A stretch of DNA of 35,725 bases from Acidobacteriaceae bacterium (GTDB lineage: Bacteria; Acidobacteriota; Terriglobia; Bryobacterales; Bryobacteraceae). Below are positions 1 through 35,725 of this stretch, piece by piece; positions within the stretch are counted from its first letter, which is position 1; each line of letters starts with the position of its first letter. The stretch spans positions 1-35,725 of the forward strand of contig JAFATG010000018.1 of NCBI GenBank assembly GCA_019244055.1, in the 5' to 3' direction. Under the pieces are notes generated by a model. It saw only the letters and a program-made list of their open reading frames with translations, had not been told where the DNA came from and searched no databases. The position numbers and the translations under genes were made by a program.

Positions 1-1535
1 GTCGCGATTTGGAACTGCCGCTGTAAGCGGCGCTCGGGCGAACGCGCTACCAGGCCAATGTAGCTGGAAAACGGGTGTTGCGGCGCTGACGCACGCAGCT
101 CTCGCGGCAGTACGTGCATACCCTTCCCGTCAAGAATTTCCACTTCATGCGTGATACGGGTCACCGGATTGGCGCGCATCTTGGCTACCGTCATCCCGAG
201 CCGGAAAGCGTCGCCGATTTCGACCCAATTCATCAGGATGATGTTGTCCACGAGCGAACTCAGCGCGAAGTTACCCATCATGGAGGCCATCCCAAGCATC
301 TCCGGGTTCTCATGATTGTATACCGTCGCAACCTGCTGCTCCTTCATCAGCGCAACGATGGCGTGGAAGAAGTCACGAAAGACTCTTCCCCCCGTACCTA
401 GCGTGGTGCCATACGTGGAAATGCTATCAATCACGACGAGCCTCGGCTTAAATTCCTGAACCAACTCCTCAATGTGGTGGAAGTGTACATCCACCTCGAT
501 TTCCTGCGGCGGCTCATATTCCACTCGAATCAGATCCTGCTCCATATACGGAGCCAAATCGATGCCGATACTGTTGGCATTCCGTAAGATCTGCTCCACC
601 TGCTCGTCCAGGCTGAGGATCAGGCTGCGTTCGCCGCGCCGCGCGCCCTCGGCGATGTACTGCAGGCCCATCACGCTTTTGCCTACGCCTGAGATCCCGG
701 CCACGACCGTGGTGCTGCCGATGAAATATCCCCCATTCGTCATCTCGTCCAGGCCGGGGATTCCGGTCGAGACCCGGGTCTTGGGATCGTAGGCCGCAGC
801 TCGCTCACGGTGCGGGGTCCGCGGAGCCTGAACCCGGCGGTACACCCGGATGCCTTTGCCGTTGATGATGCGAAACGTGTGGCGGCCCATCTGATAGTGC
901 TGGCCGCGCGATTTCACAATTTCAAGCGATCGGTTAACGGCGCGCTGCTGGTCTTCCATCCGCAGCCGGATGACGGTATCCGCGATGGACTCCTCCGGCA
1001 ACGAAACGCCCCCGTTCCCGTTGAGCGTGGACGCTTCGACAGCCAGAATCGCGGTGAGGTTCTCTCGCGCCAGCCCTTCGGTGAGCACGTGGAATGCCGA
1101 GCGGGATTCCGTCAGGTTGTTGTTGCCGTTGTGATTATTACCGATTAGCCTGGCGACGCCATCCATGAATACGCGGCGGGCACCCATCTTTGCGGCCTCT
1201 TCCAGCAACACGCTATCCGCTTCTTGTAATTCTTGGCGCAACACTTCGCGGGTGGTGAACACGATTTTCAACCGGCCCTGTCGTTCCAGTTCCCGGAAGT
1301 CCCAGCCGAACTGAAGCGCATCACGTGTAAGCTTGTCCGGCGAGACTTCGAACACGACGATGAGGCCCGGTTCGTCGAACTGGCTGGCGCCGCGATAGAT
1401 GAACTCCATGCCCGTTGTGGTCTTGCCGGTGCCGATCTCGCCTTCCAACAGGATCACGTTGCCGCGCGGAATTCCTCCGGACAAAATATCATCGAGTCCG
1501 GCGATGCCGGTCTTTACGATATCGGGTTCAGGCAT
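1..1535 (-). CDS. KaiC-family double-domain ATPase (3' end off window)
   Basis: This is a RecA/RAD55-superfamily KaiC-like protein with two ATPase domains. About 511 codons are visible, starting with ATG and running off the left edge within the last residues. Domain CI begins MPEPDIVKTGIAGLDDILSGG and has Walker A GEIGTGKTT at residues 32-40. Domain CII has Walker A GISGVGKS near residue 278 and Walker B LVVIDSIS. Aligned by eye with cyanobacterial KaiC, the phospho-acceptor pair S431/T432 corresponds to S426/S427 (ALSSLVDN). The catalytic Glu pair is DE in CII and EV in CI, so CI may be a weak ATPase. In cyanobacteria KaiC is the clock autokinase. In other bacteria KaiC homologues act in stress or signalling, and no KaiA or KaiB is seen here. 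It lies 18 bp downstream of a winged-helix gene and the kinase/regulator pair on the same strand. The ribosome site is weak. The family call is firm; the role is inferred. Confidence 0.93.
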   Translation of the reverse strand, partial: MPEPDIVKTGIAGLDDILSGGIPRGNVILLEGEIGTGKTTTGMEFIYRGASQFDEPGLIVVFEVSPDKLTRDALQFGWDFRELERQGRLKIVFTTREVLRQELQEADSVLLEEAAKMGARRVFMDGVARLIGNNHNGNNNLTESRSAFHVLTEGLARENLTAILAVEASTLNGNGGVSLPEESIADTVIRLRMEDQQRAVNRSLEIVKSRGQHYQMGRHTFRIINGKGIRVYRRVQAPRTPHRERAAAYDPKTRVSTGIPGLDEMTNGGYFIGSTTVVAGISGVGKSVMGLQYIAEGARRGERSLILSLDEQVEQILRNANSIGIDLAPYMEQDLIRVEYEPPQEIEVDVHFHHIEELVQEFKPRLVVIDSISTYGTTLGTGGRVFRDFFHAIVALMKEQQVATVYNHENPEMLGMASMMGNFALSSLVDNIILMNWVEIGDAFRLGMTVAKMRANPVTRITHEVEILDGKGMHVLPRELRASAPQHPFSSYIGLVARSPERRLQRQFQIA

Positions 1536-1553
1536 AGCATAATCCAATCTGAT

Positions 1554-1967
1554 TCAAGCTGTTTTTACCAGTCGCAGGTTGCGACCGGCCTCCGACTTTG
1601 TCTGCGGATCTCTGCCATCCAAGACTTTTAGTAGTTTGCGCCGGCCTTCCCGCGTGGAACCCAGTTCCAAAACTGCCTTCAGTCCCCCACCGCGCGGCCC
1701 CTGCAGAGACAAAAGGTACATGCGCGCGGCATGGGTCGAACTCTGAATCCGCTCCAGAATTCCCGCATCCACGAAGGCATCCAGCGCTTTGCCGATCTGC
1801 CGCATATCGTAGCCGACAAACGCCGCCAGATTCTCGCTGGTAAGCATCGTGCGCGGATGTCTATGGAGAAACACCAGCAGATCCAAATCGCAAGCCTCGC
1901 GAATGACAGGCGCGTCCGCAAGCAGCCGCTTGGCGCGTTCGGAGTGCTGCGGGTCTTTGAAGGGCAT
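1554..1967 (-). CDS. Winged-helix (MarR-like) DNA-binding protein
   Basis: A 137-residue, basic, soluble protein. Residues ~25-85 (DLDLLVFLHRHPRTMLTSEN, then AFVGYDMRQIGKALDAFVDAGIL) have the helix pattern of a winged helix-turn-helix: a helix, the turn around VGYD, a recognition helix, and a wing ending in an aliphatic stretch. The C-terminal third is rich in Arg and Lys. A strong ribosome site (AAGGAG, 8 nt before ATG) supports the start. It sits between the response regulator (64 bp upstream) and the KaiC-like gene (18 bp downstream), so co-transcription with kaiC is likely. Its target is unknown; local autoregulation is only an inference. I do not recognise a named family beyond winged helix. 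Confidence 0.75.
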   Translation of the reverse strand: MPFKDPQHSERAKRLLADAPVIREACDLDLLVFLHRHPRTMLTSENLAAFVGYDMRQIGKALDAFVDAGILERIQSSTHAARMYLLSLQGPRGGGLKAVLELGSTREGRRKLLKVLDGRDPQTKSEAGRNLRLVKTA

Positions 1968-2030
1968 ACGGACAGCTCCTTTCCGCGCTGAAACCGCCGA
2001 TTGGCGAACGCCGTCGCCGACAAAATGATA

Positions 2031-2432
2031 CTACGTTTGTCCCTGTGCCGGCGGCCGCCCATAGTCCCTGCCAGCCAACACTTCCCGGATAGCCGGCACG
2101 AGCTCAGATACGATTTTGCTCTTTAGGACGAACCCTGCACCACCAGCTTCGAACGCACCGTCAGCATAGGCCCGCTCTCGATGTTCGGACACAAAGAGAA
2201 GCAACATTGACGGGCAAAGCCGTTTGATTTGCCGGGCAGCTTCAAACCCACTTAGAATGGGCATCGAAATGTCGAGTAACACAAGTTCCGGACTGGGTCG
2301 CTGAGCCGCTTCGACAGCGGCCTGACCATCCGCCACGCGTGCGACGATCGCGTAGTCACGGTTTAGGAGTTCCTGGAGCATTGTGCGCACCAGTGGTGAG
2401 TCGTCAGCGACTATGATGCGCGGGTGATTCAT
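2031..2432 (-). CDS. Single-domain response regulator (receiver only)
   Basis: A 133-residue receiver domain. Acidic residues D10 and D11 are near the N-terminus, the phospho-acceptor is D54 (LVLLDISMP) and the conserved Lys is K104 (VLKSK). It ends about 20 residues after the receiver, so it has no DNA-binding or enzymatic output domain. It probably acts by protein contact or as a phosphate relay. I chose the ATG at 2432 because the receiver fold starts there (MNHPRIIVADDS). A longer in-frame ORF reaching 2549 would only add residues read out of frame from the kinase gene. The start lies inside the 3' end of the kinase gene (29-nt overlap), which points to translational coupling and makes this kinase its likely partner. 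Confidence 0.9.
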   Translation of the reverse strand: MNHPRIIVADDSPLVRTMLQELLNRDYAIVARVADGQAAVEAAQRPSPELVLLDISMPILSGFEAARQIKRLCPSMLLLFVSEHRERAYADGAFEAGGAGFVLKSKIVSELVPAIREVLAGRDYGRPPAQGQT

Positions 2433-3678
2433 TTTCCCTTGGCTCTTTGGGCAAGGAAGCCTGGAGAGTAATGGTGGTGCCCTGTCCGGGATGGGAATGG
2501 ATTTGAAGATCGCCTCCAAGCGGATGTGCTCTCTCCTGCATGCTGACAATCCCTAAACCGCCCTTCCCGCGAGCCGCCGCGAGATCAAACCCCGGTCCCA
2601 TGTCTCTTACTGAGAGACGTAATACGCCTGCTTCGGCGGTCAGGGTAATATCGACAGGTGCTTCTGGGGCGTGCTTCATCGCATTGCTTAGAGCCTCTTG
2701 CGCAATCCGATAGACCGCATTGGCGTAGGGTAGTGGCAAAGAATGTGGTATCGCGTCGCCCGTGAAATGTACTGGCGCCGATCGAGCGAGTTCCGATTCT
2801 TCGGCCAGGCTTCTTAGCGCCGCCGCTAAGCCCAGATCTTCAAGAATACTCGGGTGCATTCGATGCGAGAGGTCCCGAACATCGGCGGAAAGCTCTGAAA
2901 TATGCCGCGTTAAAATCGCAAACATTTTGTCGACTTCAGGGGGATCCTTTCCAATGCGCTGTTGCTGATGTTGTTCGATCGTCATCTCCAAGAAACTCAA
3001 CCGCTGACTGAAATCGTCGTGGAGCTCGCGAGCGATCCGCCGGTCTGCGCCCTCATGGGCCTTCATCAGGCTGGCAGCGAGCGCTCTGAGCTCCTCCTTT
3101 GTTGCTTGCAGATCGTGGGAGACATCATCAGACAAGCGAGTCAACTCGTCATTCGAGCGCTTCAACTCCCAGATCAGCACCTCACGTTCCAAGAGCGCAT
3201 CTCCCAATACTTGCAGCAACTCGCCATGCACAATCAACCGGCTTTGCGGCACCGGCTGCTGCCTGCGCGCTACAGACCAAAGCGCATCAAAAGCGATCCC
3301 AGCCTTTCGCGCCAGGGTCTGAATCTCTGAAACTTGAGAAAAATCGCGGAAAACGTACCCTCCGACTGCCACCCCCACAATGTTGCCCTCCCACACGAGC
3401 GAGGTCCCGACTACAGCCAGACCACGAACCTGTGAAGCCACAACCGCGGGCCTGTCGCGCCTCTGCGCGAGACAGCGGCGGACGCAGTCAGCGAAGATTC
3501 CGGGATCATAGGCTTGCCTCTTGAATAACTCGAATAAAGGAGTGGAATGAAGGGGACCGAGGACGGACTGCCCGCCAGCATCATAAACCTTAACGGTCAT
3601 GTGGGTGGCGACCGCATACTTTTCTAATACCGTTTGCCAAAGGTCGGAGCGGAACAGTCCTTCAGTTGAGAGTTTCAT
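2404..3678 (-). CDS. Cytoplasmic sensor histidine kinase, HisKA_3/NarL type
   Basis: A 424-residue kinase without membrane segments. Residues 1-150 form a small sensory domain (begins LFRSDLWQTVLEK; ends GVAVGGYVFRDF) that resembles PocR-type or GAF-like ligand domains; this assignment is tentative. A helical linker (~165-210) leads to the HisKA_3 dimerisation box RRIARELHDDFSQRL with H220. The ATPase domain has N-box QEALSNAMKHA (N332), DMGPGFD and KGGLGIVSMQERA. I chose ATG 3678 because the longer frame up to 3864 is an out-of-frame reading of a decayed kaiC 3' end. It overlaps the receiver gene downstream. Upstream, the frame of the kaiC remnant stops at 3662, 17 nt inside this gene, so the kinase was once translationally coupled to a kaiC. 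Confidence 0.9.
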   Translation of the reverse strand: MKLSTEGLFRSDLWQTVLEKYAVATHMTVKVYDAGGQSVLGPLHSTPLFELFKRQAYDPGIFADCVRRCLAQRRDRPAVVASQVRGLAVVGTSLVWEGNIVGVAVGGYVFRDFSQVSEIQTLARKAGIAFDALWSVARRQQPVPQSRLIVHGELLQVLGDALLEREVLIWELKRSNDELTRLSDDVSHDLQATKEELRALAASLMKAHEGADRRIARELHDDFSQRLSFLEMTIEQHQQQRIGKDPPEVDKMFAILTRHISELSADVRDLSHRMHPSILEDLGLAAALRSLAEESELARSAPVHFTGDAIPHSLPLPYANAVYRIAQEALSNAMKHAPEAPVDITLTAEAGVLRLSVRDMGPGFDLAAARGKGGLGIVSMQERAHPLGGDLQIHSHPGQGTTITLQASLPKEPRENESPAHHSR

Positions 3679-4130
3679 TATTAGGGCCTGTCGCGATTTG
3701 GAGTTGCCCCCGTAGGCGGCGCTCGGGCGAACGCGATACCAGGCCAATGTAGCTGGAAAACAGATGCTGTGGTCCGGCCAGGGGCAGTTCCCGCGGCAGC
3801 ACCCGTGTGCTCTTCCCGTCAAGGATTTCAACTTCTTGCGTAACCCGGTTCGCCGGATTCGCACGCATTTTGGCTACGATCATGCCGAAGGTATCGCCGA
3901 GTTCACCCGTTCTCGCCGTTGTATAACGCCCCAATCTGCTGCTCCTTCGTGAGGGCAGGCGACTAGACCGTGAAAGAAATCTCGAAAAGATTCTTCGTTG
4001 GCTGGCCAGGTCGTGCCGTATGTAGACAGGCTATCAATCACGGTATCTTTCGGTTAAATTCCTGAACCAATTCTTAATCTGATGAACGTGCACATTCACC
4101 TCACCTCCTGGGGTGGTTCGAGGCGCTCAA
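3662..4130 (-). pseudogene. Decayed 3' end of a second kaiC-like gene
   Basis: From 3690 leftward in gene sense, this segment aligns base by base with window positions 1 to ~500, the 3' end of the intact KaiC-like gene. The stretches 'cgctcgggcgaacgcg' and 'aggccaatgtagctggaaaa' are shared. About 80 C-terminal codons remain in frame (VAKMRANP, EVEILDGK, LPREL, FSSYIGLVSRSPERRL, QIATGPNNETLN, stop at 3662). Further upstream about 100 bases are missing relative to the intact copy, and several stops and frameshifts are present. Homology fades near 4130. The whole N-terminal domain and most of CII are gone, so it cannot make a KaiC. The stop lies inside the kinase coding sequence, showing former kaiC-kinase overlap. 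Confidence 0.88.
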
Positions 4131-4853
4131 TTATGCGAAGAATGAGCCTGTGAAATGTGCATCCATTTCCGAAGCATCACCCAATTCGCTATGTTCGCTA
4201 CACCGTCCTCACGTTCCTCACCGTACGCTTACCACGTTTCTTCGAGGTGGCAGGTTGGAGCGTGTCACCGATGGACGAAGTTATTCTCGTATTTCACAAA
4301 TGAGTAGCCCGCAAGCTTTTAGCAAGCGCCAAAATCGAAATTTCTGGATTAGGGCCCACCCGGAAGTTGAGATCCCGCGATTTCAGAGCGACCGGGTTTA
4401 CATTCGACAATTACCCGAATCGAAGGTAATTGAGCATTGCTGAAGCGCCGCCTTCAAGGTCTCGGCATCTTGCGCCACAAGGCCTGCCTAATTTGCTTAA
4501 GAGTGAACCGGTCAGTGTGCGTAGGGCCATGGTCCGAGCCGTCGAGAGCAGCCACAGCAGGAACGAACCACGACGATGTAGGCCCAGCAGGAAGTTACAG
4601 GCAACTTCGAATCGGCTGCGGCTCTGGTCGTCAGCCCCGCGGACCTCGCGCTCAGGTTGCTTCCCAACAGAGCCCTGACTTTCACTCCGATCGCTTGCAG
4701 TGTATCCGAATGAGGCTTTCGCGGCAAAATGAACAGTCGCAAAAATACGCAGGAAACGGCTTTACATAGACAGCGCTTTCAGAGCTGAACTACTACTATC
4801 GTGCCGCAGCGTCACCTCAGGCACTCGGGTTCGGGCCAAACGGCCTTTGATTG
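4131..4853. other. Gene-poor stretch, no supported gene
   Basis: About 720 bases between the kaiC remnant and the DUF2934 gene. Short open frames occur on both strands, but none shows a recognisable domain, a good ribosome site or a consistent codon pattern. It may be decayed sequence continuing from the kaiC remnant. I see no tRNA, repeat or clear terminator. Confidence 0.6.
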
Positions 4854-5063
4854 TCAATTTTGTAACTGCCGTTCAGCTTCAAACCAATCCTTCTCGGACT
4901 CACCTTCCGGGCAACCCCGCTGTTGCCAGAGGAAATAGGCCCGTTGTGCAATATTCTCGTGTTCGAGGGTTGGGCCACCCGGGCTGCGGCGGCGCGATTT
5001 CCCTGTAGTTCTGTCAAGGTCTCGTTGAACTGAACCAGGCGTGGCAATCACGTATGTACTCAT
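4854..5063 (-). CDS. DUF2934 small protein
   Basis: A 69-residue protein. A basic, disordered N-terminal half (~residues 12-32, rich in Arg, Ser and Thr) is followed by a DUF2934-like helix pair: HENIAQRAYFLWQQRG, then PEGESEKDWFEAERQL at the C-terminus. The pattern ..IAxRAYxLWxxRGxPxGxxxxDWxxAExxL is typical of that family, whose function is unknown. I chose ATG 5063, which lies 17 nt after the stop of the metallothionein-like gene with GAAGAG just upstream. A longer in-frame ORF to 5189 would overlap that gene and add a non-homologous tail. The two genes probably form one transcript. DUF2934 proteins are usually small and often end genes or operons in soil bacteria. No function is proposed. 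Confidence 0.75.
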   Translation of the reverse strand: MSTYVIATPGSVQRDLDRTTGKSRRRSPGGPTLEHENIAQRAYFLWQQRGCPEGESEKDWFEAERQLQN

Positions 5064-5080
5064 AATTCTCTTCAGCGGAG

Positions 5081-5311
5081 TTAAGCTCCTGCTACGCGAT
5101 ACCGCTGCCGGTCGCCTGAGCTTTGCCGAGTTAAGGTCTTCTCGTTGTGACCAGGCGCAAATGGTGCAGAGGCCAGTTCGTGCTCGCATTGACAGTAGTC
5201 GCGTTCGAATCCGTGCGCGTCAGCTTGTTCGCAGTAATCACTGCAATACGAGCTCTCTTGTTCCGTAGTGCAGTGGCAGGGAAGATATTGGCACTTGGTT
5301 CGCCTCAACAT
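5081..5311 (-). CDS. Metallothionein-like Cys-rich small protein
   Basis: A 76-residue protein with eight Cys in the first 44 residues: KCQYLPCHC, YCSDYC and YCQCEHEL. The spacing CxxxxCxC...YCSxxC...CxCxH matches prokaryotic metallothioneins (SmtA/BmtA-like), which wrap Zn, Cd or Cu in Cys/His clusters in the cytoplasm. The C-terminal ~30 residues are polar and basic and lack Cys, an extension compared with the usual ~55-residue family members. The start is well supported: ATG 5311 is preceded by AGGAGG with an 8-nt spacer. The DUF2934 gene follows after 17 nt. The final expected Cys in the CxCxHxxC end is not present (CQCEHEL), so metal capacity may be reduced. The family call rests on pattern only. 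I see no obvious SmtB operator upstream. Confidence 0.72.
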   Translation of the reverse strand: MLRRTKCQYLPCHCTTEQESSYCSDYCEQADAHGFERDYCQCEHELASAPFAPGHNEKTLTRQSSGDRQRYRVAGA

Positions 5312-5319
5312 AGGCCCCA

Positions 5320-5325
5320 CCTCCT
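5320..5325 (-). promoter_or_regulatory. Perfect Shine-Dalgarno for the metallothionein-like gene
   Basis: Read on the minus strand this is AGGAGG, 8 nt before ATG 5311. It is the strongest ribosome site in this gene-poor region and decides the start over a GTG at 5320. Confidence 0.8.
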
Positions 5326-6111
5326 GGGGGACTCCCTAGCTGAATAGACAGATGCACCGGCCGACCGTTACCAAAATTCCAGCAATTTACATGAAAATGC
5401 CGTTCTTTTTTTTGAACCAGTGAACATTCTTTCCAGCCTGGAACGTGAGCATCCGCCTATTTGCGTTTGGCAGTATCCCTGGGGAGAGAAGAAACTGCAA
5501 GACATCGCACGCCCGGCACGTTGGTTCACATTCCGAAGCGCAGCCGATTCTCGGGTACGGCGCCGCGCTCGTGTCAGGGGAGTATCGATCCGATGGACTT
5601 CAAACGGTAGTAGAATCTCGGTATACCCCGTGAAATCTGGATTGCCTTCATCGGCATCCTGGCGGCCCTGTTACTCGCCGTCTTGGTTGGCTCTCTCAAG
5701 ATCAGCCGTTTGCTTTCGGCTGCTTTGATCGCCTTCGCTGTGCGCCCGCTGTCGGTTAGCTCGCATGCAAGTAGTCGTGACCTCGAGGGTGCCATCAGGT
5801 CTCTGTGGTCCATGAGGTCTACTCTCGGGGTTTCAGTTTTGTACAGAGGCTGGGCGAGCGCGACATTTATTGTCGCGCGAACAAATCTGCCGCGACGCAA
5901 TGAACATCCGGGCGCGTTAGCAAGACGCTGTCGTACGTACGGCGAGGTTTTTCAATTTCATTCACTTTGAGCCGCCCGCGACGGTTATAGCCGAAACTCG
6001 CTCCGTTACGCGCTACTCGCCGAAAACATGTCTATTCCCCAAGGTTTTAAGACCTTTTCGGGTGGTATTTTTCTTGCTATATCTGGTACCATTGCAACGC
6101 ATTTAGTCCTC
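5326..6111. other. Intergenic stretch with promoters, no supported gene
   Basis: About 790 bases between divergent genes. It must hold the leftward promoter for the metallothionein-like gene and the rightward promoter for the secreted protein at 6124, but I cannot place -35/-10 boxes with confidence. On the plus strand, 5635-5700 reads EIWIAFIGILAALLLAVLVG, a convincing membrane segment. It has no ATG, GTG or good ribosome site in frame, so it may be a remnant. Confidence 0.5.
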
Positions 6112-6116
6112 GGAGG
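6112..6116 (+). promoter_or_regulatory. Strong ribosome site that selects a TTG start
   Basis: GGAGG lies 7 nt before TTG 6124, exactly where a signal peptide begins. No comparable site precedes the upstream in-frame ATG at 6028, so translation most likely starts at TTG. Confidence 0.75.
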
Positions 6117-6123
6117 TATTCGC

Positions 6124-7398
6124 TTGAAGTTATCTCTTCTTGCTTTAGTGCTTTCCCTGACTGCCGCCGCGCAGTCGCCCGCTCCTGTTTCTGCTCAGAA
6201 AGAGGCGCTTCCCACTCTCGACCCGGTGCAGGTCCGTATCATCAGTGACCATGAAGCGCGTGAATCGCTGGGGCACGTGCAGATAAACGTGGGTAACGAG
6301 TCTACTGTCGCTTCTCCCGAGTTAGCTGGGGTGACGACGAATGCCGGCACGACATTGCCGGTGTGGTCCTATTCTGTGAAAGCTTCCCAGAATGGGAGTA
6401 CATACTCCGGGCAGATTGTCGGCACAAGTGCTCTGTCGAGCAATACGACCACAGATATCCCGGCCATCATCGTTCCGGTCATTATCAAAATCACTCAAGG
6501 TGGCACAACTTACACGTTCGATCCGACGGCGACAGATGCCAGCTGCCTGGGCACGGGCAATACGGCTCTCTCGCTAACTCAGGGCTCGCCAATCTTCAGC
6601 AATGCAAGTCTTAATATCAACGGTCAGTCGGAAGGCAGCACCCAATATGGCGACGCCATTCTCCGAGCCGAATTCAACACGACCACGAACTCGAATAGTT
6701 CGTATCACCTTCTCTTGAACGCCACCACATCGACTGCGCTCACTATCACGGTAAACGCCGGTTTCAGAAACGGCAACTCCACTGGTACCGTGTATTCAGT
6801 AGGTAGTCAGTGTGGAAACAACGGCACCACCAATAGAGCCGGCGCGTTGGCCGTTGTGAATATCAATACGGTCGACGCCGCCCTGCAAAATTACATTAAA
6901 TCGCATGGTCTGAATGCATCGCAGTTCCCTTTCTTCATCACCTATAACGCCGTGATGTCGGAAGGCCCCGCCAATAACACGGCGTATTGCTGCGTGCTCG
7001 GCTATCACAATGCCTTAGGCACGCCCGGCCAGACGTACGGTGTGGCCGAATTCGAAGGTCGTGACCAGACGGTGTTTACCGGCGTGGCGGACATAGCCGC
7101 GGCGAGCCACGAAGTCAACGAGTGGATCAACGATCCAGCCACTACCAACCCGACTCCGGCTTGGGGCAATATCGGTCAGGTCAGCGGATGCCAGTCGAAC
7201 TTCGAAGTTGGCGATCCGCTTAGCGGCACTCTGATGCCAACCGTCAGCATGCCAAATGGATTCACCTATCATTTGCAGGAGCTAGCGTTTTACTCCTGGT
7301 TCTACGGCGGCGCCTCCCTGGGTGCAGGCGGCAAGTACTCAAGCAACGGAACGTTTGCCGGCGCAGCCAATCTCTGCCCGCCCGGTGGAACTAACTAA
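6124..7398 (+). CDS. Secreted protein with HEVNE motif (metalloprotease-like, uncharacterised)
   Basis: A 424-residue exported protein. A signal peptide (KLSLLALVLSLTAAAQ) begins at TTG 6124. The mature part is rich in Thr, Ser, Asn and Gly, as in extracellular beta-rich proteins, and contains ADIAAASHEVNEWINDP around residue 325, then AWGNIGQVSGCQ and NFEVGDPLSG. The order HExxE, DP, WG, GCQ, EVGDPL recalls predicted zinc-dependent secreted proteins. Exordium/phosphate-induced-1 proteins also carry an HELAE...DP...EIGD-like pattern. A catalytic role is unproven, since the canonical HExxH third ligand is absent. Paired Cys occur in YCCVLGYH. A rho-independent terminator follows at 7411, so it is probably monocistronic. 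An in-frame ATG at 6028 would bury the signal peptide. Confidence 0.75.
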   Translation: MKLSLLALVLSLTAAAQSPAPVSAQKEALPTLDPVQVRIISDHEARESLGHVQINVGNESTVASPELAGVTTNAGTTLPVWSYSVKASQNGSTYSGQIVGTSALSSNTTTDIPAIIVPVIIKITQGGTTYTFDPTATDASCLGTGNTALSLTQGSPIFSNASLNINGQSEGSTQYGDAILRAEFNTTTNSNSSYHLLLNATTSTALTITVNAGFRNGNSTGTVYSVGSQCGNNGTTNRAGALAVVNINTVDAALQNYIKSHGLNASQFPFFITYNAVMSEGPANNTAYCCVLGYHNALGTPGQTYGVAEFEGRDQTVFTGVADIAAASHEVNEWINDPATTNPTPAWGNIGQVSGCQSNFEVGDPLSGTLMPTVSMPNGFTYHLQELAFYSWFYGGASLGAGGKYSSNGTFAGAANLCPPGGTN

Positions 7399-7410
7399 TA
7401 TGTCAACCGT

Positions 7411-7448
7411 GGAGGATGGCCGCGTTTTCGGGCCGTCCTCCTATTTAG
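7411..7448 (+). terminator. Rho-independent terminator after the secreted HEVNE protein
   Basis: Inverted repeat GGAGGATGGCC / GGCCGTCCTCC (one G-T wobble) with a 9-nt loop, followed by TATTTAGTT. It starts 12 nt after the stop codon. The rest of the gap to 7700 holds nothing I can identify. Confidence 0.7.
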
Positions 7449-7700
7449 TTCGTTTCCTCTTCCGTCTGCGTTCCGGTGTCGAAAACTGTGAGCCGGATAC
7501 CGAACCACAAGCCGGCTTTCATCCGGATTTATGTGAGGCGCTGCAGGCCATGGAAGATACGAAGTACAACCCGCAGGGCTGCTCCTCATTCCGCCGCGAA
7601 TCACAGCCCTGCACTATATCGGCTTTCAGGTCCAGGATCTAATCCTGATCCGAAGGTGCGGGCTGTAGCCGGCTAAAGGCCACGAATCAGGTCAAGAGCA

Positions 7701-8796
7701 CTACGGCGCAAAATATCCGAACACGTCGAGAAGCAAATGAGTTGGGTTTGAGGCAAATGCGTCGATTGACCCATTGGAGGTAGGCACGATAGCCATATTG
7801 GACGTGATCGCGCCATCCACGGCGTTCAACGTAGATACAACCGGCTGTGCCTGCCCGTCTGGCCAAAGACTCAGGTATCCCAGTGATCCCGCTGGTACCA
7901 CTGTTGCGTTCATCACGTAAGCTTTCGCGGCAGCAGGTACTGCGCAACTTCCCTTTGTAACCGGAATCACGAGTGAACCGGAGAATGGTTGCCCGTTGTT
8001 CAACCGCGTATCCAGTACGCGACAAGGCTGGAGCCCGTAGAGTGAGAGTCCACCGGTCGCCATTGGCGCAAAGTATCCGTTTATGTCCACGACCAGATCC
8101 GTGTCGCTCGATGCGTAAGCAGAGATCGCTTGATTGAGTCCTGCCGTCACAATGGCGGCGTTGGCCGTTATAGCGCCGGTCAAGGCATTGAGAGTTGAGA
8201 CCAGCGGCTGCGGCTCGCCGGTCGGCCACGCTGTAAGGTATCCGAGAACTCCCCTTGGAATTGCCGTGAAGTTCAGCGAGTACGCTTGAGCCACCGCGGG
8301 CACATTGCATGAGCTCGAGAGAACTGGAAAGCTGCGGAATTGGCCTCCGTAGAGATAGGGCCCCGAGAGCGGTCCGTTTGCCAATCTGGTATCGATCAGC
8401 CGGCACGGGCTCATCGAATAAAAAGCTAAGGAAGAGTTGTTCGCGCTCGAGACAAAATACCCATTCACATCAACGAGAACGTCGGTGTCATCGCTCGCAA
8501 ACACATTAACGCCTCCATTCGTTCCCGCTGGCAGAAGCGCGGCATCTGCTTTTATCCGCCCGTCCAGCGAATTCATAGTCGAGACCTGCGGCTGTGGCTG
8601 ACCCGCGGGCCAAAGTGTCACATATCCCAATGAACCCTTGGGCACTACCGTGAGGTTAAGTGAGTACGCCTGCGCGGTGGAAGGGATTCCGCATTGGCTA
8701 TTCGGGATATCGAACTCACGGCTAGTTCCCCCGGCGATGTACGGACCCCCAAAAGGACCGGATATATTTCGGGTGTCCACCACGCGGCAGGGCGTC
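7701..8796 (-). repeat. Three tandem protein-coding repeats of ~385 bp
   Basis: Units start at about 8796, 8411 and 8027 on the minus strand. Each encodes PCR..DTR, then SLN-or-MNATVVP-like, GxLGYLTxWPxGxxQPxVSTxN, and a final DVNGYF-like motif. The DNA has diverged well beyond the protein, so the duplication is old. Confidence 0.8.
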
Positions 8797-10274
8797 GCCG
8801 GGACAAAGCGCAGCGCGGCCGGGGCACTCACCGTGAACGCATTGGGAATCGACAGTAATTGCGTGCCAGTGGAGTTGGACAATACCAGCGAGTAGCTCCC
8901 TGGAACAGCCGTTGCCAAATTCACGGTTCCTGTAACGCGTGTTCCATCCGATGAAATCGCCAGATTTGTCGGCACGATGTCCGGCCCCGGCCCTTTGAAT
9001 CTGACCTGCATATTCGATGGGAACCCGGTACCGCTAAGCCGGATCGGACCGGTCGTCCCAACCGCGGCTTGATCGGGCGTAAGTCCAGAGACAATGATCG
9101 TGCTGCTTTGCGTGGCGGTCGTGTTTAAGAGAACCTCTACGACCGCATTACCGTTGCTGTCGTTCGCTAGAGTCGCAAAATCCAATTTGTGATTGCCGTC
9201 GAAATCGGCGACAGCTATTCCACCGCTGACAGCGTGAAGAGTCGTTGACTGTACCACCGGCGCTCCAAAACCGCCCAGGCCATTGTTGGCAAACACCAGG
9301 AGATCATTGTTCAAATCAAGTCCAACGACGTCAATACTGCCGTCATTGTTGAAGTCTCCGATGGCGAGCGGTATGCCGTAAAGGAAGAATCCGTTATCTA
9401 CGCGCATCAGATTGCTCGTGAAAACACCTGAGCCTTGATTCAGAGCCGCATCGAAGGCGTAGAACTCCTCGTTCATGATGATGTCGGCTGCTCCATCGCC
9501 ATTCAAGTCTGCAAAGTAGTAATTGCTAACGATGGGCGCGCCGGTAACGTATGTAACCGGGTTTGCCAAGTACCCATTCCCCTGATTGATAAGCACCGAA
9601 AAGGACCCGTCGCTGTTATTTGTGACTATGTCAGCTAAGCTATCTCCGTTTACGTCGTCCGCGTACAGCGCGCTATCCCCGCAGCAATCAAAGGCGTTGG
9701 CTGGCGCTGAAAAACTCGATAAATACGCGAGGGTTCCATCGCCCTGATTGGAGAATATCTGGTTCCACGGCTGACAACAGCCGTTCGTATTTGTGTTGTA
9801 CGATACTGCCACGTCTATGCGACCGTCCCCATTGAAATCTCCAGTCGCCATGGTTTTAGCACGCAATCCTAGTAAGAGTGGACTATCTGGGAGAAAGATC
9901 CCGTCACCGCGATTCAGCAGAATATGTAATCCCGCTGGGTTATCAGCAAGGGCGACAATATCCAACTTACTATCTTGATTTAGGTCAATTGCCGCAACTG
10001 CTCCACCACTTGAACCGATGTTGTAGATTACTGGCGGTGCAAATCCACCGCTGCCGTTATTGAGCAGCACGGCAACTCCGTTCGCAAGCGCCACCACCAA
10101 ATCAGGCTTGCTGTCTCCATTCAGATCGGCTGCAATGATCGCCTGCTGAGGAACTATACCCTGGGGAGCTAATTTTGTTTGAAGGTTGTAAGGGACCGGC
10201 GCTCCAAATTGGATCTGCGCTGATGCGGCACTCACGAATCCAAACGCAATTCCTACCGCACAACAGAACCGCAT
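7701..10274 (-). CDS. Secreted FG-GAP/VCBS repeat protein with IPT domain and triple C-terminal repeat
   Basis: An 857-residue exported protein. The signal peptide is FCCAVGIAFGFVSAASA. Residues ~25-385 hold about seven FG-GAP/VCBS blades with Ca-binding-like loops (DLNGDSKPDLV, DFNGDGRIDVA, DVNGDSLADIV, DLNGDGAADII, DFNNDGSIDVV, DFDGNHKLDFA), forming a beta-propeller. An IPT/TIG-like domain (~395-485, TIIVSGLTPDQAAVGTTGP) follows. Three ~128-residue repeats then start PCR(V/L)(V/I/L)DTR near residues 493, 621 and 749 and close with (V/L)D(V/I)(N/F)GYF. Such proteins usually act in surface adhesion or carbohydrate contact. No enzyme motif or anchor is visible. It lies 82 bp downstream of the LytTR regulator on the same strand and could be its target or simply a neighbour. 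The ribosome site is weak. Confidence 0.88.
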   Translation of the reverse strand: MRFCCAVGIAFGFVSAASAQIQFGAPVPYNLQTKLAPQGIVPQQAIIAADLNGDSKPDLVVALANGVAVLLNNGSGGFAPPVIYNIGSSGGAVAAIDLNQDSKLDIVALADNPAGLHILLNRGDGIFLPDSPLLLGLRAKTMATGDFNGDGRIDVAVSYNTNTNGCCQPWNQIFSNQGDGTLAYLSSFSAPANAFDCCGDSALYADDVNGDSLADIVTNNSDGSFSVLINQGNGYLANPVTYVTGAPIVSNYYFADLNGDGAADIIMNEEFYAFDAALNQGSGVFTSNLMRVDNGFFLYGIPLAIGDFNNDGSIDVVGLDLNNDLLVFANNGLGGFGAPVVQSTTLHAVSGGIAVADFDGNHKLDFATLANDSNGNAVVEVLLNTTATQSSTIIVSGLTPDQAAVGTTGPIRLSGTGFPSNMQVRFKGPGPDIVPTNLAISSDGTRVTGTVNLATAVPGSYSLVLSNSTGTQLLSIPNAFTVSAPAALRFVPATPCRVVDTRNISGPFGGPYIAGGTSREFDIPNSQCGIPSTAQAYSLNLTVVPKGSLGYVTLWPAGQPQPQVSTMNSLDGRIKADAALLPAGTNGGVNVFASDDTDVLVDVNGYFVSSANNSSLAFYSMSPCRLIDTRLANGPLSGPYLYGGQFRSFPVLSSSCNVPAVAQAYSLNFTAIPRGVLGYLTAWPTGEPQPLVSTLNALTGAITANAAIVTAGLNQAISAYASSDTDLVVDINGYFAPMATGGLSLYGLQPCRVLDTRLNNGQPFSGSLVIPVTKGSCAVPAAAKAYVMNATVVPAGSLGYLSLWPDGQAQPVVSTLNAVDGAITSNMAIVPTSNGSIDAFASNPTHLLLDVFGYFAP

Positions 10275-10356
10275 TCTCTGATCGTTACAGAAGAATCGAC
10301 CAGATGAACTAAGGATTATTCTGAATTCGTCGGTCTCTCCATTCGCTTGGAACGGC

Positions 10357-11103
10357 TCATCTCTCTCCCATCAACTCCTTCAATCGCACAAATCCTGCCC
10401 GGCTCACCGGGACTTGCGCGCCATTGGACAAAATCGCCAGGCGCGTATCTTTTGTATACGGCTCAATATTCCGCACGCGCTCGAGATTCACCAGAAACGA
10501 CCGGTGTACCCGCACAAAACGCCCCGGGTCGAGCGATTCTGAGAGACTCGTGATCGTCTGCTGCTTCAAATAGCTCTTTCCGCCAGTATGCAAGGCGATG
10601 TAATCGTCCTGTGCTTCGGCATAATCGAGCTGGTCCACTGGGATGACGTGCACCCGTGTCCCGTCTTTCACCACCAGGCGCTGCGCATACTGCCCCGGCG
10701 GCTGCGCTGCATTTTTTAATTCGCTTGCGCTAACTGCTTGCATCTTCTCTCCCAATCTCCGCCGCACCCGCTGCATCGCCACGCGAAAGCGCTCCGCATC
10801 AAACGGCTTCAACAGATAATCGACCGCCGCCGCATCGAAGGCTTTCATGGCGTATTGGTCATAGGCGGTCACAAATACCACGGCAATGTCGGTTCCTATG
10901 AGCTCCAGCACTTCAAAGCCGTCTAGTTTCGGCATTTGCACATCCAGAAAAATCAAATCCGGCTTGCGCTCGCTGACGAATTTGACTGCGTCGAATCCAT
11001 TCGTAGATTCTCCAATAACCTGCACGTCCTCTTCGCTGTTCAGATATTCGCGCAAGATCTGCCGCGCAAGTTCCTCGTCGTCCACAATCGCTGCGCGAAT
11101 CAC
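10357..11103 (-). CDS. LytTR-family response regulator
   Basis: A 248-residue regulator. The N-terminal receiver has D8/D9, phospho-acceptor D54 (LIFLDVQMP), the T/A switch region FVTAYDQYAMKAF and Lys in DYLLKPFD. The C-terminal LytTR DNA-binding domain (~140-245) shows RLVVKDGTRVHVIP, DDYIALHTGGKSYL, LDPGRFVRVHRSFLVNL and VPVSRAGFVRLKELM, all typical. The start is GTG 11103, because GTGA overlaps the kinase stop (TGA 11102-11100) and GGAG lies just upstream. A longer frame to 11130 would run into the kinase gene. It is the last gene of a four-gene envelope-stress-like operon. LytTR regulators usually control wall, membrane or exported functions. Confidence 0.93.
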   Translation of the reverse strand: MIRAAIVDDEELARQILREYLNSEEDVQVIGESTNGFDAVKFVSERKPDLIFLDVQMPKLDGFEVLELIGTDIAVVFVTAYDQYAMKAFDAAAVDYLLKPFDAERFRVAMQRVRRRLGEKMQAVSASELKNAAQPPGQYAQRLVVKDGTRVHVIPVDQLDYAEAQDDYIALHTGGKSYLKQQTITSLSESLDPGRFVRVHRSFLVNLERVRNIEPYTKDTRLAILSNGAQVPVSRAGFVRLKELMGER

Positions 11104-12146
11104 GCGTGCTCCGGCTCCTTTCCTCCACACGGCAGGGACAGGATTACCCGATATGTCTTGTCGCCCACCTCAATTTGCAACCGGGCAGCGCCTCCGTATC
11201 GCGCCTCCAGCCGGTTTCGGACGCTTACCAAACCGAACCCGGTCCTGCGCGTCGCTGGTGCATCCGGGTCGAACGGATTTTCCACCACCACGCGCAGATT
11301 CTGTCCATTTCGCCGTCCGGTCAGGGCAATCTCCCCGCCATCCACCAGGGTTGCAATGCCATGTTTAATCGCGTTCTCGACAAGTGGCTGCACGAGGAGC
11401 GGCGGCACGTCGCAATCCGCGCACCCCGAGTCGAAATCTTGCGCAATCCGCAGACGCTGCCCGAACCGCACCTGCTCCACTTCCAGGTATGTCGTCAGAA
11501 GCGCCAGCTCTTCCGCAAAAGGAATACTCACCCGCTCTCCCAACCGGAGCGAATTTCGCAGGAAATCCGACAGCCGGATGCACATGTCGCGTGCCCTCGC
11601 CGGATCCACGCTTGTCAACGCGCTGATCGAATTCAGGCTGTTGAACAGAAAGTGTGGATTCACCTGCGCCTTGAGCGCCTTCAATTCCGATTCGCGCGAC
11701 AGCAATTCCGCCCGCTTCGACCGTTCCATCGCGATCCACAGATGGTGCAACGTTATCGAGAGCAGGTAGAGCAGCCAGCACATCCCGCCCAGTACCGGAA
11801 CGGCCGGCAAAAATCGGGCCTCGAGACCCGGAAACACCACGTTCAGCGCCTTTGCAAGCACATGCGCGAATGCCAAGACCACAGCGCTGGCGAACATGGC
11901 CGCAATGCCCATCCGGAAGCGCACTCTCCAAGCCGAAATCGATCCGGGCGGCGAAGACCGAGCCACAAACCAAGCCGACAAGCAGACCACGGCCAAAGCA
12001 ATCGTGATTGGCGCGGTGATCGCTACCGTTTCCGCCAGGTTGAAATGGCCGGCAACCGCGAGCATGAACCCCAGCATCGCTCCCAGTACTGTCCAGACGG
12101 ACAGGTACTGCAACACGTGCTTCCAGCTCTTCAATAGCGGATGCAT
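11100..12146 (-). CDS. LytS/YehU-type membrane histidine kinase
   Basis: A 348-residue inner-membrane kinase. Four predicted membrane helices lie at roughly residues 14-33, 38-62, 79-98 and 111-138, with no large periplasmic domain. The His_kinase (PF06580-like) box is KAQVNPHFLFNSLNSI, with the phospho-accepting His in NPHF. The ATPase part has VQPLVENAIKHG and GFGLVSVRNRLEARYG. This kinase class pairs with LytTR regulators, and the downstream gene overlaps by GTGA, so the pair is clear. The two genes upstream encode LiaF-like membrane proteins, suggesting sensing through intramembrane partners rather than its own extracellular domain. Confidence 0.92.
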   Translation of the reverse strand: MHPLLKSWKHVLQYLSVWTVLGAMLGFMLAVAGHFNLAETVAITAPITIALAVVCLSAWFVARSSPPGSISAWRVRFRMGIAAMFASAVVLAFAHVLAKALNVVFPGLEARFLPAVPVLGGMCWLLYLLSITLHHLWIAMERSKRAELLSRESELKALKAQVNPHFLFNSLNSISALTSVDPARARDMCIRLSDFLRNSLRLGERVSIPFAEELALLTTYLEVEQVRFGQRLRIAQDFDSGCADCDVPPLLVQPLVENAIKHGIATLVDGGEIALTGRRNGQNLRVVVENPFDPDAPATRRTGFGLVSVRNRLEARYGGAARLQIEVGDKTYRVILSLPCGGKEPEHA

Positions 12147-12157
12147 CGCACGCTGGT

Positions 12158-13018
12158 TCAGTTCTCAATTTCGACTGAACTAAATGCCGAGTAGCCGGTA
12201 ACTACCAACCATGGCGTTTCCGTTCCTGTCGTCGGCGGAATGGTTTTATCTTCGATGTTGCCCAAGATGCTCGAGGCGGGCATACTCACACGCCACGTCT
12301 CCGGAATGCGTATCTTCACGGCGGCGAAAGTCGCTCTCACTTCTACCGTAGCCGACCGTGCCGGATTGCTGATCACAGCGCGCCGCAGATCCATCTCAAC
12401 GTTTCCCATGAAAGCCACAATCACGCCGCCCTGAAAATTCTGCGTATCCAGCTTGCGATTGATCGAGCCCAGCATCGCCACATCGTTGATTTGATCTGAA
12501 TTGCCGAGCGATATCTGGTCTGGCCCCTGGACTGTTGGAGGAACGAAGCCTACCGCAGGCCGATGGATGCGTAACTCCAGGGCTTTGACCAGGGCGGCCG
12601 TTCCCACAGTGACTAGCACTAGCGCCGGAATCCAACTATCGTTTCTCGTTCTGACGTGAACCAGCCCGAGGGTAAACAATAGCGCAACGGAACCAAAGAG
12701 AACGAACACGACCCCCATTGCACGCTCCGCCGGATGCGAATTCTCCCTCTCCACGAGTCTTCCTACACCGATGCACAGCGGAATCAGGGGCCAGAATGCC
12801 CACACATTCGGAATCGGTAGGAATCCCAGACAATTCAGGAACAGCAGAATCCCCGCGCCGATCAGGCACACGGCCACAACCAGCGGCGGTCCACCCGCTC
12901 TGTTTCTTCTTTGCCGCCGGCGAAGCCAACGCTGGTCACGTTCGCTGAGCCCGGAGTAACGCAACCAGTCGTTCGGGTTGTCCGGTTGCGGCGGCTGTCC
13001 GGGAACTTGATCAGCCAT
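12158..13018 (-). CDS. LiaF-like membrane protein (DUF5668 plus cell-wall-active-antibiotic-response domain)
   Basis: A 286-residue protein. A polar N-terminus ending in RDQRWLRRRQRRNRAGG is followed by about four hydrophobic helices (~45-150). The first pair, GAGILLFLNCLGFLPIPNVWAFWPLIPLCIG, is typical of DUF5668/LiaF-TM. The C-terminal beta-rich domain (~185-286: DVAMLGSINRKL, GGVIVAFMGNVEMDLR, VEVRATFAAVKIRIPETWRV, GYSAFSSVEI) matches the LiaF C-terminal/DUF2154-like fold. In Firmicutes LiaF inhibits the LiaS kinase and senses envelope damage. Here the kinase 11 bp downstream is LytS-type. It overlaps the upstream small DUF5668 gene by 8 nt. Confidence 0.88.
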   Translation of the reverse strand: MADQVPGQPPQPDNPNDWLRYSGLSERDQRWLRRRQRRNRAGGPPLVVAVCLIGAGILLFLNCLGFLPIPNVWAFWPLIPLCIGVGRLVERENSHPAERAMGVVFVLFGSVALLFTLGLVHVRTRNDSWIPALVLVTVGTAALVKALELRIHRPAVGFVPPTVQGPDQISLGNSDQINDVAMLGSINRKLDTQNFQGGVIVAFMGNVEMDLRRAVISNPARSATVEVRATFAAVKIRIPETWRVSMPASSILGNIEDKTIPPTTGTETPWLVVTGYSAFSSVEIEN

Positions 13019-13265
13019 TCCGTTTAGGCTCCCGCTGTTCTAGCGAATAGCTCCGCGCGTTCGACGCGACGGTTTCTTCGGCCGGCGTAGTCAACTCGCT
13101 CAGGCCGACCAGAATCACAACCGCAGGCCATAAATTCTGAATGCGATCGAACGACAGCAGCCCGAGCCCGTTCGCAAGCACCAACAATACGCCCGTGAAC
13201 ATAAGTACCACCGGCACAGCCACGCTCTGCCAGCCCAGGTTCCAAATCGCTCTCTTGCGTTCCAT
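13011..13265 (-). CDS. Small DUF5668/LiaF-TM-like membrane protein
   Basis: An 84-residue protein with two membrane helices (VAVPVVLMFTGVLLVLANGL and IQNLWPAVVILVGLSEL) and short polar ends. The pattern G-hydrophobic-L.NGLGLL....I..LWP..VI..GL matches the LiaF-TM module of the next gene, so the two may pack together. The stop overlaps the start of the LiaF-like gene by 8 nt. It is the first gene of the operon, with the promoter in the 135-bp gap before the divergent Asp-box gene. Confidence 0.82.
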   Translation of the reverse strand: MERKRAIWNLGWQSVAVPVVLMFTGVLLVLANGLGLLSFDRIQNLWPAVVILVGLSELTTPAEETVASNARSYSLEQREPKRNG

Positions 13266-13400
13266 CGTCTTACCTCTTACCTCGCTTTCGATCCTAAAGG
13301 CTGTACTGCTTTCACGCAGCCCGAAATCGGCGAATCACCGGAAATCACCGATGAATGCCCCGTTGCCGAGCGCCAATGCGCTACAGTCCGTAAAGGCCGA

Positions 13401-14423
13401 ATGCTCCTGGTTCTTGCTGCTGCCGCCTTTTCCTGGATTCCGCAAGTGAGTAATACGACTGCGAGCCTTCGCGGCCTCGACGCGGTTTCCTCTAAGATAG
13501 TCTGGGCCAGCGGAACGCAGGCAACTTGGCTCCGGACCATCGACGGAGGATTGCATTGGCAAGCCGGTACGGTCGCCGGCGCCGAATCGCTCGATTTCCG
13601 CGATGTCGCCGCCTTCGATGCTGTTACGGCCTTTCTGCTATCGAGCGGCCCAGGCGCTCAGTCGCGCATTTATCAAACCATTGACGGCGGCCGCAACTGG
13701 AGGCTGCTCTTCACAAATCCCGACACGGACGGCTTCTTCGACGCGATCTCATTCTGGGATCGGCGGCACGGAATCGTCCTCGGTGACCCTGTCAACGGCA
13801 AATTCACCATCTTCACAACCGACGATGCCGGTCGTTCGTGGCAGCGTCGGCCAACGCGATCCGCGCTCCCGAATGAAGGCGCATTCGCTGCTAGCGGCAC
13901 ATGCCTTGTCGTTCAAAGCTGCAGCAAGGCGTGGTTCGCAACGGGTGGTGCCGCTGCTCGGGTGTTTCTCAGCACGGATCGCGGCCGTAGTTGGACGGTA
14001 TCTTCGACCCCTCTCAGTGGTGCCACTTCATCGGCCGGCATCTTTTCACTCGCCTTCAGCGATTCGCTGCATGGCATCGCTGTGGGCGGCGATTACACCA
14101 AACCCGACGTTCGCGCCCGCACCGTCGCGATCACAACAGACGGCGGCAAATCGTGGAGCACCGCGAAGCAGGAACTCTTCGGTTATCGTTCGGCAGTTAC
14201 GTTCATTCGGAGCCAGCCCGGGACGATCGTTGCCGTAGGCACGAACGGATCCGACATTTCTTTCGACGCCGGCGCGACGTGGATTGAATTCTCCTCAACA
14301 CCCTTCAACGCGGTCACCTCCGCTCCAGACGGCTCCATGTGGGCTGTTGGTCCAAAGGGCGTTATCGCCAAGCTCGCCCGCACGCCAAACGGGCAATCAC
14401 GCGCGTCGCGCGTGTCTCCGTAG
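13401..14423 (+). CDS. Exported Asp-box beta-propeller protein (Ycf48/sialidase-like)
   Basis: A 340-residue exported protein. The signal peptide is LLVLAAAAFSWIPQVS. It carries about six Asp-box (BNR) motifs of the form (S/T)xDxGxxW: TIDGGLHW, TIDGGRNW, TDDAGRSW, STDRGRSW, TTDGGKSW and SFDAGATW. This predicts a six- or seven-bladed propeller like the photosystem II assembly factor Ycf48/HCF136 homologues common in non-photosynthetic soil bacteria. No catalytic Arg triad of sialidases is evident, so a binding or assembly role is more likely. It is divergent from the LiaF-like operon, and its end overlaps the convergent DUF2306 gene by 27 nt. A Cys pair in TCLVVQSC may form a disulfide. Confidence 0.85.
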   Translation: MLLVLAAAAFSWIPQVSNTTASLRGLDAVSSKIVWASGTQATWLRTIDGGLHWQAGTVAGAESLDFRDVAAFDAVTAFLLSSGPGAQSRIYQTIDGGRNWRLLFTNPDTDGFFDAISFWDRRHGIVLGDPVNGKFTIFTTDDAGRSWQRRPTRSALPNEGAFAASGTCLVVQSCSKAWFATGGAAARVFLSTDRGRSWTVSSTPLSGATSSAGIFSLAFSDSLHGIAVGGDYTKPDVRARTVAITTDGGKSWSTAKQELFGYRSAVTFIRSQPGTIVAVGTNGSDISFDAGATWIEFSSTPFNAVTSAPDGSMWAVGPKGVIAKLARTPNGQSRASRVSP

Positions 14424-15035
14424 CCACCACTCCACAACCAGCAGGTTCGGAATCCAACATAACCACGCAACGGTGATGTAGGCCGCGTGAAAGCTTAATC
14501 GCCCTGCGACCATCAGCAGCGGCAATTCGTTTCGCAACGTCACGGCCGCAAATGCCAGCGAGAAACTGCGCATGGCCCATTCGCGATGCAGAGCGAAGCG
14601 ATACTGCCGCGCGCGCCAGTAAGCCATCCACCCCGTCGCAAACCAGATCGCTGCTAATAACCCAAAGCCAACGTGCGTAGGCCATCCCTCTTCCGAGAAA
14701 AAGGCGAGCCCGAATCCCGCGACGGAAGCCACGCCGACCGCCACCAAATACACCCGCCCCAGCCAGCGATGTAGTTCCGGGCGGCGCGCGCGAAATCTCC
14801 CCCAGAACTGCCAGGGGCCGGTCAATAGCGCGATGGCGCCTCCGGCCGCATGCACCTGCAGCAATAACAAGTGCTCGCTGAAATGCCCTGAAGTCGGCGG
14901 AATGAATAGAAAACGTACGATCGCGTAACCGGCAACCCCGATCGACATGACCGCGATCGTCCATCGAAGGCCTCGGTCCGGTTCCGTCCTCTTTCGCTTC
15001 TGCCTCGCCTCCGTGACGCTCGCGCTTGACATCAT
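14397..15035 (-). CDS. DUF2306-like integral membrane protein
   Basis: About 212 residues with four or five membrane helices: WTIAVMSIGVAGYAIVRFLF, LLLQVHAAGGAIALLTGPWQFW, VYLVAVGVASVAGFGLAFF, GFGLLAAIWFATGWMAYW and YITVAWLCWIPNLLVVEWWL. The ELHRWLGRVYL and HREWAMRSFSL segments between helices, with conserved His, fit DUF2306 and cytochrome-b561-like predicted proteins; heme binding is only a guess. The start is uncertain. ATG 15035 avoids overlap with the divergent gene at 15088, but ATG 15089 (18 residues longer) and GTG/ATG 15149 are also open. No clear ribosome site is seen at any of them. It converges on and overlaps the Asp-box gene. Confidence 0.8.
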   Translation of the reverse strand: MMSSASVTEARQKRKRTEPDRGLRWTIAVMSIGVAGYAIVRFLFIPPTSGHFSEHLLLLQVHAAGGAIALLTGPWQFWGRFRARRPELHRWLGRVYLVAVGVASVAGFGLAFFSEEGWPTHVGFGLLAAIWFATGWMAYWRARQYRFALHREWAMRSFSLAFAAVTLRNELPLLMVAGRLSFHAAYITVAWLCWIPNLLVVEWWLRRHARRA

Positions 15036-15087
15036 AGGTGGAACCACCGGTGTTCCGGCGGCTTCTAAGTAAGATGGTAAGCTGCGC

Positions 15088-16701
15088 ATGGGCTCGATTT
15101 GGCGTTTCTCGACCGTGGCGGCGCTCAGTCTCTGCGCTGGTATCTGCACAGCACAGGTGGTGAATTACAGCGGGCCTCTAACAAGCGCGAATCCAGCCGG
15201 GCACAACCGCTATACGGTCTCCGGTTCCGTGGTCAACGCCGTAACCGGCGAACCTGTGCGCCGTGCTCTTGTCCGCCTACAAGGCCCCGAGCAGCACAGC
15301 GCCTTCACCGGGGCAGACGGGCGTTTCGAAATTCCAAATGTTCTTGAGGGCAGCTACATGCCGAACGCGCAGCGGCCCGGATTCTTTGAGGAACAGCCAA
15401 GAAACGGTTTGATCCAGCCTCGAATGTTCGTGGTCAGCGCAAGCATCGCTCCGTTGGTCCTGAAGCTCTCACCCGAATCCGCTCTCCAGGGCCACGCAGG
15501 AGACGATAAAGGCGAACCAATCGAAGACCTACAGATTCAGCTCGTCCAGCCCCAGATCATCAGCGGCAGAAGATCGTTGCAACCGGCGCAGATGGCTACC
15601 ACCGACGAAAACGGCGATTTCCTGATCGAAGGGCTCCAACCTGGCGAGTATCTCGTCCGTTCCTTACAGAGGCCGGTTGAGGAATTGTTCAACGTTTTCC
15701 AACACCGCGGCGAAGTGTATCCTCAACGGTATTATCCGGATGCGGTGGATCTCTCCTCCGCTCAACCGCTTGCGATAAGACCCGGTGAGACTGCACGCGC
15801 TGATTTCAAGCTTTCTCCTGTTCCTGCTTTCCGCGTCAGCGGTGTCGCCGGACCCGCGCCCAACGGGGCGATGATCAGCGTCGAGGATGAAACCGGGCAA
15901 GAGGTCGGCATGAACAGCTTCGGCCCTGGAAACGGCCGGTGGGTGACCCCTTTACTTCCTTCGGGCTCCTGGACGATTTCGTTCCGTACCAATGGAGCGC
16001 CCAACGGCGGCGAATACTTTGGCCGCGTATCGGTCAACGTCGATAATGCCGAAGTTCGCAACCTACAAGTTCCCTTAGCGTCCGTGCCGTCCATTCCTGT
16101 CCAGGTTCTCAATGGACCGGAAACGGGTCAGCCGAATTTGCAGCTCAGGCTCATCTCGCGCAGTACCAACCAGAACGGCCAATCCGAGTTCTACGCCGGC
16201 ATCGATCAGAAGCATCCGTCGGGACCGTTGGTCATCCAGGGCGCTCTTCCGGGAAACTACCGAGTCGTGGCCCAGGCGGGTGGCCCCTATTGCGTGGCCT
16301 CTGTCTCCTCCGGCGGAACGGATTTTTCGAACAACGATCTCGTCATCAGCCCAGGTTCCAATCCCGCCCCGTTACAAGTGAGCCTTCGCTCCGATTGCGC
16401 CGAGCTCAACTTGCAAATGCGCTCTGCTGACACGAACGCCCACGCCTCTTTGCTTCTCGTCTCGGATTCCAATGTCTTTGAGCCGAGACCCATGATGGTG
16501 CAAGCCGGAGCCTCTTTCGGTGGCGGAACTCTGCCTCCCGGCAACTACCGGCTCTACACCGTCGCTGATCTGTCGAACCTCGAGTACATGAATCCTGAAG
16601 CGCTGCGGAATCTGAGCGCGCAAGAGATCACGCTCGCGCCTAATCAAAAAGCTACCGTCACAATCGACGTGCCTGGTGAGGGCGGCTCCAATGCGCAATA
16701 G
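15088..16701 (+). CDS. Exported carboxypeptidase-regulatory-like domain protein
   Basis: A 537-residue exported protein with signal peptide WRFSTVAALSLCAGICTAQ. Residues ~43-110 form a carboxypeptidase-regulatory-like beta sandwich (YTVSGSVVNAVTGEPVRRAL, TGADGRFEIPNVLEGSY). A second such unit is at ~130-200 (GHAGDDKGEPIEDLQIQLVQ, TTDENGDFLIEGLQPGEYLV), and further beta-rich segments with GNYRV and LPPGNYRLYTV follow. There is no peptidase domain. In Acidobacteriota these domains occur in TonB-receptor-like or stand-alone surface proteins. The stop overlaps the start of a similar gene by 11 nt, so the two are co-translated and probably work as a pair. Confidence 0.85.
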   Translation: MGSIWRFSTVAALSLCAGICTAQVVNYSGPLTSANPAGHNRYTVSGSVVNAVTGEPVRRALVRLQGPEQHSAFTGADGRFEIPNVLEGSYMPNAQRPGFFEEQPRNGLIQPRMFVVSASIAPLVLKLSPESALQGHAGDDKGEPIEDLQIQLVQPQIISGRRSLQPAQMATTDENGDFLIEGLQPGEYLVRSLQRPVEELFNVFQHRGEVYPQRYYPDAVDLSSAQPLAIRPGETARADFKLSPVPAFRVSGVAGPAPNGAMISVEDETGQEVGMNSFGPGNGRWVTPLLPSGSWTISFRTNGAPNGGEYFGRVSVNVDNAEVRNLQVPLASVPSIPVQVLNGPETGQPNLQLRLISRSTNQNGQSEFYAGIDQKHPSGPLVIQGALPGNYRVVAQAGGPYCVASVSSGGTDFSNNDLVISPGSNPAPLQVSLRSDCAELNLQMRSADTNAHASLLLVSDSNVFEPRPMMVQAGASFGGGTLPPGNYRLYTVADLSNLEYMNPEALRNLSAQEITLAPNQKATVTIDVPGEGGSNAQ

Positions 16702-18439
16702 TATTCGAGTTTGCTTCCTGGTCTCAGCGCCGCTCCTTCTGCTAAGCAACTCGCGCAAAACGGGCGCGGGATCAAGCGCCCCGAGCGAAGGACGGCGGAG
16801 TTGCTTTACTGTATCTCGGCGCGTATCCGCGCCCTTTGCGCTCGCCATTGCATTTCAGCAATCGCTGCCGCCCGCGGATTCTTCCGGTTGTTGTACGATC
16901 TCCGGCATTGTCGTCGATCACGCCACAAATCGCCCGCTGCGAGGCATTGCAGTCCTCCTGAATCCGTCGGACCGGCCAGGCGATCCGCTGAGGCAAATCA
17001 CCGGCGAGGACGGCGCGTTCGCATTTTCGCATCTCTCTCCCGAGAAATATGCTCTTATGGCACAGCGCCGTGGCGAACAACCCGTCGGCTATCAGCAATA
17101 CGAAGGCTTCTTCACCGGCATTGTCGTCGGCCCCAATAACGCCACCAACATCGTTTTCCCCCTCGATAGTCCAGCTAGAATCTCGGGAACTGTCGTCGAT
17201 GAGAACGGCGATCCCGTGCCGCAGGCCAACGTGATTCTCTTCCGAAAATCCGTTTCTCTCGGCAAAGCCGGTACAACTCAGATGGGCAGCGCCAACACTG
17301 GCTCATCCGGGTTATTTCACTTCAGTCATTTGCAAGCGGGAACTTATTTCATCGGCGTATCCGCGCGGCCTTGGTATGCCGAAAATCCGCCGCAATTTCA
17401 GCCGCAACAAAATGGCGTCGGCGTGCCGGTCAATCAAGTGAGCAATCCCGAGTTGGACGTCGCCTATCCAGTAACTTATTACGCCGATACAACCGACCCG
17501 CAGGCGGCCTCTCCAGTCGTGCTCAATGAAGGCGGCGGTGCAACGATTCAGGTCAACCTACGCGCGGTTCCGGCGCTTCACGTTCCCATTACCGGACCCG
17601 CAACGGGCGAAGAACCGGCAGAACCAAACCAAGGCTTCAACAGTTCCGTTTCGGTGGAAGGACCAGGGGGCGCACTCGTCAACATCGGCGCACCTGTGTT
17701 TGGCTTCGGCAACTCGGGGGAATTGACCGGCATCGCGCCGGGAAAGTATATGGTCAATATCAACCGGTTTGGTAATGGCAAACAACAGTTCGGATTCAGC
17801 CAGTCCGTCGATCTCGCCGCCGGTTCAACCCTCCAGGTGCGCAGCGGCTCCTCGAGTTCCATTGCTGGGCGCATCACATTCGAAGGTGTCGCGCCGCGCA
17901 CGCCCTTTATTCAGTTCACTGGAAAAACAGGAAATACAGGCGTCCAAATTAATCCGAACGGTACGTTCTCGCTCAACGAGTCTCTTGCGCCCGGCCGTTA
18001 CGAGATTCTGATCCCCGGAGCCTACGTCAAATTAATCGCCGCCAAAGGCGCAACCGCATCGGGGGACTCCGTCGAAATTCCGGAAAACGGTTCGGTTCAA
18101 CTCCAAATCACGGCCGGCAGGGGCGCGGGCGTTTCTAAAATTGAGGGATTCGTGGTTCGAAACGGAACAGGCGTACCCGCCGCCATGGTCCTTCTTCTCC
18201 CGAACGATCTCGATCGCCCCGCCTTGATTCGGCGCGACCAGAGCGATTCCGATGGCTCTTTCAATCTGCCCGCGATTCTTCCCGGCGGTTACACCCTGCT
18301 CGCCATCGATGACGGCCGCGACCTTGCCTATCAGGATCCCGATGTCATAAAACCGTATCTGGCGCAAGGCAGGCCGATCGAGGCGCCTCTGAACGGCAAC
18401 TCGAAAATAGAAATACCCGTCATCGCCCGGCGCCGCTGA
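16691..18439 (+). CDS. Exported carboxypeptidase-regulatory-like protein with interrupted signal peptide
   Basis: A 582-residue relative of the upstream gene, with regulatory-like sandwiches at ISGIVVDHATNRPLRGIAV (GEDGAFAFSHLSPEKYAL), ARISGTVVDENGDPVPQANV (FHFSHLQAGTYFIGV) and IEGFVVRNGTGVPAAMVLLL (SDGSFNLPAILPGGYTLL). I chose ATG 16691, with GAGG 9 nt upstream. The N-terminus is odd. The hydrophobic run RVCFLVSAPLLLL stops at residue 18, about 34 polar residues follow that are encoded by a dispersed repeat (16742-16842), and a second hydrophobic run ALAIAFQQ resumes. Removing the repeat recreates one continuous signal peptide, so export may be altered. If ALAIAF is too short to serve, residues 7-18 alone must do the work. 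Confidence 0.85.
   Translation: MRNSIRVCFLVSAPLLLLSNSRKTGAGSSAPSEGRRSCFTVSRRVSAPFALAIAFQQSLPPADSSGCCTISGIVVDHATNRPLRGIAVLLNPSDRPGDPLRQITGEDGAFAFSHLSPEKYALMAQRRGEQPVGYQQYEGFFTGIVVGPNNATNIVFPLDSPARISGTVVDENGDPVPQANVILFRKSVSLGKAGTTQMGSANTGSSGLFHFSHLQAGTYFIGVSARPWYAENPPQFQPQQNGVGVPVNQVSNPELDVAYPVTYYADTTDPQAASPVVLNEGGGATIQVNLRAVPALHVPITGPATGEEPAEPNQGFNSSVSVEGPGGALVNIGAPVFGFGNSGELTGIAPGKYMVNINRFGNGKQQFGFSQSVDLAAGSTLQVRSGSSSSIAGRITFEGVAPRTPFIQFTGKTGNTGVQINPNGTFSLNESLAPGRYEILIPGAYVKLIAAKGATASGDSVEIPENGSVQLQITAGRGAGVSKIEGFVVRNGTGVPAAMVLLLPNDLDRPALIRRDQSDSDGSFNLPAILPGGYTLLAIDDGRDLAYQDPDVIKPYLAQGRPIEAPLNGNSKIEIPVIARRR
16742..16842 (+). repeat. Dispersed ~101-bp structured repeat, copy A (inside signal-peptide codons)
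   Basis: Nearly identical to copy B at 26133-26234, with about seven differences and one indel. It begins CTAAGCAACTCGCGC and ends CCCTTTGCGCT. It holds two inverted-repeat pairs. AAGCAACTC pairs with GAGTTGCTT, and GCGCAAA-ac-GGGCGCGG pairs with CCGCGCCCTTTGCGC (15 bp with a 2-nt bulge). The pairs interleave (1-2-1'-2'), a pseudoknot topology. A local hairpin GGCGCG-TATC-CGCGCC competes with the second. It has no internal stop in this reading frame and is read as protein. No protein-coding role of its own is seen. Confidence 0.85.
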
Positions 18440-18523
18440 ACGGCACGCCGGATCTTGTCAGAAAAACAATCGATGTCCGTAATCGCGCCTAAGTTGATTC
18501 TTGGTAATCCCTGCCTAAGCCTG

Positions 18524-19972
18524 TCAGTCGCCTAAAATTGCCAGCGTGTGCTCGTTCGGCTTCGGTGCCTCCGTAGACATACTGGCGCCGCCGTCGTCAA
18601 TCCCAAGTTTTTTCATTTTGTACAGAAGCGCCTTGTAGTCGATTTTCAGGAGCGCGGCGGCCTGCTTCCTATTCCACCGCGTGGTGCTGAGTGCCCCAAG
18701 GATAGCCGCGCTTTCGGCTTCCTGCTTTGCCTTGGTCACTTGAGCCAATGTCGGGGCGCTGTCCGGAGCGTGATCGGGAACTGCCGTTTCTGGCCGCGCT
18801 GGATCTTTCCGCTCGATCTTCGTCCTCAAGTCGCGCGCAATACCGTCCCCATCCCGCAGAATGATGAAGCGACGTACAACGTTTTCTAATTCGCGGATGT
18901 TGCCTGGCCAGCTATACTCCACTAAAGCCTGCTTCATCGCCGACGTTAGCGAAGGCGGCGAAGAAGGACAATTTTTGCGGATAAGAAACTCCGCCATCGG
19001 AATGATATCGCCCTTGCGCTCCCGCAGAGCCGGGAGTTCAATCGAGATTACGTTCAGCCTGTAATACAAATCTTCGCGGAACTGACGATTGGCAATGGCC
19101 TGCTCCAAATCGCGATGCGTTGCCGCTATCACGCGAACGTCCACGCGCACTGTTTCTTTGCCGCCAATGCGTTGAAACTCATGGTCCTGCAGCACCTGCA
19201 GAAGCTTGGCCTGCAGCTTGAAATCCATGTCGCCTATCTCGTCAAGGAGAATGGTTCCGCCGTCGGCAAGTTCAAACATACCAGGCTTTTTTTGGAAGGC
19301 ACCGGTAAATGCTCCCCGCTCATATCCGAACAGCTCGCTCTCGACCAGTTCGGACGGTAGGGCGGCACAATTCAGCTTCAGGAATGATTTCTTAGATCGC
19401 AAGGAAAGGGCGTGCAATTCTCGCGCGATGACCTCCTTCCCGGCTCCTGTTTCCCCGCGGATCAACACTGGCGCCTCCGATGGAGCCACATCCCTCAAGA
19501 TCCGGCGGATCGCGTGCATCCGCTGGTTTGTACCAAAAAACAGCTTCCCCGAAGCACTGCCGTTTTCACTCACGCCGTTCGCGGCGGGTGCTTCGGGTAC
19601 CGAATCCATGGCCTTTTGCAGAGCATTCCGGAGCTCCTCGTAAGCAGCCGGCTTTGACAAAAAGTCAGTGGCCCCAATCTTCATCGCCTGCACGACGTTC
19701 ATAGTCGATGATGCATCGGAAACCATGATTACCGGGAGTGAATTGCTCATCTTGCGAATATCGCGGAGCGCCTCGATGCCATCCTTTCGTGGCATGATGA
19801 TGTCCAAGAGGACAACATGGTACTTGTTGTCTTCCTGGAGAAGGCTCAAGACCTCATCTCCGTCCTGAGCCAGCATCACATCGTAGCCCATGCATTTGAC
19901 AGCCATTTCTAGATAGCCGCGCACTTCGGAATCGTCCTCTCCGATCAGGACGGTTTTCTTTGCCGTGGTCAT
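18524..19972 (-). CDS. NtrC-family sigma-54-dependent response regulator
   Basis: A 482-residue regulator with the standard three domains. The receiver has D13/D14, phospho-acceptor D57 (VVLLDIIMP) and K in FLSKPA. The AAA+ domain (~145-370) has Walker A GETGAGKE, the sigma-54 contact loop GAFTGA, Walker B GGTILLDEIGD, and R-finger regions RQFREDLYYRLNV and WPGNIRELENVVRR. The C-terminal Fis-type helix-turn-helix is AAILGALSTTRWNRKQAAAL followed by KIDYKALLYKMKKLGI. The start is ATG 19972, where ATGA overlaps the kinase stop. This implies control of sigma-54 promoters by the upstream kinase. Targets are unknown, and no -24/-12 site was confirmed in the window. Confidence 0.95.
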   Translation of the reverse strand: MTTAKKTVLIGEDDSEVRGYLEMAVKCMGYDVMLAQDGDEVLSLLQEDNKYHVVLLDIIMPRKDGIEALRDIRKMSNSLPVIMVSDASSTMNVVQAMKIGATDFLSKPAAYEELRNALQKAMDSVPEAPAANGVSENGSASGKLFFGTNQRMHAIRRILRDVAPSEAPVLIRGETGAGKEVIARELHALSLRSKKSFLKLNCAALPSELVESELFGYERGAFTGAFQKKPGMFELADGGTILLDEIGDMDFKLQAKLLQVLQDHEFQRIGGKETVRVDVRVIAATHRDLEQAIANRQFREDLYYRLNVISIELPALRERKGDIIPMAEFLIRKNCPSSPPSLTSAMKQALVEYSWPGNIRELENVVRRFIILRDGDGIARDLRTKIERKDPARPETAVPDHAPDSAPTLAQVTKAKQEAESAAILGALSTTRWNRKQAAALLKIDYKALLYKMKKLGIDDGGASMSTEAPKPNEHTLAILGD

Positions 19973-21198
19973 ACGCACGCCCTCGATAGTTCATTCCGAG
20001 CCGAATCATTATTCACCTCGCCCACCCTATTCGCTGCAGGGAAAGGTAGAACGAAAGAAAACACCGCGCCCGATTGACCGTTTTCAGCCCAGATCCGGCC
20101 TTGATGCTGGTTCAGGATCATCCGGCAGATCGCGAGGCCCAACCCTCCTCTCGAGCGGTCCTGACCTCCGGAGTACGAAACGTATTCTTCGAAAATAAGT
20201 TTCAGGTGTTCCGGAGAGATGCCTGGCCCCGAATCTTCGACATCAACCCGATAGGCATTCGGAAACTTCGCCTGCCCAGCACGGCGGTCAGACTCGGCGG
20301 GACAGAAGACATTCGCCGCTCGGCGGTCCCAGAAATAGCGATATCCTCTCACGAAGATTGAGCCGTAACGGGGAGTAAACTTATACGCGTTCTCTAGCAG
20401 GTTGACCATAACCTGCTCGATTTGGCCCGAATCGAACGGTAGCAGGGACGGTTCGAAATCAATCTCCAGTTGGATTCCCTTCTCCTCCGCAAGCTGTTGA
20501 ACTTCGTAAAGGGCTTGCTCGGCGCATTCGCGAATGTCCCCCTCCCGCAGGTCCGGTTTAAGAGCTACGTGCCGTCCCACACTGAGATTGAACATCGCCC
20601 TGGTCATTCGTGACAGCCGGCGCACGCTGTGATGCATGCGATGGATGACAAGTTTTTGGCGTTCATCAAGCGATCCGATTTTTTCGTCCGCCAAGAGATC
20701 GCAGTATCCACCGAGCGCAGTCAAAGGCGCTTGGAAATCATGCAATGCTCGACCCAGAAAATTTGTCCTTTCCGCATCGTATTGCTGCAATTGCAGATTG
20801 GCCTCCATCAGGGACTGCAGGATGTCATCGCGATCGGCTCGAACCGACGCGGTATCAGCTCGGGCACGTTGGGTCGTGCCGGCAACGGCTTGTGCCATAA
20901 GCGCCCGCAACACAGCTCGCGTGACGGGCTTCAGCACAATGCCGGTTTCAGCGTAAGGATGGGCTTTCCGAAAAGAAACTACGTCCTGAGCTTTGATTAA
21001 GACGAAAGATCGGGAGCCCCACTTTTGGTTTTCAGGTATGGAAACGCCCATCCTGTAATCCCAAAGTGAAAGGTCTAGATTTAAGCCCGCTGCGTCCGTT
21101 CCCCCCCGAAACTGCCAGTTAATCGCCGGGAATTCTTTGGCGATTTCACGGCAGAGAACCAGAAGGGTATTGTCCTCCGATACAAGTTGAACGTTCAT
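19969..21198 (-). CDS. Cytoplasmic histidine kinase paired with the NtrC-type regulator
   Basis: A 409-residue soluble kinase. Residues 1-105 look like a degenerate receiver-like sensor (MNVQLVSEDNTLLVLCREIA, IVLKPVTRAVLRALM) without the phospho-acceptor Asp pattern. A coiled linker precedes the HisKA box FLGRALHDFQAPLTALGGY with H153. The ATPase domain has MVNLLENAYKFTP (N270), VEDSGPGIS and RGGLGLAICRMIL. I chose ATG 21198, 8 nt after GGAG and where the fold begins; an in-frame start at 21258 lacks this. The stop overlaps the regulator start by ATGA. The promoter lies in the 300-bp gap shared with the divergent PilZ gene. Confidence 0.92.
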   Translation of the reverse strand: MNVQLVSEDNTLLVLCREIAKEFPAINWQFRGGTDAAGLNLDLSLWDYRMGVSIPENQKWGSRSFVLIKAQDVVSFRKAHPYAETGIVLKPVTRAVLRALMAQAVAGTTQRARADTASVRADRDDILQSLMEANLQLQQYDAERTNFLGRALHDFQAPLTALGGYCDLLADEKIGSLDERQKLVIHRMHHSVRRLSRMTRAMFNLSVGRHVALKPDLREGDIRECAEQALYEVQQLAEEKGIQLEIDFEPSLLPFDSGQIEQVMVNLLENAYKFTPRYGSIFVRGYRYFWDRRAANVFCPAESDRRAGQAKFPNAYRVDVEDSGPGISPEHLKLIFEEYVSYSGGQDRSRGGLGLAICRMILNQHQGRIWAENGQSGAVFSFVLPFPAANRVGEVNNDSARNELSRACV

Positions 21199-21337
21199 CT
21201 CCGATACTCCAGTGCGAGATGCCGGTTTAAGGAGTTTAACTACCCCCAGTCCCGGCAAGGTAGTGCTATGTGGTTGTAAGGATAGCGTAGCGGGCAGAAT
21301 TGTACAATAGCGTCAAAGAAGGGTCGGGAAAAAATTC

Positions 21338-21384
21338 GGTACTAAGAGTACCTTTTTGGGAGTTTAGTTTTTGGGTACTTTTTC
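21338..21384. promoter_or_regulatory. GGTACT/AGTACC palindrome cluster
   Basis: The perfect inverted repeat GGTACT-AAG-AGTACC at 21338-21352 is followed by TTTTTGGG. A further GGGTAC + TTTTT half-site starts about 21 bases after the first T-run. The cluster lies between the divergent kinase (start 21198) and PilZ (start 21498) genes. It could be an operator or promoter element shared by both, or a short terminator; the 3-nt loop makes a terminator less likely. Confidence 0.4.
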
Positions 21385-21497
21385 GAAACTTTGGCCAGCA
21401 TGCACCAAGTCTGGTTCAGACATGTGATCATGCGAGTTGACGAGTACTGCGTTCCGAGGATGGCAGACAAAATGCTTACCGCCTACCCGCCAAGCAG

Positions 21498-21911
21498 ATG
21501 GTGACGGACGCACCGGTCAGTACCGGGATCATGGAATCTCTGATAGGAGACCTCGCTGATCGGAGGAAGAGAAAACGGGTCGCGGTGCAGTGGCCTGTGC
21601 AGATGTGGAAAAGCCGGCACCCCGTCTCGGACGCGCTTACGGTCAACGTGAGCAGCGGTGGCTTTTACTGTTGCTCCGGACGGCCATTCTCTCCGGGAGA
21701 CCATCTCACCGCGCTGCTTGCGATTCCCAGCCCTGGTTCCAATCTCGAATCTCAGAGACTGACGCTTCGTTGTGAAGTCGTTGTCCTGCGTGTGGAGACC
21801 TCAGACGACGGCCACGATACGGGTGTAGCGTGCCAAATCAGGGATTATTCAGTCCTGAGGGCTGGAGGCGCCCCCGAGGAACTTACGTGTTCGGACGAGG
21901 CCACGAGTTGA
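21498..21911 (+). CDS. PilZ-domain protein
   Basis: A 137-residue soluble protein made mostly of one PilZ domain. It has the Arg-rich box DRRKRKRVAVQWPVQMW, followed about 20 residues later by NVSSGGFYC, the (D/N)xSxxG motif that binds cyclic di-GMP. Strands with LTLRCEVVVLRVE and GVACQIRDY complete the barrel. This predicts cyclic di-GMP-dependent control of motility, secretion or exopolysaccharide. The start is uncertain: ATG 21498 has no clear ribosome site, and ATG 21531 is a shorter alternative that keeps the whole domain. It is divergent from the kinase/NtrC pair and shares its regulatory region. Confidence 0.85.
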   Translation: MVTDAPVSTGIMESLIGDLADRRKRKRVAVQWPVQMWKSRHPVSDALTVNVSSGGFYCCSGRPFSPGDHLTALLAIPSPGSNLESQRLTLRCEVVVLRVETSDDGHDTGVACQIRDYSVLRAGGAPEELTCSDEATS

Positions 21912-22074
21912 ATTACAAGTGGCACGCGTTGGATTTAGCGAGACAAGTTTAGATATTTTCCTATTGTTCAGCGCTGTTGAATCGCGGTGGTTAGGAGAAT
22001 CTACAAGTTAGCCTGGGATGTTTGCTCTCCAGTACAAACGGTCAAAAGATAACTGGCAGTAAGATGTCGAGTCA

Positions 22075-22157
22075 TTAGCGGCGCACGAGAACTTTAAGCG
22101 CAATTCCGAAAGCGGCTAATGAAATGCAGAATAAAACAGCTTGGGCTACTCCGTCAT
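22075..22157 (-). pseudogene. Tiny membrane-peptide gene with a one-base lesion
   Basis: ATG 22157 overlaps the stop of the Mut7-C gene as ATGA. It is followed by codons that would read MTE-VAQAVLFCISLAAFGI then ALKVLVRR, a single-helix membrane peptide with a positive C-terminus. One base is missing after the second codon (83 nt, not 84), giving an immediate stop in the ATG frame. No other good start exists in the hydrophobic frame. It is either a small coupled gene with a lesion, a sequence error, or chance. Confidence 0.4.
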
Positions 22158-22891
22158 CTGCCAGCGAGCGCCTGAATCCAACCCAACATGCGGGCGTGAT
22201 GTGAGCCGCGCCAGAAGACTTTCCCACAATTCAGGCAACGGCTGAATTCGTTTTTCGTCTCACGCGTGTGTGGCGGCAGAAGATCCGCAACTTCATTCTT
22301 CGAGACAGGAGAGAGAGGTCCATTGCAATCCATGCAGCGAGTGAATGGCGCGAAATGAAGAGATAACGCAAAGCGCCCCGATACTTCGCGCAACTGATCA
22401 TTCGGTTTATCGGACCGAACACAATAGCCCTGCAGCACCTCACGGCGCTTGAGGAGTCCTACATCGCGAGTGAGCAACAAGCGCTGCTCGGAGCTGGCGA
22501 TGGCTGCAAGCAGCGCATCGCCAGCGAGACGTTCGTACCAGGTATCGAATCCGAGCATTCTAAGGTAAGCCGCAAGCCGGCCCAGATGCCCGTCAACAAC
22601 GAATCTCGGGCTGCGTAGAACCACCGGCGTGGCGTGCGGAAAGATATGAACGTGATCGCCGCGGGCCAGCGGTTCAGACAACGGATGAATCTCTCCATTT
22701 ACAGTCACGCGTCCCACCTCAGTATGCGGGACGCCAAGCGATTCAATGACGTGCTTTGCCGTATCGGTGATTCCGGCAATATGTTCGAATTCTACGTTTC
22801 GCCTCGCGAGTGCCAGGAAATCGTTGAGTTCTCCATGAAAACGGAACCATAGGCGAACGCCGGCCACTGCTGGTATTGTCGCGCTGCACAC
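22154..22891 (-). CDS. Ubiquitin-fold plus Mut7-C RNase domain protein
   Basis: A 245-residue protein. Residues ~10-85 look like the ThiS/MoaD-like Mut7-C ubiquitin domain (LWFRFHGELNDFLALA, ESLGVPHTEVGRVTVNGEI). Residues ~93-240 are the Mut7-C PIN-type RNase domain (RFVVDGHLGRLAAYLRMLGF, RLLLTRDVGLLKRR) with a zinc-ribbon-like pair CMDC and CLNCGKVFWRGSH. The Asp in VVDGHL and the RD in LTRDV are the expected acidic metal ligands. This arrangement is a known architecture in bacteria. The substrate RNA is unknown. GTG 22891 is used, with GGGG 7 nt upstream. It follows the transglycosylase gene by 38 bp on the same strand. Confidence 0.88.
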   Translation of the reverse strand: MCSATIPAVAGVRLWFRFHGELNDFLALARRNVEFEHIAGITDTAKHVIESLGVPHTEVGRVTVNGEIHPLSEPLARGDHVHIFPHATPVVLRSPRFVVDGHLGRLAAYLRMLGFDTWYERLAGDALLAAIASSEQRLLLTRDVGLLKRREVLQGYCVRSDKPNDQLREVSGRFALSLHFAPFTRCMDCNGPLSPVSKNEVADLLPPHTRETKNEFSRCLNCGKVFWRGSHHARMLGWIQALAGR

Positions 22892-22929
22892 AGCGTACCC
22901 CGATGTTCAGGCAATTGCAGCGTAGCTCG

Positions 22930-25191
22930 TCAAGAACGCCGGGTCTGACGCTTATGCGATTTTGGTTTCGGGGCCGGCTTGGGCCGGTACGCGGGAACAT
23001 CGGGCACGGTTCCGGCGTATAGGCGGCGATACACGTCGGCGTTGCGCATCACGATCTGGACATAGCCGCGTGTCTGATGCAAAGGGATCGCTTCAATGAA
23101 TTCGGCCGGTTCGCGAAACGGTCCCCAGTTTCGCCAAGTCGCAACCCGTCCCGGGCCCGCATTATAGGCCGCCAGCGCCAGCTCCGGCTGCCCCCCGGAT
23201 GAGTCCAGCAGATTTCGAAAATAGTAAGTACCGAGTTGGATGTTGCGGTCCGGAATGAGGAGCTGCTTTGGATTCAAGCGGCGGACACCGAAATGACGCG
23301 CCAATTGGCGACCGGTGGACGGCAACACTTGCATAAGGCCGTAGGCGTTTGCGTATGAGATGACAGCGGGATCGAACTCAGATTCCTGGCGAATGAGAGC
23401 GGCTACCAGGAATGGATCGATCCCCTGCAGCCGGCTGTACTGATCAATCGAAGCACGATGGGGTAGAGGGAAGGCGAGGCGCCAAAAGCCCACAGGCGCT
23501 TGATCTAGCGGCATGTACAAATAGCCGGGTGCGTACGTCTTGATGTAATGTAGGGCTTGATTCGGCGAATTGCGCGTCGTAGCCATCTTGGCGAGCTCGT
23601 AAGCGTAGAGGTTTTCCTGCTCGGCATCATTGTGGGCACCGAATTTCAGCTCACCTTCGGCGAAATCGTTCAAGCCGGTAAGCTGCAACAATTGCGCGCG
23701 CTGAATGCGGCTGCGAACAGTGTCGCCGGGCTCGAAGCTCGGAAACTGCTCGAGCGCAGGCCACGAGATCGATTTCAGGAACTCGACCACCGGGGGCGCT
23801 GGAGTAGCTGCCATAATGGACGGGTCTTTCAGGCGGTCACGCGCGAGCACTGCGTAATAAGTATTCGGAAAGCGAGTGACCAGCTCGTCGTAGCAGGCGC
23901 GCGCGGCCGCGTTATCGCTCTTCCGCTCTTCTAGGCGTCCTAGAAAATAGAGCGCATCATTAGTGTCAATCGAGTTCGGATACCGCTGGATCTGCTCGCG
24001 CAGCAAATCATAGGCATCCTGTTGGTCTTGGCGATAGCTCTCATAAGCGATGCGCCAATGGCACCAACCGGCTCGGGAATCATTCGGGAAGGTCACTTCG
24101 CAAGCGCGATAAAGGGGCAGATAGGTTGCGGCGTCGTGGTCAAGCCGCGCCTGGTCGGCTACATCGATCAGCGTCTGCAAGCGCCAAGTGGAGTTCGGAT
24201 GTTGCTTCTCGAGACTGTCTAGAAAGGATTTGACGTCGCCATGCCGATCGATATTGCGGGTACAGCGGACTAAAAAACAGAGGCGCTCGGCATCTGCTTC
24301 CGGGTCGTCCACCTTTAAAGCGCTGAGGTATTGAAAGGCGGCGGCAGTGTTCTTGTTGAAGAAATCCGCTTCGCCCAGGCGGACACGAGCAAGGTCGCGT
24401 TGGGCACCTGCGATTTCGGGGATGGCGGCTGCGAGTTCGATGCGTGCGGCGCCAGGTTCTTTCGCCTCAAAGAGCTTAGCGGCTCGCACGAGCATCGCGG
24501 CGGATGTGGGCAGCGGGTAGGAATCGCCTAGACGGGTCTTGACGTTCACGAGAGCGTTGGCGGCATCGGTCGCCTCGTGAGCCGTCGGATATTCGTAATA
24601 AACGTGTTGATAGTATTCGGCGGCTTCCGGCAGATCACCGGTGGCCTCGAACGAACGGGCCAGCAATAAGTCGGCCTCGGGTTGAGGGATGCGATCAAAG
24701 TATTTCTGGATGAGTTCGAGCGCCTGTTTGGGGCTTTCACTATCAAGATCCGCCCGGACAGCCAGTGCTGCCGCAGCGCCCACAAACGGAGAGAGCGGTT
24801 TCTGGTCAAACACGCGCGTGGTGGATTTCGCTACTTCAGGATAGTTATGCAACTGATATTCGGCCTGGGCTCGGATGTATTGGGCATAATCATCAAGCAT
24901 CGGAGCTTTGCCGGACGCGGCGACTGCGTATTCGGCGGCGGCGGAGAACTTACAGAGATCGAGCTGGTGCCGGGCGACGGCAATGAGCCCCGCAGCGCCC
25001 ACTATCTTGGGCGCGGGAATTCCGGGACTAGCTTTCTTGACCGTGTTCCTGCTAACAGCGGAGAAAGACGCAAGGGCGACGACGGCCAACGCGATGGAGA
25101 GGCGAAAAAATCGACAGTCCAAATGAAGACGACAGCGCGCCTGCAGGTCAGACCAATGGACCAGGGTAATCTGCTCCGAGTTTTTGCTCAT
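22930..25191 (-). CDS. Soluble lytic murein transglycosylase (Slt70-like)
   Basis: About 753 residues. A hydrophobic N-terminal stretch (FFRLSIALAVVALASFSAVS) serves as signal or anchor. A long helical TPR-like superhelix (~80-570) follows, then the SLT catalytic domain near the C-terminus: FLVAALIRQESEFDPAVIS with the catalytic Glu in RQESEF, AYGLMQVLPSTG, LGTYYFRNLL and ALAAYNAGPGRVATW. A Pro/Lys-rich basic tail ends the protein. It cleaves peptidoglycan glycan strands with anhydro-muropeptide release in the periplasm. The start is uncertain. ATG 25191 overlaps the GAF-like gene by 44 nt; TTG near 25122 would begin just before the signal sequence. The gene belongs to the minus-strand run AsmA-like, GAF-like, Slt, Mut7-C. 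Confidence 0.93.
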   Translation of the reverse strand: MSKNSEQITLVHWSDLQARCRLHLDCRFFRLSIALAVVALASFSAVSRNTVKKASPGIPAPKIVGAAGLIAVARHQLDLCKFSAAAEYAVAASGKAPMLDDYAQYIRAQAEYQLHNYPEVAKSTTRVFDQKPLSPFVGAAAALAVRADLDSESPKQALELIQKYFDRIPQPEADLLLARSFEATGDLPEAAEYYQHVYYEYPTAHEATDAANALVNVKTRLGDSYPLPTSAAMLVRAAKLFEAKEPGAARIELAAAIPEIAGAQRDLARVRLGEADFFNKNTAAAFQYLSALKVDDPEADAERLCFLVRCTRNIDRHGDVKSFLDSLEKQHPNSTWRLQTLIDVADQARLDHDAATYLPLYRACEVTFPNDSRAGWCHWRIAYESYRQDQQDAYDLLREQIQRYPNSIDTNDALYFLGRLEERKSDNAAARACYDELVTRFPNTYYAVLARDRLKDPSIMAATPAPPVVEFLKSISWPALEQFPSFEPGDTVRSRIQRAQLLQLTGLNDFAEGELKFGAHNDAEQENLYAYELAKMATTRNSPNQALHYIKTYAPGYLYMPLDQAPVGFWRLAFPLPHRASIDQYSRLQGIDPFLVAALIRQESEFDPAVISYANAYGLMQVLPSTGRQLARHFGVRRLNPKQLLIPDRNIQLGTYYFRNLLDSSGGQPELALAAYNAGPGRVATWRNWGPFREPAEFIEAIPLHQTRGYVQIVMRNADVYRRLYAGTVPDVPAYRPKPAPKPKSHKRQTRRS

Positions 25192-26104
25192 TGCCTTCGG
25201 CAGCGGTACGAACGAGCTCGATATGAAGGTAATCGACCATCGATGGAATCGTGATGAACTGCTTGCGATACGTTGCTCGCGCTTTTTCAATCTCAGTCTT
25301 TAAAAACAAATATAGATTATTTTGTTCGCGGCCCGCGCGGCAAACTTCGGGACGATGCAACTGCATTTCAGCTACGGCCACGCGCGAGAACCTCTGCGCC
25401 TTAATGTGAAGAGCGCGCTGATCCTCGCTGAGATCTGCCCAAGCGGGGAGAGTTCTGGTTCGGACACTTTCCCCGGCAGAGAGCGCGCCGTTCGCAGGGG
25501 CGGGCGAGTGTTCTGGCTGAACAGCGGGCGCCTGGCTTGCGACCATAGGGGCGGCTGCGATCTGAGCGTGAAGGGCGGTATTCACTTGCCGTTCCAGCAG
25601 CGCCGATCCAATTCCCGCGATCAGCTCCAGAGCGTTCGCATCCACGTATTCGGGGTCAGCGGCAAACATCAAAGCGACAACTCGCGATCCATTGACAATC
25701 GGGAACAGGTGTGCGCGATCACTTACATCCGAGGTGCTTAGCAGGTCCGTTACTTCTCCCGGAGTGCGCAGCGCGACAACAGGATCTTTGGAATCGACGG
25801 CACTCGCGAAGGCTCCGGCCGCCTTCAGCGAGAAGCTCAGATCGGCGGGGAGGTCGAGATTCTGTTGGCCTCGCAGGTTAACAGTGTCGTTCATCAACGA
25901 GAACACCGCGACCTGCGCCACAAATTTACTGGCAGCATCGACAACGGCCAGCACCCACTCGCTCTGGGTACGATACTGATGGACGCGGCGAACGAACTGG
26001 TTCAGATTATAAACAGTCTGGCGCTGGGCGGCTTGGGCCGATTGCCGGCAAGCTGCGTCAAATTCCCGCTTGAGCAAGTCCCATGCGGGTTCAAGCACGT
26101 GCAT
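25148..26104 (-). CDS. GAF-like domain protein with conserved acidobacterial C-terminal helix domain
   Basis: About 318 residues. An N-terminal helical part (EPAWDLLKREFDAACRQSAQ, coiled-coil-like) precedes a GAF-like domain (WVLAVVDAASKFVAQVAVFS, HLFPIVNGSRVVALMFAADP, ANALELIAGIGSALLERQVN). A Pro/Ala-rich linker follows. The C-terminal ~85 residues (HIKAQRFSRVAVAEMQLHRP, LYLFLKTEIEKARATYRKQF, VDYLHIELVRT) resemble a helix domain common at the end of such signalling proteins in Acidobacteriota and delta-proteobacteria. The role is unknown. I prefer ATG 26104; an open frame to 26149 is read from the dispersed repeat. The 3' end overlaps the transglycosylase start, suggesting coupled expression. 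Confidence 0.75.
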   Translation of the reverse strand: MHVLEPAWDLLKREFDAACRQSAQAAQRQTVYNLNQFVRRVHQYRTQSEWVLAVVDAASKFVAQVAVFSLMNDTVNLRGQQNLDLPADLSFSLKAAGAFASAVDSKDPVVALRTPGEVTDLLSTSDVSDRAHLFPIVNGSRVVALMFAADPEYVDANALELIAGIGSALLERQVNTALHAQIAAAPMVASQAPAVQPEHSPAPANGALSAGESVRTRTLPAWADLSEDQRALHIKAQRFSRVAVAEMQLHRPEVCRAGREQNNLYLFLKTEIEKARATYRKQFITIPSMVDYLHIELVRTAAEGNEQKLGADYPGPLV

Positions 26105-26132
26105 GGTGGAAACCCATTCTACCCGGGGTCTT

Positions 26133-26234
26133 CTAAGCAACTCGCGCAAAACGGTCGCGGAATCAAGCGCCCCCGAGCCAAGGACGGCGGAGTTGCTTTA
26201 CTGTATCTCGGCGCGCATCCGCGCCCTTTGCGCT
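26133..26234 (+). repeat. Dispersed ~101-bp structured repeat, copy B (between AsmA-like and GAF-like genes)
   Basis: This is the second copy of the element at 16742-16842, with one extra C and a few substitutions. The AAGCAACTC/GAGTTGCTT pair is intact. The longer pair has one mismatch (CCGCGACC in place of CCGCGCCC on the complementary strand). It fills most of the gap between two minus-strand genes, and its right end forms the AsmA-like stop codon (TAG at 26233-26235 spans the junction). It lies on the strand opposite to the flanking genes, whereas copy A lies on the same strand as its host gene. Confidence 0.85.
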
Positions 26235-28653
26235 AACGATCCGCAGAAAGGCTGTTATCGGGCGCGATGGCAGCCCTCTTCTCGGGAATCAGCGGCGTGA
26301 TCAGATGCATCTGGCGGTCGCCGCTAACCAGGTCGAAAGCAAGCTTACCGTTATCCTGCGTGGCGGCTTCCCCGCTCCAATCATAGTCAGCTTGACTAGC
26401 TTGAATATCTGATAAGCGAAGATTCGGCGCCTGGTCATCGAAGGAGAACGTGAATGCTCCCGAGAGCGACTCGAAGGAATCGGAAGGTGTCAGGTTGACA
26501 TCTTCTGCTGAAAAGCTGCCGACCGCGCGGAGATTATGCACCATGTCCAGTCCGACACCGGACGTCTGCCAATCACCGTTAGCCCGTAACAGACCGCCTT
26601 TCCAGGGCAGGCCGGTAACTAACGTCTTGAAACGCCAGCGGGGCAAATACGAATGGAGGTCAATGACCCCTTGCCCTTGAGCGGAGAAATCGCCTTTCCT
26701 GATGCTCATGGAGACAAGCTGCACACTGGGACCCTCCCAGGTGAAGCGGGACGATAGGGCGCCCAGTTCCATCCCGTTCACCGAGAGGGAGCCCACTTGA
26801 ATATCTCCTTCCAGATTGCGCATTGCCAGCCAGGATGGAATGGACCGGTGCATGAGGCGCAGTCGCGCCAGCAGGCTTCTATCCTCTAACGAGGGTTGAA
26901 GGGCCGTCCCGAGTTGCATCAGACTCGCCGCAGACATTTGCAGATGGAGATGCTCCGTGCGCCGGCCCCGCGCGTTGTAGTGATAGCTGGCTCGAACCAT
27001 CTGGTGTGCAAGATTAGCGGTGAAGTGAGTAAGATCGAACGTCGAATTATCAAACGCGATTCGACCCTGGGCCTGATCAAGAGCAGACGCGAGTCCGGGA
27101 ATAGTGAGGATACCGTTGATCAAACGAACTTGTCCGCTCCATGACGGCTTCTCTTCCATTAATTGAGTCGAAGCGGTTTGATCTCGTGAATACTCGAGTT
27201 GGCCTGTGATCGCGCCGGCAGTGAGGGCACCGAGCGCGTCAGGATTAGAAAACCAGGCGTCGGCCATTTGTTTCAAAGCCTTCACCGGAAACGCCTGTGC
27301 CGATAAAGAGGCAATCGCCTTTTCGCCGGAGAAGTAATACTCGCCCGCAACTCGCAAGGCGCCACTGGAGGAAGTCTGAATGATCGCAGGATCGAAGCGT
27401 ATATGGTCGGGTAGGACGGTTGCGAGGACGGAGTCAGTCCGCATAGGCGGCATGTCAGGCAATTTGGCGAGCGCATCCTTGATCTCGAGCCCGCCGGCCA
27501 AACCCGTGCCGTTCGAGTACCCTATCGCGCCGTCGACACGTCCGGCAATGGACACGTCCTGCGGCAGGTTGATTCCCATGCGCTTTGCGAACGGCAGAAT
27601 CTCTTCGACCGGTACTTCATGCAAGTTGGCCATCATCGACCAAGCTGGCCGGGTAAGGAAATCTGAGATGCGCATTTGCAGGGACACGGGAGTCGTTTGA
27701 CCAGCCGCGGATGTCGTCGAAAGCTCGAGACGATGATCGATGAGATTTAAGAGACCGACATAACGGACGCGCCACTCTTCCCCGCTCGAAGGGAGCAGGT
27801 CCCAGCGATGGATATCTTGCAGTGTCAATTCGCCATTAACGCGCAAGGCATTCAGCGGACCCGCGATGTGCGCGACGGATCGGACGTTCCCATGTATGCC
27901 GATATCGTGTCCTTCGACTAGCGTTGTAAGCTCGCTCAGATTGCTCTCATCGAGATTTAAGTCCGCCTCGAGCCGGTTTGTGTTGGCGGCCTTCAGATCC
28001 CAGTCGGCGCGGCCACGGAAGTGACTAAAGGTGTTCCCAGCACGATCTGTACGTGCCGGTGATCCCGAAAATTGAATGTAGATTTTCCCGGAGCGTTCGG
28101 GATAGATACTCAGGCCGGCTTCCGCGATGTAGAGCGTGGTTTTGCGGGTTCCGAATTTGAAGTCGATGCGGCCATCGGCAACGGTCAGGGCTGGGAATAA
28201 ATTGAGAGGGCCACCTAGCGGCGCGCTCAGGCGATGGATGAGTTCAACGACGTTCCAGGTCCCGTCATCGCGCTTCACCAGGTTGAGCGAAGGATCGATC
28301 AGGCGTAACCCGGACAGCCGAATTTTCCCGAACAGAAGCTTATCGAGCCGGAGCCGAACCTTCAGCGTCGGCACATAGGCGAAGGGTTCGAGACCATACC
28401 GAGGATCTTCGCTGATGATCACGTTTTCGAGCGAGAAACCGGGGCCGAAAAAAAGAGTGAAGTGGAGGGCCGAGAAATGAACGGTGCGGCCGAGCGAAGA
28501 TTCGAGGGCGGCCCGCACGCGCCCGCTGAACCGGCCGGCGTTTACGAACGGAGCAGCAATACCGAGGACGAGGATTGCGAGCAGACCAGCAAAAGTTATG
28601 CGCCAGAAGAGGCGCGCTGAAGGCGTAGCTTTAGATGTCGCAAGTTCTTGAAT
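26233..28653 (-). CDS. AsmA-like envelope protein (start codon non-canonical or lost)
   Basis: About 806 residues if read from 28653. The membrane anchor RLFWRITFAGLLAILVLGIA is followed by APFVNAGRFSGRVRAALES, SLGRTVHFSALHFTLFFGPG and FSLENVIISEDPRYG, typical of AsmA N-termini. Long beta-rich repeats follow, as in bridge-like lipid-transfer AsmA/TamB relatives, with RLDKLLFGKIRLSGLRLIDP and AGRVDGAIGYSNGTGL. Such proteins span the periplasm and affect outer-membrane lipid balance. The anchor codons contain no ATG, GTG or TTG. The first canonical start is GTG 28518, after the anchor. ATT 28653, four codons after an in-frame TAG, is the best candidate, with AGGT 7 nt upstream. The stop codon is supplied by repeat copy B. 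The gene is the first of the minus-strand run. Confidence 0.82.
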   Translation of the reverse strand: MQELATSKATPSARLFWRITFAGLLAILVLGIAAPFVNAGRFSGRVRAALESSLGRTVHFSALHFTLFFGPGFSLENVIISEDPRYGLEPFAYVPTLKVRLRLDKLLFGKIRLSGLRLIDPSLNLVKRDDGTWNVVELIHRLSAPLGGPLNLFPALTVADGRIDFKFGTRKTTLYIAEAGLSIYPERSGKIYIQFSGSPARTDRAGNTFSHFRGRADWDLKAANTNRLEADLNLDESNLSELTTLVEGHDIGIHGNVRSVAHIAGPLNALRVNGELTLQDIHRWDLLPSSGEEWRVRYVGLLNLIDHRLELSTTSAAGQTTPVSLQMRISDFLTRPAWSMMANLHEVPVEEILPFAKRMGINLPQDVSIAGRVDGAIGYSNGTGLAGGLEIKDALAKLPDMPPMRTDSVLATVLPDHIRFDPAIIQTSSSGALRVAGEYYFSGEKAIASLSAQAFPVKALKQMADAWFSNPDALGALTAGAITGQLEYSRDQTASTQLMEEKPSWSGQVRLINGILTIPGLASALDQAQGRIAFDNSTFDLTHFTANLAHQMVRASYHYNARGRRTEHLHLQMSAASLMQLGTALQPSLEDRSLLARLRLMHRSIPSWLAMRNLEGDIQVGSLSVNGMELGALSSRFTWEGPSVQLVSMSIRKGDFSAQGQGVIDLHSYLPRWRFKTLVTGLPWKGGLLRANGDWQTSGVGLDMVHNLRAVGSFSAEDVNLTPSDSFESLSGAFTFSFDDQAPNLRLSDIQASQADYDWSGEAATQDNGKLAFDLVSGDRQMHLITPLIPEKRAAIAPDNSLSADR

Positions 28654-28806
28654 ACGAGGTACCTAGTCGCGGAGAAGCCCGCAAACAGACGTGAATGGGG
28701 ACAACTCCCCGCCGCATTAATTATAGCTTCTGAAAGAAGGCGAAGGTGGCGCGCTTGTCGTGTTACTCTCATCGCCGTGGGAACAGAGGGAAATCGCCAG
28801 CTCGCA

Positions 28807-29439
28807 ATGATTTTCGATCTCGATGGCGTATTGGTTCATTCGATGCCGTTGCATGTCACTGCGTGGGAGCAGTACTTGACTACGCTCGGAGTCCAGGTCG
28901 ACAACATGGAGAGGCGGATGCATGGGAAGCGAAATTCCGAGCTGGTTCGGGATTTGATGGGTACGCATCTGGCGGACGATGTTGTGTTCGAACACGGGGC
29001 CGCGAAGGAGCGGCTCTTTCGCGATCTGATGCTCCAGGCCGGAGCGGAACAGTACAGCGTGCCGGGCTTACGTGCCTTCTTGGAGCGCCATGCGGATGTG
29101 CCGAAAGCGATCGGCTCGAACGCGGAGCTGGCGAATATTGACTTCGTGCTGGACGAGCTCGGATTGCGCCAGTTCTTCCCGGTCATTGTGAACGGATTGC
29201 AAGTGAGCCGGCCCAAACCGTTTCCCGATGTCTATCTAGAAGCAGCGGCGCAGCTCAAGATGCAACCAGGGGATTGCATTGTTTTTGAAGATTCGCCGAC
29301 GGGAGTGGATGCGGCGCGTGCTGCTGGTATGCGGGTCGTCGGCATCGAGACTACACCGACGCAGTTTGAGGGCGTGGATCTGCACGTGAAGGACTTTGTC
29401 GATCCGCAGCTAGAACGCTGGCTTGGGGAACTGAGATAA
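28807..29439 (+). CDS. HAD-superfamily phosphatase, beta-phosphoglucomutase-like
   Basis: A 210-residue enzyme. Motif I is FDLDGVLVHS (nucleophile D4, D6). A helical cap of subclass C1 covers ~15-85, motif II is AIGSNAEL, motif III is the Lys in SRPKPFPDVYL, and motif IV is VFEDSPTGVDAA with its acidic pair. It hydrolyses or transfers phosphate on a small metabolite, possibly a sugar phosphate; the substrate is not readable from sequence. I use ATG 28807. In-frame GTG 28777 is an alternative, and neither has a strong ribosome site. A longer open frame to 28648 lacks support. It is divergent from the AsmA-like gene and followed by an MBL pseudogene. Confidence 0.88.
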   Translation: MIFDLDGVLVHSMPLHVTAWEQYLTTLGVQVDNMERRMHGKRNSELVRDLMGTHLADDVVFEHGAAKERLFRDLMLQAGAEQYSVPGLRAFLERHADVPKAIGSNAELANIDFVLDELGLRQFFPVIVNGLQVSRPKPFPDVYLEAAAQLKMQPGDCIVFEDSPTGVDAARAAGMRVVGIETTPTQFEGVDLHVKDFVDPQLERWLGELR

Positions 29440-29451
29440 ATTGGCAAGATC

Positions 29452-29916
29452 TTGCCCATAAGAATTACGTTTTGGGGTGCCGCGCAGGCGGTAACGGGAT
29501 CGATGCACGCGATCTCGATTGAGAACGAGACGCACCTCCTCAAATGCGGACTTCGGCTGGAAGATCGAAATACGCCGGTTCCGCCGCTCTATACCGTCAC
29601 GGACGCGGAGAACGTTACGAGACACTTCGAACGATGCGCCCTGCATGAAAGAAAAACGATCGGAGATGGCATCCAAGTCGAATTCAACAATGCCGGGCAT
29701 ATCTTGGGCTCAGCATTCGCTCTCCTGGAATGTGTCCAGAACGGTAAGAGAACAAGGATTCTGTTCTCAGGCGACCTCGGGCGGCCAGGTGTTCCGATCT
29801 TGCGCGATCCCGATCCCGCGGTGGAGGCCGACTATTCGTACTCGAGAGCACTTACGGTGAACCGGGGCGAGTCGTTCGATTTGGATCGAGTATGCGGTTC
29901 GCTCTCAGCAGGCTGA
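29452..29916 (+). pseudogene. Internally deleted MBL-fold/CPSF-like RNA nuclease
   Basis: 154 codons starting TTG. PIRITFWGAAQAVTGSMHAI is the classic beginning of bacterial RNA-specificity-domain metallo-beta-lactamase nucleases (usual length ~450-550 residues). About 34 residues in, at HLLKCGLRLEDRNTP, the frame jumps to the middle region PPLYTVTDAENV, then VEFNNAGHILGSAFALLEC, SGDLGRPGVPIL and RDPDP. The HxHxDH metal-binding motif and ~75-130 flanking residues are missing, and the protein ends soon after DYSYS. Both the metal site and the beta-CASP domain are gone, so it cannot be an active nuclease. The frame is still open, which fits a recent deletion. Confidence 0.8.
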
Positions 29917-29917
29917 A

Positions 29918-31261
29918 CTAGATCCGCATCGGCGCCGAAGTCTGGATATCAAGCCGACGAAGCAAGACTTGAAAGCGATCGTCCGTTCGCATGTTATCGA
30001 ATCTTGCATCCGCTTTCAAGGACAGCAGGGCAGGGTCACGCTGTCGAAAAGACTCCTCCAGAAAGGAAAGCGCTTGATCTTTTTGCCGCCGACCGGCACA
30101 AATTACGGCGTACCAATAGTAGGGTACATATCTACTTTGAGCCTGCGTAGATAATTCACGAAAGGCTTGTTCCGCGTTATCTTCAAGACCCGCTACTGCG
30201 AATACGTGTCCCAGACCGCTTGTGGCGGCTGCTTGAAGTCCGGTGCAGCGTTGAGCGTTCTGAAATTCAACAACGGCTTCTTCATACATCCCAAGCTGCT
30301 GATAAGCAAGCGCCAGCAGGATCTGAGCGGGTGCGAAGCCGGACCTGAGAGTCAGCATTTTCCAACACTGATCAATCACGCCTTCGAAATCACGAGTGGC
30401 GTAAAGGCACGCCGCGAACTGCAAGTTAGCCGGAAAAGATAATGGGTCGAGGGCAAGCGCGTGCCGGCAGACTTGGAGCGCTTCTTCGTAACTACCTAAC
30501 GTACACAGTAGCGATCCCTGAAGTGTGTGTGCTGGTACCGAGTTGGCATCGAGCGTCCGGGCCCGATCCACGGATTCCTGTGTGCCCTTCCAGTCCCAAT
30601 CAAAAATCATTTTCACTCGCCCGGCCGAGACATGCGCTTGGGGCAGATCAGGATCGTTCCTGAGAGCAGATTCAACCGAGGATCGAGCGTGGGAAACGAC
30701 TCTAGACGAGCACACCGAGCCGAACAAGGCAAGTTGGCCATAGGCCTCCGCGATTCCTGCATGGGCCAGAGAACAGCACGTCTCATCTATTGCCGCTGAG
30801 TTGAAAAAGGCGATAGCCTTGTAAATTTCTTCTTCCTCCGCCATTGTGTCCAAGAAGTAGCGGCCCTTCAAATAGTCTTCATACGCATCGCGATTCTTGC
30901 CAAGGCTGCCCGGCGGGGTTGGGCTCGAATCGGCGTCTGTCATTTCTTCAACTGGGGAGCTAAAACGATAGCCAAGGCCAGGACGAGTTTCAATAAAGTG
31001 ACATTCGCGAGACGAGTCTCCTAAGACGCGCCGCAATGAATTGACCGCGGTATTCAAACTGTGCTCGAAGCTCACGTGTGAATCGGGCCAGAGAAATCCA
31101 AAAAGCTCCTCGCGGGTTACCAGTTCGCCGGGGCGGCGAAGCAGGAGTTCAAGAACACGGAATGGCTTGCGCTGTAGTCTTATCCTGATTCCACACTTGC
31201 GCAACTCGCGGCGGACAAAGTCAACTTCATAATCATCGAACCTAGCTTTTCTTCCTGACAT
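29918..31261 (-). CDS. CadC-type winged-helix regulator with TPR repeats
   Basis: A 447-residue cytoplasmic regulator. Residues ~5-105 form an OmpR/CadC winged helix (RLQRKPFRVLELLLRRPGEL, FEHSLNTAVNSLRRVLGDSS, FIETRPGLGYRF). A short linker is followed by about seven TPR-like helix pairs (~125-430; e.g. AHAGIAEAYGQLALFG, LQGSLLCTLGSYEEALQVCR, LLALAYQQLGMYEEAVVEFQ). It has no membrane helix, unlike CadC itself. This architecture is abundant in Acidobacteriota; its ligands are not known. The stop abuts the MBL pseudogene (convergent). It is divergent from the frameshifted secreted-protein gene, so that gene could be a target. Confidence 0.88.
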   Translation of the reverse strand: MSGRKARFDDYEVDFVRRELRKCGIRIRLQRKPFRVLELLLRRPGELVTREELFGFLWPDSHVSFEHSLNTAVNSLRRVLGDSSRECHFIETRPGLGYRFSSPVEEMTDADSSPTPPGSLGKNRDAYEDYLKGRYFLDTMAEEEEIYKAIAFFNSAAIDETCCSLAHAGIAEAYGQLALFGSVCSSRVVSHARSSVESALRNDPDLPQAHVSAGRVKMIFDWDWKGTQESVDRARTLDANSVPAHTLQGSLLCTLGSYEEALQVCRHALALDPLSFPANLQFAACLYATRDFEGVIDQCWKMLTLRSGFAPAQILLALAYQQLGMYEEAVVEFQNAQRCTGLQAAATSGLGHVFAVAGLEDNAEQAFRELSTQAQSRYVPYYWYAVICAGRRQKDQALSFLEESFRQRDPALLSLKADARFDNMRTDDRFQVLLRRLDIQTSAPMRI

Positions 31262-31319
31262 CTACAGAACGTAAACGGGCACGTCACATTTGCTTGCCGC
31301 TTCTTGATGTTTTCTTGAG

Positions 31320-31375
31320 CCGCTCACCGCGAAAACGATTCGTCTTTGAATTGTACGGATCGTCAGCCTGAGCGG
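31320..31375. promoter_or_regulatory. Spaced inverted repeat CCGCTCA / TGAGCGG
   Basis: A 7-bp perfect inverted repeat with half-sites at 31320-31326 and 31369-31375, 42 bases apart. It lies in the 149-bp gap between the winged-helix TPR regulator and the frameshifted secreted-protein gene. A winged-helix dimer site is possible, but this is weak evidence. Confidence 0.25.
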
Positions 31376-31410
31376 TTGCTAAGAAAGATCCGTCGAGAAG
31401 GAGATCAGAC

Positions 31411-31829
31411 ATGAGCGTTTCAATGGGTCGCATCGTCAAGTTCGCCGCACTCGCGGCGTTTGTCGGCGCAGGGTTGATGCAGGGTGCGGAGCAAGCTACG
31501 TTCCACTTGCCGTTCACAGCGCATTGGGGACATGCAGTGCTGGAACCTGGGGATTACAAACTGAGTTTGCCCGCTCCTTCTGCCCTGCGGATGGATTTCT
31601 GGTCACAGGCCCTAGCAAGACCGTATTTGAGCTTCCGCTGATTACGGATGAGCAGAAGACGTCCAGCTCCAGTCACCTCATACTCTGGAAGCTTGATGGC
31701 GACTATTTCGTACGCGAACTTTCGTTCGGACCATCGGGGAAAACATTTACATTCTCGGTCCCCAAGACAAGCCATCGCGTAGAAGTTTCGAAGCGAGAGA
31801 TCAGCAGCCTTGCTGTGGCTGGTAACTGA
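31411..31829 (+). pseudogene. Secreted small protein gene with a frameshift
   Basis: A good ribosome site (GAAGGAG, 7 nt before ATG 31411) starts VKFAALAAFVGAGLMQGAEQ (signal peptide), then ATFHLPFTAHWGHAVLEPGD. Near 31580-31595 the reading must shift frame: the first frame runs on to a stop at 31641, while the other frame continues FLVTGPSKTVFELPL, LILWKLDGDYFVRELSFGPS and KTFTFSVPKTSHR to 31829. Together they make one ~138-residue exported protein of a type common in Acidobacteriota. The lesion is either real, a sequence error or, less likely, a programmed shift. No slippery heptamer is obvious. Confidence 0.75.
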
Positions 31830-32347
31830 AGAGAATAGCGCGTTAGCACAAGTGGGCCGTTAACCCAAGCGCGCCTGTATCGCAGCGATTCAGGAAGACA
31901 TCGAAGCTTGCGCGATCTTGGGACTGGTCATCCCGGAACCGGAAATTGAACGGGTTCACCATCTCTCGCCCATGGTGGTGAATCCGGATCATGCGAAGGT
32001 TCTTGCCACAAGTCTTCGCTAGGCGGCATTATTCAAGAGTTTTTCCGCGCCGGGAAGCTGCCTGCTTCGCAATTTCTGGCAATCGAGATTGGCTGCGTCC
32101 AGCAGAAGCGCCATTTGTGACGTTCCTGCTGGCGGTTTTCAATCGGACTCGCTAACCATCGCCGACGGCCTCCCGCATGATTTTAGGCTGGCGGCCCTTG
32201 ACGCAAGCGCCAATCCCACGCCGAAGTTTACTCTTGACATCGGGAGAGCCGTTATAGAGGTTAGCCGTGATTCGACCGACACCGGGCGTCGGGTACCGGA
32301 GTACATCCACGACTGGCCAAAGGGCCGCCCGGTATCCTGAACTTCAA
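31830..32347. other. Possible decayed coding region
   Basis: About 520 bases without a supported gene. Short coding-like stretches occur in changing frames: EDIEACAILGLVIPEPEIER around 31890-31950 and IIQEFFRAGKLPASQFLAIE around 32030-32095, each without a start and followed by stops. I do not recognise them. It may be gene remnants upstream of the LOG gene. Confidence 0.4.
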
Positions 32348-32932
32348 ATGGCCAGGCGAGTCTGTGTATTTTGTGGTTCGAGTTCAGGTGCTCGCGAGAG
32401 CTACGCAACAGCAGCAACATCATTGGCACGGTACGTTGCCGGGAACGGGATTGCGATCGTTTACGGAGGAGGGAAGGTCGGGCTGATGGGAAAGCTCGCC
32501 GACGAAGCGCTCGGCGCAGGAGGTGAGGTCATTGGAGTTATGCCGCGATCTCTTGTCGAAAAGGAACTGGCGCACACACGTCTGTCCGACTTGCGGGTAG
32601 TTGAGTCAATGCACGAGCGAAAGGCGCACATGGCTGAGCTGTCGGATGCGTTCATTGCGCTTCCGGGAGGCTACGGTACCTTCGAGGAGTTTTGTGAAGT
32701 TCTGACCTGGACACAACTTGGCCTACAACGAAAACCATGCGGAATTCTGAACGTCGACGGCTACTACGATCAGCTATTGTCGTTGTTCGACCACGCAGTG
32801 GACGAACAGTTTCTACAACCAGTTCATCGGCAAATGCTACTCTCCGATAGTCGCCCGGAATCCCTGGTCAGCCGCCTGCTCGAATACGAGCCTCCCCTGG
32901 TTGAAAAATGGATCGACCTGAGGCAGAGCTAA
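32348..32932 (+). CDS. LOG-family cytokinin riboside 5'-monophosphate phosphoribohydrolase-like protein
   Basis: A 194-residue soluble enzyme. VCVFCGSSSGARESY opens the Rossmann-like fold, followed by IVYGGGKVGLMG and the LOG signature PGGYGTFEE at residues 106-114, with ERKAHM just before it. Enzymes of this family cleave the N-glycosidic bond of nucleoside 5'-monophosphates (AMP or cytokinin ribotides) to release ribose 5-phosphate. Length is as usual for LOG. The start is ATG 32348; in-frame extension to 32267 lacks family homology. The ribosome site is weak. Flanking sequence is gene-poor, so I see no operon partner. Confidence 0.93.
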   Translation: MARRVCVFCGSSSGARESYATAATSLARYVAGNGIAIVYGGGKVGLMGKLADEALGAGGEVIGVMPRSLVEKELAHTRLSDLRVVESMHERKAHMAELSDAFIALPGGYGTFEEFCEVLTWTQLGLQRKPCGILNVDGYYDQLLSLFDHAVDEQFLQPVHRQMLLSDSRPESLVSRLLEYEPPLVEKWIDLRQS

Positions 32933-33410
32933 ACCAGGTTCACGGGATCGTTTGGCCGTAAAAAGCCCTTGTCTGGGAGTTGTTGGAGTTGGTTCCAGCC
33001 TTCCTAATGAGGGTCATTCACTTCCGTCCTAATCGCCGTAAGCCAACCTCTCGCATTCGGTGCATTTCAAGCCGTGTCGAAGTCCAGGATGTTGCCGCCC
33101 GGCTGCTTATCCGGAAGTTGGTCCTGCCGAACGATCAGTGCGGCACCTGAAAGGGCGACGGCGGCACACCCGGTCATTTGTTGGTCTGATGTCCTTGCCA
33201 GAGATGATCTGGGTTGGCCCTGCTGCCTCAGCAGGGCGTTTCGCATGCCCTTAATGGAATCGGTGTTCATTGCGGTTAGAGGAGCCGGCGAACCCGCTTC
33301 GGAAGCGCGAGACGCGATGCACTCACTGGTCCTGGGACGTATCGCCTGTCCATGTGTTCGAATAGGACGTGAGAGCGGTTTTGACGCTCGCCACGTTTGA
33401 GTGACATTCC
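32933..33410. other. Intergenic stretch, no supported gene
   Basis: About 480 bases. A 67-codon minus-strand frame (33067-33270) and a 108-codon plus-strand frame (33074-33400) overlap; neither has a ribosome site or a recognisable fold. The promoter for the PaiB gene should be here. Confidence 0.5.
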
Positions 33411-34055
33411 ATGTATCAGCCAGCCGCCTTCCGAGAGGAACGCTTGGAGACCTTACACGCGCTGATCCGCACTCATCCCCTAGGCACGCTTATCACAGCC
33501 GGCGCCGGCGGCCTCACTGCCAACCTCGTACCCTTTACTTTGGCCGACACTGGCGAGAAGGGAACGCTTCGCGCCCACATCGCTAAAGCGAATGATCAGG
33601 TAGATGCATTGAGAGCCGGAGCTGAAACTCTGGTCGTCTTTCATGGACCAGAAGCATATATCACGCCGTCCTGGTACGCATCGAAGAGAGAACACGGACG
33701 CGTGGTTCCCACGTGGAATTATGTGGTCGTGCAGGTCCGGGGGACACCACGCGTCATTGACGATCCTGCCTGGCTAAGAGCACAGATCGATGAGTTAACG
33801 TCCAGCCAAGAAAATCAGCGTCCGAGACCGTGGAAGGTGAGTGATGCGCCGGAGGCGTTCATCCTCGGCCAGATCAAGGCGATCGTTGGGTTCGAAATCC
33901 CGATCTTGACTATCGAAGGAAAGTGGAAAGTAAGCCAGAACCGATCTGCCGCCGATCGTCAGGGCGTCCAAGAAGGTCTGCAGCATGAAGGAATAAGCGA
34001 AGAAATGGCTAGGCTTGTGGCCGAAAGCAGTACTGCCCGAGAGCATCACGAGTGA
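33411..34055 (+). CDS. paiB: PaiB-family FMN-binding protein
   Basis: A 214-residue PaiB-type flavin-reductase-fold protein. The N-terminus MYQPAAFREERLETLHALIR, PLGTLITAG, LRAHIAKANDQ, FHGPEAYITPSWYASK, VPTWNYVVVQVRG and the C-terminal IVGFEIPILTIEGKWKVSQN with Arg are all diagnostic. In Bacillus PaiB was described as a negative regulator of sporulation and degradative-enzyme genes acting with the acetyltransferase PaiA. In other bacteria the role is unclear. A GNAT fragment follows directly, overlapping the stop, suggesting a former PaiB-acetyltransferase pair. Only a weak ribosome site is seen. Confidence 0.92.
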   Translation: MYQPAAFREERLETLHALIRTHPLGTLITAGAGGLTANLVPFTLADTGEKGTLRAHIAKANDQVDALRAGAETLVVFHGPEAYITPSWYASKREHGRVVPTWNYVVVQVRGTPRVIDDPAWLRAQIDELTSSQENQRPRPWKVSDAPEAFILGQIKAIVGFEIPILTIEGKWKVSQNRSAADRQGVQEGLQHEGISEEMARLVAESSTAREHHE

Positions 34056-34179
34056 TGCCGCTGATATTGTAGATCGTTCAGCCTTCGTCGCTGTGGATGA
34101 AGGGAAAGTCGTAGGCTTCGTTGCCGGACATCGAAAACGCGGGGAAGATTCACATCTGATTAGCCCAGCGCGGCCGTAA
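34047..34179 (+). pseudogene. GNAT acetyltransferase fragment
   Basis: A short frame reads ITSDAADIVDRSAFVAVDEG followed by KVVGFVAGHRKRGEDSH and stops at 34177. The segment AFVAVDEGKVVGFVAG is the beta2-beta4 part of GNAT N-acetyltransferases. The acetyl-CoA binding (R/Q)xxGx(G/A) motif and the rest of the protein are missing, and no start codon fits. It is a remnant. Because PaiA is itself a GNAT enzyme, it may come from a partner of the PaiB gene. Confidence 0.6.
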
Positions 34180-34560
34180 CATCACTTTGCGGCTAAGTGA
34201 ACTTAAAGAACAAGAAATCGCAGGCGAAAGCCAGCACAGTCGGCAGTGCCAACCTCCACAGCATACTCGTCGCGAATAATGTCGCGGCTAGATCAGCGCA
34301 AGCGAAAGCGTTCTCGCCAGACCGGGGCAGCGAGTCTCGCCCCTCAACTTCCGGCAATTCTGCAGTGATGGCCTGAACCGGACACGTCGCTTCGCGGGCA
34401 GTCTTCCTGCATTTGGCAACGTGGCACTCTGCTCTGTGTGGGCGGGGGGAACGAATTCCAGCGGTGGTTGATCTACTTCAACGTAGCTTGGAGTCGCTTC
34501 GGTACAGGTACAGAACAACGCTTGCCAAAAAGCCATCGTCTGCAAGGCGATCCATCGAAG
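34180..34560. other. Intergenic stretch, nothing recognised
   Basis: About 380 bases between the GNAT fragment and the end of the leftward HELGH protein gene. Short open frames only, none with a domain or ribosome site. I see no clear terminator or repeat. Confidence 0.5.
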
Positions 34561-35226
34561 TCAATATGGCTTTAGGGAAGCTAATTGAGTCGCGTTCTCA
34601 TCAGGCGTCCGTTTGTGCAGTGTAGCGATTTGCCGCACATCCGCCGGGCTAAATGAAACGATGCTGACCGCCGCCCGCTGCCAATCGCTTTTTGACCAGA
34701 TGCCCTTCATCAGCCCTGCCGTTGCATGAGCGTCCGATTGAAGCAACACGTGACCCAATTCGTGCGCAATCGCGTATCCCAGCACGCGGCCGAAAGTAGG
34801 CCCTCCCCTCTCACTTACCTTGGCTACGTGATCCGCGTAAATCGTGACTTGCACACCTGATCTGGCGCAGGGTAGAGAAAACCCGAGCGCGTTAGGCGAA
34901 AGGCCGGCCGGAGCGCGCGGAAGAATCTGGAGTCGTAAAACCGCTGAGACCGGGTCCGCTTGGCAGGCTTTCGCGGTATAAGCCGTGAAGTCCATGCCGA
35001 GATTCCGTAACTCCTCCACCGGTGCGGCCTGCCATCTTGACTGCATGGCCGCCGTCAATAAGATCGTTCCAGCGAGTCCTTCGGCGCGCTCCACTGTTTT
35101 AGGCCCGACATGGGCGGCGTCGTAGACCACGATCGAAAGCTTTGTCTGCGGCCATCCCTGGCCCAACGCTGCTGCCGACAGCAGATACAAAAGAAGGCCC
35201 GTTCTCCACGATTTCTTGCCAACCAT
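34561..35226 (-). CDS. Exported putative zinc metalloprotease-like protein (HELGH)
   Basis: A 221-residue exported protein with signal peptide WRTGLLLYLLSAAALGQG. Near residue 150 it has GYAIAHELGHVLLQSDAH, a zincin HExxH with a further His eight residues after the second His, then GLMKGIW. The metzincin form HExxHxxGxxH is not met, since Asp stands at the usual third-ligand position; the nearby His is the likely substitute. The GLMKG segment may act as a Met-turn. Similar small secreted HE(L/I)GH proteins occur in Acidobacteriota; no substrate is known. It is divergent from the winged-helix gene at 35409. Cys pairs (KACQADP, LPCARSG) may form a disulfide. Confidence 0.75.
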   Translation of the reverse strand: MVGKKSWRTGLLLYLLSAAALGQGWPQTKLSIVVYDAAHVGPKTVERAEGLAGTILLTAAMQSRWQAAPVEELRNLGMDFTAYTAKACQADPVSAVLRLQILPRAPAGLSPNALGFSLPCARSGVQVTIYADHVAKVSERGGPTFGRVLGYAIAHELGHVLLQSDAHATAGLMKGIWSKSDWQRAAVSIVSFSPADVRQIATLHKRTPDENATQLASLKPY

Positions 35227-35253
35227 TGCGCACTCCGTAAGCGCAAAGGTGCC

Positions 35254-35273
35254 GGAAGCACGGGCGTGCTTCC
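35254..35273. promoter_or_regulatory. Perfect 9-bp inverted repeat in divergent promoter region
   Basis: GGAAGCACG-GG-CGTGCTTCC, a perfect palindrome with a 2-nt centre, 28 bases upstream of the HELGH gene start and within the 182-bp gap to the divergent winged-helix gene. This fits an operator. A REP-like repeat is the alternative. Confidence 0.45.
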
Positions 35274-35408
35274 ATGCGCCGGGTAATATCCGGATGCAAT
35301 CAGATTCTTATTTCCTATTTGGTTGATTCGGCGCTGGATATTGCTTCGTGTGATCTGAGTTGAGGCGCACCGAGAGATGCGATTTCTGCTAGACTTTCTC
35401 GTACAGCA

Positions 35409-35725
35409 ATGCCCGTGCGTCCGGAGATTGTAAGGTTCGGCGTGTTCGAGCTGGACTTGACGGAAGGTCTGCTGATCAAAGGCGGTCACCGAATCAAGCT
35501 GCAGGAGCAGCCGTTCCGCCTGCTCTCGATGTTAGTGAAATGCCCGGGCGAGACTGTCACCCGAGAACAACTCAGACAAGCGCTCTGGACGGCGGATACA
35601 TTCGTTGATTTCGACCGTGGCCTCAACGCGGCGATGGCGAAGGTGCGCCAGGCCTTAGGCGACTCGGCCGATAACCCTCGATTTATTGAAACGCAGGCGC
35701 GGCGCGGATATCGATTCATAGCTCC
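35409..35725 (+). CDS. CadC-type winged-helix regulator (3' part off window)
   Basis: The first ~105 codons of a regulator. MPVRPEIVRFGVFELDLTEG, IKLQEQPFRLLSMLVKCPGE, LRQALWTADTFVDFDRGLNA and RFIETQARRGYRFIA make a complete OmpR/CadC winged helix, the same class as the gene at 29918-31261. The rest, probably TPR or a beta-propeller with a membrane helix, lies beyond the window. It is divergent from the HELGH protein gene. Confidence 0.88.
   Translation, partial: MPVRPEIVRFGVFELDLTEGLLIKGGHRIKLQEQPFRLLSMLVKCPGETVTREQLRQALWTADTFVDFDRGLNAAMAKVRQALGDSADNPRFIETQARRGYRFIA

Follow-up and report, generated by a model that had tools for sequence, protein, structure and literature searches.

The window, the whole stretch of 35,725 nt analysed here, is contig C261 of a draft genome of an Acidobacteriaceae bacterium (6.2 Mb in 372 contigs). 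Its self-comparison returned a pair of short repeats at positions 16738-16842 and 26129-26234, 9.39 kb apart, with 97% identity over 64 nt and 93% over 45 nt; the two copies differ in 6 alignment columns. Copy 1 (16741..16842, plus strand) lies within an ORF for a CarboxypepD_reg protein (16691..18439, plus strand; assigned by Pfam), to whose signal peptide it contributes 34 in-frame residues. When 11 homologues of the genus (37-47% identical) were inspected by eye, these residues were missing from their N-termini. Copy 2 (26132..26234, plus strand; recognised by its sequence match to copy 1) is antisense on one side to an AsmA-like gene (26233..28518, minus strand), the TAG stop of which is created at the junction with the element, and on the other side to an unassigned minus-strand ORF. 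The first-pass annotation of this DNA had described two near-identical copies about 9.4 kb apart, oppositely oriented relative to their host genes and with no transposase nearby. This description holds: copy 1 is in sense within a plus-strand ORF, copy 2 is antisense to minus-strand genes, and a Pfam search with eleven of the window ORFs brought up no transposase. The window also contains another direct repeat, distinct from the element and 199 nt long (positions 1-199 and 3690-3888, 79% identity); the copy at 3690-3888 overlaps the beginning of a histidine-kinase-like ORF (minus strand, 2404-3864).

The repeat first delimited as a 101-bp unit is real, but its size needs correction: copy 1 comprises 102 nt and ends in ...CCCTTTGCGCT, and copy 2 comprises 103 nt with one extra C in P3, both starting directly after a flanking CT (16739..16740 and 26130..26131, plus strand), the putative target and left cut site. 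Three helices were recognised. P1 (9 bp) joins its 5' arm AAGCAACTC (16744..16752, plus strand) to GAGTTGCTT (16798..16806, plus strand), and P2 (15 bp) joins GCGCAAAACGGGCGCGG (16753..16769, plus strand), which carries a 2-nt AC bulge, to CCGCGCCCTTTGCGC (16827..16841, plus strand), followed by the terminal T (16842). These are the interleaved 9-bp and ~15-bp inverted repeats proposed earlier, the latter now resolved as 15 pairs plus the 2-nt bulge. The third helix, P3 (10 bp; 16776..16785 with 16815..16824, plus strand, one mismatch in the 5' arm), was absent from that annotation; it lies inside P2, and its loop pairs with the 5' tail of the element as P1, which makes the fold a pseudoknot. 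In copy 2, P1 is formed by 26135..26143 and 26190..26198, and P2 by 26144..26160, with one mismatch, and 26219..26233 (all plus strand). P1 is paired at 9 of 9 positions in both window copies, whereas P2 and P3 together are paired at 24 of 25 in copy 1 and 23 of 25 in copy 2.

The element is not confined to these two copies, as the genome-wide search suggested earlier, run with BLAST, gave 21 matches in the source genome (a number that includes halves of copies split by inserts, and diverged ones). Matches were present in 12 of 17 genomes of the genus (E up to 0.001). Of 150 family genomes, 31 gave covariance-model matches, spread over 20 of the 76 genera of the family; seven of these genomes have one match each, and copy numbers are lower bounds, no more than 26 candidates having been scored per genome. 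The left-end motif GGAACNCGCGCAMAACGG, with at most one mismatch, occurred 21, 69, 61 and 56 times in G138, G156, G148 and G065, and its backward control zero times in the same genomes. In a phylum sample of 396 genomes (three of them from the family), 33 genomes outside the family had one or two matches, compared with 27 for the backward control; among 29 outside-family loci, 26 lacked a right end in the scan and the other three had no credible one on reading. As these matches stay near the control level and lack credible right ends, amplification is seen only in this family. The covariance model, applied to 80 of 110 loci, matched metagenome-assembled genomes (MAGs) labelled as Acidobacteriota lineages and one labelled Verrucomicrobiota (L249), which comes from the same sampling series as the Acidobacteriota MAGs. 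The labels among the matches listed for these 80 of 110 loci were Bryobacterales, Bryobacteraceae, Acidobacteriaceae, Terriglobia and Acidobacteriota, which indirectly points to a Bryobacteraceae-like family of soil Acidobacteria as the host group. A pattern scan of named genomes also matched other phyla, as expected by chance, among the matches listed. One short element-like copy was noticed in a viral collection (L519, an IMG/VR contig, ~1469-1513); the eight other matches of that pattern search had no right end nearby.

Copies range from 77 to 102 nt overall and fall into subfamilies of ~102, 93-97 and 77 nt, in addition to a 44-nt form; of 66 aligned copies, 50 are exactly 102 nt long. Their common ends are sharp: 5'-CT/TTCTGAGGAACnCGCGCAMAACGG...CCTKTGCGCT-3', with the slash at the left junction. 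The alignment was built from 71 sequences, five of which were omitted (three with hairpin inserts, one truncated and one diverged). CT occupies the left flank in 42 of the 66 copies, in 36 of 58 non-tandem copies and in 116 of 163 elements of a wider set restricted to matches with both ends within 130 nt, and is absent from about a third of copies; the final two bases of the element itself are CT in 63 of 66. Comparison of copy flanks revealed no further conserved position on the left beyond CT, and on the right a scarcity of G at the first base (1/65) and its frequent occurrence at the sixth (37/65), biases that are partly due to arrays and to a shared repeat. Head-to-tail arrays with periods of 102, 93, 77 and 44 nt were detected. 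The 44-nt unit retains the left tail together with the bulged hairpin, without the P1 partner and P3; in G148 (L504-L506), near-identical 44-nt units are arrayed at contig ends, which suggests that the arrays are longer than assembled and broke the assembly. Some copies from the source genome (G000) and G010 contain, between P2 and P3, a ~46-nt hairpin (L015, L019, L118 and L119, with two inserts each in L118 and L119). The ends of this hairpin look like those of the element, so that it may represent a mini-element nested in a larger copy. In L168 (G010, ~590-630), a copy has lost nearly all of the interior between the P2 arms, as replication slippage over the hairpin would give.

An empty site was identified in G014, where two paralogous regions with class-3 TnpA_Y1 genes match at 92% identity for 556 nt, as far as CACCGCT. 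From this point the empty region (L102) continues directly into CCCTGTGGTCGCGGCTCAG, and the filled one (L101) contains a 100-nt element followed by CCCTCTGGTCGCGGCTCAG; the 3' half of a repeat is common to both on the right, and the right flanks diverge past it. The same repeat half was found downstream of several other G014 copies. The element was thus inserted into a REP-like repeat directly after CT, and in this single paralogous pair no duplication is visible beyond CT. The pair was found by hand, and a regular-expression list of filled repeat sites matched none. Together with the sharp ends and the scattered sites, this comparison of filled and empty sites and the insertion into another repeat family support the earlier suggestion of a small non-autonomous mobile element. 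Dispersal of such a mobile, structured and non-autonomous element family is, in our judgement, close to certain.

IS621 inserts at CT and into REP loops, and it is conceivable that the element is circularised and inserted by an IS110-type site-specific recombinase with a CT core. The CT at both ends of the element and its insertion into REP loops resemble IS621, and IS110 genes are present in 12 of the 14 genus genomes searched. However, among 30 IS110 loci a single one (L128) lies near an element, beyond the gene and not at matching ends, and was taken as a chance neighbour, and target sequence is scant beyond CT, with an unconserved left flank and weak right-flank biases; we hold this explanation to be quite improbable. 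An ordinary MITE, double-stranded and driven via inverted ends by a DDE transposase, would account for the partly inverted ends (P2) and the size of 77-102 nt, but not for the conserved 5' tail, which lies outside P2 and lacks an inverted counterpart at the 3' end, nor for the filled/empty pair, in which no target is duplicated beyond CT. Moreover, no autonomous relative was recognised, since not one of 216 matches to the left end was connected with both a gene and a right end further away, with the reservation that most of these stretches end ~1.3-1.5 kb past the left end and a longer element could escape; a DDE-driven MITE seems highly improbable.

The folded structure was examined in the 66 aligned copies. 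In the structure named above, 88.5% of cells were paired, compared with 84.5% after shuffling and 35-54% with slid partners; 78 cells showed double changes versus 32.3 in shuffled alignments, and the covariation score of 0.147 (0.091 shuffled) was reached by none of 500 shuffles. The number of pairs with double changes was unexceptional (13 versus 10.1 shuffled, reached by 35 of 500). By helix, 77.6% of P1 cells, 93.9% of P2 cells and 90.1% of P3 cells were paired. The strongest changes concern the P3 tip, where pairs changed on both sides in 7, 15 and 25 sequences, and P1 columns 10-69, with both sides changed in 5 of the 9 P1 pairs; P2 is nearly invariant within the genus and its double changes are few (three pairs, one sequence each). 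In the wider set, with 164 distinct elements, one of the P2 pairs reads A-T in 119, C-G in 41 and A.G in 4. The 3' arms of P1 and P3 are both placed by covariation in the copy alignment, and that of P1 also by an alignment-free test, in which a P1 run of at least 8 pairs was found in 81 of 156 elements (52%), compared with 27% after exchange of interiors between genomes, 4.5% for a reversed arm and 1% after shuffling; the run was absent from all 7 short forms. Kinship among the sequences inflates such covariation tests, which are good evidence rather than a formal probability.

The element strand of L002, a locus from the same genome, folds much better than dinucleotide shuffles (z of -4.96 as DNA and -4.66 as RNA), and its opposite strand folds less well (-3.33 as RNA). 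RNAalifold, run without pseudoknots, partly recovered P3 and not P2, giving a small alternative hairpin instead, an outcome that speaks against a simple reading of the alignment; the case for P2 rests on the covariation count, the change between A-T and C-G in the wider set and the single-sequence folds of L002. As to the compensatory changes asked for earlier, the stems keep pairing through base changes instead of being broken by them, and that the structure is kept by compensatory change is well supported.

A conserved pseudoknot with covariation, together with the RNA fold of L002, is also what would be expected of a mobile structured RNA, in which the plus strand is transcribed, folded and moved via RNA, like a bacterial SINE or a HEARO-like RNA, and in G010 there are copies truncated at the 5' side with intact 3' ends. 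From these truncations alone a retro-element reading does not follow, as 3'-truncated copies also exist, at least L120, L384, L397, L423 and L424. Against movement via RNA, the single filled/empty pair exhibits neither target duplication nor tail, and the 44-nt form is still arrayed without P1 and P3. Searches of Rfam with the window, and with eight loci representing other subfamilies, gave no match at the gathering threshold; L002 and L015, searched at E up to 5, gave one sub-threshold match away from the element. The CT ends, the strand asymmetry and the orientation fit single-stranded DNA better than a mobile structured RNA, a route that we consider unlikely. An HDV-like ribozyme was set aside because its helix order differs, and an integron attC site because the end motifs do not fit (both by inspection).

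As to orientation, 14 of 15 events with |skew| >0.1 have the element strand on the strand that is locally richer in G, as do 20 of 25 with |skew| >0.05 and 37 of all 59; over all 59 events the bias is not significant (p = 0.067), and the cut-offs were chosen after a first look. The stretches (19 from G138, 35 from G156 and 5 from G148) were chosen from longer contigs, and gene direction was uncontrolled. The direction of this bias fits that expected for the lagging-strand template.

In search of the mobilising enzyme, no Y1 gene was found to be systematically linked to the element: out of 72 stretches around 70 Y1 matches (~1.5 kb on each side, some overlapping), two hold one copy each. A further left-end match near a Y1 gene (L107, 3 mismatches) lacks a right end and was taken as chance. 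Y1 genes of the PF01797 family occur in 27 of 31 element genomes and in 89 of 119 others (p = 0.23), and G011, G032 and G123 contain the element with no Y1 match in either the PF01797 or the class-3 search. The PF01797 model misses some genes, as G099 has a class-3 match without a PF01797 match.

In the accessible text of PMC6006769, class-3 TnpA_Y1 genes of Acidobacteria are accompanied by CnGA-footed structures, about 600 of them in Solibacter usitatus, and the CTGA at the 5' end of our element is like this foot; in the element, CTGA or CTAA stands directly after the CT junction and not at the hairpin foot. Class-3-like genes were identified in G014, G010, G002, G050, G130 and G156, and one of them (G014:C220) adjoins an element. 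The element could accordingly be regarded as the repeat of a class-3 Y1 'REPtron' known from Acidobacteria. We consider this decidedly improbable: in 30 class-3 loci, CTGACGGTCGCGG (at most 2 mismatches) was present in 24 and the left-end motif of the element (at most 3 mismatches) in none, and class-3 genes and the element show no tendency to co-occur across the genomes of the family. Class-3 matches (E up to 1e-10) were obtained in 52 of its 150 genomes, namely in 12 of 31 with the element (several of them only fragments) and in 40 of 119 others (p = 0.67). The copy beside G014:C220, on one side only and outside the 30 loci, is explained by insertion of the element into the class-3-associated repeat. 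CTGACGGTCGCGG is itself a REP-like repeat that accompanies class-3 Y1 genes (L444-L473; L101-L103).

In-frame insertion into coding genes was encountered in the window ORF and beyond it, as noted by eye in other frames; the 20 open frames inspected are a chosen subset. In G002 (L038), the element sits in frame within a di-haem cytochrome c peroxidase, downstream of the CAACH motif, and two stretches of this protein, one on each side of the insert, align to 3o5c. A Pfam domain was found in seven of the nine proteins tested. Units of 102 and 93 nt have lengths divisible by three, unlike the other forms. In-frame insertions represent a route for adding peptides to proteins, here within a signal peptide and close to a haem site.

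Taking these data together, we favour, with somewhat more than even confidence, a non-autonomous mobile DNA element, the folded strand of which a HuH/Y1-type enzyme would cut and join at CT in trans; the single-strand, CT-cutting mechanism as such is moderately supported. The substrate would be the element strand, folding when single-stranded, probably on the lagging-strand template, and a trans-acting HuH/Y1-type nuclease would recognise the bulged hairpin and cut on the 3' side of both the flanking CT and the terminal CT of the element, the strand then being joined to another CT. The 5' cut site would be held next to the foot of the hairpin by P1. The terminal GCGCT may itself serve as a CT target and so account for the exact head-to-tail arrays, and P1 seems helpful but not essential, since 44-nt forms without the P1 partner or P3 are also arrayed. 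By analogy, the one-strand asymmetry, the CT at both ends, the bulged hairpin, the self-targeted arrays and the absence of duplication resemble Y1 (HuH) systems. REP-type Y1 enzymes (TnpA-REP) cut at CT beside a hairpin, and in E. coli the stem bulge is needed, according to the accessible text of PMC8266576; judged by its junction sequences, the element could be cut in the same manner.

In the literature searched (repeats of Acidobacteria, Solibacter and Bryobacter, REP/RAYT/REPIN, RPE and pseudoknot REP, with subscription journals and supplements outside the scope), the portions available to us hold no account of the element. The same applies to the available portions of PMC8266576, PMC6006769, PMC3733652, PMC10969869 and PMC3174227, and the corresponding part of the Solibacter genome paper reports many short repeats, none described as this element. 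A bolder and doubtful reading, which we put forward tentatively, is that of a new class of transposable element with a pseudoknotted single-strand substrate, its 5' end threaded into the loop of its own hairpin so as to position the left cut site, a trans-acting nuclease other than a linked RAYT, family-wide spread and in-frame gene insertion. Dispersed repeats of the REP-like type are widespread in bacteria, and their mode of spread is poorly understood; the absence of a linked transposase raises the question of which enzyme moves such elements in trans. The sharp ends, the filled/empty pair, the length subfamilies, the minimal 44-nt form and the compensated pseudoknot offer handles for testing directly what part DNA folding plays in mobility.

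Among known systems, IS621, of the IS110 type, is like our element in CT and REP-loop insertion and unlike it in that its ends are not common to the IS110 genes examined. In IS200/IS605 transposition, the left cut lies in the flank and the right cut inside the element. Miniatures derived from this family would share, by analogy, such strand-specific ends, the insertion after a short motif and the lagging-strand orientation, whereas in our element one hairpin spans both ends, and no autonomous IS with these ends was found among the 216 left-end matches. Rickettsia palindromic elements (RPE) likewise consist of a short palindromic unit placed in frame in unrelated genes (accessible text of PMC10969869), but only some copies of our element sit in genes, and the likeness is one of description. 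The class-3 TnpA_Y1 repeats, as far as PMC6006769 presents them in its accessible text, agree with the element in phylum, high copy number and a CTGA-like sequence at the 5' side; they differ in that the class-3 genes studied here go with CTGACGGTCGCGG, with the published class-3 structures compared by description only.

The closest comparison concerns REP and REPIN sequences with their RAYT genes, which are likewise high-copy dispersed hairpins with no transposase inside. Membership in the RAYT-associated REP/REPtron group was rejected: none of the 72 Y1 stretches contains a Y1 gene flanked by copies on both sides, the GTAG (or GTGG/CGTC) foot is absent from the 66-copy alignment, where AACnC precedes P2, and instead of a single hairpin of 20-40 nt the main forms measure ~102, 93-97 and 77 nt with three helices, or two joined, although a 44-nt single-hairpin form exists. 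The first-pass statement that the repeat does not obviously match known REP/BIME elements agrees with the missing GTAG foot and with the presence of the element in only two of these 72 stretches. In the accessible parts of the respective sources, REPs of the E. coli group share with our element the stem bulge and the CT cutting sites beside the hairpin (PMC8266576), and REPs more generally share clustering in tandem (PMC3733652) and insertions into some genes that leave the frame unbroken (PMC6006769). In contrast to REPs, our element has 77-102 nt, three helices and a pseudoknot, and does without both the GTAG foot and a Y1 gene flanked on both sides.
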